Shown here: one piece after another, positions 1 to 48,013 of the stretch
Numbering within the stretch: position 1 is the stretch's first letter
How the letters are laid out: each line of letters begins with the position of its first letter
From: Acidobacteriota bacterium
GTDB lineage: Bacteria; Acidobacteriota; Terriglobia; Terriglobales; Acidobacteriaceae
NCBI GenBank assembly: GCA_021804965.1
Contig: JAJZGG010000011.1
Location: 1 to 48,013 of the forward strand
Reading direction: 5' to 3'
DNA: 48,013 nt
Notes under the pieces: generated by a model
Database searches by the model: none
Seen by the model: the letters and a program-made list of their open reading frames with translations, nothing else
What the model was told of the DNA's origin: nothing
Translations under genes and position numbers: made by a program

Positions 1-1165
1 CGATCAGGCTCATCACAAACATGAAGGTCAGGTTGGTACGCCACTTGCGCACCCAGAGCGTGGTCAGCGGAATGGCAATGTTGCAGGTGATCAGCACCCA
101 GTAGCTCCAGCCGATGGGACCGAACATGCGGTTCCACATCATGAAGAACTCCCAGTGCGAGGCCGAGTACCACGCCATGAAGACCTCCATGCCGTAGCCG
201 TAGGCCACGATGCCGCCGGTGGCCAGCATCACCTTGCCCATGTTGTCGATGTGGCGGTCGGTGACCAGCCCTTCCAGCCCGTAGACCTTGCGCAGCGGAA
301 TGGCCAGCGAGAGCACCATGGCGAAGCCGGAGTAGACGGCGCCGGCTACGAAGTAGGGCGGGAAGATCGTCGTGTGCCAGCCCGGCAGGATGGCCACGGC
401 GAAGTCGAAGCTGATGACCGTGTGCACGCTGAGCACCAGCGGTGTGGCCAGGCCGGCCAGCAGCAGCGAGGCCGTCTCATAGCGCATCCAGTGCTTCACG
501 TTGCCGCGCCAGCCCAGCGAAAGCATGCCGTAGATGTACTGGCCGAACTTCGAGGTGGAGCGGTCACGCATGGTGCCAAAGTCCGGCACCAGTCCGATGT
601 ACCAGAAGACCACCGAGATGGTTGCGTAGGTGGATACGGCGAAGACGTCCCACAACAGCGGCGAACGGAACTGCGGCCAGACGTTCATCGTGTTGGGATA
701 GGGGAACAGCCAGTAGGCCAGCCACGGACGACCGACGTGGATCAGCGGGAACAGTCCCGCGCAGACCACGGCAAAGATCGTCATCGCCTCGGCAAAGCGG
801 TTGATCGAGTTGCGCCAGGTCTGCTTGAAGAGCAGCAGAATCGCCGAGATCAGCGTGCCGGCATGGCCGATGCCGATCCACCAGACGAAGTTGACGATGG
901 CAAAGCCCCAGGCCACCGGCTGCGTGATCGCCCAGATGCCGACACCCTTCAGGAACAGCCAGGTGACAGCCACCAGCAGCATTGTGGCCACGGCACCGGA
1001 GACCGCCAGCAGCATCAGCCAGCCCAGCGAAGTATGAGGCGTGAGCACGATGTCGGCAATCTTTGCCGTCACCGAGCGGAAGCTCTGCCCCGGTGCAATG
1101 ACCCGCAGTTCCCCGGTTACCGGGTCAAGCCTCGGATCGTCCGTTATGAAATCCTTTGTCGCCAT
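1..1165 (-). CDS. actC: Alternative Complex III integral membrane subunit ActC (NrfD/PsrC family), partial
   Basis: Quinol-binding membrane subunit of Alternative Complex III, which oxidises quinol and passes electrons to periplasmic carriers or an adjacent oxidase. The 388 visible residues start at an ATG at 1165 and run off the left edge, so the C-terminus is missing. After a short polar N-terminus come many hydrophobic segments of the NrfD type, with the recognisable stretches WWIGIGHAGTLISAILLLFK and LPGWHTTIFPPYFVAGA. It lies 99 bp downstream of actB in the same orientation. The order actA-actB-actC is the usual one, so further act genes are expected beyond the edge. NrfD homologues also occur in other molybdoenzyme complexes, but the fused ActB next door makes ActC the best call. 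Confidence 0.93.
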   Translation of the reverse strand, partial: MATKDFITDDPRLDPVTGELRVIAPGQSFRSVTAKIADIVLTPHTSLGWLMLLAVSGAVATMLLVAVTWLFLKGVGIWAITQPVAWGFAIVNFVWWIGIGHAGTLISAILLLFKQTWRNSINRFAEAMTIFAVVCAGLFPLIHVGRPWLAYWLFPYPNTMNVWPQFRSPLLWDVFAVSTYATISVVFWYIGLVPDFGTMRDRSTSKFGQYIYGMLSLGWRGNVKHWMRYETASLLLAGLATPLVLSVHTVISFDFAVAILPGWHTTIFPPYFVAGAVYSGFAMVLSLAIPLRKVYGLEGLVTDRHIDNMGKVMLATGGIVAYGYGMEVFMAWYSASHWEFFMMWNRMFGPIGWSYWVLITCNIAIPLTTLWVRKWRTNLTFMFVMSLI

Positions 1166-1249
1166 CGTCTGTCAGACCTTCTCCGAAATTCACTCCGTTC
1201 CCTGTTCAACCGGGGCGGGCCTGCGACCTGCGGCCGCAACTGCCCCGGC

Positions 1250-1279
1250 TCATCCTGCCAAACCTTATCCTGCCGTCGG
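1250..1279. repeat. two-unit 15-bp tandem duplication at the actB stop codon
   Basis: TCATCCTGCCAAACC (1250-1264) is followed directly by TTATCCTGCCGTCGG (1265-1279). Nine of the first ten bases match. The actB stop codon (TTA on this strand) begins the second unit. One of several such degenerate duplications at gene edges in this window. Confidence 0.4.
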
Positions 1280-4200
1280 AGCGTGTTCCTCGATTGCCGG
1301 CATCAGGGCCGGGTTGGGATTGGTGACCGCTGCCAGATAGAGCGTGCGCGGACGGGTGTTCTGATCGGCCAGCACGCCGTAGCTGCGCTCGTTGTCATGC
1401 AGCTTGCGCACACGGCTGTTCTTGTCGTTCAGGTTGCCGAAGGTGATCGCCGAAGCCGGGCAGGCCTGCTCGCAGGCGGTCACGATCTCGCCATCGCGTA
1501 CAGGGCGGTTTTCCTTGTCGGCGGTGATCTTCGCCTCCTGGATGCGCTGCACGCAGTAGCTGCACTTTTCCATGACGCCGCGCGAACGCACGGTCACATC
1601 CGGGTTGCGCATCAGCTTTAGGCTCTCGGTCTCGTAATCGCTGAAGAGCAGGAAGTTGAAGCGACGCACCTTGTAGGGGCAGTTGTTGGAGCAGTAGCGG
1701 GTGCCCACGCAGCGGTTGTAGACCATGGTGTTCAGCCCCTCGGGCGTGTGTACCGTGGCGCCCACCGGGCAGACCTGTTCGCAGGGGGCATTCTCGCAGT
1801 GCTGGCAGGCCATGGGCTGGAAGTGTGCCCGCGGCGCGGCCAGGTCGCCCTGGAAGTAGGCATCGATGCGCAGCCACTGCATGTTGCGGCCGATGCGTAC
1901 CTCCTGCTTGCCCACGACGGCGATGTTGTTCTCCGCGTAGCAGCTCACAATGCAGGCATTGCAGCCGGTGCAGCTGTTCAGATCGATCGACATGCCCCAG
2001 GCATTGCCGGTCGAGTAATCCCAGTTGGGGAACAGCGTGACTTCGCGCTCGATCTTCGGATGCGTTTCGCCCTCGTTGGCAAAGCCAGGGTTGGCCTTGT
2101 ACTCGCTCAGGGTGGCCTCGCGGATGATGCCGCGGGTCAGCGCCTCATCGGCCTCAAGCGAGTTGTTGCCGTTGCCCTCGCCGCCGAAGAACTTCGAGCG
2201 GTGATCCTGATAGTGGCTCTTGGTGACGGCAAAGCCCCAGCGTCCATCGGCCTTCTTCAGGCTGGCGCCGCTGGCCACGCTCATCGTTGCTGCCGTGCGC
2301 AGCAGACCGGCGTTGTAGCCGGCACCGGAGCCGACGCGACCGGCCGACTCGCGACCATAGCCGAGATAGGCGGTGATGGTGTTCTCCGGCTGGCCGGGCA
2401 GCACCAGTACCGGCGCCTTGACCGTGCGTCCGTTGACGGTGATCTCGACAATATCCTCTTCCGCCAGACCGGAGCGCAGCATCAGCGCCTCGTTCATCAG
2501 TGCGGCATTGTCCCAGCTCAGGCTGGAGACCGGCTTGGGCAGCTCCTGCAGCCAGCCCACGTTGGCAAAGCGGCCGTCATAGATGGTCGGATCGGGGCGG
2601 AACTGCACCTCAATCGCATCCTTGCCTGCCGGGGCCGGGGCGTTGATCGTAGCCACCGTGGCGGTTGCGGACACCGGCAGTGCCGAGCCTTCCACCCAGC
2701 CGGCATGCAGGGCCTTGCGCCAGTTGGCTTCAAAGTCGCCGGATTTCGCCAGCACCGGCTGCCAGGTCTCACGCACCGCCTCGTAGGCGGACTTGGTCGG
2801 CTCGTCCAGCATGGCCTGCACAATCTCATGCGCGGAGTGCGATTTGTAGAGCGGATCGATCAGCGGCTGCACCACGCTGGCCATGCCATCGTAGCTGCGC
2901 GCATCGCTCCAGCTTTCCAGATAATGCGAGGCGGGAATCTGCCAGTCGGTCATGCTGCCGGTCTCATCGGCATGCTTGCCCAGATGCACGGTGACCTTGG
3001 CGCGGCTCATCGCATCCTTGAAATTGAGGTCGGCCGGAGCATCATAGATCGGATTGGCGCCCAGGATCAGCAGCCAGTCCACCTTGCCGGACCAGAGGTC
3101 GTTGACCAGCGACTGAAGCTCGGCCAGCTGCACGGTGGGCATGGGGTTGACGGCATCGGTGAAGCTGACCGTCTTGCCGTAGTTGCCCAGGGCCTCATTG
3201 ATGCGCAGGGCCAGCGACAGCACCGAAGGATGCTGCTGCTCACCGGCCAGTACGACGCACTTGCCAGCATTGGCCTTCAGATCGGCGGCCACGGCCTTCA
3301 GATATTTGGTCTGCTCGTCGGTCCAGGCATAGGACGGAACCGGCGTGGAGACGCCCAGAGCCGCGGCAAGGGCTGCCGTGAAGGCAGGCACCTCGCTGGG
3401 CTTCAGCGCCAGCCGATGCTCGGCCTTCAGTCCGGTGGTCGTGGTCGTGGACTCGACCGTATAGAGCCGGTTCATCGTGGCGCCTTCGGCACCGTTGGCC
3501 AGCTTGCGCCGCTCGCTGTACTCCCGCGTGAGGCGATGGAAGCCCGGGTAGCTGGAGCCGGACAGGAAGTCGGCATCGAGCGAAAGAATGACGTCAGCCC
3601 CGGTCAGCGAGTACTGCACATCCTTGCCGCCCAGCACGGTGCGCACGGCATCGCGGTTCACCGGGTCATACTGCACGAAGCGGGCCTTGGGATAGAGCGC
3701 CTGCGCCTCCTTCCACTGGCGGGCCAGTGTGGGCGAGGTGACGGTGGAGCTGAGAATGGCAATGCCCTGGCCGCCGTTGCCCTTGGATGCAATCAGCTTC
3801 TCGCGCCACTGCATCAGGAAGTCGGTCCATTCGCGGTTGTCGCCGCGGTAGGTCGTCTCCTGCGATCGGTCCGGATCGTACATGTCCAGCAGGGTGCCCT
3901 GGGTGAACGGGTCCGAGGTGCCGCGGTTGTAGGGGTGGTCCGGGTTGCCATCGACCTTGATGGGACGGAAGGCATCCGACTTGACCAGCAGCGGCACGCT
4001 GCCCATGGCAAACGGGTAGGCCGTGGCAAAGTACATCGGCTTGCCCAGGATCAGATCCTCGGGAGCCTTGACGTAGGGGTAGATGGGCTCGTCCGGCTGC
4101 TTGGTGCAGCCAGCCAGGCCGGCCATGGCCATCGAGGCACCCATCAGCTTGAGGAAGCCGCGCCGCGAGACCGGATCGACCCACTCCTGTGCCGCATCCG

Positions 4201-4375
4201 GGAACTCCTTGAGCACGGCGGCTTCAAACTCCGGCGTTGCCGCCAGTTCATCAATCGAGCGCCAGTACTTTTTGCCCTTCACGCCCTGCAAATTGCGCCG
4301 AACCTCGGCCAGTGTCAGCCCTTGTTCTTTCCCTGTTTCCATCGCGCCTGTCCCTGCTTCCGTCTTCGGGGTCAT
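1265..4375 (-). CDS. actB: Alternative Complex III subunit ActB (fused molybdopterin-like and iron-sulfur protein)
   Basis: Large peripheral subunit of Alternative Complex III, 1036 residues. A twin-arginine motif (SRRGFLKLMG) is followed by a lipobox-like LAGC, which suggests Tat export and lipid anchoring. The N-terminal two-thirds resemble a molybdopterin oxidoreductase catalytic domain. The C-terminal third is a ferredoxin-like module with several cysteine clusters (CTGCNACIVSC, CQHCENAPCEQVCP, CVGTRYCSNNCP, CSYC, CEQACP), enough for the family's usual [4Fe-4S] and [3Fe-4S] centres. I chose ATG 4375 because an AGGA ribosome site precedes it; an upstream extension to 4462 would overlap actA. 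The gap from actA is 25 bp, so they are co-transcribed. In this family the molybdopterin-like domain lacks the cofactor (family knowledge). Confidence 0.95.
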   Translation of the reverse strand: MTPKTEAGTGAMETGKEQGLTLAEVRRNLQGVKGKKYWRSIDELAATPEFEAAVLKEFPDAAQEWVDPVSRRGFLKLMGASMAMAGLAGCTKQPDEPIYPYVKAPEDLILGKPMYFATAYPFAMGSVPLLVKSDAFRPIKVDGNPDHPYNRGTSDPFTQGTLLDMYDPDRSQETTYRGDNREWTDFLMQWREKLIASKGNGGQGIAILSSTVTSPTLARQWKEAQALYPKARFVQYDPVNRDAVRTVLGGKDVQYSLTGADVILSLDADFLSGSSYPGFHRLTREYSERRKLANGAEGATMNRLYTVESTTTTTGLKAEHRLALKPSEVPAFTAALAAALGVSTPVPSYAWTDEQTKYLKAVAADLKANAGKCVVLAGEQQHPSVLSLALRINEALGNYGKTVSFTDAVNPMPTVQLAELQSLVNDLWSGKVDWLLILGANPIYDAPADLNFKDAMSRAKVTVHLGKHADETGSMTDWQIPASHYLESWSDARSYDGMASVVQPLIDPLYKSHSAHEIVQAMLDEPTKSAYEAVRETWQPVLAKSGDFEANWRKALHAGWVEGSALPVSATATVATINAPAPAGKDAIEVQFRPDPTIYDGRFANVGWLQELPKPVSSLSWDNAALMNEALMLRSGLAEEDIVEITVNGRTVKAPVLVLPGQPENTITAYLGYGRESAGRVGSGAGYNAGLLRTAATMSVASGASLKKADGRWGFAVTKSHYQDHRSKFFGGEGNGNNSLEADEALTRGIIREATLSEYKANPGFANEGETHPKIEREVTLFPNWDYSTGNAWGMSIDLNSCTGCNACIVSCYAENNIAVVGKQEVRIGRNMQWLRIDAYFQGDLAAPRAHFQPMACQHCENAPCEQVCPVGATVHTPEGLNTMVYNRCVGTRYCSNNCPYKVRRFNFLLFSDYETESLKLMRNPDVTVRSRGVMEKCSYCVQRIQEAKITADKENRPVRDGEIVTACEQACPASAITFGNLNDKNSRVRKLHDNERSYGVLADQNTRPRTLYLAAVTNPNPALMPAIEEHAPTAG

Positions 4376-4400
4376 ATCGTCCTGTTTCCTGCTCGGATCG

Positions 4401-5261
4401 TTACCGGTGGCAAGTCTCGCAGCTCGACAACTGCTGCGGGGGACGAATGTGGTACTGGTCAATCAGAAAATCGCCAAGAGCCTTCTGGCTCGTGAACCGG
4501 GTGTAGGTGAGCGAGGCCGGGATGACGGTGCCACCTGCCGGTGCTGCGCTGGAGCCCGGAGCCGGCGGCATATCCAGAGCCGCTTCCGCCGGTCCGCTGC
4601 CCGTCGGGTCCTGCGTCACGCAACGGACGCTCTGCGCCGTGGGCACGCCAACCTTGGCATCGGTGACCGAGCACCAGACCGGATGATCCTCGCTGGGGGC
4701 CTTCCATGCCATGTTGTAGATCTCGCTGGTCGGGCGCAGATTCTTGCCCGGGTTGCGATGGCAGTTCAGGCACCACTCCATCTGAAGGGTGTTCTGCGCA
4801 TACATCAAAGGCATGAGATCGACGCGTCCATGACAGGAGGCGCAACCGATGCCCTTGTTCACATGCACGGAATGGTTGAAGTAGACGAAGTCGGGCAGAT
4901 CATGCACCTTGATCCACGGAATCGACTCGCCGGTTGCCCAGCTGTGCCGCACCGGCTCGAGAAGGGCGGCATTCGTCCAGATCTGTGCGTGGCAGTTCAT
5001 GCACGTCTTGGTGGGTGGGATGCCCGCGTAGCTCGATTTCTCGACCGACGTGTGGCAGTACTGGCACTGCAGGCCCAGACCCTGTACGTGATGCTTGTGG
5101 CTGAACGGAACCGGCTGGTCCGCCCTCTGTCCCTGCCGCGTCACCCACGGCGAGCGCTGCAACTGGTCCAGCGTCACCCCCAGTGCGATGACCAGAATGC
5201 CTGTGAGTACCAGGCTCATCCGGGCCAGCGCATTGGAGTTGCGATCAAAAATCTGTGCCAT
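4401..5261 (-). CDS. actA: Alternative Complex III pentahaem cytochrome c subunit ActA
   Basis: Membrane-anchored multihaem cytochrome c, first gene of the Alternative Complex III operon, 286 residues. One N-terminal hydrophobic helix (about residues 13-31) anchors it. Five CxxCH haem c motifs are visible: CQYCH, CMNCH, CASCH, CLNCH and, at the extreme C-terminus, CETCH. An Ala/Pro-rich linker separates the fourth and fifth haem motifs. ATG 5261 is preceded by GGGAAAG and places the hydrophobic segment close to the N-terminus; 15 codons of upstream open frame look untranslated. Five haems and the position in front of actB fit ActA. The operon promoter should lie in the noncoding stretch to its right. 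Confidence 0.94.
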   Translation of the reverse strand: MAQIFDRNSNALARMSLVLTGILVIALGVTLDQLQRSPWVTRQGQRADQPVPFSHKHHVQGLGLQCQYCHTSVEKSSYAGIPPTKTCMNCHAQIWTNAALLEPVRHSWATGESIPWIKVHDLPDFVYFNHSVHVNKGIGCASCHGRVDLMPLMYAQNTLQMEWCLNCHRNPGKNLRPTSEIYNMAWKAPSEDHPVWCSVTDAKVGVPTAQSVRCVTQDPTGSGPAEAALDMPPAPGSSAAPAGGTVIPASLTYTRFTSQKALGDFLIDQYHIRPPQQLSSCETCHR

Positions 5262-6000
5262 GAATCTTTCCCTGCTTCCGGTTTTCCCTGACTCGCGTGC
5301 TTGCACACCCGACCAGGGTCATTACTTGAATTCCACCGCCGCTCAACGGCCTTGAAGTTCTGAAGTCTTACTAGGAAGAACGAAATAATCCCCGGGGCCC
5401 CGGCTCTGACATGTGGAAAACCGGTCACCCTACCCGTACCACTATAGCAGCGCGAGGTTTGTCATGAACACAGGTTGGGATGCACGTTTGCGATACAGTG
5501 TTGCCGCATGAAAAGCCGGAATTCCTTATAAGCAGAGGACTGTTTTGGTCGGGGTTTGCGGAGATGGTTCGTGGTCTCCGGGGGCTGTCCCAAAAGATGA
5601 AAAGCTGGAATGGGGCAATCTCTACCGTATCTTGCGCAGGAGCTCAAAAGGGCGCGAGATATTGTGGTTATCGCACCGGAGCTGCAACAGCGTCTTTCAG
5701 AGGGAACGCGCGAAGGGCAGGAAAAGTTCCGCCGCGCTTCGGTTTGTCCCAGATTGCAGAACCGGGCCGGGTTGAGGGCCAAAGCGGGAGGGCGGGAAGG
5801 GGCTATCCGCTGGCGGCAGCGATGGCTGGCAAGCTGATTTGGCCGACTGCCGGGCTCGGTTCGCACTGGGTTCGCGCTGGCTTCGGACAGACCGGAGCCG
5901 GCTGCCGGGACTGGCTGAGCGGCCTGAATGTGGGCCTGGGGAGGGTGGGAAAAGTGGCTTTCCGTGGAATCGAACGGGCTGGTCTGGGCCCAGATATGGC
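5262..6000. other. 739-bp noncoding stretch between actA and the bufferin genes
   Basis: I see no convincing gene here. Long open frames exist on both strands but are low-complexity and resemble no family. The region should hold the act operon promoter (right of 5261) and the 3' end of the bufferin operon. It contains a perfect 12-bp GC palindrome at 5392-5403 and a degenerate 11-bp tandem array at 5858-5890. Confidence 0.6.
5858..5890. repeat. degenerate 11-bp tandem array, three units
   Basis: Units are GGTTCGCACTG (5858-5868), GGTTCGCGCTG (5869-5879) and the more diverged GCTTCGGACAG (5880-5890). It lies about 110 bp beyond the bufC stop codon in noncoding DNA. Confidence 0.4.
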
Positions 6001-6801
6001 TCAGGCGGGGCTTGCATCGGGTGGAGAGCAAAGCCAACCGAATTGTGTAGCCAGGGCGAGCGCGGCGTGGATGGCATCGGCGGTGGATTCCGGTGAGCTG
6101 CCGCGCGGTGCCGCGGCGCAGGCCACGGGCAGGGCCTGGCCGAGCGGCAGCCCGCGGCCCAGCGACTGGAGCAGGGTGAAGGCGATGCGGTCCAGGCGGC
6201 GGTAGTAGACCAGATCGTCGGCGCGATGGACGGCCAGCCAGACGCGTTCCCGGCGCAGGCGCGGCAGCGGCTGGGTGCGGCCATCGCGATGCACGGCCGG
6301 CAGCAGCTCATCGACGCTGGAGGAGAGTGCAAGCAGCCGCAGGTGGGGCTGGAGGCAGAAGCGGGAGTCGGCGTGGAAGTCGGCAACGATGGGTGGCAGT
6401 GCGGCGACGTCGTAAGCCTCGACGTAGGCCCATTCCAGCCGGGCGGCATCGAGCGCGGCGCGCCAGCGTCGGCCGGCCTGTTCGCGATGCTGTTCCAGCC
6501 AGGCGGGCAGATGCTGGCCGAGGTCGCGCAGGGTCCAGGAGTGCGAGGGATGGTCGATGAGATAGGCGTCGAGCAGGGCGGCGAAGCGGCGGCGACCGAC
6601 GACGGCGCGCAGGGCGGGAAAATCCTCGGCCAGGGACTGGCGCAGCCGGGCCCAGTAGGAGCGGTGATAGATGCCGAGCCGCTCGCGTGCGCTGAGGCGG
6701 CGGCCGGGGCGCAGGTAGGCAGCGGCTGCGGAGTTGTCCTCCGGCGCGGTGGGCTGGCGCAGCTCGGCCAGCATGGTGCGTTGCAGCTCAAGCAGCTGCA
6801 T
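6001..6801 (-). CDS. bufC: BufC-like maturation partner (DUF2063, HvfC/BufC family)
   Basis: Partner protein of a DUF692-type MNIO enzyme, 266 residues. The N-terminus (MQLLELQRTMLAEL..., then RLGIYHRSYWARLRQSLAEDFPAL) matches the DUF2063 domain that accompanies DUF692 enzymes. Such partners are thought to recruit the precursor peptide to the enzyme. ATG 6801 lies inside the 3' end of bufB (14-bp overlap), so the two are translationally coupled; longer open frame upstream is the shadow of bufB. Order bufA-bufB-bufC on one strand is the canonical arrangement. DUF2063 was once annotated as a putative DNA-binding domain, but I see no helix-turn-helix evidence here. Confidence 0.85.
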   Translation of the reverse strand: MQLLELQRTMLAELRQPTAPEDNSAAAAYLRPGRRLSARERLGIYHRSYWARLRQSLAEDFPALRAVVGRRRFAALLDAYLIDHPSHSWTLRDLGQHLPAWLEQHREQAGRRWRAALDAARLEWAYVEAYDVAALPPIVADFHADSRFCLQPHLRLLALSSSVDELLPAVHRDGRTQPLPRLRRERVWLAVHRADDLVYYRRLDRIAFTLLQSLGRGLPLGQALPVACAAAPRGSSPESTADAIHAALALATQFGWLCSPPDASPA

Positions 6802-7687
6802 GGCGGCTCTCCGGTGCGGCGACGGGCGACTGCGCTGCAGCCATGGGCGACTGCACTGCAGCGGCCAGCCAGCGGTTGGCTTTGAGCGCCTCCGTGTGGA
6901 GCTCGTCGAAGGGCGGAATGCGGTCATCCCATTCGAGCAGGGTGGCCGTGTGGCCCACGCGTTCGATGGCGCGGGCGTAGAGCTTCCAGACCGGATCGAG
7001 CACGGGATGGTCGTGGGTGTCGAGGCGGTATTTTTCAAAGCGGGAGTGGCCGGCGATGTGGATCTGGCCGACGCGCGCCGGATCGATCGCGTTGACGTAG
7101 GTCATCGGATCGAAGTCGTGATTCCAGGAGGAGACGTAGATGTTGTTCACGTCGAGCAGAATGCCGCAGTCGGCGCGTTCGACCACCTCGTTGAGGAACT
7201 CCCACTCGGTCATCTCGGAGTCGTGAAACTCGGCGTAGCTGCTGACGTTTTCGACGAGGATGGGCAGCTCCAGCTCCTGCTGCGCGTGGCGGATCTGCTG
7301 GGCGGTGCGTTCGACGGCCTCCCAGGTGTAGGGCAGCGGGAGCAGGTCATGGGAGTAGGTGCCGTCGACGCTGCCCCAGCAGAGATGATCGGAGACCCAG
7401 GGCGTGCCGGTGCGGCGGGTGAGCGCCTTCAGGCGGCGCAGATGGTCGCCATTGAGCCGCTGGGCAGAGCCGAAGTAGAGCGAGACGCCGTGCTGGACGA
7501 CGCGGTACTGCTCGAGGATGCGATCGAGCGTGGCCAGCGCGTTGCCGCCATCGACCATGTAGTTCTCGGAGATGATTTCAAACCAGTCGACGACCGGGCG
7601 GCGGGCGAGGATTTCGTCGTAGTGCGGGATGCGCAGGCCGACGCCGACACCGTACTGGGTGAATCCGTTGAAGCGATTGGCGGGCAT
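6788..7687 (-). CDS. bufB: BufB-like multinuclear non-haem iron oxidase (DUF692, MNIO)
   Basis: Peptide-modifying enzyme of the DUF692 (MNIO) family, 299 residues. In described bufferin systems this TIM-barrel iron enzyme converts precursor cysteines into thiooxazole-type heterocycles that bind copper. Likely metal-ligand segments are visible: VQHGVSLYFGS, SDHLCW, ILVENVSSY, LDVNNIYVSSWNH, IHIAGHSR and DTHDHPV. ATG 7687 begins MPANRFNGFTQYGVGVGLR, the usual N-terminus; its ribosome site is weak, but upstream codons are non-homologous. The last about 25 residues are an Ala/Gln/Ser/Pro tail made by an in-frame 21-bp duplication (6824-6865). It follows bufA by 124 bp. Product chemistry is inferred from the family. 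Confidence 0.9.
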   Translation of the reverse strand: MPANRFNGFTQYGVGVGLRIPHYDEILARRPVVDWFEIISENYMVDGGNALATLDRILEQYRVVQHGVSLYFGSAQRLNGDHLRRLKALTRRTGTPWVSDHLCWGSVDGTYSHDLLPLPYTWEAVERTAQQIRHAQQELELPILVENVSSYAEFHDSEMTEWEFLNEVVERADCGILLDVNNIYVSSWNHDFDPMTYVNAIDPARVGQIHIAGHSRFEKYRLDTHDHPVLDPVWKLYARAIERVGHTATLLEWDDRIPPFDELHTEALKANRWLAAAVQSPMAAAQSPVAAPESRHAAA

Positions 7688-7811
7688 GGGAGTTCCAGAT
7701 CGAAAGCGGGTTTGAAAAGTGGGTTCCGGGGGATGGCCGCCGGGCACCCGCGATGGCCGGGGAGGGCCAGCGGGTGCCGGGCAGCCGGGGGAGCAAACGG
7801 TCGTGGGAAGG

Positions 7812-8093
7812 TTACTTGCCCATCGGCTTGGAGCCGTCGGTGGCGCAGTCGCCCTGACCCTTGCAGGAGTTCTTGCCGGGGTGCTTGCCGCCGCCCTGGC
7901 CCTTGCAGTCGTTCTGTCCCTTGCAGGCGTGCTTGGGCAGCGGCTTGGCGCCGAAGTCGGCCATGGCCATGCCGGAGACGCCGATCTGGGTGGCGTGCGA
8001 GGGGGTCTGTGCATTCAGGCGGGCGCTGGTGCCGCCCATGAGTCCGGCCAGAGCGGCGGAGAGTGCGAGTGCGTTCAGAGTCTTTGCGTTCAT
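7812..8093 (-). CDS. bufA: bufferin-type metallophore precursor peptide (BufA)
   Basis: Small exported precursor, 93 residues. The N-terminus (MNAKTLNALALSAALAGLMGG) looks like a Sec signal peptide ending near ARLNAQ. The mature part carries four cysteines (57, 63, 77, 83) in two Cys-x5-Cys motifs, CKGQNDC and CKGQGDC, separated by a Gly/Lys-rich linker. Such repeated CKGQ cysteine motifs are typical of BufA2-type bufferins, whose cysteines are modified by the DUF692 enzyme encoded next door and which bind copper in the periplasm. AAGGAA precedes ATG 8093. Transcription probably starts about 115 bp upstream at the sigma-factor promoter at 8216-8245. The substrate role is strongly suggested by context; metal specificity is inferred. 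Confidence 0.85.
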   Translation of the reverse strand: MNAKTLNALALSAALAGLMGGTSARLNAQTPSHATQIGVSGMAMADFGAKPLPKHACKGQNDCKGQGGGKHPGKNSCKGQGDCATDGSKPMGK

Positions 8094-8215
8094 GGTGGAG
8101 TTCCTTTCCGGGTTGGGCCGGCGGCGCGTTGGCCAATGCCGGGCGGTGAAGAGGTTGGCGCAATGGATTGCGCGGGCTGCAGGCGTCGCGGCTTGCGAAG
8201 CTCCTGTGCTGCCCC

Positions 8216-8245
8216 TCTGAGTGAGTCGCGGGCGGGAAGGTTACA
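8216..8245 (-). promoter_or_regulatory. putative ECF-sigma promoter of the bufABC operon
   Basis: On the minus strand a -35 element TGTAACC (8245-8239) and a -10 element CTCAGA (8221-8216) are separated by 17 bp. The same two hexamer/heptamer elements with the same spacing occur on the opposite strand at 8326-8355, in front of the operon encoding an ECF sigma factor. Two identical bipartite elements facing away from each other in one intergenic region are unlikely by chance and fit an autoregulated ECF promoter pair. Confidence 0.7.
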
Positions 8246-8325
8246 TCGACGCGCATAAAAAAATGCCGAAGCGGTTGCGATGCGGATGGGCAGTGGCGCG
8301 TGAGCTGCGATTTGTGCGCGGAGGC

Positions 8326-8355
8326 TGTAACCTTTTGCGCCGGGCAAGACTCAGA
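8326..8355 (+). promoter_or_regulatory. putative ECF-sigma promoter of the doxX-sigma-anti-sigma operon
   Basis: TGTAACC (8326-8332), a 17-bp spacer and CTCAGA (8350-8355), identical in elements and spacing to the divergent promoter at 8216-8245. It lies about 160 bp upstream of the doxX start and suggests that the sigma factor encoded at 9004-9642 activates its own operon. Confidence 0.7.
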
Positions 8356-8513
8356 ACGGCAAGGCTCACAGGACTGCTGCGCGACAGAAAGCGGAAGTGG
8401 CGCCGGGCAAAGGCTGGAGTGCCACGCCGCGCATGCGGACAGCAGAAACGGAAATGCCGTCACGGACCGCGGATACAGACCGCAGACACGGACAGGGTTT
8501 TGAGGAGAGATTC

Positions 8514-9023
8514 ATGAAGGCACTACTTGCGTTGTATCGTCGCCTGCTTGCGGCACTGGATGGCATGCGTTCGCCGATGTTGTTGTTCGTGCGCCTCTAC
8601 TGGGGATGGCAGTTTGCCCAGACGGGCTGGGGCAAGCTGCATCATCTGGAGCGGATCACGGGCTTCTTTGCCTCGCTGGGAATTCCCTTCCCGGCATTGA
8701 ATGCGCACTTCGTTTCTGTGCTGGAGTTTTTCGGCGGACTGTTGTGGATTCTGGGTCTGGCGACGCGGCCGATCTCGCTGCTGCTGGCCGGGAATATGTT
8801 TGTGGCCTACTGGACGGCGGATCGTCCGGCACTGCTTTCCTTCTTCAAGGATCCGGGTACGTTTTATGTGGCCGATCCGTACACGTTTCTGTTTGCGGCG
8901 CTGCTGCTGCTGTTCTTCGGACCGGGACGCTTTGCGGTTGATACACTGCTGGCCAGGGTGATTGCACTCCGCTGCAAGGAAAGCGATTCGCAGACTGCCA
9001 GCCATGAGCGTCGAAGCAGATAA
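8514..9023 (+). CDS. DoxX family membrane protein of the bufferin cluster
   Basis: Inner-membrane protein of 169 residues with about four hydrophobic helices (for example PMLLFVRLYWGWQF and LFAALLLLFFG) and the DoxX-family motif FAQTGWGKLHHLERITGFFASLGIP. DoxX proteins are frequent fourth members of bufferin/DUF692 clusters (BufD); they may serve in redox or quinone chemistry, but the precise role is not settled. GAGGAG precedes ATG 8514. It is the first gene of a plus-strand operon: its last 20 bp overlap the sigma-factor gene. The putative ECF promoter at 8326-8355 would drive it together with its own regulators. Confidence 0.85.
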   Translation: MKALLALYRRLLAALDGMRSPMLLFVRLYWGWQFAQTGWGKLHHLERITGFFASLGIPFPALNAHFVSVLEFFGGLLWILGLATRPISLLLAGNMFVAYWTADRPALLSFFKDPGTFYVADPYTFLFAALLLLFFGPGRFAVDTLLARVIALRCKESDSQTASHERRSR

Positions 9024-9642
9024 CCGGACGGAACAGGAACTGATTGCTGCCATACTGGGCGGCCAGAAGCACCTGTATCATGCTCTGGTTCGTCCGGTTG
9101 AGAAGAAAATATTTATGGTGGTTCTGGCCTATGTGCACAATCCGTCGGATGCCGAGGATATCGTTCAGGAGGCGTTTCTGGACGGGTATCGGCATCTGGC
9201 CACCTTCCGCGGTGAGGCGCGGTTCAGCACGTGGATCACGACGATTGCGCTGAACAAGGCGCGTGCCCGGATGCGGCGGAGTTCGGCGCATGCGGAGGTG
9301 TCGCTGGACGATGCCGGCGATGAGGATCGCGCGCCGGCCGTGTCTCCGGCGCTGCTGCGGGACTGGCGCGAGATTCCCTCCGAGGCGCTGGAGCGCAACG
9401 AGGTGCGGACGCTGATTCGCCAGGCGGTGAGCGAGCTGCCGGAGAGCTTTCGGACGGTGTTTGTGCTGCGCGAGCTGGAAGAGCTTTCCGGCGAAGAGAC
9501 GGCGGCAGCGCTGGGCATCTCACTGGCGCTGGTGAAGGTGCGCCTGCACCGGGCGCGCATCCAGCTGCAGAAATCCCTGGCACCGGCGCTTCGTTCAGCC
9601 ACCGAGCCGCATCGAAAGAAAAGGTGGCCGTCATGGAGCTGA
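9004..9642 (+). CDS. ECF-family RNA polymerase sigma factor
   Basis: Extracytoplasmic-function sigma-70 factor, 212 residues. Region 2 is seen at about residues 30-95 (NPSDAEDIVQEAFLDGYRHL, then FRGEARFSTWITTIALNKAR). Region 4 is at about 140-195 (ELPESFRTVFVLRELEELSG, then LGISLALVKVRLHRARIQLQ). The linker between them is acidic. ATG 9004 overlaps the doxX end by 20 bp, which implies coupling; no strong ribosome site is visible. The next gene overlaps it by 10 bp and encodes a zinc-binding anti-sigma. The divergent TGTAACC-N17-CTCAGA elements upstream are the obvious candidates for its target promoters. The inducing signal cannot be read from sequence; copper or thiol stress is plausible from the bufferin link. 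Confidence 0.93.
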   Translation: MSVEADNRTEQELIAAILGGQKHLYHALVRPVEKKIFMVVLAYVHNPSDAEDIVQEAFLDGYRHLATFRGEARFSTWITTIALNKARARMRRSSAHAEVSLDDAGDEDRAPAVSPALLRDWREIPSEALERNEVRTLIRQAVSELPESFRTVFVLRELEELSGEETAAALGISLALVKVRLHRARIQLQKSLAPALRSATEPHRKKRWPSWS

Positions 9643-9893
9643 ACTGCAGGCACGTGTGGGAGTTTCTCTCCGGCTATCTGGACGACACGCTGGATGCGGC
9701 GGTGCGCGAGGATGTGGAGCGCCACCTGGCCCACTGCGAGGTCTGCTCGGCGATTCTGGACTCGACGCGCAACATCCTGGTGCTGACCGCCGATGACCGC
9801 GTCTTCGAGCTGCCGGTGGGCTTCAGTGATCGGCTGCATGCGCGGCTGAACGAGCTGATCGGCGAGGATCCGACCTCGCCGGAAAAGACCTGA
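9633..9893 (+). CDS. zinc-binding anti-sigma factor (ZAS type, soluble)
   Basis: Small predicted anti-sigma factor of 86 residues. The zinc-finger pattern His-x3-Cys-x2-Cys (HLAHCEVC) sits at about residues 31-38, preceded by CRHVWEFLSGYLDDTLD, typical of the N-terminal anti-sigma domain. No transmembrane segment follows, so it should act in the cytoplasm, possibly sensing thiol oxidation or metal through its zinc site. I prefer ATG 9633; a GTG at 9624 would add three residues. It overlaps the sigma gene by 10 bp and closes the operon. Confidence 0.88.
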   Translation: MELNCRHVWEFLSGYLDDTLDAAVREDVERHLAHCEVCSAILDSTRNILVLTADDRVFELPVGFSDRLHARLNELIGEDPTSPEKT

Positions 9894-9945
9894 TTCACAT
9901 CTGAACCCGATCCAGACCAGATTCAGGCCAGCCGATGCGCCAGGC

Positions 9946-11388
9946 CTACAGCGGGGCCATGGCCAGCATGCGCGGCTCGGTCATCTCTTCGATGGCCCAG
10001 CGGATGCCTTCGCGTCCCATGCCCGAGTCCTTGACGCCGCCGTAGGGCATCGCGTCGAGGCGCCAGTTGGGCACCTCGCCCACCAGCACCGCGCCCACCT
10101 CCAGCTCGCGGTAGGCGGTCAGGATGCGGCCGGCATCGCGGGTCATGAGTCCAGCCTGCAGGCCGTAGCGAGAGCGGTTGACCATGGCCATGGCGTCCTC
10201 GAAATCGTCATACGGCTCGATGAGCAGAACCGGACCAAAGACCTCTTCGTCCACGATCTTCATGCCGGAGCGGGTTTTGCTGAGTACGGTGGGCGGGATC
10301 AGGTTGCCGTTGCGCGAGCCGCCTTCAAGCACCACGGCGCCGGCATCCTCGGCCTCGCGGATCCACTGCTCGATCCGCTCGGCATCGGAGGTGCGGATGA
10401 TCGGGCCCAGATCGGTGGACTCCAGCGCCGGATCGCCGAGGGTGAGCTTCTGCGCCAGGGCAGCCACCTTCCAGGCGAAGTTCTGGTAGACGGGGCGCTC
10501 CACATAGACGCGCTGCACGCTGATGCAGCTTTGCCCGGAGTAGCTGAAGGCTCCGGCGACGACACGCTCGGCGGCATCATCCAGATCGCGCCAGTCGCCG
10601 TGCAGGATGAGCGCGGCATTACCGCCCAGCTCCAGGGTCACGCGTTTTCTGCCGCTTTTGGCCTTGAGTGCCCAGCCGACGGCGGCCGAGCCGGTGAAGC
10701 TGACGAGCTTGATCCGCTCCTCGCGCTCGGCCAGCCAGGCGGTGTCGGCGTTGGAGAGCGTGAGCACGGCCAGCGCCTCTTCGGGCCATCCCGCCTTGAG
10801 CACCAGTTCGCCCAGGGCAAGGGCCGTGAGCGGGGTTTGCGGCGCGGGCTTGAGCAGGACCGGGCAGCCGGCAGCAATGGCCGGAGCCAGCTTGTGGGCC
10901 ACCAGATTCAGCGGGAAGTTGAAGGGCGTGATGGCCAGGATGGGACCGACGGGAAAGCGCTGCACCAGTCCCCAGCGGCCTTCGTTGCCTTCGCTCAGGT
11001 CGAGCGGGATGGATTCGCCACCCAGGCGCGCGGCCTCTTCAGCGGCGGTGCGGAAGACGGTGATGGCGCGGGAAACCTCCAGCCGGGCGGCGCGCAGGGG
11101 CTTGCCGGCTTCGGCCACGATGAGCTGCTCGAATCGCTCGCGCTGGGCCACCAGCTGGGTGGCCACGGACTCCAGAATCTCGCGGCGCTTCCAGCGCGGC
11201 AGGGCGCGGGTGCGTCGCAGCGCGGCCACGGCGTGGGTGACGGCCTCGCGCGCATCCTGACGCGTGGCTACGGCAACCCGTGCCAGCAGCGTGTCCTGCC
11301 AGGGAGAGCGAACCTCGAAGGTTTCTCCATCGGTCCATTCACGGCCACAAAGCAGAAATCCGGTCACAGCACCCGGTCGCATTCTCAT
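9946..11388 (-). CDS. NAD(P)-dependent aldehyde dehydrogenase
   Basis: Cytoplasmic aldehyde dehydrogenase of 480 residues, full length for the family. Visible signatures are the Rossmann segment (VSFTGSAAVGWALK), the glutamate general-base motif (TLELGGNAAL), the catalytic cysteine in SYSGQSCISVQRVYV, and the C-terminal VFGPVL and GGVKDSGMGREG motifs. ATG 11388 has a strong GGAGGT ribosome site. The upstream open frame at 11389-11487 encodes only a repetitive Glu/Gly/Leu peptide produced by a DNA tandem array and is probably not translated. Sequence style resembles lactaldehyde, glyceraldehyde or phosphonoacetaldehyde dehydrogenases; the substrate cannot be told. Its neighbours are the bufferin regulators (tail to tail) and a divergent nitroreductase. 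Confidence 0.9.
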   Translation of the reverse strand: MRMRPGAVTGFLLCGREWTDGETFEVRSPWQDTLLARVAVATRQDAREAVTHAVAALRRTRALPRWKRREILESVATQLVAQRERFEQLIVAEAGKPLRAARLEVSRAITVFRTAAEEAARLGGESIPLDLSEGNEGRWGLVQRFPVGPILAITPFNFPLNLVAHKLAPAIAAGCPVLLKPAPQTPLTALALGELVLKAGWPEEALAVLTLSNADTAWLAEREERIKLVSFTGSAAVGWALKAKSGRKRVTLELGGNAALILHGDWRDLDDAAERVVAGAFSYSGQSCISVQRVYVERPVYQNFAWKVAALAQKLTLGDPALESTDLGPIIRTSDAERIEQWIREAEDAGAVVLEGGSRNGNLIPPTVLSKTRSGMKIVDEEVFGPVLLIEPYDDFEDAMAMVNRSRYGLQAGLMTRDAGRILTAYRELEVGAVLVGEVPNWRLDAMPYGGVKDSGMGREGIRWAIEEMTEPRMLAMAPL

Positions 11389-11400
11389 CCCACAACCTCC

Positions 11401-11475
11401 CAAGATTTGTTCGCCCCAAGTTTCTTCGCCCAGGATTTCTTCATCCAAGGTATCTTCACCCCGGAATTCTCCGCA
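11401..11475. repeat. degenerate 15-bp tandem array, four to five units
   Basis: Units in exact 15-bp register start at 11401, 11416, 11431, 11446 and (diverged) 11461, for example CAAGATTTGTTCGCC, CCAAGTTTCTTCGCC and CAGGATTTCTTCATC. The array lies between the divergent aldehyde dehydrogenase and nitroreductase genes, where their promoters should be. Confidence 0.7.
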
Positions 11476-11572
11476 TCGATGGGGCATCGAGCGGCATCCA
11501 TACCACTGCGGACAGATTATCCTTTCACATCCTCCGCAGAGATGTTTCCCCCGGGAAATTCAAGGAGTCATT

Positions 11573-12175
11573 ATGCATGTTCATGAGGCAATTCGCAGCC
11601 GTCGCGCGATCAAGGGGTTCGATCCCGACTACAAGCTGACCAGGGAGCAGGAGTCTGAGCTGTTGACGCTGGCGATGCAGGCCCCCACGGCCTTTAACCT
11701 GCAGCACTGGCGGCTGGTGGTGGTCGAGGATCCGGAGCTGCGCAAACAGATTCGCGCCGCGGCCTGGGACCAGTCGCAGATCACCGACGCTTCCCTGCTG
11801 CTGATCCTGACCGGCGATCTGGCAAGCTGGAGCAAGTCGGCAGCGCGGGTGTGGCAGGATGCGCCGGAGCCGGTGCGGGATTTCATGGTGCCTGCGATCC
11901 GCAACTACTACGAGGGCAAACCGCAGGTGCAGCGCGACGAAGTGATGCGCTCCTGCGGCATTGTGGGCCAGACGCTGATGCTGGCCGCTCGTGGCATGGG
12001 TCTGGACAGCTGCCCGATGGACGGCTTCGACTTTGATGCCGTGGCCAAACTGATCCAACTGCCCGAGGACCACGCGATTGCGTTCATGGTCGCGATTGGG
12101 AAAAAGACGCGTGAGCCGTGGCCCAAGCCGGGTCAGCTGGGCACCGATCAGGTGGTGATTCGCAACCGCTTCTGA
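11573..12175 (+). CDS. nitroreductase family FMN-dependent oxidoreductase
   Basis: FMN-containing NAD(P)H oxidoreductase of 200 residues. The N-terminal HEAIRSRRAIKGFDP is the standard phosphate-binding RSRR motif, followed by MQAPTAFNLQHWRLVVV (flavin site) and, near the C-terminus, HAIAFMVAIGK. Family members reduce nitro compounds, quinones or enones; the natural substrate is unknown. AAGGAG lies just upstream of ATG 11573. The gene diverges from the aldehyde dehydrogenase across a region with a 15-bp tandem array and ends before a hairpin at 12227-12248. Confidence 0.9.
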   Translation: MHVHEAIRSRRAIKGFDPDYKLTREQESELLTLAMQAPTAFNLQHWRLVVVEDPELRKQIRAAAWDQSQITDASLLLILTGDLASWSKSAARVWQDAPEPVRDFMVPAIRNYYEGKPQVQRDEVMRSCGIVGQTLMLAARGMGLDSCPMDGFDFDAVAKLIQLPEDHAIAFMVAIGKKTREPWPKPGQLGTDQVVIRNRF

Positions 12176-12226
12176 ATAGCTGATGTAAGACAAGGAACGC
12201 AGTATCGCCGCCTCGGATATAGAAGT

Positions 12227-12248
12227 GGGGTCACTTAACAGTGATCCC
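12227..12248. terminator. hairpin between convergent nitroreductase and methyltransferase genes
   Basis: A 9-bp stem (GGGGTCACT / AGTGATCCC, one G-T pair) with a 4-nt loop lies between two converging genes. There is no clear U-tract, so it may be a processing or bidirectional termination hairpin. Confidence 0.4.
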
Positions 12249-12261
12249 GCCTGTGCGACGT

Positions 12262-13161
12262 TCATTTCTTCCAAGAAAAATTTTGGCTGATTAAAAGCTC
12301 GTGCATCTGCGCATGGTGTGTGTTTTTCATGGATACGGTTGATACATCGAATCCGCTCCGATTAGCCATCTCCACGATTTCGTCCGCCACGTCATAGGTC
12401 ATTAAAAAACGTCCGGTTAGTGACTTTGCAATTTCGAAGAGCGCTTCATGATCCAACTCGTTACAGGCATATAGCCTACGCCCAGCGCGCTTGCCATTTT
12501 TTCCAGCCGTATAAGGGGGGTCAAGGAAGAATGCTGTGTCACGTTCGCTTGCGCGTTCCTGCATCAGCGCTAATCCATCGGTGTTCAGAAACGTGATACG
12601 GCTCCGTATCTCTGCAATGCGCCGAATCCGCGTTGCCAGCGTTTTCGGATACCATCGTGACGCGATACCACGGCCATTTTCTCCGTGCTTCATTACGCCG
12701 CTTCCCGGAGCCATAATCCCACCATGGCAGGTGCGATTTCTCAATAACGTTTGAAAGCCGATCTCCCGCTCGCATTCTGGCGTACGCATTAATTCTTCCT
12801 GCACAGCTTCAGCCGTCATCTCAAATGAAAGAATGCGTTCGATAAGCCACTCGGAGTCAACGGAAAGAATGGTCTTCCATAGCGCGCTTACATGCTTATC
12901 GAGTTCAGCCATCACTACATGCTCTGCCAGCTCTTCAAAGGCTACAGTGAGGCTGATGATACCGCCTCCGACAAATGGTTCAACAAAAACTTTGGGAGTA
13001 GAGGATGACTTAAGCCAAGCTCGAATATAGGGGACAAGCCATGTTTTTCCTCCTGGATAGCGAAAGGGGCTTCGCTGCGGAACCTGAGCCACATTTACCA
13101 GGCTCTCCGTGCGTCCTTGAACATCTGTCCACAGCGGAATCTGAATTGGCAAAGTGTGCAT
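12262..13161 (-). CDS. type II DNA N6-adenine methyltransferase (D12/Dam-like class)
   Basis: Site-specific DNA adenine methyltransferase, 299 residues, of the D12 (alpha, Dam-like) class. Motif order is PFRYPGGK (residues 32-39), FVEPFVGGG for S-adenosylmethionine binding (59-67) and the catalytic DPPY (214-217); the variable region between is the likely target-recognition part. GGAG precedes ATG 13161. It follows the NotI-like nuclease gene by 31 bp, so it should supply the protective methylation of a type II restriction-modification system. G+C is clearly lower than in neighbours (47% counted in 12361-12420 against 60% in 11881-11940), which suggests transfer. The recognition sequence cannot be deduced. 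Confidence 0.92.
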   Translation of the reverse strand: MHTLPIQIPLWTDVQGRTESLVNVAQVPQRSPFRYPGGKTWLVPYIRAWLKSSSTPKVFVEPFVGGGIISLTVAFEELAEHVVMAELDKHVSALWKTILSVDSEWLIERILSFEMTAEAVQEELMRTPECEREIGFQTLLRNRTCHGGIMAPGSGVMKHGENGRGIASRWYPKTLATRIRRIAEIRSRITFLNTDGLALMQERASERDTAFFLDPPYTAGKNGKRAGRRLYACNELDHEALFEIAKSLTGRFLMTYDVADEIVEMANRSGFDVSTVSMKNTHHAQMHELLISQNFSWKK

Positions 13162-13192
13162 GGAATGGCTCCGAATATCTGTGGAAATAACT

Positions 13193-14068
13193 TTAAAGTA
13201 TCTCGTCCAGAGTTTTGTTTACGGGTTCAGAACTGAGCTTGTCATCGAGTTTGCCTTGCAGAACAGAGACGAATTCATCCACATCTCCCGCCTCCGACAG
13301 GGTAATCTGCGCAAGCGAATCACTGAAACGCGTGTAAACACTTTGCATAAGTGTCAGCCGGAAACGGCCAGCAGCACAATCTTCCAACAGATCATAAACC
13401 AGCCAGGCAATATCGGCCTCCTCCTTCGCAACCTCCTGCAGATGTGGCAGACTGTCGAAAAATCCGCGGTCCAGAACCACGGCAGTTTTCTTTTTCCAGC
13501 GATGCAGGATTCCTCCCTTGTAGAGTAGTTGAGGTGCCAGCCGTTTTCGAGACGAGGAAAGATAATCCGGCCTGGGATAGTTTTTTTCCCCCTTCCATTG
13601 GAGATCTTCGGATGATTCCGGATTTGCCATAAAGGCTTCAAAAGGACGGCGAATATTTCCAGAGATATAAACGCCTTGCACCTCGATGGCTCCAAAGTCT
13701 AAGACCTGACCATGACCGTCATACGCAACCAAAACAAGGTCGATGTTGCCTGCCGATTTTCCCCTACTGTCCTTTAATTGGACTTCAGTCAGCGAGGTCC
13801 AATGGGTCTGCGTCGGGAAGAAGAAATCAGCACTGTCGGTCGTGATCGTCCAGTCTTCCCGGAAACGAACCGGACACGTGATAGCTGTTTGTCCATCGTG
13901 AAAGACGCTGCAAACTCCAAGCGGATCGCTTGCTTTGTCTTTCGTACAATTCGGAACACGATTGTTATACGGACACAGCTTCCCGGAGCGGTAACGCTGA
14001 GCCATAGGCGTCCGGTTATCTGCAGGAAAACCGAAGATTTCAGCCAAGGGATGGGTTTCTTTGGTCAT
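13193..14068 (-). CDS. NotI-family type II restriction endonuclease
   Basis: Predicted restriction endonuclease of 291 residues related to NotI. The N-terminal LAEIFGFPADNRTPMAQRYR is followed by four cysteines (32, 41, 53, 65) in LCPYNNRVPNC, GVCSV and AITCPVRF; in NotI such cysteines hold a structural iron atom. The PD-(D/E)XK-type core appears as NIDLVLV (Asp110) and AIEVQG (Glu129, Gln131), the Asp...Glu-x-Gln pattern described for NotI. It is shorter than NotI itself. It is transcribed before its putative methyltransferase, an unusual order because protection would be made second. No strong ribosome site precedes ATG 14068. Low G+C suggests horizontal acquisition. Family assignment is from recognised motifs, not a database search. 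Confidence 0.8.
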   Translation of the reverse strand: MTKETHPLAEIFGFPADNRTPMAQRYRSGKLCPYNNRVPNCTKDKASDPLGVCSVFHDGQTAITCPVRFREDWTITTDSADFFFPTQTHWTSLTEVQLKDSRGKSAGNIDLVLVAYDGHGQVLDFGAIEVQGVYISGNIRRPFEAFMANPESSEDLQWKGEKNYPRPDYLSSSRKRLAPQLLYKGGILHRWKKKTAVVLDRGFFDSLPHLQEVAKEEADIAWLVYDLLEDCAAGRFRLTLMQSVYTRFSDSLAQITLSEAGDVDEFVSVLQGKLDDKLSSEPVNKTLDEIL

Positions 14069-14099
14069 AGCTGTCGGGAGTGTAGCATCTAACCCTCAA

Positions 14100-14615
14100 C
14101 TATCGGGCCAGCGTCACGTACTGGCGGCCTTCATACAGGCGATAGCTGCCGTGGCTGCCCGTGACCTGCAGCGGGCGCGGGCGCTTCAGGGCCGCATCCG
14201 TCGCCGAGGGCACGCTGAGCAGCGTGTGCGCGCCAACGTCCATGACCAGGAACTGATTGCCCACGAAGCCGACGCCATAGATACCGGCCGGCAGGGGTTT
14301 GCCGCCCACGCGGATGGGGTTTTCCGTGATCAGGTAGGCCTGATACTTCTGCGCAACCTCCGAGGAGTAGCCGCTGGTGTCCACAAGCACGGCCAGCAGG
14401 TAGGTGCCGTCGGCAAAGTGGACGCCGCCGGAGTTGCGGATCTGCGTGGTGGCGCTTTGGCCTTTGAAGAAGACCGAAGGCGGCAGCAGGCGCTGGGTCT
14501 GTGCCGGACCGACGAGGGTTTCAGCAGCCGGCTGCTGAGTGTGGGCAAGCGGCGCGCAGACGGCAACCAGCAGCAGGGACAGGGCGGTAGCAATAGTCTT
14601 GTGTTTCCATCGCAT
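14100..14615 (-). CDS. secreted protein of unknown function
   Basis: Hypothetical exported protein of 171 residues. A clear signal peptide (about residues 1-26, IATALSLLLVAVCAPLAHTQ) is followed by a compact domain with the segments TYLLAVLVDTSGYSSEVAQKY and GIYGVGFVGNQFLVMDVGAH, suggestive of a small beta-rich fold. ATG 14615 has GAAGGAAG upstream. Its G+C matches the backbone, so the low-G+C restriction pair immediately downstream marks an insertion boundary. I do not recognise a named family; similar small exported proteins are common in Acidobacteriota (impression, not search). Confidence 0.75.
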   Translation of the reverse strand: MRWKHKTIATALSLLLVAVCAPLAHTQQPAAETLVGPAQTQRLLPPSVFFKGQSATTQIRNSGGVHFADGTYLLAVLVDTSGYSSEVAQKYQAYLITENPIRVGGKPLPAGIYGVGFVGNQFLVMDVGAHTLLSVPSATDAALKRPRPLQVTGSHGSYRLYEGRQYVTLAR

Positions 14616-14769
14616 GGCGGATTCTTCCTTCGGGTGTTTTGAGTTTTCGTCGTATTGAGAGCAAATTGCAACGCACTCCGGTGCGAAATCGCAGTATAAC
14701 CGGCGCGTGCAGAGAATTATGCCCGATGTGTGCATACTGGTGCTTCCACACACAGACGGGAGTATCTCC

Positions 14770-15534
14770 ATGGTTCGAGCAATGCCGACCTCAGCGTCGG
14801 CTTTTTTGTTGTGCGGCAGTCTGCTGGCTGCCAGTTCCATCCCGGCTTTGGGACTGGATTCGGGACTGGTTTCTGCGCCGGTTTCTGCTCCGGATTCCGG
14901 ATCAGCCCGGCGAGCCGGTTCGCTGCCGCCGCTGACGTTGCCTCTGCGCACGCAGCTCTGGATGCAGGCATCGGCCGATCCCGTGGCCTGGCTGATGCCT
15001 GGCTTCGATGCGGCACTGGCGCTGGCGCATCCTCCGCGGCAGCAGCCGGCGGCCTGGAATACCGGAGACTTTGCCAGCCTGTATGGCGGATATCTTGCGC
15101 GGCAAAGCGCGGCGACGGCGGCGCAGACGGCCGTGGCGGCGCTGCTGCGGGAGGACCCGCGATACCGGCGGCTGGGGCACGGCAGCCTGGTGCATCGCGC
15201 CGGGTATGCGGCCGGGGCAACGCTGGTGGATTGGCGCAGAGGAACGCGCCGGATGCCGGCCGTCTCCAGTCTGGCTGCGGCGGCCACGGCAGCCGCGCTG
15301 GCCAATACCTGGGTGGCTCCGCGATTCCAGAACACGACGCATTTGACGCAGCGCATGCTGACCAGTCTGGCAGCGCTGGCAGGCAGCGCTCTGGCGGCGG
15401 AGTTTCGCCCGGATGCGGTGCGGCTGACGCGGCGAGCCGGTCATGCTCTGGTGGCAGTGGCGAAGTCCCGGCGGCGCGAACGCGGCACCGCCGGAAGCCA
15501 GCCGGTCAGGAGCTTTGGCCGTGGCGGTGCTTGA
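14770..15534 (+). CDS. exported protein of unknown function, acidobacterial type
   Basis: Hypothetical protein of 254 residues with an N-terminal signal-like segment (ASAFLLCGSLLAASSIPALG). It then has a repetitive Ser/Gly/Pro stretch (DSGLVSAPVSAPDSGS) and an Ala-rich domain with LREDPRYRRLGHGSLVHRAG, a motif I associate with uncharacterised Acidobacteriota surface proteins. I start at ATG 14770, where GGGAG precedes the signal peptide; an upstream ATG at 14707 would bury it. The 3' end overlaps the converging gene by 29 bp. No function can be assigned. Confidence 0.7.
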   Translation: MVRAMPTSASAFLLCGSLLAASSIPALGLDSGLVSAPVSAPDSGSARRAGSLPPLTLPLRTQLWMQASADPVAWLMPGFDAALALAHPPRQQPAAWNTGDFASLYGGYLARQSAATAAQTAVAALLREDPRYRRLGHGSLVHRAGYAAGATLVDWRRGTRRMPAVSSLAAAATAAALANTWVAPRFQNTTHLTQRMLTSLAALAGSALAAEFRPDAVRLTRRAGHALVAVAKSRRRERGTAGSQPVRSFGRGGA

Positions 15535-16417
15535 GCATGTCGCCCCAGTTGAAGTAGCGGCCAAGGATGCCCTTGACGATCAGGTGATCGGTGGAGGCGG
15601 TGGCTCCCCAGCCGGCACCGAAGTTGATCTCCCACTTGGGTGAGACGAAGAGATTGACGACGGGAAAGATCTGGTGCTGCTGGTTGTGCAGGGAGACGAA
15701 GTTGCCGATCTCCCCGAAGTAGCCGTAGTACTCGATGCCGAAGTTGTAGTACTTGTTCGGCTGGTAGGTGACGGTGGCCGCCGGGCCAAAGGTGATGCCG
15801 TGCGGCGAGACGTCACGGTAGTAGGTGTTGATCTGCTGCTGCGTTTGGCCGGGTGGCAGCGAAGTAGGATGAATGCCCCAGTTCAGCGTGGTGTTCACGG
15901 CCCAGTACCACTTGCCCATGGTCTTGTCGACAATGGGCATCATCTGCCAGGACCAGGTGGGATTGGCGTAGGCGGCGCGGGCATAACCAATCTCATTGGA
16001 GACGCTGACGCCAACCGGCCAGTGCCAGCTCTCCGGCGCGCGAACACGCGGACGGATGTGGTCGCCGACCCACTGCACGCCGGTGCCGTTTTCCTCTTCG
16101 GTGAAGACATAGAAGCCAAGCTCGGACCAGTCGTTCAGGCCCTCGGTCAGTTCCAGGGTCTCGTGCTCCTGGCCCTGGGTGGGCTGCTGGCCATATTGCA
16201 CGGTCGTGGAGCCCTCCACGGTGTAGTTGCTGTGCAGCTCCATGAGCAGGGTCTTGGGAGCCTGCGTCTCGGAGGGGTAGACCTGGATTTCGTAGTTGTC
16301 CTGGGCGTGGGCAGCGGTGCTGCCGAAGAGTCCGCACGCGGCCAGAACGAGAGCAGCCGGCGCGATGGCAGCCAGCCACACGCCAGCGGTACGACGCATT
16401 GTCGTCGCTTGATTCAT
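15506..16417 (-). CDS. putative outer-membrane beta-barrel protein
   Basis: Exported protein of 303 residues with a signal peptide (VWLAAIAPAALVLAACGLFG, ending near TAAHAQ). The mature part is rich in alternating aromatic and polar residues (for example YYRDVSPHGITFGPAATVTY and YYNFGIEYYGYFGEIGNF) and resembles a porin-like barrel. The C-terminus is not the usual terminal aromatic. I start at ATG 16417 with GGAG upstream; ATG 16399 is an alternative. Its tail overlaps the converging gene by 29 bp. It might belong with barrel proteins annotated as transporters of aromatics, but I cannot name a substrate. Confidence 0.65.
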   Translation of the reverse strand: MNQATTMRRTAGVWLAAIAPAALVLAACGLFGSTAAHAQDNYEIQVYPSETQAPKTLLMELHSNYTVEGSTTVQYGQQPTQGQEHETLELTEGLNDWSELGFYVFTEEENGTGVQWVGDHIRPRVRAPESWHWPVGVSVSNEIGYARAAYANPTWSWQMMPIVDKTMGKWYWAVNTTLNWGIHPTSLPPGQTQQQINTYYRDVSPHGITFGPAATVTYQPNKYYNFGIEYYGYFGEIGNFVSLHNQQHQIFPVVNLFVSPKWEINFGAGWGATASTDHLIVKGILGRYFNWGDMLKHRHGQSS

Positions 16418-16782
16418 CCCTGTGTCACTCCATTGGAAGGTCTGCGTGCGGGACGGCGCACATGCAGGGCCATCCTCGTCTTCAGCATACGCGCTTGGCG
16501 GACGCGATGCCATCGACCGGCGGGAACTTCGATTGCATGGGATTAACGGGCAGGCGAAGGAGGCACGCGGAGCCGTGATGGAGGTCACGGTTGCCTGTTC
16601 CTGAATTGCTTTTCCCCTGATTGCGTGTCCGGCGATGCCGATAGCTTGGATATATTTCGCGAGACAGCAGCGCACAGAGTCGTTACCCGTTAGTTGGGCA
16701 CGCTCGATCCGCAATTCCCTGGAAGGGAGCGGAGTGTCGCGTCTTGGCACGATGCTGCTTCCGCAGGACGAGGAGTCAATTC
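16418..16782. other. 365-bp divergent intergenic region
   Basis: Lies between the divergent beta-barrel gene and the chemoreceptor gene, so it should contain both promoters. A TATATT box near 16660 could be a -10 element for the plus-strand gene, but I see no matching -35 at normal spacing. I see no gene or strong hairpin in it. Confidence 0.5.
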
Positions 16783-18123
16783 ATGCTTGGATTTCACCGA
16801 AGGACAATCGAACGACCCCGGGAGAGTGCCGATCAGGGCGACTGTGCCGCTTTGCTGGAAAGTCTGGATCGCGTACAGGCCGTCATCCGCTTTCGTCCGG
16901 ATGGCACAATTGTGCATGCCAACCAGAATTTTCTGGATGCGATGGGCTATACGATGGCCGAACTGGAGGGCCGTCATCACCGCATCTTTGTGGATCCGGG
17001 CTATGCGGCAAGCAGTGATTATGCGGCCTTCTGGCGCAAGCTGCAGAATGGAGAGTTTCATTCCGGCGAGTTCAAGCGCCTGGCGCACGACGGCAGCGAA
17101 GTGTGGCTGCAGGCCAGCTACAACCCGGTGCTGAACCCGGATGGCAGCGTGCGCGAGGTGATCAAGTTAGCCACCGACGTGAGCGAGCAGAAGCGCAAGG
17201 CGCTCGATGACAAGGGGCAGATGGATGCCATTCATCGCGTGCAGGCGGTGATTGCCTTTGATCTGGAGGGCGTGGTCCAGACGGCCAACGAGCAGTTTCT
17301 GGATGCGATGGGCTATTCGCTGGGCGAGATTCGCGGGCGGCACCATCGGATGTTTGTGAGCGCCGAAGAGGCGTCGTCGGAGGAGTACGCGCATTTCTGG
17401 TCCGATCTCCGGGCCGGCCAGCCGAAGGTGGGCATCTTCCGCCGCGTCTCCAAGACGGGGCAGATTGTCTGGCTGCAGGCCAGCTATAACCCGATCTTCG
17501 ACTGGAACGGGAAGCCCTACAAGGTGGTGAAGTACGCGTCCAATCTGACGGAGTTCATCCAGCAGACGGAGACCACCCAGCACACGGCCCAGAGCGTGGC
17601 CGCAGCAGCCGAGGAGATGGCCTGTTCGATTGCCGAGATCAGCCGCAACATGCAGATGTCACGCGATGCGGCAGGACATATTCTGGATGTCTCGCAAAGC
17701 TCGACCCAGCACACGACAGAGCTGGTCAGCTCGATGAAGTCGATGCAGTCGATCGTGGGCCTGATCCGCGACATTGCCGCGCGCGTGAACATGCTGGCGC
17801 TGAATGCGACGATTGAAGCGGCACGCGCCGGCGAGGCAGGCAAGGGCTTTGCCGTGGTGGCCAGCGAGGTGAAGAATCTGTCGGAACAGACGGCGCGGGC
17901 AACGCAGCAGATCGGGCAGGAGATTGCGACCATCCAGAAGTTCTCCGGCAGCGTGGCGGAGAGCGTGCGCGACACGATGGATGGAGCCAGCCAGATGAAT
18001 GGCTACGTGAGCAGCGTGGCAACAGCGATCGAACAGCAGTCGTCGGCCACCCGCCAGATCTCCGAACACTGCGCCAGCCTGGTGACGGCCGTGGAGACGA
18101 TTCTGGCCCACACGCATCGCTGA
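16783..18123 (+). CDS. soluble methyl-accepting chemotaxis protein with two PAS domains
   Basis: Cytoplasmic chemoreceptor-like signal transducer, 446 residues. Two tandem PAS domains (about residues 20-135 and 145-265) share near-identical cores: [20 protein letters not shown] and [20 protein letters not shown], each ending [10 protein letters not shown]-terminal MCP signalling domain contains the conserved hairpin tip [20 protein letters not shown] followed by [20 protein letters not shown]. No transmembrane or HAMP segment is present, so it senses an internal ligand or redox cue, as do Aer2- or BdlA-type receptors. GGACGAGGAG precedes ATG 16783. No che genes are adjacent. The PAS pair looks like an internal duplication; the cofactor is unknown. 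Confidence 0.93.
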
Positions 18124-18143
18124 GCCGCAAGCTGCCTGCGGCT
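18123..18143 (+). terminator. hairpin directly after the chemoreceptor stop codon
   Basis: AGCCGCA / TGCGGCT stem of 7 bp with a 7-nt loop begins at the last base of the stop codon. No U-tract follows, so termination is only possible, not shown. Confidence 0.3.
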
Positions 18144-18201
18144 ACACTGGTTCTGGATGTTGCGGTCGGCAAGCCCGGCCGCAGCACAGACCGGGGAGAC
18201 G

Positions 18202-19041
18202 ATGGCAGCCGAAGCACACGACAGAGAGCGGGAAGGCAGCATGCCGGGTCAGGATGCGGAGCCGCGTCGCGCTGCGGGGCTGGGCAGCGATGCAGTGCGT
18301 GGTAGCGATGCGGGTCTGGTTCGGGATTTGGATCTGGATGCGCTGCTTGCCGAGGCCGGTGCCGCTCCGCTGACCGATGCGCAGTCGGCGCAGTTTGCCG
18401 CCTATCTGCAACTGCTGCTGCGCTGGAATGCGCGCACGAATCTGACAGCGATCCGCGATCCGCAGCAGATACGCCGTCGTCACTTTCTGGAGTGCATTCT
18501 GGCGGCGCGGGCACTGCCGCCCGAGGTGCGCACGCTGGTGGACTTTGGGTCCGGTGCGGGATTTCCCGGCGTGCCGATTGCCATTTGCCGGCCGGAGATT
18601 GCCGTGACCCTCACGGAGTCGCAGCACAAGAAGGCAGCGTTCCTGCGCGAGGTGGCCCGCAGCTTGCCGCTTCCGGTTGCGGTGCATGGTGGTCGCGCCG
18701 AAGAGCTGGCGGCGAAGGTGGACTGCGTGGCGCTGCGCGCCGTGGACCGGATGGACGAGGCAGTGGCAGCAGCCACGCGCTTGGTGGCCGAAGGGGGCTG
18801 GCTGGCCGTGCTGACGACCGAGGATCAGGTGGAGGCGGTGCGTGCGGCGGCGGCGCGGGGTGCGGAACTGCGCGGCCGGGAGGTTGCGGCCCGGCAGGCA
18901 GACGCGGCGGACGAGCCGCAGCAGGCGGGCATGGATAAATCGATTTATCAAATACATTGGGCTGCCGCTTTGCCGCTGCTGCCCAGGACACGCGAGCGAT
19001 TGCTTCTGGGGCAACTGGTTTTCACCAAATATTCGCTATAG
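18202..19041 (+). CDS. rsmG: 16S rRNA (guanine-527-N7)-methyltransferase RsmG (GidB)
   Basis: Methylates G527 of 16S rRNA using S-adenosylmethionine; 279 residues. The SAM-binding signature VDFGSGAGFPGVPIAI is present, preceded by the family's WNARTNLTAIRD and RRHFLECILAAR and followed by LTESQHKKAAFLREVAR. The first about 38 residues before the homologous part form a charged, repetitive extension (GSDAVRGSDAGLVRDLDLDA) not typical of RsmG, so the true start might be further in; I chose ATG 18202 because GGGGAG precedes it. rsmG immediately before parA-parB is a common chromosomal arrangement, often near the replication origin. Confidence 0.93.
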   Translation: MAAEAHDREREGSMPGQDAEPRRAAGLGSDAVRGSDAGLVRDLDLDALLAEAGAAPLTDAQSAQFAAYLQLLLRWNARTNLTAIRDPQQIRRRHFLECILAARALPPEVRTLVDFGSGAGFPGVPIAICRPEIAVTLTESQHKKAAFLREVARSLPLPVAVHGGRAEELAAKVDCVALRAVDRMDEAVAAATRLVAEGGWLAVLTTEDQVEAVRAAAARGAELRGREVAARQADAADEPQQAGMDKSIYQIHWAAALPLLPRTRERLLLGQLVFTKYSL

Positions 19042-19174
19042 GGCGCAAATAGGTTCCGGGACGTCTGGATGCCAGGGCAATGCGGCGGAAATTTCCCGCT
19101 CGAGGCCGGGTTGCGTGGCTCAGTGAGGCTTGCATCTTCCCGGTCGCAGTGCATGCGTGTACTCTGAGAAGGCC

Positions 19175-20050
19175 ATGAGCAAAGTGCTTGGAATTGTGAA
19201 TCAGAAGGGCGGGGTGGGCAAGACCACGACTGCCATCAATCTTGCAGCCAGTCTGGCGGTGCTGGGCCAGCGCATCCTGCTGGTGGACTGCGACCCGCAG
19301 GCGAACTGCACCTCCGGGCTGGGCTTCGCGCGGGATGATGAGCGGGTGTCGATCTATGACCTGATTGCCGGGAGTGCCAAAGTGGAACAGGCGCTGCTGG
19401 AGACCGGCGTGGAGAACCTGACGCTGTTGCCGGGCAGCAAGAATCTGACAGGCGCAAATATTGAACTGGCAGCGGAGGAGGATCGGGCGACGCGGTTGCG
19501 GACGGCGCTGGCACCGGCGTTGGATCGCTTCGATCTGGTGGTTCTGGACTGCCCGCCGGCGCTGGACCTGCTGACGCTGAACGCGTTGACGGCAGCCGAC
19601 AGCCTGATTGTGCCGATGCAGGCGGAGTACTTCGCGCTGGAGGGGATCTCGGAGCTGATTTCCAATCTGGAACGGGTGCGGGCATCGCTGAATCCGCGGC
19701 TGACGATTGAAGGCGTGTTGCTGACGATGTATGACGATCGCACGAACCTGGCGCAGCAGGTGACGGAGACGCTGCGGGAGTATTTCAAGGATCGGCTGTT
19801 CCGGACGGTGATTCCGCGGAATATCCGACTGGCCGAGGCCCCCAGCCATGGCAAGCCGGTGGTGCAGTACGATCCCCGTTCGCGTGGTGCGGAGGCGTAT
19901 CTGGAGCTGGCGGCGGAGTATATGCAGCGGAACGGGATCCGCAGTGCGCGACTGGAAGAACGCATGCAGGCCGAGCGGAAGCAGGCCGAGCAGCAGCAGG
20001 CTAAGGCCGAAAGCGGCGCCAAGGTGCGGCTCTGGCCCTACGGGGACTGA
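19175..20050 (+). CDS. parA: chromosome partitioning ATPase ParA
   Basis: ParA/Soj ATPase for chromosome segregation, 291 residues. The deviant Walker A motif KGGVGKT is at residues 11-17, followed by LLVDCDPQANCTSGLG, the Walker B-like FDLVVLDCPPALDLLTLNAL, and VPMQAEYFALEGIS. The C-terminal about 30 residues are a Gln/Glu/Lys-rich tail (RKQAEQQQAKAES). GAGAAGG lies upstream of ATG 19175. It is followed by a terminator-like hairpin and then three parS sites before parB, so parA and parB may be transcribed separately. It works with ParB bound at parS to position origins. Confidence 0.96.
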   Translation: MSKVLGIVNQKGGVGKTTTAINLAASLAVLGQRILLVDCDPQANCTSGLGFARDDERVSIYDLIAGSAKVEQALLETGVENLTLLPGSKNLTGANIELAAEEDRATRLRTALAPALDRFDLVVLDCPPALDLLTLNALTAADSLIVPMQAEYFALEGISELISNLERVRASLNPRLTIEGVLLTMYDDRTNLAQQVTETLREYFKDRLFRTVIPRNIRLAEAPSHGKPVVQYDPRSRGAEAYLELAAEYMQRNGIRSARLEERMQAERKQAEQQQAKAESGAKVRLWPYGD

Positions 20051-20099
20051 GCTGCGGGGTTGGGCGGGGTGTTTGTCCGCAGAACGGACTGAATCTCAG

Positions 20100-20138
20100 G
20101 CGGCGCGGGGCTTTACTGCCCGGCGCCGCTTTCGTTTG
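20100..20138 (+). terminator. Rho-independent terminator candidate after parA
   Basis: A GC-rich stem (GCGGCGCGGG at 20100-20109 with CCCGGCGCCGC at 20119-20129, one bulged base) is followed by TTTCGTTTG. It lies 50 bp after the parA stop. Confidence 0.6.
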
Positions 20139-20263
20139 CAGAGAATGCGCTTCCCCATCGGATTGCCAGGGGCGATCTGCGGGTTGAAATCGCTGCGGAG
20201 GCTATCGCAGAATCCATCGGCTTGGATGCGGACGTAGTTCTCTGCGGCAGAATTCCCGGAATA

Positions 20264-20279
20264 TGTTCCACGTGGAACG
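20264..20279. promoter_or_regulatory. parS site 1
   Basis: TGTTCCACGTGGAACG contains the perfect palindrome GTTCCACGTGGAAC, a match to the 16-bp bacterial parS consensus bound by ParB. First of three copies between parA and parB. Confidence 0.92.
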
Positions 20280-20282
20280 GAA

Positions 20283-20308
20283 TCCACACCTCTCCACATC
20301 TCTCCACA
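20283..20308. repeat. three TCCACA motifs in exact 10-bp register
   Basis: TCCACA occurs at 20283, 20293 and 20303, one helical turn apart, four bases beyond the first parS site. The last two lie in a direct 10-bp duplication (CTCTCCACAT, CTCTCCACAG). The motif resembles the 3' half of a DnaA box, but the full TTATCCACA is absent. Confidence 0.5.
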
Positions 20309-20348
20309 GTGCGAAAGCCGGTTGCGGCGGGAGATTCTCCCGTAAGAT

Positions 20349-20364
20349 GGTTCCACGTGGAACA
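20349..20364. promoter_or_regulatory. parS site 2
   Basis: GGTTCCACGTGGAACA, same 14-bp palindromic core as site 1, about 85 bp further on. Confidence 0.92.
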
Positions 20365-20406
20365 GGCGGGAATCGGACGGCTTTCGGTCGGTGCCGGGTC
20401 CCTGAA

Positions 20407-20422
20407 TGTTTCACGTGGAACA
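20407..20422. promoter_or_regulatory. parS site 3
   Basis: TGTTTCACGTGGAACA, a near-exact match to the widely conserved parS sequence, 45 bp upstream of the parB start. ParB bound here could also repress parB. Confidence 0.94.
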
Positions 20423-20466
20423 CCGCACAGGTGGATGCCTTGCGGAATTTCTTCCCAGGAGCCACC

Positions 20467-21414
20467 ATGCAGACCCCGAAATCCCCTACCTCCGAGAAAG
20501 GCCGTGCGCCGGAGCGGCGCGCGCTGGGCAAGGGCCTGGACAGCCTGTTGCCGCGAATCGTGCCGCCGGGCAGCGCGGCACCTGCACCCGCGCCCGTGAT
20601 GGAGTCTGGCCGGCCGCTGGAGATCCCGCTCAGCCATATTGAACGGAATCCCTTCCAGACGAGGACGGTCTATGACGACGCGCTGCTGGATGAGCTAGCC
20701 GATTCGATTCGCGCCACGGGCGTGATTCAGCCGATCCTGGTGCGGCCGCTGCCGCAATCCCGCTACCAGCTCATTGCCGGCGAACGGCGCTGGCTGGCGG
20801 CGCAGCGTGCCGGATTGGCCGCCATTCCGGCCATCCTTCGCCAGGTCTCCGATGAACAGGTGCTGGAGATCACGATTGTCGAGAACCTGCAGCGCGTGGA
20901 TCTGAATCCGATTGAGCAGGCCAAGGCCTTCCATCGGCTCAGCCGGGAGTTTGGCATGACCCAGGAGCAGATGGCCATCCGCACCGGCAAGGATCGTACC
21001 TCCATTGCCAACTTTCTGCGATTGCTGCGCCTGCCGACTGCCGTGCAGGAGATGGTCGAGGCCGGGCAGCTTTCCTTTGGGCATGCGCGCGCCCTGCTTG
21101 CGCTGGAGACGGCTTCCGACATGGAGACAGCGGCGCGACGCATCCATGCAGCGGGTCTGTCCGTTCGGCAGGCGGAGACGCTGGTCCGCTCCTACCGGCC
21201 GGGAGTTCTGGACGACGAGCCGAAGCGCGCCGGCAAGGAGCGCGTGGAGCCTGAGGTGGACCCGAATGTGGCCGATGCCGAGCAAAGGCTCCGGGCTGCG
21301 CTGGGTATGCGCGTCAAGGTGGAGGACAAGAATGGACGGGGGCGGGTCATCATTGAGTACGCGCAGCTGGATGACTTTGACACGATTCTGGAGCGCCTGA
21401 CTGGCGGAGTATAG
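20467..21414 (+). CDS. parB: chromosome partitioning protein ParB
   Basis: ParB/Spo0J DNA-binding CTPase, 315 residues, which loads at parS and spreads to form the partition complex. The N-terminal motif RRALGKGLDSLLPR (ParA-interaction region) leads to the ParB/Srx domain (IPLSHIERNPFQTRT, then IQPILVRPL, YQLIAGERRWLAAQRAG and ITIVENLQRVDLNPIEQAKA). A helix-turn-helix follows (MTQEQMAIRTGKDRTSIANF) and a C-terminal dimerisation region. I chose ATG 20467 with AGGAG upstream. A much longer open frame reaching back to 20263 reads through the parS palindromes and is artefactual. The three parS sites lie just upstream. Confidence 0.96.
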   Translation: MQTPKSPTSEKGRAPERRALGKGLDSLLPRIVPPGSAAPAPAPVMESGRPLEIPLSHIERNPFQTRTVYDDALLDELADSIRATGVIQPILVRPLPQSRYQLIAGERRWLAAQRAGLAAIPAILRQVSDEQVLEITIVENLQRVDLNPIEQAKAFHRLSREFGMTQEQMAIRTGKDRTSIANFLRLLRLPTAVQEMVEAGQLSFGHARALLALETASDMETAARRIHAAGLSVRQAETLVRSYRPGVLDDEPKRAGKERVEPEVDPNVADAEQRLRAALGMRVKVEDKNGRGRVIIEYAQLDDFDTILERLTGGV

Positions 21415-21514
21415 GCATTCGTTTGTCTAAACAGCTTATCGTCATTCTGCCCAAGCTGGAAGGGTGACGCAGCCGGGTGAAACAGGGTTTTGCGGTATTC
21501 TCGGGTGGACTCTT

Positions 21515-22486
21515 ATGCTTCGTCGCACACGCAGGTTGCTTTGGACGGTCGCCGCGGTTCTGGCCGTGATTGCGTTGGCCGTCTTTCTGCGCTTCAAGTC
21601 TCCGCCGGAGGCGGCGCGGCTGCTGCCGGAGTCCGACGGCATACTCTACCTGAATCTTCGTCCGCTGCGCACGCTGCTGCATCCCAAGCTGCCGCCGGTG
21701 CATGCGGCAGCGGGCTATGCGCAGTTCCTGGATGCGACCGACTTCCACTGGGAGCGGGATCTGGATCAGGTGGCGATTGCGGTGCATCGGATGAGCGATC
21801 CGCATGGGCCGAATGGGCCTGCGGCGTATTCGATGGTGCTGGTGGGGCGGCTGGACGGTCGCCGCATTGCGCGCTGGCTGGCCGCGCATGCCACGGAGAC
21901 GGAGAGCTACGCCGGGCAGACCATCTACAGCCTGCCGAGCGAGGGCCGCACGGTGCGGGTGGCGCAGATCGGCTACGACACGATGGCCATCTCGAATACG
22001 CCGACGCCGGAGCAGATTCACTCGATCCTGGACCGGCACCGCACCGCTGCCCTGCCCTTTGCGGGCTCCACGCTGCTGGCGCGGCACTGGTCGCAGATTC
22101 CGCTGCTTTCCTTTGCCTGGGGGATGGGGCAGATCGGACTGCCGTTTACGGAAAGCGGTGCGATTCATCTCTTTGGCATGGCGCTGCCGCTGGCTCCGGA
22201 TACGACCTTTCTGGCCAGTCTGCGCTGGGTGGGTTCGCTGCGGCTGCGGGTGGAGGAGATTGCGCCCACGCCGGAGATTGCCGCCTCGCAGGCCAGCAGC
22301 CTGAGCCTGCTGCTGGGGCTGGCGCGTGGAGCTGCCGTGGGACTGGCGCCGACGCCGGCCAATCGCGGGCTGCAACAGGTGCTGTCCACCGCACAGCTGA
22401 CGAGCCGCCGCAATCGGGTGGTGATCCGGGCCTCACTGCCCTCCGATACGCTGCTGGATATTGTGAGTGAAGAAGCCAAACAATAG
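21515..22486 (+). CDS. membrane-anchored protein of unknown function
   Basis: Hypothetical protein of 323 residues. After a basic start (MLRRTRR) there is one hydrophobic segment (LLWTVAAVLAVIALAVFL), so it is probably an inner-membrane-anchored periplasmic protein. The rest begins SPPEAARLLPESDGILYLNL and contains many Ala/Leu-rich helices. The pattern resembles uncharacterised Acidobacteriota proteins whose N-terminal part reads as a DUF3352-like surface domain; I hold that loosely. ATG 21515 follows GGTGG. It sits 100 bp after parB in the same direction and could be read from the same transcript. Its G+C (67% in 22201-22260) is typical of the backbone, unlike the next gene. Confidence 0.75.
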   Translation: MLRRTRRLLWTVAAVLAVIALAVFLRFKSPPEAARLLPESDGILYLNLRPLRTLLHPKLPPVHAAAGYAQFLDATDFHWERDLDQVAIAVHRMSDPHGPNGPAAYSMVLVGRLDGRRIARWLAAHATETESYAGQTIYSLPSEGRTVRVAQIGYDTMAISNTPTPEQIHSILDRHRTAALPFAGSTLLARHWSQIPLLSFAWGMGQIGLPFTESGAIHLFGMALPLAPDTTFLASLRWVGSLRLRVEEIAPTPEIAASQASSLSLLLGLARGAAVGLAPTPANRGLQQVLSTAQLTSRRNRVVIRASLPSDTLLDIVSEEAKQ

Positions 22487-22513
22487 CGTCAAAAATCTTG
22501 GTACGGGGGAACC

Positions 22514-23446
22514 ATGTCGATTCCGGATTTTCAGACTTTACTTTTGCCGGTATTGCGGGAAGCGAATCACGGCGAAGTTCGCATCGGAGATGTGGTGGAA
22601 AAGCTCGCAGATGAGTTCTATCTGACACCTCAAGAGCGAACACAGCTTCTCCCGTCTGGAAAACAAACCACATTTGCGAATCGGGTGCATTGGGCGAAGA
22701 GTTACCTGGGAAAAGCTGGTTTGATCGAATTGACGAAACGGGCACATTTCCAGATCAGTGAAACGGGACGCGGTGTGCTGGCTGATCCACCCAAGAAGAT
22801 CGATATAACATTCTTGACGCGCTTTCCCGAGTTTAAGGCGTTTCGGCAGGCAACGATAGAAGACGGGTCTGCAGAGGAATTGGCAGAATCGCCTAAATCG
22901 ACACAGGATCATCCTGCACATACTCCAGATGAAATCATGCGCAGTGCTCACCGACAAATGGAATTGGCACTCGCTGATGATCTCATCAAGAGAATCCGAT
23001 CGAGCAACCCCACATTTTTTGAAAGCTTGGTTGTAAAGCTGCTGGTAGGAATGGGCTACGGTGGGTCATTCCAGGATGTAAACAACGCCCTTGTTGGAGG
23101 ATCGGGCGATGGGGGAGTCGATGGAGTGATTGATCAGGATCAACTTGGGTTAGATCGAATTTATGTACAGGCGAAACGCTATGCAGAGGGCAACTCGGTA
23201 GGACCAGCCGCCATTCGGGACTTTTTCGGCAGTCTTGATCGCTTCAAGGCGAGCAAAGGATTATTTGTAACAGCGTCTACCTTTACCAAACAGGCACGAG
23301 AAACTGCAGAAGTACTCAGCAAGCGGATCGTACTTGTTGATGGCGAGCAGTTGACCAAACTCATGATTCGTCACAATATCGGTTGTCGGATTGAAGAAAC
23401 GTTGCATGTAAAGAGTGTGGACGAAGAGTTTTTCGATCAAGCTTGA
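22514..23446 (+). CDS. mrr: Mrr-type (type IV) restriction endonuclease
   Basis: Predicted modification-dependent restriction enzyme, 310 residues, close to E. coli Mrr in length. The N-terminal winged-helix Mrr_N domain spans about residues 1-90 (RVHWAKSYLGKAGLIELTKR). The catalytic Mrr_cat domain carries LVVKLLVGMGYGG, GGSGDGGVDGVIDQDQLGLD and IYVQAKRYAEG, that is, the PD-(D/E)XK variant with Asp and Gln-x-Lys. Mrr enzymes cut DNA carrying foreign adenine or cytosine methylation. A GGGGGA site precedes ATG 22514. G+C is low (48% in 22621-22680 against 67% just upstream), so it looks like a single-gene acquisition. Another m6A methyltransferase is encoded 9 kb away. Confidence 0.93.
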   Translation: MSIPDFQTLLLPVLREANHGEVRIGDVVEKLADEFYLTPQERTQLLPSGKQTTFANRVHWAKSYLGKAGLIELTKRAHFQISETGRGVLADPPKKIDITFLTRFPEFKAFRQATIEDGSAEELAESPKSTQDHPAHTPDEIMRSAHRQMELALADDLIKRIRSSNPTFFESLVVKLLVGMGYGGSFQDVNNALVGGSGDGGVDGVIDQDQLGLDRIYVQAKRYAEGNSVGPAAIRDFFGSLDRFKASKGLFVTASTFTKQARETAEVLSKRIVLVDGEQLTKLMIRHNIGCRIEETLHVKSVDEEFFDQA

Positions 23447-23559
23447 AGCAAGCGAGAACATTACAAGAACCGACGGCCGTACCAATAGGGATTCGCCCGA
23501 TGTCAGGTATACGGTAATTCTTCGTAAGACATACCGAAATTTCCCGATAGACAAATCGA

Positions 23560-24729
23560 TCAGTGCTGTCTGAGGCCCAGTGCCTGGACGACGCGCGGGT
23601 CGGGGATGGCGGGCTGGCCGTCGGTCTTGGTGACCACGCCGAAGCTGCCGCGATAGTCCCACATTGTCCATCCCATGTGGTCGGCTTCGAGGGCGGTGCG
23701 GACGTCGTGAATCCACTGCGCGCGGTCTGCTGGCAGGGAGTGGTCGCGGAAGGCACCGAACTCGTCGCAGACGATGGGCACATGGTGGGCGCTGCCCCAG
23801 GCTGCAGCGGCATCGAGCAGCAGGCGGACATGGCGCGCATTCCAGTCGTCCAGGAAGTAGCGCTCCAGGTCAAGCTGGTCGGCAGCGTCCGGAATCTGGC
23901 TCAGGGTGCGCGTCATGGCGGCGGTGTCGGCATCGTTGGCCGGGTAGGGCACGCTGTGGGTGTAGCGCCACCAGCCGGTGGCCCAGGTGGCTCCCTGATG
24001 GGTGAACTCGTACGGCTCGTAGAAGTGGAAGTTATAGATGAGATTGGAGTCGGCAAAGGGCGTCAGTCGGAGCAGATCCTGAAGGCTGTCCCAGTGTGCG
24101 CCGACGGCGAGGATGGTGTTCTGCGGCGCGGCCTTGCGGATGAGGGCGATGGTCTGGGCTTCGATTCCCTGCCAGCGGAAGTCGTCCTCGACCTCCGGCT
24201 CGTTCATGACCTCGAAGAAGATGAGGTTGGGGTCGCGGGTGGCAAAGTGGGCGGCCAGTGCGGACCACATCGACTGGAAGCGGGCGACGCCGTCGCTGCC
24301 GGTGCGCAGGCGGAACTTGTACGGCTCCTCGGGATGGACATCGACAATGACGGCCAGTCCAGAGGCCAGCATCTGGTCCACGGCGCGGTCGATGCGGCCA
24401 AGGAACTCGGCGTTGAGTCCGTCGGCGGCGACGGGCTGCCGGGTGAGCGGTTCGGGATCGATGCTGAGGCGGACGTGATCAAAGCCAAGATGGGCCATGA
24501 GCCGGATGTCGGCGGCGTCAATGTAGTGGTCGGTGCGGGCGGCCGAGTAGTCCTGCGGCGACTGGGCGAACCACATGGAGGCGTTGATGCCGTGGCGCAG
24601 ATGGGCGGCACGCTGAAAGGCCAGCGTGGGCAGTATTGCGGGCGCTGTGGGCTGCTGGGCAACGAGCGAAAGGGATGCCGTGAACCAGGCCAGGGTGCAT
24701 GCAAGCAACAGAGAAAATCCTCGTAGCAT
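23560..24729 (-). CDS. secreted glycoside hydrolase family 5 enzyme (cellulase/mannanase type)
   Basis: Exported beta-glycanase of 389 residues. A signal peptide (GFSLLLACTLAWFTASLSLV) precedes a GH5 (beta/alpha)8 barrel. The acid/base glutamate is in FFEVMNEPEV, the nucleophile glutamate in VCDEFGAF, and the substrate-binding histidine region in VIVDVHPEEPYKF. No carbohydrate-binding module is visible. Substrate is a beta-1,4-glucan or mannan by family; which one is not clear. A near-perfect palindrome with a central CG lies 32 bp upstream (24761-24774), a good candidate for a LacI-family operator. Further upstream are two inverted REP-like palindromes. It converges on mrr. Confidence 0.92.
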   Translation of the reverse strand: MLRGFSLLLACTLAWFTASLSLVAQQPTAPAILPTLAFQRAAHLRHGINASMWFAQSPQDYSAARTDHYIDAADIRLMAHLGFDHVRLSIDPEPLTRQPVAADGLNAEFLGRIDRAVDQMLASGLAVIVDVHPEEPYKFRLRTGSDGVARFQSMWSALAAHFATRDPNLIFFEVMNEPEVEDDFRWQGIEAQTIALIRKAAPQNTILAVGAHWDSLQDLLRLTPFADSNLIYNFHFYEPYEFTHQGATWATGWWRYTHSVPYPANDADTAAMTRTLSQIPDAADQLDLERYFLDDWNARHVRLLLDAAAAWGSAHHVPIVCDEFGAFRDHSLPADRAQWIHDVRTALEADHMGWTMWDYRGSFGVVTKTDGQPAIPDPRVVQALGLRQH

Positions 24730-24760
24730 CGGAGGTGCTCCAACGGAAGAATCCGGACGC

Positions 24761-24774
24761 TGATAACGATATCA
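24761..24774. promoter_or_regulatory. putative LacI-family operator upstream of the GH5 gene
   Basis: TGATAACGATATCA is a 14-bp palindrome with a central CG, broken only at the symmetric pair flanking it. Even-length palindromes with a central CG are the hallmark of LacI-family sites. Position next to a secreted polysaccharide hydrolase supports a sugar-responsive repressor. Confidence 0.45.
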
Positions 24775-24809
24775 CAAGGTTTCCGATCTGCCTCTGGCAA
24801 TCCCCGGGT

Positions 24810-24845
24810 GGGTGGCCCACACAAGCTTCTTTCGCTTGTGTGGGG
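24810..24845 (+). repeat. REP-like palindromic element, copy 1
   Basis: A 36-bp element: GGGTGG followed by a perfect 11-bp stem CCCACACAAGC / GCTTGTGTGGG around a 7-nt loop. An inverted copy with 33 of 36 bases identical lies at 24968-25003. The only stem difference is a compensated base pair. Confidence 0.75.
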
Positions 24846-24967
24846 AACAGGAGCAATCATTCATCCATGCCAACCCGGCTTCGGCGATTCCACCATGGAA
24901 TGGAATGAGACTGGACGGCAAACAAGCGCGATAGGGTAGCTGGACGACGATGCCTGCTCCTCTGCGA

Positions 24968-25003
24968 CCCCACTCAAGCAAAAGAAGCTTGAGTGGGCCA
25001 CCC
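24968..25003 (-). repeat. REP-like palindromic element, copy 2 (inverted)
   Basis: Inverted relative to copy 1: on the minus strand GGGTGG plus an 11-bp stem CCCACTCAAGC / GCTTGAGTGGG with a 7-nt loop. The A-T to T-A swap relative to copy 1 is matched in both arms, so the hairpin is preserved. Confidence 0.75.
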
Positions 25004-25215
25004 GCCCGCGCAGAGAGGTTTTCCCTTTAGCAGCCAGTCTTGTTCGCCGAGGCCGCACGGAGTTCCGTGCGACTTTTCGGCGGTTGCGCCGTGCATTCCT
25101 GCGGGCGGAATACGGGTCCGCAGTGAGCCATGCGAAATATTTTCTGTTGCCTCAGAAGTTGGGTTCGGGATTCATGGCATAATCGCTCAGGTTTCTCCAT
25201 AAATCAGGGTAAGTC

Positions 25216-25262
25216 GTTCATTTTCAGTTCATTTTCGGGTCATATTCCGGGCATGTTCTGGG
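25216..25262. repeat. degenerate 11-12-bp tandem array in the asnB leader
   Basis: Successive units GTTCATTTTCA, GTTCATTTTCGG, GTCATATTCCGG and GCATGTTCTGGG, each drifting from the last. The array ends 30 bp before the asnB start codon. Confidence 0.6.
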
Positions 25263-25292
25263 ACTTTTACCGCCCCTGGGAGGGTGGATTTT

Positions 25293-27089
25293 GTGTGTGG
25301 CATTGCTGGCTGCTTTGGGTTTGGTAAGGCACGTCCGGACGAGAAGACCATAGCTGCGGTCTTCGATGCGATCCGTGAGCGGGGCCCGGATGCGTGTGGC
25401 CGCTGGAGCGATCCGGACGCCTCACTGTTGCTGCTGCATCGGCGGCTGTCGATTCGCGACCTCAGCGATACCGGCGCGCAGCCGATGTTTTCCACCGGTG
25501 GTCGCTACGCGATCGTCTTCAACGGAGAGATCTACAACGCCGATGAACTCCGAACCCGCGTGCCGGAGTACCGGTTTGTGGGCACTTCCGATACGGAATG
25601 CATTCTGGCGCTCTACGAGGCCCATGGCGCGGAGATGCTGCCGCTGCTGCGCGGCATGTATGCGTTTGCCATCTGGGATACGGTCGAGAAGAGTCTTTTT
25701 CTGGCGCGCGATCCATACGGCATCAAGCCGCTGTATGTGACGCGGACGCAGGACGGGATATGGTTTGCCTCGCAGGTGAAGGCGCTGCTTCCGGTTCCGG
25801 GCGTGGACCTGTCACCGTCGCCGGCCGGACACGCGGGGTTCTTTCTGTGGGGCAGCGTGCCGGAGCCGTATTCGCTCTATCGCGGCATCCATTCGCTGCG
25901 TGCCGGCCACGCGATGTGGCTGAAGGCGGGCAGTGAGCAGGTGCGGGTCACGCAGTTTGCCTCGCTGGCGCAGAGCTTTGCTGCAGGCGCAGAGCAGGCG
26001 GAAGCTGCCACGCAGAATGCGATTCTGGACGCCATTCGGGAGGCGCTGCACGAGAGTGTCCGGATGCACTTTATCTCCGATGTTCCGGTGGCGGTCTTTC
26101 TCTCTGCAGGGCTGGATTCCTCGACGATCCTGGGCATTGCGTCGGACACGCTGCCTGCCGAGCAGCTGCATGCGCTGACGCTGGGATTTGATGTCTATGC
26201 GCATACGGCGAACAGCGAGACGGAAGAGGCTGCGCTGATAGCCAGGCACTACGGGATTCCACATCGGGTGCATGAGGTTTCGCAGGCGGACTTTGCAGCG
26301 GCTGCGGATTCGTTTCTGCAGTCGATGGATCAACCAACCATCGACGCGATCAACACGTACTTTGTGGCGAAGATGGCCAGGGAGGCCGGCTTCAAGGTGG
26401 CGCTGTCCGGCGTGGGCGGCGATGAACTGTTTGGCGGATATAACAGCTTCCAGCAGATTCCGCGCCTGCTGGGCTGGAGCAGCAGGCTACCGGTGCCGCA
26501 TGGCCTTGGGGTTCTGTTCCGGAAGATGAGTGAGCCGTTCTTTGCCCGGCTGACCTCGCCCAAATATGCCGGCGTACTGGAGTACAGCCGCTCCATCCAG
26601 GACGTGTACCTGCTGCGACGCGGGCTTTACATGCCGTGGGAGCTGCCGGAGGTTCTGGACTCCGATCTGGCGCTTGCCGGGCTGGCGGAGCTGGGCGAAG
26701 ACGAGTACGAGCGGAAGGAATTCGCGCTGGTCAAGGGATGTTCCCACCATGCGCAGGTAGCCTATCTGGAGAGCACGCGCTACCTGCGGAATCAGCTGCT
26801 GCGGGATTCGGATTGGGCCGGGATGGCGCATTCGGTCGAGATTCGGACGCCGCTGGTGGACTTCAGCCTGTTGCAGCGGCTGGCGGGCTTGCTTGCCTCC
26901 GCGCATCCTCCGGGCAAGCAGCGGATGGCCGCCGCTCCGGCGGTTGCACTGCCACGGCAGATTCTGGAACGGAAGAAGACGGGCTTTACCGTTCCCATTC
27001 GCGACTGGCTGGTTGCCTCGCAGCCGGAAAAGCCGGAGCGCGGACTGCGCTCCTGGGCGAAGTTCGTCTACCAATCGCAGTGGCGCTGA
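25293..27089 (+). CDS. asnB: asparagine synthase (glutamine-hydrolysing), AsnB type
   Basis: Converts aspartate to asparagine with ATP and glutamine, or performs a related amide transfer; 598 residues. The N-terminal class II glutaminase domain needs a free Cys after the initiator: reading from GTG 25293 gives Met-Cys-Gly-Ile-Ala-Gly, and GGAGGGTGG lies just upstream, so this start is well supported. Further motifs are ERGPDACGRW, HRRLSIRDLS and FNGEIYN. The synthetase domain has the ATP-binding VFLSAGLDSSTILG and GVGGDELFGGYNSF. Some AsnB-like proteins act in polysaccharide or natural-product amidation rather than asparagine supply; no such genes are adjacent. The leader holds a 12-bp tandem array. 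Confidence 0.92.
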   Translation: MCGIAGCFGFGKARPDEKTIAAVFDAIRERGPDACGRWSDPDASLLLLHRRLSIRDLSDTGAQPMFSTGGRYAIVFNGEIYNADELRTRVPEYRFVGTSDTECILALYEAHGAEMLPLLRGMYAFAIWDTVEKSLFLARDPYGIKPLYVTRTQDGIWFASQVKALLPVPGVDLSPSPAGHAGFFLWGSVPEPYSLYRGIHSLRAGHAMWLKAGSEQVRVTQFASLAQSFAAGAEQAEAATQNAILDAIREALHESVRMHFISDVPVAVFLSAGLDSSTILGIASDTLPAEQLHALTLGFDVYAHTANSETEEAALIARHYGIPHRVHEVSQADFAAAADSFLQSMDQPTIDAINTYFVAKMAREAGFKVALSGVGGDELFGGYNSFQQIPRLLGWSSRLPVPHGLGVLFRKMSEPFFARLTSPKYAGVLEYSRSIQDVYLLRRGLYMPWELPEVLDSDLALAGLAELGEDEYERKEFALVKGCSHHAQVAYLESTRYLRNQLLRDSDWAGMAHSVEIRTPLVDFSLLQRLAGLLASAHPPGKQRMAAAPAVALPRQILERKKTGFTVPIRDWLVASQPEKPERGLRSWAKFVYQSQWR

Positions 27090-27173
27090 GCGGGAGTGCC
27101 GGAAGAACCCGAATGAACAGGAGGTGCATGTTTGCCTCCCGCGCATGCGCGCGGCGCAAAGCCGAACGAAGGC

Positions 27174-28472
27174 TCAGAGTGCGCCGAGCAGGTGCATGGT
27201 GAAGAGGCCGGCGAGGGCGGCGAGCATGCCTGCCGGCATGACCCAGATGCCGACGCGGAGATATTGCCGCGCGCTGACTTGCAGGCCTTCCCTTCGCAGG
27301 GCAATGAGCCAGAGGATGGTGGCCAGCGAGCCGGTGACCGAGAGGTTGGAGCCGAGGTCGATGCCCATCATGACGGCGGCGCTCATGAGCGTGCGCAGGT
27401 GCGCCGCCTGTGCGGCCGAGCCGACGATCAGGCCGAGGGGCAGGTTGTTGACGAGGTTGTTACCCAGCCCGATGGCGAAGCTGACAAGCAGTGCGCCGGC
27501 GCGCAGGGTTTGCGCATGGCTGAGCGCGGCCACGGCCACGCGCAGGGCCCCCACGCTGACCATCGCATCCACGAGGATGAAGAGCGCGGCAACCAGCCCG
27601 ATGGTCTTCCAGCTGATGTGAAGCAGCAGGTCAATGGGGCTGCGACGCTGCTTGAGGCTGAGGATCGCAGTGACGGCCACGGCCAGGCCGCAGGTGGGCC
27701 AGCCGAGATCGATGCCGCGCTCGCTGGCGACCAGAAGCGCGGCGATCATGCCGGCCAGGCCAAGCAGAACCAGTCGGCCGTTGGCGCTGAGCCGTCCATC
27801 GGGTGGCGGACTGGAAGCCGTTGCGGATGCCGGCCAGGCGGGTTGGCAATCGTTCAGCTCGCGGCGAAAGTGCCAGCGCAGCACGGCGTAGGTGGCAGCA
27901 ATGGCCAGCACGGCAGCCAGCCCGAAGGCGACCATCCAGTGGCCGAGCGTGGGCATGCGACCGCGAAAGACGACCAGATTGGCCGGGTTGGAGATGGGCA
28001 GCGCAAAAGAGGCTGCGTTGGCGATCATGGCGCAGGCGTAGAGATAGGGCAGCGGCGAAACGCGCGCCCGGCGCACGGCCGTAAGCACGGCCGGGGTGAG
28101 CACGACGACGGTGGCGTCGTTGGACAGCAGCACCGTGACCGCGATGCCGGCCAGATAGATGAGCGTGAACAGGCGCACGCCGGAGAGACTGCCGTTGCGG
28201 CTGGCACCGGAGACGGCGCGCGCCGCAACCCAGTCGAAGACGCCCTCGCGCTCGGCCAGGCCGGAGAGCAGCATCATGCCGATGAGGAAGAGATAGACAT
28301 CCACGCCCTCCCGGACGGCATGCGCGGCAAGCGATAGCGGAATCAGATGCAGGGCCACCAGCGCACCGGCACCGGCACTGACCCACCAGACCTCGGCAAT
28401 GCCGCGCGGTCGCAGCAGCATCAGCAGAATGCTTACGGCCACGATGGCCACCAGCAGCATGCTCCCTGTCAC
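27174..28472 (-). CDS. ArsB/NhaD-family membrane permease
   Basis: Integral membrane transporter of about 432 residues with 10 or more hydrophobic helices. It resembles ArsB (arsenite/proton antiporter) in length and motifs, notably LLSNDATVVVLTPAVL, ISNPANLVVF and MGIDLGSNLSVTGSLATILW near the end. The start is uncertain: I use GTG 28472 (GGGAG upstream, length as in ArsB); ATG 28553 with GGAG also fits and would add 27 residues. No arsR, arsC or other arsenic genes are near, so arsenite is not assured and other anions or sodium are possible. It converges on asnB. Confidence 0.82.
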   Translation of the reverse strand: MTGSMLLVAIVAVSILLMLLRPRGIAEVWWVSAGAGALVALHLIPLSLAAHAVREGVDVYLFLIGMMLLSGLAEREGVFDWVAARAVSGASRNGSLSGVRLFTLIYLAGIAVTVLLSNDATVVVLTPAVLTAVRRARVSPLPYLYACAMIANAASFALPISNPANLVVFRGRMPTLGHWMVAFGLAAVLAIAATYAVLRWHFRRELNDCQPAWPASATASSPPPDGRLSANGRLVLLGLAGMIAALLVASERGIDLGWPTCGLAVAVTAILSLKQRRSPIDLLLHISWKTIGLVAALFILVDAMVSVGALRVAVAALSHAQTLRAGALLVSFAIGLGNNLVNNLPLGLIVGSAAQAAHLRTLMSAAVMMGIDLGSNLSVTGSLATILWLIALRREGLQVSARQYLRVGIWVMPAGMLAALAGLFTMHLLGAL

Positions 28473-28626
28473 GGTGCTCCCATTCCTGCCGACCTGCGGC
28501 GTGCGGACTCGCTCTGCGCGTGCCGACGGCGTGGGCAGGCGCTTCCCCAGCATAGCAACTCCGCAGGACGGCGAAGCAGAGCGAAGGAGGGCCAGAAAAG
28601 CCATCCCTGAAAAAATGCGCTGGCCG

Positions 28627-28664
28627 GAAAAAGCAAAGGCCCGGAAGCAGGATGCTCCGGGCCT
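28627..28664 (-). terminator. Rho-independent terminator of the alpha-galactosidase gene
   Basis: A perfect 9-bp stem AGGCCCGGA / TCCGGGCCT (28637-28645, 28656-28664) with a 10-nt loop. Read on the minus strand it is followed by TTGCTTTTTCC, about 90 bp after the stop codon. Confidence 0.8.
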
Positions 28665-28693
28665 GGGTTGGCTTTGTCCCGCTTCGTGCCCAG

Positions 28694-28753
28694 CTGTGAG
28701 CCGGGCTGCGAGCCGGACTGCGAGCCAGGGTGCGAGTCAGGCTGCGAGTCCAG
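28694..28753. repeat. degenerate 12-bp tandem array abutting the alpha-galactosidase stop codon
   Basis: Five 12-bp units in perfect register, such as CTGTGAGCCGGG, CTGCGAGCCGGA, CTGCGAGCCAGG, GTGCGAGTCAGG and CTGCGAGTCCAG. The last base of the array touches the TAG stop codon. In the frame beyond the stop it would read as Gly-Ser-Gln-Pro-like tetrapeptides. Confidence 0.8.
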
Positions 28754-29977
28754 CTATGCTGCCGGATGGTCCAGCCGCACCAGCAGCACGTCATGCGAGG
28801 CCAGTTCGAGGGGCATGCCATCGGTGAGCGTGACCGACTTGCCGGTCCAGAGATCGGTGCCGGTCTGTGCGCCGTGCAGGCCCAGGCGGGCAAGCTGCAG
28901 GTGGAAGGGATGGGTGGAGTAGCGGCTGCTGCCGTTGTTGATGATGCAGACGGCCATGGCGCCACCGGACAGCGGTCGCTGCCAGACCTCGACCTCGCCT
29001 TCGGCATAGGCGCGATGCCCCTGGCGGCCGAGCCGGTCCTGATCGATGGCAATCACGGCGCGATTGGTGAGGATGGAGCTGACCTCCGGCTTCATGTGCG
29101 ACAGATCGTTGCCGGCCAGCAGCGGTGCGGCAAGGATGGCCCAGAGGGAGAAGTGGCTGCGATCCTCGGCCAGGTTGAGGCGCCCGTTGCCCACCTCGAG
29201 CATGTCGGGATCATTCCAGTGGCCGGGTCCGGCGTACTGCTCCAGGCCATCCTGACTGAAGCCGATCTCGGCGATGCGGCCCCAGGTGGGATTGATATCG
29301 CCGGTGGTGCGCCAGAGGTTGCCACCGACCGAAGCGCCCCACTCCCAGACGGCATCCCAGCCGTACTGGCACATGGAAAGCACCATCGGTCGGCCGGTGG
29401 AGCGCAGAGCGTGGCTCATGCGGTCATAGGCCTGCTGCATGAGCTGCATCTGCGCGGCCGGATCGTGCGGCGCCTGCTTCTGCATGACGGCGGGAATGAA
29501 GCTGCACAGGTCGTACTTCACGTAGTCCATGCCCCAGGCGGCGTAGGTCTTGGCATCCTGGGCCTCATGGCCGAGCGAGCCCTCGTAGCCGGCACAGGTC
29601 TTGGGCCCGGGCGAGGAGTAGATGCCGATCTTCAAGCCCTTGGAGTGGACGTAGTCGGCCAGGGCCTTCATGTCGGGAAATTTGCTGTTGGTGTGGATGA
29701 CGCCGTCGGCGTCGCGCTGCCCCTCCCAGGTGTCGTCAATGTTGACGTAGATGTATCCGGCATCCTTCATGCCGGAGGAGACAAGAGCATCGGCGGCGGC
29801 GCGGACGTCGGCATCGGTGACCTTTTCGGCAAAGAAGTTCCAGCTGTTCCAGCCCATGGGCGGAGTCTGGGCGACGGGTGCCTGCGCAAGCAGAGCGATG
29901 GGCGCGGCAAGCAGGGCGAGCAGGGTGAGGGCAGGCAGCAGGGTATGCAACGGGCGACGGATGGATGGGCAAGGCAT
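28754..29977 (-). CDS. secreted alpha-galactosidase, glycoside hydrolase family 27
   Basis: Exported alpha-galactosidase of 407 residues. A signal peptide (LHTLLPALTLLALLAAPIAL) precedes TPPMGWNSWNFFAEKV, the classic GH27 opening. The nucleophile aspartate is in YVKYDLC and the probable acid/base aspartate in LWRTTGDINPTW; GHWNDPDMLEVGNG is another family signature. A C-terminal beta domain follows. It releases terminal alpha-galactose from plant galactomannans or oligosaccharides. ATG 29977 has GGAGAA upstream; the longer frame upstream adds no signal sequence. A TAG stop abuts a 12-bp tandem array, then a strong terminator. It fits the other secreted glycosidases (GH5, GH13) of this region. 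Confidence 0.94.
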   Translation of the reverse strand: MPCPSIRRPLHTLLPALTLLALLAAPIALLAQAPVAQTPPMGWNSWNFFAEKVTDADVRAAADALVSSGMKDAGYIYVNIDDTWEGQRDADGVIHTNSKFPDMKALADYVHSKGLKIGIYSSPGPKTCAGYEGSLGHEAQDAKTYAAWGMDYVKYDLCSFIPAVMQKQAPHDPAAQMQLMQQAYDRMSHALRSTGRPMVLSMCQYGWDAVWEWGASVGGNLWRTTGDINPTWGRIAEIGFSQDGLEQYAGPGHWNDPDMLEVGNGRLNLAEDRSHFSLWAILAAPLLAGNDLSHMKPEVSSILTNRAVIAIDQDRLGRQGHRAYAEGEVEVWQRPLSGGAMAVCIINNGSSRYSTHPFHLQLARLGLHGAQTGTDLWTGKSVTLTDGMPLELASHDVLLVRLDHPAA

Positions 29978-30096
29978 GGGCAGTTCTCCGCGAAAAGGTT
30001 TTCTTCTCTCGCCGCGAATTGTAGCACCTGCCGCCAGTGCCTGCGCCAGATCTCTCCTTGCCTGCACCCGATGGATCCCGCAGTGAGGTTGTCCGC

Positions 30097-30645
<549 letters not shown>

Positions 30646-30731
30646 GATGGCTCCAGTATAGGCGCTGGCCAGTGGAGCTGCGGTGCCGGTGGACGTGCGG
30701 CAGGCAACGGCACACGGAGGCTGAGAGCCTT

Positions 30732-30783
30732 GTCCTGAAGCAAAGTTAGAGAGCAAAGTCCTGGAGCTGAGTCAGAGATGCAG
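30732..30783. repeat. 26-bp degenerate tandem duplication after the MerR-TPR gene
   Basis: Two adjacent 26-bp units start GTCCTGAAGC (30732) and GTCCTGGAGC (30758) and agree at about two-thirds of positions. They lie 13 bp past the stop codon of the MerR-TPR gene. Confidence 0.45.
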
Positions 30784-30796
30784 CGCGCGCAGGCCG

Positions 30797-31741
30797 TCAG
30801 GCCGTGGCGTCCTGCACCAGTTGCAGGCGGGCAGCGCTGCTGCGGCCGGGCCGCAGATTGCGGGCGCGATGGGTGATGGCCAGCGACTCGCGGCTGAGCA
30901 GCTTGCGCATCTGGGTGCGCGCATGCTCGGACCAGGGACCGCTGCGGTCCAGACGCAGGTATTGGCGCCAGTGCTCGAGAGCCTTGCGGCGCTGCCCCTT
31001 GTGCTCGTAGGCCATGGCCAGGTTGTAGTGCGCGTCGGCGTAGTCGGGGGCCAGGCGGAGCGCGGTTTCGTAGGCCTGAATGGACTCCTCGGAGCGGCGC
31101 AGCTCGTCGAGGACATTGCCGAGATCGAAGTGGGCCAGGGCGTAGCCGGGATCCACCTCCGTGGCGCGGCGGTAGAGCTGCTCGGCGGCCTTGAAGCGTC
31201 CGGCGTGGTAGTGGATGGTGCCCAGGTTGATGAGCGCGGCAGGAAAGGCCGGGCTCAGCTCCAGGATGTGGGCGTAGAGATCGATGGCGCGGACATGCTC
31301 GCCGGCCTCTTCGGCCTGAATCGCCTCAAAGAAGAGCTGCTGGACACCGCTTTCCAGGGCCTGTATGGCCGGGCCGTCGGACATGGCGAGGGTTTTGGGC
31401 GCGGCGGTCTGCGGCTCAAAGTCGAACAGAAGCTGCCTGCGGATGGGATCGACCATGGCCCCGTCGGTGCGGAAGACAAGCCTGCCGCCGGAGGGAACAA
31501 CCGTGGACTGGAAGAGCGGATCGGCGATGCCGCTGACGGCGCGCATGGCCTCGACGGAGCGACGGATGGAGGCCGGGCGCATGCGCTGGCTTTGCAGCTG
31601 CCGCAGCAGGCGGAGCTGGCTGAGCTCGGCAAATCCATAGCTTTCATGGCAGGCGATGAGTCCTGAACGCTCCCAGCCCTGCAACTGGCGGCGGGTGATG
31701 CGCAAGATCCGGAGAACATCCTGGCGGCTGTAGCGGGTCAC
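30797..31741 (-). CDS. MerR-like helix-turn-helix and TPR fusion protein
   Basis: Predicted regulator of 314 residues. The N-terminal about 70 residues resemble a MerR DNA-binding domain (MTRYSRQDVLRILRITRRQL, then GWERSGLIACHESYGFAELS). A middle stretch of unknown fold follows. The C-terminal half has about three to four tetratricopeptide repeats (IDLYAHILELSPAFPAALIN, YRRATEVDPGYALAHFDLGN, YETALRLAPDYADAHYNLAM, then AYEHKGQRRKALEHW). Start is GTG 31741 with AGGTGG upstream. TPRs instead of a small-molecule domain suggest control by a protein partner. Its gene lies upstream of moaC, with a promoter region and a terminator of the preceding gene before it. The target is unknown. Confidence 0.85.
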   Translation of the reverse strand: MTRYSRQDVLRILRITRRQLQGWERSGLIACHESYGFAELSQLRLLRQLQSQRMRPASIRRSVEAMRAVSGIADPLFQSTVVPSGGRLVFRTDGAMVDPIRRQLLFDFEPQTAAPKTLAMSDGPAIQALESGVQQLFFEAIQAEEAGEHVRAIDLYAHILELSPAFPAALINLGTIHYHAGRFKAAEQLYRRATEVDPGYALAHFDLGNVLDELRRSEESIQAYETALRLAPDYADAHYNLAMAYEHKGQRRKALEHWRQYLRLDRSGPWSEHARTQMRKLLSRESLAITHRARNLRPGRSSAARLQLVQDATA

Positions 31742-31890
31742 AGTGTGGTGTCCACCTTTCGGCCGGATTGTCGTCTCCGCCTCAGGTACTGAGGCGATTA
31801 TGCCAAGAGTATGCGGAGTTGTGCGCAGAGAAACAAGGCGCGAATCATAAATTCTCGTGGATAACTAGTACCCAATCAGGTTCGGGAGGG

Positions 31891-31937
31891 AAAAACCAAT
31901 GCGGACCGGCGGCGGCTTGAGCCTGCGGGTCCGCATT
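31891..31937 (-). terminator. Rho-independent terminator of the glycosyltransferase gene
   Basis: A perfect 10-bp stem AATGCGGACC / GGTCCGCATT (31898-31907, 31928-31937) is followed on the minus strand by GGTTTTTCCC. Confidence 0.8.
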
Positions 31938-31966
31938 GCGGATCAGCGGAGTGGGTCGGGCCTGTG

Positions 31967-31994
31967 GGTCATGCAAGGCCGGTCATGCATTGCG
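31967..31994. repeat. 14-bp tandem duplication next to the glycosyltransferase stop codon
   Basis: GGTCATGCAAGGCC (31967-31980) is followed directly by GGTCATGCATTGCG (31981-31994). The first nine bases are identical. Two bases separate the pair from the stop codon at 31997-31999. Confidence 0.5.
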
Positions 31995-31996
31995 GA

Positions 31997-33970
31997 TCAG
32001 GGCAGCGGCCGGTCGGTCCACAGGGTTTTGTCGGCGATGGTCTGCACCGGGTAAAGGCGACCGGCGAGCAACTGCTCGACCCGGCTGCGATTGGTGTCCT
32101 GGGCAAAGAGCCAGTGGCGCGGTCCGTGTCCCCACTGCTGCACGAGCTGGTCTTCGCTGAGGAAGATCCTGGGCGCGTCGGGATAGCAGGAGCCCCAGAG
32201 CAGCGAGGAGGTGTTGCCGTGGACGAGCAGCGCCGGGCGGCCAAAGAAGCGGTGCGTGTAGAAGATGACCGAGGAGGCATCGGACTGGTCGCCGAAGACG
32301 ATCAGATCATCGGCCGGCGCGGCGCGGTGCAGCAGCGTGTCTGCAATGGGCCGGGAGCTGAGCATGGGCTCAAAGCGGGCAAAGGCCAGATGCGCAGCCA
32401 CGAGGAACATTGCCCCGGTAAGCGCGACGGCGACGGTGGCGCGGGCGTGGTGGCCACGCAGCCGCCACAGCAGCGCGATGATGGGGCCAACCAGCAGCAC
32501 GATGGCCGCCAGCGCCGCCGGCAGTCGCAGCGCGGCAAAGGAGGGTCCGGTCAGGTCAAAGAGATGCGAGGTGGACAGCGTGTAGTCGCCCACGGCGCGA
32601 TGCGCCAGCAGGGTGCCGATGTCGGTGACGCGTGGCAGTGCGCGCGAGGTCCACAGACCCCAGCCGAGCGCCACTGCGGCCAGCACGCCGATGAGGGCGA
32701 AGAACTGATGTCCGGCCAGAATCCAGCGCCTGCCGCCGAGCGTGTCCTGTCCGCGCTCGATGGACTCCTCCAGCCCGGCCAGCATCGCGCTGACCAGCAT
32801 GATCATGGGAATCCAGGCCGGCCAGGTGTAGTACTCCTGATTGGTGGAAAGCGCAAAGAAGCAGAGGGTGAAGACGGAGAAGAAGCCGAGCAGCCAGGCG
32901 GAACGGCTGCGAAACTTGAGCCCGAGCACGTAGGTGGCCGCATCCTCGCGGACAGCGTGATCGAGGTAGAAGTCGACGGTCTGGCCGGCATCGCGGCGCA
33001 GATGCTGCATCCAGGTGTGGCGCGTCTTCCAGGCCACCATCAGCGCAGCCGGCAGGAACAGGCTCCAGGGGAAGAGCCAGACCAGATGGGCCAGCCAGTA
33101 CCAGAGCTGCGGCATGCGGTTGTAGTCATGCGGGTAGCGCGTGCCCAGGAAGCGGAAGACATGCTCGTTGAGGAAGTAGAAGTACCAGAAGCCGTGGACA
33201 TTGCCGGGCGAGGGAATGTTGCCGACCGGGTGGCCCTGGTCGGGATTGCGCAGCCCGGCCAGAATGTGCCACGGCGCTGCGATGAGCAGGAACAGAGCCA
33301 GGCCTGAGAGCGGCTTGACGCGCCGCCAGCGTCGCCACTGCCCGCTGACCAGCAGCATGGGAAGGACGGCACCCAGGAAGAAGACCGGCGCAATGAGTCC
33401 CTTGGCCAGCATGGCCAGAGCCAGCAGCGCCCAGCACAGATAGAACCGGGCCGGGCGCAGGCTCTCAAAGCCGGTCAGGAAGCAGTAGAGCGCGCCGAGC
33501 AGCAGGAAGGTGAGCGTTGCCTCCGGAATGTAAAAGCGCGTGTACAGGAAGGGTCCAATGGCGGTGAGCACGCCAAGACCGGCATAGAAGCCGGCACGCG
33601 GGCCCCAGGCGCGGCGCGTCCAGAGCCAGGCCAGCCAGGCGCAGCCCAGCACGGCCAGCACATTGGGCAGATGGGTGGCGAAGACGTTTTCGCCAAAGAG
33701 CTTGTAGTCCAGTGCGACCAGCCAGTAGGGCAGCGGCGGCTTTTCCAGGTAGCGGATGCCGTTGATCTTCAGCGTGATCCAGTCGCCGGTTTCGGCAATG
33801 TGTGCCGCAGCCTGGGCGTGGCTGGCATCCACGTCATCCAGCAGTGGAGGCGTGAAGAGCGAAGCCCCATAGACGCCGAGAAACAGGATGGAAAACAGCA
33901 GCCATACCCGGCCGGTGGAGAACCGTGTGGCGGGTGCGGCGTCAGAAGACAGGGAAGTCGGCATAGGCAT
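31997..33970 (-). CDS. ArnT/PMT-type phospholipid-carrier-dependent glycosyltransferase
   Basis: Polytopic membrane glycosyltransferase of 657 residues that probably transfers a sugar from a polyprenyl-phosphate carrier to a periplasmic acceptor such as lipid A, glycan or protein. The first helix leads to an acidic LLDDVDASHAQAAAHI loop, then NGIRYLEKPPLPYWLVALDY, the ArnT-like signature. About 11-12 hydrophobic helices and a C-terminal soluble part follow. ATG 33970 has GGGGGA upstream; ATG 33964 is an alternative. It diverges from the ppx gene. A terminator lies about 60 bp after the stop. Sugar and acceptor are unknown. Confidence 0.9.
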   Translation of the reverse strand: MPMPTSLSSDAAPATRFSTGRVWLLFSILFLGVYGASLFTPPLLDDVDASHAQAAAHIAETGDWITLKINGIRYLEKPPLPYWLVALDYKLFGENVFATHLPNVLAVLGCAWLAWLWTRRAWGPRAGFYAGLGVLTAIGPFLYTRFYIPEATLTFLLLGALYCFLTGFESLRPARFYLCWALLALAMLAKGLIAPVFFLGAVLPMLLVSGQWRRWRRVKPLSGLALFLLIAAPWHILAGLRNPDQGHPVGNIPSPGNVHGFWYFYFLNEHVFRFLGTRYPHDYNRMPQLWYWLAHLVWLFPWSLFLPAALMVAWKTRHTWMQHLRRDAGQTVDFYLDHAVREDAATYVLGLKFRSRSAWLLGFFSVFTLCFFALSTNQEYYTWPAWIPMIMLVSAMLAGLEESIERGQDTLGGRRWILAGHQFFALIGVLAAVALGWGLWTSRALPRVTDIGTLLAHRAVGDYTLSTSHLFDLTGPSFAALRLPAALAAIVLLVGPIIALLWRLRGHHARATVAVALTGAMFLVAAHLAFARFEPMLSSRPIADTLLHRAAPADDLIVFGDQSDASSVIFYTHRFFGRPALLVHGNTSSLLWGSCYPDAPRIFLSEDQLVQQWGHGPRHWLFAQDTNRSRVEQLLAGRLYPVQTIADKTLWTDRPLP

Positions 33971-34101
33971 GTCGGTCCGTCCCCCTAAGCATAGCAGCAT
34001 CTTTCCCGCCTGCCGGACGAATCCGGGCGCTCGGGCAGCGGGTTGCGGATGGTATGGTGACTGTGAGCGCGTGCCCACGGAATGCCTGCGCCGGGAGATG
34101 C

Positions 34102-35667
34102 ATGACCACATTCGCGGCCATCGATATCGGATCGAACTCCTGCCGGCTGAAGATTGCGCGCGTGGTCTCCCATCGGTTGAAGACGATTCACGAGGACCGG
34201 GAGGTGACGCGGCTGGGCAGCAGCGTCTTCCAGGGCGGGCTCATCTCTCCGGAGGCCATGGCCGTCACGCTGAAGGCGCTGAAGCGCTTCCAGCGCGCGG
34301 TGCAACTGCACGGGGCCGACCAGATTCGCGTGGTGGCCACCGCAGCCATGCGCGATGCACGCAATGCCGAGGCCTTTGTGACCTGGGCCAAAGCCGAGAC
34401 CGGCTGGGAGATTGAGATCATCTCCGGGCTGGAAGAGGCGCGGCTGATTCATCGCGGCGTGGTCTTCAACGAGCCGGGAACGACAGGCCGTCTGCTGCTG
34501 GTGGACGTGGGCGGCGGCAGCTGCGAGATTACGCTGAGCCAGCAGCGCCGGATTCAGTCCACGATCAGCCTGCCGCTGGGCGCAGTGCGGCTCACGCAGG
34601 AGTTCCTGCCCTCGGACCCTCCGGACGAAGAGGCGCTGGCCCGCATGCAGCACTTCATTACGCGCGAACTGCGCCGCGCCCATGGACGGATTGCCGTGCC
34701 GGATGCGGCGCGTCCGCCGCTGGTGCTGGCCACCTCCGGCACGGCGGCGGCGCTGGCAGAGGCGCACCAGATTCTGCCGCGCAAGGCTGCGCCCTCGAAG
34801 AGCGGCAAGCGCACGACCCGCCAGTCCGGCGACAGCGTGAGCACGCAGGAGGTGCGTCGGCTGGCGCGTCGCCTGCACCGGATGTCACTGGCCGAGCGCA
34901 TAGCCGTACCCGGCATCGGGCTGCGCCGGGCGGAGATTATTGTTGCCGGGGCCTGGGTCTATGCGGCGCTGCTGGAGTCCTTTCACCTGACCGGCTTCCG
35001 CTACTCCGCCATGGGCGTCCGCGACGGAATTCTGGCCCAGATGCTGGCCGAGCGCGATGAACGCGCCGTGAGCCACGAACAGTTCGAGCAGGAGCGCTGG
35101 GAGAGCGTGCTGGCCACGGCCACGCGCTTTGGGGTGAATCTGCGCCAGGCAGAGCCGGTGCGCGCGCATGCCGTGCAGCTGTTCGACGAGCTGGCTTCCC
35201 TGCACCGGCTGTCGGAGGAGTATCGCACCTGGCTGGCGGCGGCGGCCATGCTCAGCGAGACGGGCAAGTTTCTGAACCATCAGGGGCACCACCGGCATAC
35301 GCAGTACATCATTGCGGCCTCGGAGATCTATGGCTTCAGCCAGCAGCAGCGCACGCTGGTCTCTGCCATTGCGCGCTACCTGGGCAAGTCCCGCCCGCAG
35401 CCGGATGACCGCGCCATGCGGAATCTGGCAGCGGAGGACCACGAGCCGGTGCGCCGCGCCGTGGTGCTGCTGCGGCTGGCGATTGCGCTCAATCAGGACC
35501 GGGCCTCGGATGTGGTGCGCTTCCGCGCACGCAGCTACCCGCGGCGCGTGCTGCTGGAGCTGCAGCCGGGCCGCACGGGCGCAGAGCTGGAGCTGTGGTC
35601 GCTGCGCAAGGAGGCGGCTTACTTCCGCGAGGTCTTTGGCCGCGAGCTTCTGGTGACGCTGCTGTAA
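34102..35667 (+). CDS. ppx: exopolyphosphatase / guanosine pentaphosphatase family (Ppx/GppA)
   Basis: Hydrolyses polyphosphate from its ends, or pppGpp to ppGpp; 521 residues. The ASKHA-fold ATPase motifs are visible: AAIDIGSNSCRLKI (phosphate 1), VVATAAMRDARNA, LLLVDVGGGSCEITL (phosphate 2) and PLGAVRLTQEFL. The C-terminal half is an HD-like domain (MLSETGKFLNHQGHHRHTQY). GGGAG precedes ATG 34102. Its last 49 bp overlap the converging sixA gene, so the two transcripts are antisense at their ends. Both products act on phosphoryl compounds, but whether they cooperate is unknown. Confidence 0.92.
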   Translation: MTTFAAIDIGSNSCRLKIARVVSHRLKTIHEDREVTRLGSSVFQGGLISPEAMAVTLKALKRFQRAVQLHGADQIRVVATAAMRDARNAEAFVTWAKAETGWEIEIISGLEEARLIHRGVVFNEPGTTGRLLLVDVGGGSCEITLSQQRRIQSTISLPLGAVRLTQEFLPSDPPDEEALARMQHFITRELRRAHGRIAVPDAARPPLVLATSGTAAALAEAHQILPRKAAPSKSGKRTTRQSGDSVSTQEVRRLARRLHRMSLAERIAVPGIGLRRAEIIVAGAWVYAALLESFHLTGFRYSAMGVRDGILAQMLAERDERAVSHEQFEQERWESVLATATRFGVNLRQAEPVRAHAVQLFDELASLHRLSEEYRTWLAAAAMLSETGKFLNHQGHHRHTQYIIAASEIYGFSQQQRTLVSAIARYLGKSRPQPDDRAMRNLAAEDHEPVRRAVVLLRLAIALNQDRASDVVRFRARSYPRRVLLELQPGRTGAELELWSLRKEAAYFREVFGRELLVTLL

Positions 35668-36146
35668 ATGGTGCGCGCCAGGCGCGGATCAATGAGCCAT
35701 TGCAGCTGGGGCGGACGACGCACCATGTCCACACGGGCAATCCCACCCTTGCGCAGTCGCAGACCGGCTCCACCGTTGCCGGTGAGCAGGCGGCCCAGAA
35801 AAAGCTGCAGGTTGGGATTGTGGCCGACGATCAGCAGCCCCTCGCAGGCCTCGAACTGGGTGAGCATCTCGTGGAAGGCGGTGTAGTCGGCTGCCGGCGA
35901 CAGGGCGCTCGAAACCACCACAGGCTGCTCGAAACCGATCTCGGTGGCCACGAACTGGGCCGTCTGCAGGGATCGCTTGAGCGGACTGGAGACGATGGCG
36001 TCCACCTGCGCCTTGAGTCCGCTGAGGACCCCGGCCATCAGCATGCACTGCTGCTTGCCTTCCTTGATGAGGCCGCGCCGCGCGTCAAGCTCCGGATTTT
36101 CCTTGCGTACGCCGGCGTTGGCGTGGCGCATCACGTAGAGATTCAT
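35619..36146 (-). CDS. sixA: SixA-type phosphohistidine phosphatase (histidine phosphatase superfamily)
   Basis: Small histidine-phosphatase-fold protein of 175 residues, the SixA type that removes phosphate from phosphohistidine. The catalytic histidine is in YVMRHANAG near the N-terminus. SSPLKRSLQTAQFVATEI carries the second phosphate-binding arginine, and LLIVGHNPNLQLFLGRLL the second catalytic histidine. It ends opposite the last 49 bp of ppx. A PhoB-box-like direct repeat lies about 60 bp upstream (36207-36228). Target histidine kinase or phosphotransfer protein is unknown. Confidence 0.9.
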   Translation of the reverse strand: MNLYVMRHANAGVRKENPELDARRGLIKEGKQQCMLMAGVLSGLKAQVDAIVSSPLKRSLQTAQFVATEIGFEQPVVVSSALSPAADYTAFHEMLTQFEACEGLLIVGHNPNLQLFLGRLLTGNGGAGLRLRKGGIARVDMVRRPPQLQWLIDPRLARTIYSSVTRSSRPKTSRK

Positions 36147-36206
36147 GGCAAAAAGGGGAATCGAAGCAGCGACCGGGGAAGGACTTCAGCGATCGCCCAA
36201 GTGAGA

Positions 36207-36228
36207 TTGTAACACTCCTGTAACATTT
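36207..36228 (+). promoter_or_regulatory. PhoB-box-like 11-bp direct repeat
   Basis: TTGTAACACTC followed directly by CTGTAACATTT. Two 11-bp units each with TGTAAC in register resemble a Pho box, in a phosphatase-rich context. Its orientation points away from sixA, so the call is weak. Confidence 0.25.
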
Positions 36229-36361
36229 CGCGCGGTTGGGATGGGGAGGCAATCGGGACGTGGGCAGGAGTGGTTTTGGCCGGGAACGGAACAAAAGAAA
36301 GGGATTTGCCCGGCATGCGGACAGCGGGAGACTGGTTTTCCGGGTGGAATGGCGGCGGGAG

Positions 36362-36437
<76 letters not shown>

Positions 36438-36451
36438 CTGTGCCAGCCTCG

Positions 36452-36480
36452 ATTCTACAAGGGTTGCCCGTTGCGGTAAA
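36452..36480 (-). promoter_or_regulatory. sigma-70-type promoter of tRNA-Thr
   Basis: On the minus strand TTTACC (36480-36475), a 17-bp spacer and TAGAAT (36457-36452) lie 14 bp before the tRNA. Matches to consensus are 4/6 and 5/6. Confidence 0.6.
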
Positions 36481-36570
36481 GGGTGGGCGGCGTGCGGAGG
36501 CAGGAAAATCCGGCGACTGAGCCTGCAGGCGCAGGGGAAATCGCGTGGGTTGGGAATGGGGTGGGACGAA

Positions 36571-36656
36571 GAAAACAGGGAGAGTTGTGGCCGAAAGCCA
36601 CAACCCCTCCCGCAAAGAATCCGCTGCGGCAGAGGCAAGGCCGCCAGCAGCGGTAT
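36571..36656 (-). ncRNA. candidate small RNA with a Rho-independent terminator
   Basis: Between the tRNA and the next gene the minus strand has promoter-like sequences (TTGACA at 36691-36686, and TTGAAT-N17-GATATT at 36728-36700). These are followed by a hairpin CCGCTGC...GCAGCGG and a strong terminator: GCCACAAC/GTTGTGGC stem extended by GGGAG/CTCCC, then TGTTTTCTT. No open frame of note lies inside. It could instead be the 3' end of the transcript of the gene ending at 36850, 240 bp upstream. Confidence 0.35.
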
Positions 36657-36849
36657 GGACCCAGCTTAGGAGGGAGTGGACGGACTGTCAAGCGGGCGGA
36701 ATATCGAATACAAGACTATATTATTCAAGGATATAGGAAATATTCGACAGGCCGCAGAGCGCTGGATTTCGGGCAGATTTGCCTCGGAAATCTGCCTGTG
36801 CAGCGGGGCGTTTCGTCGGGATTTGTACCGGTTTTGGCCGGTGCTGGAA

Positions 36850-38130
36850 TCAGTGCAGATCAAGCCGCGTGAATTCTTCGTCAAAAACCGAAGATGCGGG
36901 TTTGCCCTGCGCCATGCGGATCAACGCGCGCCCGCCGCCCAGGAATACGGCAGCCGAAAACGCGGCCACAAACAGGACGGCCACCAGCAGCAGGATGCCC
37001 ATCAGCAACTGCGCCGTCTTCTGCACTTCGGTGGGTCCGCCGCCGGGCAGCCGGGAGACGTTGGCCTCGTAGTGCACCAGTCCGATCAGCCGCCGGGCAT
37101 CGTCGGGCACGGCGTCGCCGCTGACGACGGCCACCAGTGGGCCGCTGCGCTTGACCAGCACCGAGCCGGGGGTCGAGTTGACGAGCGCCGGAGTCCAGGG
37201 GTGCTGGGGCGAGTTACCGGCCTGAATGTAGGCGGCAATCTGCTGCTCGGCGGCCATGGCAATCTGCGGCGTGGGGTAGTTGATCAGGGTCAGGGTGGCC
37301 GGGCCGGAGCGCAGTCTGTAGCTGGCGGTCACCACCTCGGCGCTGCGGTCAAAGCCCACCAGGGACGGTGGCAGAGCGCCGTCCGTGTAGCCTGCCGGTC
37401 CCAGCGCGTAGTGCATCGTCTGGCCCTGCAGCGGGCCGTCGACGGGCACATTGGGCAGGTCAAGGACAACGGTGGGCGCCAGGCTGTTGCTGGTCTGGGG
37501 CAGATCGGAGGCCAGCTCGCGCAGGTCCGCAGCCGAGGTGGCGGAGACCTGCGACAGGTGGGCATCCACGAAGAGATTGCCCTGCCAGAAGAGAATGTGG
37601 CCATGGTCAGAGGCGGCTCCGGAGCCGATCTGCTCGCCGGGCCAGCCGGAATGGCGATAGTAGGTATAGGCCCCGAAGGCTCCGGTGGCATCGCTGAAGC
37701 GCAGCGCCGCGAGGGTGAGCGTTTCGCTGCCGCGGTGATAGCTGGCGGAGAGCCCGTCGGTGAATCCGTACTCCTTCAGCGCGGCGGCGTCGGCTGCGGG
37801 AGCGGCAAAGGGCTGAGCCGATCCCTGCCGCAGCCATCCGGCAAAGACATCGGGCAGCAGCGGCTGTGCCGGCTTGGCGGCAGACTGGGACTTGGCGGCC
37901 GGTGCGGCGGCGACAGGCGAGTGGCCCGGCGCTGCCGTGGTCACGCTGACCTGCACGGCGGCCAGAGCTGGCCGTGCGGGCAGCAGCAGGGCAAACAAAG
38001 GCAGTGCAAGCAAAGCCAGGGCAAGCGCGGTTCGTCCAGGCACGGTTCTTGCGAGCGCGCCCCGAACCAGCGGAGCGGGAGTCTTCTGCCGCACGGTGCG
38101 GCCCGGCAAACTGGGAGTGCAGGCAACCAT
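36850..38130 (-). CDS. exported membrane-anchored protein of unknown function (DUF6599-like)
   Basis: Hypothetical protein of 426 residues. An N-terminal signal segment (TALALALLALPLFALLLPAR) is followed by an Ala/Pro-rich linker. The main domain opens LPDVFAGWLRQGSAQPFAAP and contains ALKEYGFTDGLSASY, a pattern I associate with the DUF6599 family common in Acidobacteriota. Near the C-terminus a hydrophobic helix (TAQLLMGILLLVAVLFVAAF) precedes a short cytoplasmic tail, so most of the protein is periplasmic. The start could lie later than ATG 38130. It diverges from the pfpI-like gene across a region with a 13-bp array. Function unknown. Confidence 0.75.
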   Translation of the reverse strand: MVACTPSLPGRTVRQKTPAPLVRGALARTVPGRTALALALLALPLFALLLPARPALAAVQVSVTTAAPGHSPVAAAPAAKSQSAAKPAQPLLPDVFAGWLRQGSAQPFAAPAADAAALKEYGFTDGLSASYHRGSETLTLAALRFSDATGAFGAYTYYRHSGWPGEQIGSGAASDHGHILFWQGNLFVDAHLSQVSATSAADLRELASDLPQTSNSLAPTVVLDLPNVPVDGPLQGQTMHYALGPAGYTDGALPPSLVGFDRSAEVVTASYRLRSGPATLTLINYPTPQIAMAAEQQIAAYIQAGNSPQHPWTPALVNSTPGSVLVKRSGPLVAVVSGDAVPDDARRLIGLVHYEANVSRLPGGGPTEVQKTAQLLMGILLLVAVLFVAAFSAAVFLGGGRALIRMAQGKPASSVFDEEFTRLDLH

Positions 38131-38165
38131 TCCCTCCCAGCCTATACCCTACCGGGCTGTGCTGT

Positions 38166-38204
38166 CTGGTCCGGGCGGCTGGTCCGGGTAGCTGGTCGGG
38201 GCAG
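38166..38204. repeat. 13-bp tandem array in a divergent promoter region
   Basis: Three exact-register units CTGGTCCGGGCGG, CTGGTCCGGGTAG and CTGGTCGGGGCAG, followed by a diverged fourth. They sit between the divergent starts of the genes at 38130 and 38268. Confidence 0.7.
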
Positions 38205-38267
38205 CGTTGTCTGGCATGCGGCAATCGAGTGGCCAACGCGGTATGATCCTGCCCAGGAGGATTTCCC

Positions 38268-38870
38268 ATGAACAGTGCCAGACTGCTGATGATTGTTGGA
38301 GATTTCGTGGAGGATTACGAAGTCATGGTGCCGTTTCAGGCGCTCCAGATGGTGGGCCACACCGTGCATGCGGTCTGCCCCGGAAAAGCGGCTGGAGAGC
38401 GGGTGCGGACGGCGATCCACGACTTTGAAGGCGACCAGACCTACTCCGAGAAGCCCGGCCACAACTTCCAGTTGAATGCCGACTTTGGCAAGGTGCATGC
38501 TGCCGACTATGACGGGCTGGTGATTCCGGGCGGACGTGCGCCGGAGTATCTGCGGCTGAATGCCGACGTGCTGTCCATGGTGCGCCACTTTGCGCACGCG
38601 GGCAAGCCGATTGCCGCCATCTGCCACGGGGCCCAGATTCTGGCGGCTGCGGATGTGATCCGCGACCGTGAGGTGAGCGCGTATCCGGCCTGTTCGCCGG
38701 AGGTGACGCTGGCCGGCGGGCGCTACGCGGCCATTGCCGTCACCGATGCCATTGCCGACGGCAAGCTGGTGACAGCTCCGGCCTGGCCGGCGCATCCCAC
38801 CTGGCTGGCCAAGTTCCAGCAGGTGTTGCTGGAGCACCTGGCGGCAAAGGGATCCGCCGTTGCCGTCTGA
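38268..38870 (+). CDS. DJ-1/PfpI family protein
   Basis: Class I glutamine-amidotransferase-like protein of 200 residues in the DJ-1/PfpI superfamily. The nucleophile elbow with the reactive cysteine is [28 protein letters not shown] supplies the oxyanion region, and the N-terminal [14 protein letters not shown] contains the conserved acidic residue. Members are deglycases, chaperones or proteases active under stress; which applies here is unclear. AGGAGG precedes ATG 38268. The next gene begins inside its last codons, so they form a two-gene operon. Confidence 0.9.
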
Positions 38871-40689
38871 AGCGCAATCCCGCAGCGGCCTGCTGCGGAG
38901 GCGCTGGCTGCGGTTTTCGCTGCTGGCGCTGGCAGCCATGGCAGCGATCCTGTTTGCGACGGGCCTGTGGACGAGGCAGCACGCAGAGCCACTGCTGCGT
39001 GCGAGTCTGATTCAGGCCCTGCAGAAGCGCTTCCGCGCGCGGGTGGAGATGGATGCCTTCCACCTCGCGGTGCATACCTCCCTGCTGACCGGCAGTACGG
39101 CCATCGTCCAGATGGAGGGTCTGCGCATCTGGCTGCCGGAGGCGAATCCTGAAGACTTGCAGGAAGGCCCGGCGCGCAAGGTTGAGTTGCAGGCACGCTG
39201 GTTTCTCCAGCCCTGGATCACCGTCCGCCATCTGCAATTCACGGCCACGCTCGGTGTTCTGCACCGGCAGCAGCTGCAGTTGAAGGATGTGCAGGTGACC
39301 GGGGTTCGGTTGCTGGTTCCGCCGAAGGGATATCGACCGCGCCTGACCACGATGCAGCCGGCCTTGCGGAAGCGGTGGGCGATCTCGCACCTGCCCGATG
39401 TGCGTGTGGATCAGATCCTCTGTCAGGATGTGTTTCTGGAGATGGAGCGTGATCCGAAAACGAACCCCGATGTCCAGGTTGCCGGCAAACCGCCGGCTGG
39501 AAAAGCGCTGCCAGTGGCGACCGGGCCGCAGGCGGCGACGGCTCCTTTGCAATTTCAGATCGCCAGCCTGATTCTGCATCCCGAAGGCCATGAAGCGCCC
39601 ATCCGGTTTCAGCTTCAGATGCGGAATCCGCGGCCGGTGGGAACCATCGAGGCCACCGGAGAGCTTGGCCCGTGGAGGATGCCGAATCCGGGCAGAAAAT
39701 TTGATCCCGGCGCACTGCCGCTGCAGGGCAGCTATCGCTTTCGGAATGCGGATTTGGCCACTCTCCGGGGCATCGCCGGAAGGTTGAACTCCGAGGGAAG
39801 CTTTGACGGAATTCTGCGTCGGGTGCGGGTGCGCGGCCAGTCGCAAACGCCGGATTTTCGGCTCACGCGGCACGGGGTGATTCCGCCTGCAACGGTTGGT
39901 CTGCCCCTGTGGACGCGTTTCACGGCAACGGTGGATGGGACAAACGGCAATACGGTCCTGAATGCCGTCGAGGCTACGCTGGGACACACCCACCTCTGGG
40001 CCAGGGGGCAGATCCTGCGCATGCAGTATCGGCAGCCGGGTGGACCGCCTGTTTCCAGGATCGGCCACGATGTCCGGCTCGCGGTGCGCGTCGATCGGGG
40101 CGAGATTGCCGATCTGCTTCAGGTTGCCACTGCCAATCCATCGCCACTGATGACCGGATCGGTGACACTGACCAACACGCTCGATCTTCCTCCGGGAATG
40201 GAATCGTTTCGTCAGCGGCTCGCGCTGCAGGGCACGTTGGACGCGACCAACGTGCGATTCACCAGCGACCGTATCGAGCGGGATCTGGCCCAGCTCAGTC
40301 TGCGTGGCCAGGGCCATCCCGAGGCGCTGAAGCATGGAACGCAGCAGATGGTCACCTCCACGCTGTCGGGAGACTTTACGCTGGCCGGTGGCGTTCTGGA
40401 GCTGCCTCGTCTGGTGTATCAGGTGCCAGGCGCCCAGATCCATCTTCACGGCAGCTACACCCTGGTGGACGGCGCGCTGGACTTCAACGGCGATGCGCAG
40501 TTGCAGGCCTCGCTTTCGCATCTGATTGGCGGATGGAGGGGAGCGCTGCTCAGCCCCATGAATCGCGTCTTTGCCAAAAACGGGGCAGGCACGGATGTTC
40601 CCATTCGCCTGAGCGGAACCAGCGCTGCGCCACACCTGGCCATCGACTTTGGGCGGATTGGAAAGTCGAGTCCAGCCACCGGACCCTGA
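38860..40689 (+). CDS. AsmA-like membrane-anchored protein
   Basis: Predicted inner-membrane-anchored periplasmic protein of 609 residues. One N-terminal transmembrane helix ([20 protein letters not shown]) is followed by a long beta-rich domain; the C-terminal part ([20 protein letters not shown], then [20 protein letters not shown]) matches the AsmA C-terminal repeat style, and the last residues resemble those of AsmA-like proteins. AsmA-family proteins are linked to lipid transport between membranes. The start is a TTG at 38860 that overlaps the previous gene by 11 bp with AAAGGG upstream; no ATG occurs before the transmembrane segment. Function is by family only. Confidence 0.78.
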
Positions 40690-40828
40690 GCGGCGGGGAT
40701 TCCGCACGGCACCGTATACAAATGGCTTGCAAATGGATTAACGTTGGCAGGTCAGCCCGTTGTCCACTCCTCATGCGCGCAAAACGCGCACCGGACCGCA
40801 GGCAGGCATAACTCGGAGGATAGAAAAG

Positions 40829-42652
40829 ATGAAACGCATGATCCGAAAAGCGCGGCTGCGCTCGTGGGTCACGGCTGGGTGCTCGTCCATCCTGGCCACG
40901 TCCCTGCTTGTCTCTGCCGCTCCTGTGAGCTTTGGACAAATGTCCGGCTCCGCCACTCCTTCTGTTGCCCAGCAGCGCCTGCTGAACTGGTGGAGAAACG
41001 CTGTTGTCTATGAGATTTATCCGCGCAGCTTCCAGGACACCAACGCCGATGGCATTGGCGACCTGAACGGCATCACCGAACGGCTCGATTATCTGAAAAA
41101 ACTGGGCATTGATGCCATCTGGATCTCGCCCATGTACCCCTCGCCGCAGGTGGACTTCGGCTATGACATCTCCGACTACGAGGCCATTGATCCGCAGTAC
41201 GGCACGATGGCGGATTTTGATCGCCTGATTGCCGAGGCCAACAAGCGCCACATCCGCGTGATGCTGGACATGGTGATGAACCACTCGTCGGACAAGCATC
41301 CGTGGTTTCTGGAGTCGCGCAGCTCGCGCAACAATCCCAAGCGCGACTGGTATGTGTGGAAGGACGGCAAGGGCGAGACGGCAACCAGCCCGGGACAGCC
41401 GCCGAACAACTGGCAGTCGGCCTTTGGACACTCGGCCTGGCAGTGGGACCCGAAGACGCGCCAGTACTACTATCACAAGTTCTATATCCAGCAGCCGGAC
41501 TTCAACTGGGACAATCCGGAGGTGCAGCAGGCCTTCGACAAGATCCTGAATTTCTGGATGAACAAGGGCGTGGCCGGCTTCCGCTTCGATGCCATCACGA
41601 CGCTGTTTGAAGATCCGTCGATGACCGATGAAAAGGTCGTCCTGGGCAAGGATGGCAAGCCGAAGATCAATGCCTTTGGCGATGAGGTGGTGGACGGCAA
41701 GAAGACCGACAACCTGCCGAAAAACCACGTGGAGATCGCGCACATCCGCAGCGTGATGGACCAGTCGCCGGACTCGAGCTTTCCCGGCAAGCGCGTGATG
41801 ATTGGCGAGACCTATGTGCCGACGATCAACGACCTGCTGCAGATGTATGGCACGCGGCAGAAGCCGGAGTTCGAGCTGCCGATGGACACCCAGATCGGCT
41901 TCATCAACAAGCTGAATGTGGCCGCCTTCCGCAGCAAGATCAACGATGCCGAGACGCGGCTGGATGGCAACGTTCCGCTGATCGTCTTCGAGAATCACGA
42001 CAACCCGCGCATCGATATGCGCTACGGCGACGGCGTGCATGACACGGACATCACCCGCGTCATCTCGACCATCCTCTTCGCCACGCGCGGCGCCTCGCTG
42101 TTCTACTACGGCAGCGAGATCGGTATGAAGACCACACCGCCCAAGCGCAAGGAGGATGTCCGCGATCCGGTCGGCATCACCGGCTGGCCCAAGGAAAAAG
42201 GCCGCGACGGCGAGCGCACCCCGATGCAGTGGGATGACTCGCAGTATGCCGGCTTCTCCACCGTCAAGCCCTGGCTGCCGGTGCCGCCCAACAAGGCCAC
42301 CATCAACGTGAAGGCCGAGCAGGCGGAGCCGAACTCCATCCTGGCCTGGTATGAGTCGCTGATCCAGCTGAAGAAGACCAACCCGGCTCTGCGCTCCGGC
42401 AGCAACGTGATGCTGGACACGACGAACACCAAGGTGCTGAGCTGGCTGCGCAAGGGGCCGGGCAACAACGCTGTGGTGGTTGCCACGAACTTTACCGCAG
42501 AGCCGCAGACGGTGAACCTGAGCGCGGCCTCGGCCGGCGTTTCCGGCACGCACCTGACCACGCTGCTGAAGACGCCGGGCTCGGCCGATCCGGCCTCGAT
42601 CACGGCCGTTTCCCTGCCGCCCTTCGGCGTGTATATCGGCCAGGTCCAGTAA
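40829..42652 (+). CDS. secreted alpha-glucosidase/alpha-amylase, glycoside hydrolase family 13
   Basis: Exported GH13 enzyme of 607 residues, probably an oligo-1,6-glucosidase or alpha-glucosidase. A signal peptide (about residues 11-37, ending FGQ) precedes VVYEIYPRSFQDTNADGIGD and LNGITERLDYLKKLGIDAIW. Catalytic residues are the nucleophile Asp in GFRFDAITTLF, acid/base Glu in MIGETYVP and Asp in FENHDNPR; MLDMVMNHSSDKHPWF is conserved region I. ERTPMQWDD and an Asn/Ala-rich C-terminal beta domain follow. GGAGGA precedes ATG 40829. Two CAAATGG copies lie in the leader. It ends before a long hairpin. Confidence 0.93.
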   Translation: MKRMIRKARLRSWVTAGCSSILATSLLVSAAPVSFGQMSGSATPSVAQQRLLNWWRNAVVYEIYPRSFQDTNADGIGDLNGITERLDYLKKLGIDAIWISPMYPSPQVDFGYDISDYEAIDPQYGTMADFDRLIAEANKRHIRVMLDMVMNHSSDKHPWFLESRSSRNNPKRDWYVWKDGKGETATSPGQPPNNWQSAFGHSAWQWDPKTRQYYYHKFYIQQPDFNWDNPEVQQAFDKILNFWMNKGVAGFRFDAITTLFEDPSMTDEKVVLGKDGKPKINAFGDEVVDGKKTDNLPKNHVEIAHIRSVMDQSPDSSFPGKRVMIGETYVPTINDLLQMYGTRQKPEFELPMDTQIGFINKLNVAAFRSKINDAETRLDGNVPLIVFENHDNPRIDMRYGDGVHDTDITRVISTILFATRGASLFYYGSEIGMKTTPPKRKEDVRDPVGITGWPKEKGRDGERTPMQWDDSQYAGFSTVKPWLPVPPNKATINVKAEQAEPNSILAWYESLIQLKKTNPALRSGSNVMLDTTNTKVLSWLRKGPGNNAVVVATNFTAEPQTVNLSAASAGVSGTHLTTLLKTPGSADPASITAVSLPPFGVYIGQVQ

Positions 42653-42683
42653 CCAGTCCGGAAGTCTTTCAGGCTCCAACAGA

Positions 42684-42728
42684 CTGCGCCGGAGAATCGC
42701 CCTGCAAGGGGACGATTCTCCGGCGCAG
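42684..42728. terminator. 16-bp-stem hairpin between converging genes
   Basis: CTGCGCCGGAGAATCG (42684-42699) pairs perfectly with CGATTCTCCGGCGCAG (42713-42728); the 13-nt loop itself can form CCC/GGG. No U-tract on either side, but the position between the GH13 gene and the converging DUF2256 gene suggests bidirectional termination. Confidence 0.6.
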
Positions 42729-42786
42729 GTCGTTGGTAGGGCCTGCCGTTGCTGTTGTGGGTTGCGGTGCGTGTGCTTTGCCGGCC

Positions 42787-42951
42787 TCAGCCTGCCTGTG
42801 CGCTGCCCGCGCTCTGCCTGCGCTTGCGGCAGGCATCGGAGCAGTAGCGGACCTCGTCCCAGACGGCGGCCCACTTCTTGCGCCAGGCAAAGTGTCGGCC
42901 GCAGACGGCGCAAATCTTCGTCGGCATATCCTGCTTGCGCCGCATCTTCAT
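42787..42951 (-). CDS. small DUF2256 zinc-ribbon-like protein
   Basis: Protein of 54 residues with two CxxC-type pairs: KICAVCGRHF and RYCSDACRKRR, with AWRKKWAAVWDEV between. This is the DUF2256 pattern, probably a small zinc-binding fold of unknown role. ATG 42951 is 10 bp after the glmS stop, so it is the last gene of that operon. Starts at 42945 or 42927 are also possible. Confidence 0.8.
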   Translation of the reverse strand: MKMRRKQDMPTKICAVCGRHFAWRKKWAAVWDEVRYCSDACRKRRQSAGSAQAG

Positions 42952-42961
42952 CGCTGCCAGC

Positions 42962-44845
42962 CTACTCGACGGTGACGGACTTGGCCAGGTTGCGGGGCTG
43001 GTCCACATCGCAGCCGCGACGCACGGCAATGTGGTAGGCCAGCAGCTGCAGCGGCACAATCTCCAGCAGCGGCAGCAGCATCTCCGGCGCGCGCGGAATC
43101 TCGATCACGCGCTCGGCCAGGGTGGCAATCTCGCCCTGTCCTTCGACGGCCACGGCAATCACGCGTCCGCTGCGCGCGGAGACCTCCTGCAGATTCGAGA
43201 GGGTTTTTTCGTAGCGCAGGCGGGAGCCGGCATCGTCGGCATCCTGGGTGGCCAGCACCACGACCGGAAGCTGCTCGTCGATGAGTGCGTTGGGTCCGTG
43301 CTTCATCTCGCCGGCCGGGTAGCCCTCGGCGTGAATGTAGCTGATCTCCTTCAGCTTGAGTGCGCCTTCGAGCGCGATGGGGTAGTGAATGCCGCGGCCC
43401 AGGTAGAGAAAATCGCGCACCTGCCCGAACTCCCTGGCCAGCTCCTCGCACTGGGCGGAGATGCGCGGCAGCATCTCTTCGATCCGCGCCGGAATCCGTC
43501 CCAGCTCCTCGACCAGCCGCAGGCTTTCGGCTTCACCAAGGGTGCCGCGGGCCTGCGCCAGTCGCAGGGCAAAGAGCAGCAGCGCGGTGATCTGTGCGGT
43601 GAAGGCCTTGGTGGAGGCCACGCCGATCTCCGGGCCGGCATGGGTCACGATGGTGCCGGTGGCCTCGCGCGTGACCATGGCGCCGACCACGTTGCAGATG
43701 GCCACGGTCTTCAGCCCGAGCGCGATCATCTCCCGCTGCGCGGCCAGCGTGTCGGCGGTTTCGCCGGACTGGGTGATGACCATGCCCAGCGCGTTGGGGT
43801 CGGCCAGCGGCGAGCGATAGCGATACTCGCTGGCGTAGTCCACCTCGACCGGAATGCGTGCCAGCCGCTCGATCATGTACTTGCCGGTGATGGCCGCGTG
43901 CCAGCTGGTGCCGCAGGCGGCAATCTGGATCGAGGAGATGGCGCGAAGCTGGGCCTCGCTGAGTCCGGTTTCCTCCAGGAAGACGCGGCCGGTTTCCTGC
44001 GAGACGCGCGCCATCGTGGTCTCGCGAATGGCCCGCGGCTGCTCCCAGATTTCCTTGAGCATGAAGTGCTTGAAGCCGCCTTTTTCCGCCTGAATCGGAT
44101 CCCAGGTGATGCGCTGCAGGCGGCGGGTCACGGGCTGGCCGTCAAAGTCGGTGAGCGTGACGCCGCTCGGGGTCAGCACGGCCATGTCGCCGTCGTTCAG
44201 AAAGTAGAGGTCGCGGGTATGATGCAGGATTCCGGGCACGTCGGAGGCGATGAAACACTCGCCCTCGCCCACGCCGATGACGACCGGCGGACCCATGCGT
44301 GCGGCCACAATCTTGTCCGGCTCCGTGCTGCTGAGCACGCCCAGGGCAAAGGCTCCGCTGAGCCGGCGGACAGCGCGACGGACGGCATCCTCGAGCGTGA
44401 GCCGGGTGCCGTTTTTCTCCGCATCCTGCAGCACCTGTTCGATCAGGTGGGCGATGATCTCGGTATCGGTTTCGGTGGCGAAGAGGTGGCCCTGTGCGGT
44501 CAGCTCATGCTTGAGCTCCAGGTAGTTTTCGACGATGCCGTTGTGAACCACCACCAGCCGGCCGGAGCAGTCGCGGTGCGGATGGGCATTCTCTTCCGTG
44601 GGGCGGCCGTGGGTGGCCCAGCGCGTGTGTCCAATGCCGTAGCTGCCCTCCAGCGGATGCGAGCGCAGAGCCTCTTCCATGTTGCGGAGCTTGCCGGGCG
44701 CGCGCAGAATGGCCAGCTTTTCCGCGCCGGCGCTGCCCACGGCAATGCCGGCCGAGTCATAGCCGCGATATTCGAGCCGCCGCAGCCCCTCGACGATGAT
44801 GGGGACGACGGCCTTTGGTCCTACATAGCCCACGATGCCGCACAT
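42962..44845 (-). CDS. glmS: glutamine-fructose-6-phosphate aminotransferase (isomerising) GlmS
   Basis: Makes glucosamine-6-phosphate from fructose-6-phosphate and glutamine, the first step to UDP-GlcNAc for peptidoglycan; 627 residues. The N-terminal glutaminase begins MCGIVGYVG with the catalytic cysteine in place and contains [26 protein letters not shown] and [10 protein letters not shown]. Two SIS domains follow ([41 protein letters not shown]). It ends [13 protein letters not shown], the typical C-terminus. No glmS ribozyme is visible upstream. The leader holds a degenerate repeat array (44865-44928). The gene lies 210 bp downstream of purS, same strand. Confidence 0.97.
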
Positions 44846-44864
44846 GGTTCCGTCCTCCGTTGCT

Positions 44865-44928
44865 GAATGCTCGGTGCGAAATGCTGGTGGCCGAATGCTG
44901 GTTACGGGATGCCCGGTCCGGAATCCCC
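44865..44928. repeat. degenerate 13-15-bp array in the glmS leader
   Basis: Units GAATGCTCGGTGC, GAAATGCTGGTGGCC, GAATGCTGGTTACGG, GATGCCCGGTCCG and a partial GAATCCCC follow one another, 20-84 bp upstream of the glmS start. Confidence 0.6.
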
Positions 44929-45030
44929 AAGAGCGAAATCCCTGCCCCGAAGGATACGGCAGCCTGCCCGACCTTGCCAGCAGAATGCAGAGCGGTTATC
45001 GGCAGTCTGCTCCGCGGACAGGCCGCACCA

Positions 45031-45072
45031 CTCCGCGATCACTACTCCGCGACCACTACTCCTCGATGCGGT
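45031..45072. repeat. 14-bp array across the purS stop codon
   Basis: CTCCGCGATCACTA (45031), CTCCGCGACCACTA (45045) and CTCCTCGATGCGGT (45059) are in exact register. The purS stop codon (45056-45058) lies in the second unit, so one unit is within coding sequence. Confidence 0.65.
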
Positions 45073-45301
45073 AGGTGAAATCCTCAATGACGGTGTTGGT
45101 GAGCACGTCGCGGGCAATGCGCTCCACCTCCGCGCGGGCTGCCTCCGGGGTGAGTCCGGGAGCCAGTGCGAGGGTGAAGAATTTCCCCTGCCGGACGCCC
45201 TGCACACTGCTGGTACCCATCTTGCGCAGCGCATTCTGGATGGTCTGGCCCTGTGGGTCCAGGACCGAGGTTTTCAGCGTGACATAGACATAAGCCTTCA
45301 T
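45056..45301 (-). CDS. purS: phosphoribosylformylglycinamidine synthase subunit PurS
   Basis: Small subunit of the PurSQL complex, fourth step of purine synthesis; 81 residues, usual size. The N-terminus MKAYVYVTLKTSVLDPQGQT and the core NALRKMGTSSVQGVRQGKFF match PurS, which bridges PurL and PurQ. purL and purQ are not adjacent in the window; purD is 2 kb away. The stop lies within a 14-bp tandem array. It diverges from ppa. Confidence 0.95.
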   Translation of the reverse strand: MKAYVYVTLKTSVLDPQGQTIQNALRKMGTSSVQGVRQGKFFTLALAPGLTPEAARAEVERIARDVLTNTVIEDFTYRIEE

Positions 45302-45433
45302 TTCTCGTAATTATAGTAGTCCGAGGGTATGCCGGCGGCGGGAACTGCCGGAGTGCCTTTTTTTGTCTGATCTTTTCCAGACTTTGCTGTTTCCCCAGAT
45401 GTATTCACCGCAACCCAGGAGAAAGCGTACCCC

Positions 45434-45979
45434 ATGATCAATTACCTCGAGCTGCCGGTCGGCGACAAGGCCCCGGAGGTCTTTCGCGTTGTGATCGAAA
45501 TTCCCAAGGAGGGCACCAACAAGTTCGAGTACGACAAGGAGTTGCATGTCTTCAAGCTGGACCGCAACCTCCACTCGCCGGTGCACTACCCGGGCGACTA
45601 CGGTTTTATTCCCTCCACGCTGAGCGATGATGGCGATCCGCTGGACGTGCTGGTGCTGGTGCCCACGCCGAGCTTTCCGGGCTGCGTGCAGGAGGTGCGT
45701 CCCATCGGGCTGCTGGAGATGCTGGACCAGGGCGTGCTGGATGAAAAGATTGTGGCCGTGGGCAAGAACAATCCCCGCTACGCCGATGTCTGGAATTACA
45801 CCGATGTCTACCCGCACATCCTGAAGGAAATCACCCACTTTTTTGCCATCTACAAGGATCTGGAAGGCAAGCGCGTGGAGGTGAAGGGCTGGCACGATGC
45901 CGCCTATGCCCGCGATCACGTGGTGCGCGCCATGAAGTGCTTCCAGGACGACAAGGCACGCAAGGCCGCCAAGGGCTAA
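45434..45979 (+). CDS. ppa: inorganic pyrophosphatase (family I)
   Basis: Splits pyrophosphate to two phosphates; 181 residues, typical soluble family I. Metal-binding signature DGDPLDVLVLVPTP is complete, with KFEYDKELHVFKLDR and VHYPGDYGFIPSTL upstream and the C-terminal VKGWHDAAYA. AGGAGAAAG lies upstream of ATG 45434, a slightly long spacing. It diverges from purS and is followed by a strong terminator. Confidence 0.97.
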   Translation: MINYLELPVGDKAPEVFRVVIEIPKEGTNKFEYDKELHVFKLDRNLHSPVHYPGDYGFIPSTLSDDGDPLDVLVLVPTPSFPGCVQEVRPIGLLEMLDQGVLDEKIVAVGKNNPRYADVWNYTDVYPHILKEITHFFAIYKDLEGKRVEVKGWHDAAYARDHVVRAMKCFQDDKARKAAKG

Positions 45980-46040
45980 AGGGCTCAGAGGCTGCGCAGC
46001 GACTGCACCGCAGCCCGCGCTGTTTCCCGCCGCAAACGCG

Positions 46041-46076
46041 AATTGGTCCGGCAAAGCGCCGGACCAATTCTGTTTT
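46041..46076 (+). terminator. Rho-independent terminator of ppa
   Basis: Perfect 12-bp stem AATTGGTCCGGC / GCCGGACCAATT with loop AAAGC, followed by CTGTTTTG. It may also serve the converging hydrolase gene. Confidence 0.85.
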
Positions 46077-46130
46077 GCAGGCAATTGCCCTGCCGCGGCA
46101 GGAGCGTAACGGGGACAGCAGGCGTCGGCC

Positions 46131-47012
46131 TTAGGGTGCAGGCTGCGCCAGTGCCTTGCGAATGCCGACATCGACCAGCGGATTCATGATCGCGTATCCG
46201 GCATGGTTGGGATGGACGCCATCGAGGCTGATGTTGGCAGGCAGACCGCCCTCGGGCGTGGCCATGGCCGTCCAGAAGTCCACGTAAACGATGCCGTGGC
46301 TGGCGGCATAGCTCTGAATCCACGCGTTCAGGGAGCGGATCTTTTCCGCCGGCTGCAGTCCGCGGTGCCAGGGAAAATCGGCGGCCGGAAGCACCGAGCA
46401 GAGCACCATGCGCAGGTGGTGGGCGCGGGCCATGTCGGCCATCGCGGCCAGATTGTTTTCGCTGTCCTGGAGCGTCATGGGGCCGGTGTTGCCGGCAATG
46501 TCATTGGTTCCTGCCATCAGCACGACAACCGACGGCTGCAGCTGCAGAACATCCGGATAGAAGCGCAGGACCATCTGCGGCGTGGTTTGTCCGCTGATGC
46601 CGCGGTTGATGCGGACCCAGGGCTGGCCCGGAAGCGTGGGAACAAAGGGCACGCCGTCATGCTGCCAGTTCTCGGTGATCGAGTCGCCGAGGAAGACGAT
46701 GCGGGTTTCCTGTGCCGCCGGAGCCGGCAGTGCCGCGTTCATGGCGCGGAAGCGCTCGAGCCACGGGAAGTCCTGCAGCAACTGCTGCTCGTGCTGGGCC
46801 TGCCAGCTGGCGGCCGGGGACTTTGGCGCTGCAGGGCGGGCTGCCGGTGCCATGGATGCCGAGCCGGGTGCCTGCACCTGCGCCTGTGCCATCGGCGTGA
46901 TGGTGATCGCGGCCGGCGTCTGGCCCTGGGCATGGGGTGCGAGCAGGACAGCGCTCAGCATCAGGCCAAACACCAGTGCCGCGCTGCCACTCTTCGATTG
47001 CTTCTGCTGCAT
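46131..47012 (-). CDS. secreted SGNH/GDSL-type hydrolase
   Basis: Exported esterase-like protein of 293 residues. A signal peptide (LVFGLMLSAVLLAPHAQG) is followed by an Ala/Pro/Gln-rich linker. The SGNH blocks are present: IVFLGDSITENW (nucleophile Ser), INRGISGQTT (Gly), LMAGTNDIAGN (Asn) and LDGVHPNHAGY (Asp-x-x-His). It probably deacetylates polysaccharide or acts as a lipase; the substrate is not known. The ribosome site AGGAGG is strong. It is transcribed in the same direction as purD, 98 bp downstream. Confidence 0.92.
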   Translation of the reverse strand: MQQKQSKSGSAALVFGLMLSAVLLAPHAQGQTPAAITITPMAQAQVQAPGSASMAPAARPAAPKSPAASWQAQHEQQLLQDFPWLERFRAMNAALPAPAAQETRIVFLGDSITENWQHDGVPFVPTLPGQPWVRINRGISGQTTPQMVLRFYPDVLQLQPSVVVLMAGTNDIAGNTGPMTLQDSENNLAAMADMARAHHLRMVLCSVLPAADFPWHRGLQPAEKIRSLNAWIQSYAASHGIVYVDFWTAMATPEGGLPANISLDGVHPNHAGYAIMNPLVDVGIRKALAQPAP

Positions 47013-47110
47013 GACTCCTCCTGGAGGGTGGGCTGGAATTCTATGGAGGGTAACTCCGGTTTGCGTTTCCGGCCTGCGACTTCGCGCTGCCGGAGGGCGA
47101 CTCTGCCGGA

Positions 47111-48013
47111 TCAGCGGTTGCTGCTCATCCGCCGCAGGGCGCGATGCGCAATGTCACGACGGAAATAGATTCCATCGAAGTGAATGCGGCTCATGGCCTC
47201 ATAGGCGCGCGTCAGGGCCTCCCGCAGGTCGCCGCCCGTGGCCGTCACGCCGAGCACGCGTCCGCCGGAGGTGACCAGCTGGTTGCCGCGCCGCGCCGTG
47301 CCGGAGTGGAAGACCACCACGCCTTCGACCTCGGCGGCCGCCTCCAGTCCCTGAATGGGCTTGCCGGACTCGAAGCTGCCCGGATAGCCGCCCGAGCTGG
47401 CAATCACGCAGACGCTTGCTCCGGGCCGCCACTGCAGCTGAACGGTGGAGAGTTTGCCATCGATGGCGGCATCGAGCACGTCGGCCAGATCGCTCTCCAA
47501 ACGGGCCAGAATCGCCTGCGTCTCCGGGTCGCCGAAGCGGGCGTTGAACTCCAGCACCTGAGGGCCGCGCGGCGTCATCATCAGCCCGATATAGAGCACG
47601 CCGCGGAAGGGAGTGCCTTCGCTGGCCATGCCGCGCAGCGTGGGCTCGGCAATATGCCGCACCACCCACTGGCGCATCTCCGCGTCCAGAATGGTGTCCG
47701 TCGAGTAGACACCCATGCCGCCGGTGTTGGGGCCGGTGTCGCCCTCGCCAATGCGTTTGTGGTCCTGCGCGGGAACCAGCGGCAGCGCCGTGGTGCCATC
47801 GCAGAGGCACAGGAAGCTGACCTCCTCACCGGTGAGGAACTCCTCAATGACCACCTGCCGCTCGCCTTCGATGCCGAGCAGTTCGCCGCTGAACAGACCG
47901 CGCGCAGCCTCCTCGGCGGCGCGGCGCGTCTGGCAGATGACCACACCCTTGCCGGCGGCCAGGCCGTCGGCCTTGACCACGATGGGGGCATGGAAGAGCT
48001 CCAGAGCCTTTTC
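47111..48013 (-). CDS. purD: phosphoribosylamine-glycine ligase PurD, partial
   Basis: ATP-grasp ligase of the second purine step (glycinamide ribonucleotide synthesis). About 300 C-terminal residues are visible and the N-terminus lies beyond the right edge. Motifs are VVKADGLAAGKGVVIC (ATP-grasp), VSFLCLCDGT, GEGDTGPNTGGMGVYSTD and VLEFNARFGDPETQAIL (metal and ATP residues), then the C-terminal GKPIQGLE. The frame is open to the edge (it begins Glu-Lys-Ala-Leu-Glu-Leu). The last residues (RALRRMSSNR) are non-conserved. Confidence 0.96.
   Translation of the reverse strand, partial: EKALELFHAPIVVKADGLAAGKGVVICQTRRAAEEAARGLFSGELLGIEGERQVVIEEFLTGEEVSFLCLCDGTTALPLVPAQDHKRIGEGDTGPNTGGMGVYSTDTILDAEMRQWVVRHIAEPTLRGMASEGTPFRGVLYIGLMMTPRGPQVLEFNARFGDPETQAILARLESDLADVLDAAIDGKLSTVQLQWRPGASVCVIASSGGYPGSFESGKPIQGLEAAAEVEGVVVFHSGTARRGNQLVTSGGRVLGVTATGGDLREALTRAYEAMSRIHFDGIYFRRDIAHRALRRMSSNR

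Follow-up and report, generated by a model that had tools for sequence, protein, structure and literature searches.

A Buf2-type bufferin cluster linked to an ECF sigma factor and a soluble zinc-type anti-sigma candidate in Acidobacteriota

Introduction

Bufferins are reported to sequester copper and to improve growth under copper stress. The locus described here lies in a 48,013-nucleotide stretch of an Acidobacteriota genome (contig JAJZGG010000011.1), which is called the window below. In the rpoE7-ecfR7 / SMb20530-20527 locus of Sinorhizobium meliloti (ECF16), as in the window, sigma and anti-sigma genes are divergent from the precursor gene, there in the order precursor-DUF692-DUF2063-DoxX, with TGTAAC promoters on both sides and apparent autoregulation. 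RpoE7 shares 25% identity over 181 aa with the sigma factor of the window. The S. meliloti precursor is a DUF2282 (Buf1) protein without a significant match to BufA of the window and, unlike in the window, the anti-sigma is an NrsF (181.4 bits) rather than a zinc-type protein and the promoters carry the -10 element CGAAT. Neither rpoE7 nor its target responded to H2O2, Cd or chromate. In Caulobacter, according to the accessible part of its description, the ECF sigma SigF also controls a DUF2282-DUF692-DUF2063-DoxX cluster with a GTAACC -35 box, but the anti-sigma there is a six-helix NrsF and the -10 element is CGAA, both unlike the window.

Zinc-type anti-sigmas are known from two further systems, both cited here from excerpts of their descriptions. 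Neisseria meningitidis RpoE-MseR (NMB2140-2145) resembles the window in having a ZAS anti-sigma (Cys4-His30-Cys34-Cys37) and in that its sigma and anti-sigma genes share an autoregulated operon with a DoxX-like gene; unlike the window, the operon is single and co-directional, and the targets extend to MsrA/MsrB. With NMB2141-2143 annotated there as hypothetical, the precursor type is not visible; none of the oxidants tried elicited a response from MseR. In Haemophilus influenzae RpoE2-HrsE the anti-sigma is likewise small and cytoplasmic, with relatives in Neisseria and Streptomyces, and a DoxX-UPF0276-DUF2063 cluster is under regulation. This cluster, however, is found at a distance from rpoE2, and the targets also include msrAB and a transporter gene adjoining rpoE2. 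Published Buf2 (BufA2) clusters share with the window a CKG-rich precursor, an MNIO BufB, a DUF2063 BufC and DoxX; in the accessible text of the survey (PMC12452194) they appear without sigma or anti-sigma genes, whereas the window has both regulators. The main text of a Granulicella trace-element proteome paper contains neither "DUF692" nor "DoxX".

Results

Layout of the locus

A sequence-only reading of the window had proposed a RiPP precursor, an MNIO enzyme and a DUF2063 partner facing DoxX, an ECF sigma factor and a soluble zinc-finger anti-sigma, the latter three overlapping in one operon. These genes are present, and the overlaps are as proposed:

6001..6801, minus strand: bufC, DUF2063 partner protein (266 aa; PF09836, 73.4 bits, cut-off 27.2)
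6788..7687, minus strand: bufB, MNIO peptide-modifying enzyme (299 aa; NF050167, NCBIfam MNIO_BufB, 352.6 bits, equivalog cut-off 310)
7812..8093, minus strand: bufA, precursor peptide (93 aa; aligned with 15 relatives; NF050166, 21.8 bits, below cut-off)
8218..8245, minus strand: promoter-like dyad TGTAACC-N15-CACTCA, upstream of bufA
8326..8353, plus strand: promoter-like dyad TGTAACC-N15-GACTCA, upstream of doxX
8514..9023, plus strand: doxX, membrane protein (169 aa; PF07681, 71.2 bits, cut-off 23.6)
9004..9642, plus strand: ECF sigma factor (212 aa; Sigma70_r2 and r4_2 above cut-off; TIGR02937, 95.3 bits, clearing the cut-off of 42.9)
9633..9893, plus strand: soluble ZAS-type anti-sigma candidate (86 aa; zf-HC2, 37.8 bits, cut-off 22.2)

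All six genes are intact and lie within 6001-9893. The bufA-bufB-bufC genes (6001-8093, minus strand) are divergent from doxX-sigma-anti-sigma (8514-9893, plus strand) across a gap of 420 bp, with overlaps of 20 bp between doxX and sigma, 10 bp between sigma and anti-sigma, and 14 bp between bufB and bufC. The gene set is found again in relatives and is therefore not a chance arrangement.

A four-cysteine precursor of Buf2 type

In the alignment with its 15 relatives, BufA shows a signal-peptide-like start and a four-cysteine core with CKG motifs, lysine directly following three of the four cysteines. It has no Pfam match and misses the curated NCBIfam BufA2 cut-off (21.8 vs 60 bits); all 16 members of the alignment set match the BufA2 profile at E <= 0.01, and four other members likewise score below the cut-off (35.2, 28.3, 18.7 and 20.3 bits), two of these having six cysteines. 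Buf1 (DUF2282) identity was rejected because Pfam gave no match and relatives of CKG type align with the core. Buf2 precursors have 6 or 12 conserved cysteines in the part of the survey accessible to us (PMC12452194), a count that BufA with its four does not share; four-cysteine precursors occur at 9 of the 80 named BufB loci, the nearest 80 of 579.

The modifying enzyme agrees with a Buf2 assignment. According to the accessible text of PMC13097082, Cys-Lys motifs go with an MNIO in which a second Asp follows the catalytic one, and BufB of the window carries LEWDD at 251-255, with Asp254 invariant and Asp255 conserved in at least 90% of 15 aligned BufB sequences; the correspondence of Asp254-Asp255 to the catalytic positions is taken from the common Asp pair, not from an alignment. 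The bufA-bufB-bufC order with MNIO and DUF2063 is also that of Buf2 clusters. BufB further matches Pfam MbnB_TglH_ChrH (356.6 bits) and is related to the solved structures 3bww, 8hci and 7dz9. We thus class the predicted precursor as Buf2-like with four cysteines.

Linkage and the sigma clade

A sigma/anti-sigma pair is linked to bufABC at 26 of the 80 nearest named BufB loci, all from Acidobacteriota, in five gene orders when contig-cut doxX genes are allowed for; in the four-cysteine lineage doxX is placed in the sigma operon. Isolates with such loci include Granulicella, Edaphobacter and Bryocella; a Granulicella strain and Bryocella elongata have the divergent layout. Divergence, being just one of several orders, was rejected as a conserved feature. 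As judged from gene order, the conserved feature is linkage and not orientation.

In the sigma tree, 31 of 33 buf-associated sigmas fall inside one 35-row clade (support 99/99), of which 31 rows are buf-associated; the linked sigmas of loci L020 and L084 fall outside it. One genome (81% complete) holds a clade sigma and doxX, and BufB was not found there. Sigma matches at E <= 1e-30 were useless for presence/absence profiling, occurring in 55 of 61 genomes.

A common promoter-like dyad

The same dyad precedes both divergent operons and was recovered in none of 100 shuffles, for a pattern picked after it had been seen. Across the window and its relatives, TGTAAC is the commonest upstream 6-mer, found before bufA in 12 of 15 cases and before the sigma operon in 9 of 12 (300 shuffles: means 0.29; maxima 3 for bufA and 2 for the sigma operon). 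In one relative about 12.6 kb separates the two operons and the dyad is kept on both; another has both dyads and the divergent layout across two contigs with an exact 127 bp end overlap. Where the order is bufABC-doxX-sigma-anti-sigma (nine loci), the 350 bp preceding the internal doxX contain no TGTAAC.

Exact TGTAAC is absent from 8 of 26 linked Acidobacteriota bufA upstreams: four of these have TGTTACC, one has TGTGACC, and three (L084, L089 and L113) have nothing dyad-like. Unlinked upstreams contain it in 10 of 30 cases, a count that includes one locus really linked and cut by a contig end (L111) and one site that is not dyad-like (L129). A paralogous sigma of the same genome also adjoins TGTAACC sites, and the -35 box is thus not reserved for one sigma. 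TGTAACC-N14-16-SACTC has four matches in the window's own genome, and the reversed control has two; of the four, one pair is at this locus and the other falls within open frames, and a wide regulon is accordingly unsupported.

The common promoter, its conservation and the split locus together provide strong circumstantial evidence for co-regulation of the two operons. The sites beside the paralogous sigma would fit an arrangement of mere neighbours, in which the linked sigma has other targets and a different sigma reads the bufABC promoter. We regard this as very improbable, given that linkage persists through several gene orders, the dyad is kept where the operons are split, other dyad sites are few and nearly the whole sigma clade is buf-associated.

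The anti-sigma candidate

The anti-sigma candidate carries Cys5-His31-Cys35-Cys38, and each of these residues is conserved without exception in the 10 aligned sequences. Hydropathy averaged over 19 residues peaks at 1.02 in this protein, giving no sign of a membrane helix, and the proposed soluble zinc-finger protein holds up. Adjoining the sigma gene, it has the ZAS pattern of RsrA/MseR type (Cys-x25-His-x3-Cys-x2-Cys), with ligand spacing equal to that given for MseR and RsrA in the accessible text of their reports. It scores below the RsrA equivalog cut-off (TIGR03988, 27.9 vs 62.5 bits; two relatives 35.9 and 30.7). The AlphaFold model is weak (mean pLDDT 68.1) and a fold search with it gave no match at E <= 0.001; a profile search of solved structures returned weak matches, the best being RsiW at E 0.1. 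NrsF-type control was ruled out, as NrsF (PF06532) was found in none of 15 genomes searched while the Caulobacter control was positive.

Direct displacement of zinc from the site by Cu, Cd, Hg or Au, without oxidation, would amount to cytoplasmic sensing of thiophilic metals; an invariant Cys3-His site in a soluble protein and a metallophore-type product make this a real possibility, if not the favoured one, since the zinc-type anti-sigmas described in the accessible literature (including PMC6432622) are redox or singlet-oxygen sensors. Somewhat less likely is a regulon whose main job is thiol-oxidant defence, with the anti-sigma as redox switch, DoxX in thiol repair and BufA as one effector. 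The RsrA-like spacing, the doxX position in the four-cysteine lineage and, in the excerpt available, the study of H. influenzae RpoE2/HrsE under hypochlorite speak for it; the reported copper functions of bufferins and the unresponsiveness of MseR speak against it.

Discussion

The locus looks like a dedicated, self-regulated regulon, and as an explanation of the whole we consider it likely to be a free-standing stress regulon whose product is a secreted, modified and probably copper-binding peptide. The linked regulators and the common conserved dyad bear out the self-contained regulon first proposed; the divergent layout itself has a precedent in Sinorhizobium RpoE7.

In the circuit that we infer, the small cytoplasmic zinc protein would keep the ECF sigma inactive in the unstressed cell. 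The stress would be thiol-reactive, with excess Cu(I) or an oxidant as the likeliest agent; it would perturb the zinc site and release the sigma. The free sigma would then act in both directions, at the two near-identical TGTAACC...ACTCA promoters: the first would amplify doxX-sigma-anti-sigma and the second would yield BufA, BufB and BufC. BufB and BufC would modify cysteines of the BufA CKG motifs, and BufA, exported by Sec, would bind metal outside the cytoplasm. The negative results for MseR with oxidants and for S. meliloti rpoE7 and its target with H2O2, Cd or chromate count against this circuit.

This is a known kind of circuit in an unusual combination of parts. The divergent layout is known from Sinorhizobium RpoE7, with a Buf1 precursor and an NrsF anti-sigma, and in Neisseria a zinc-type anti-sigma shares its operon with DoxX; what is new is a Buf2-type precursor combined with a zinc-type anti-sigma and a sigma clade of its own. 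More tentatively, Acidobacteriota may possess their own bufferin regulon, an ECF clade and cytoplasmic zinc-thiol sensor over Buf2-type peptides, within which one sub-lineage went from six to four cysteines, placed doxX under the sigma's own promoter and now makes a separate metallophore, differing in metal stoichiometry or preference.

The loci show that in Acidobacteriota a Buf2-type cluster can be linked to genes for a sigma factor and a soluble zinc-finger anti-sigma. If the proposed circuit is true, sensing would take place in the cytoplasm and not through NrsF at the membrane, and different sigma and anti-sigma families would have been put together into this wiring on more than one occasion.

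Two operons face away from each other

Six intact genes in two operons occupy 6001-9893 of the window. The sequence-only reading had placed a doxX, sigma and zinc-finger trio with overlaps opposite bufABC, and every one of these genes was found there:

6001-6801, minus strand: bufC, DUF2063 partner, above the Pfam cut-off
6788-7687, minus strand: bufB, MNIO enzyme, 352.6 bits, passing the curated BufB cut-off of 310
7812-8093, minus strand: bufA, precursor
8218-8245, minus strand: promoter-like dyad, TGTAACC-N15-(G/C)ACTCA
8326-8353, plus strand: promoter-like dyad, same pattern
8514-9023, plus strand: doxX, above the Pfam cut-off
9004-9642, plus strand: ECF sigma factor, regions 2 and 4 present
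9633-9893, plus strand: anti-sigma candidate, zf-HC2 protein of 86 residues

The operons point apart across 420 bp, with overlaps of 20 bp (doxX/sigma) and 10 bp (sigma/anti-sigma) on the plus strand and 14 bp between bufB and bufC. Adjoining bufC, the minus strand of 1265-5306 encodes two proteins. One, of 1065 aa, has 4Fe-4S domains and matches a molybdopterin-binding domain weakly; the other is a multihaem cytochrome c, whose gene also adjoins bufC in the relatives G012 and G013. Presumably these two window proteins together resemble alternative complex III subunits.

All 10 aligned anti-sigma sequences share Cys5, His31, Cys35 and Cys38, and the predicted zinc-ligand spacing of these residues equals that of meningococcal MseR (Cys4-His30-Cys34-Cys37) and RsrA (Cys11-His37-Cys41-Cys44), as given in the accessible text of PMC2893595. 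The anti-sigma structure model was too weak for use. An NrsF profile matched in none of 15 genomes, with a positive Caulobacter control.

Precursor and modifying enzyme

At its start BufA has a hydrophobic stretch resembling a signal peptide (best hydropathy over 15 residues 1.65, from residue 6); a core rich in Cys follows. A Pfam search of BufA gave no match, and the NCBIfam BufA2 model matched weakly (21.8 bits, cut-off 60), as it did for all 16 aligned members (E <= 0.01). Most relatives carry six Cys as two CKGxNxCKGxGGC units; the last Cys of unit 1 and the first of unit 2 are absent from the window protein and its closest kin. Since the available part of a survey gives Buf2 precursors 6 or 12 Cys (PMC12452194), the four-Cys BufA is, as judged from its sequence, a variant form of Buf2. 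Asp254-Asp255 of BufB fits the CKG motifs of BufA, given that an Asp after the MNIO catalytic Asp goes with Cys-Lys substrates in the accessible portion of PMC13097082, a positional correspondence that we infer. At two further loci, L142 and L110, the BufA open frames contain one CKG unit with three Cys, which hints that six-Cys Buf2 is a tandem pair of such units.

Promoter-like dyads mark both operons

The window has exactly two copies of TGTAACC-N14-16-SACTCA, one before each operon, and 100 shuffles gave none; as this pattern was picked after seeing the sites, a 6-mer count without a preset pattern was added. Across the window and relatives, TGTAAC was the commonest 6-mer in 250-bp regions upstream of bufA (12/15) and of the sigma operon (9/12), against shuffle means of 0.29 for both and maxima of 3 and 2 (300 shuffles), which overstate independence because the sequences are akin, the window and L017, and L029 and L030, being near copies.

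Among named loci whose upstream region spans 200 bp or more (best 80 of 579 BufB relatives), sense-strand TGTAAC preceded bufA in 18 of the 26 Acidobacteriota loci with a linked sigma, in 10 of 30 Acidobacteriota loci not counted as linked (one of these ten, L111, is really linked and severed by a contig end) and in 0 of 19 Verrucomicrobiota loci (linked versus unlinked Acidobacteriota, Fisher p = 0.015). Antisense copies numbered 3, 1 and 1, respectively. The eight linked loci lacking the exact 6-mer comprise four with TGTTACC, one with TGTGACC (both noted post hoc) and three with nothing dyad-like. With a stricter dyad the 15 genomes yielded 17 sites, of which 11 fall at buf or sigma loci; the reversed control yielded two, both in genome G058. 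The dyad had been derived from the buf and sigma loci themselves, and the informative part is the scarcity of other sites.

A TGTAACC site also accompanies a sigma paralog and its related anti-sigma at G000:C23:24264-25024 (L155, L160), where a second, divergent site lies ahead of a small membrane-protein-like frame, and a similar site adjoins a sigma paralog in G013. Cross-talk between paralogous and buf sigmas is possible.

Linkage outlasts gene order

We scanned the BufB loci nearest this family (best 80 of 579 relatives; 58 recorded as Acidobacteriota, 22 as Verrucomicrobiota), a sampling whose fractions are not population frequencies, counting a sigma as linked above 150 bits on the Acidobacteriota sigma profile and with an anti-sigma. 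Sigma and anti-sigma were linked in 26 of 80 loci, all Acidobacteriota, with L111 a would-be 27th; L118, L126 and L139 correspond to the G005, G011 and G002 loci and should each count once only. The linkage found in the window recurred in relatives, and its divergent layout proved to be one of several orders rather than a constant.

Gene orders at linked loci
bufABC-doxX-sigma-anti-sigma: 9 loci
sigma-anti-sigma-bufABC-doxX: 7 loci, and on short contigs 2 more that lack doxX
doxX-sigma-anti-sigma divergent from bufABC: 5 loci
doxX-sigma-anti-sigma-bufABC: 2 loci
sigma-anti-sigma divergent from bufABC-doxX: 1 locus

The operons can also lie apart: on C14 of G013, doxX-sigma-anti-sigma occupies roughly 95.0-96.3 kb and bufABC roughly 108.9-111.2 kb, one dyad before each. 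The G012 halves, both dyads present, sit on contigs with identical ends over 127 bp, consistent with a divergent layout.

Near six-Cys Buf2-type clusters at three Verrucomicrobiota loci (L104, L107, L124), genes for ECF sigmas containing both Pfam regions 2 and 4 lie upstream of bufA; these sigmas reach only 50-77 bits against the Acidobacteriota profile. Behind each comes an open frame that may encode an anti-sigma and matches no Pfam family clearly. These loci too depart from the statement, in the available part of PMC12452194, that Buf2 clusters lack sigma and anti-sigma.

In the sigma tree, 31 of 33 buf-labelled rows, which include the G013 sigma at 12.6 kb and the G012 sigma on its overlapping contig, fall within one 35-row clade (support 99/99); the linked sigmas of L020 and L084 lie outside. 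Its remaining rows are three orphans and one paralog. Among these other rows, G009 has a TGTAACC...ACTCC site after the anti-sigma, just before a contig end, G010 has a motif-bearing bufABC elsewhere in its genome, and G030 has doxX, with BufB not found in the genome. G010 carries two sigmas of this clade and two bufABC sets, one six-Cys and one four-Cys (G010:C2:428187-429023, L028; G010:C3, L021).

Four-Cys BufA occurs together with sigma-adjacent doxX in the window, G012, G013, G010 (C3 copy) and seven named loci (L068, L070, L077, L078, L081, L092, L094). These loci, L078 left out of the tree, form one 11-row sub-clade (95/86) that includes the G030 orphan, and the pairing looks like a single derived lineage. 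L069 has a four-Cys BufA and no linked sigma in the stretch seen; in L084 the four Cys follow a different pattern and doxX comes after bufC.

Relation to known circuits

The circuit type is already known, because, in the accessible parts of the reports, Caulobacter SigF controls DUF2282-DUF692-DUF2063-DoxX via GTAACC-N16-CGAA (PMC3511200), in S. meliloti RpoE7 and a DUF692/DUF2063 operon diverge, each side having TGTAAC (PMC6180224), a DoxX-like gene in Neisseria shares its operon with a sigma and a zinc-type anti-sigma (PMC2893595), and H. influenzae is similar (PMC7907618). The S. meliloti locus, examined in sequence, holds a DUF2282 precursor, MNIO, DUF2063, DoxX, an ECF sigma (25% identical to the window sigma) and an NrsF anti-sigma. 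The window differs from known systems in its Buf2-type precursor, zinc-finger anti-sigma, separate sigma and different -10 element. Among the literature matches listed, with subscription journals mostly outside the search, no Acidobacteriota Buf2-sigma-zinc anti-sigma locus was described.

Family knowledge suggests that the sigma would pair with these promoters, that the anti-sigma would hold it inactive until a signal frees it, and that the peptide may be modified, exported and bind metal. To us a thiophilic metal or thiol oxidation, acting on the predicted zinc site, seems the likeliest signal; our confidence in this is moderate because MseR (PMC2893595) and RpoE7 (PMC6180224) were, in the available text, unresponsive to the agents tried.
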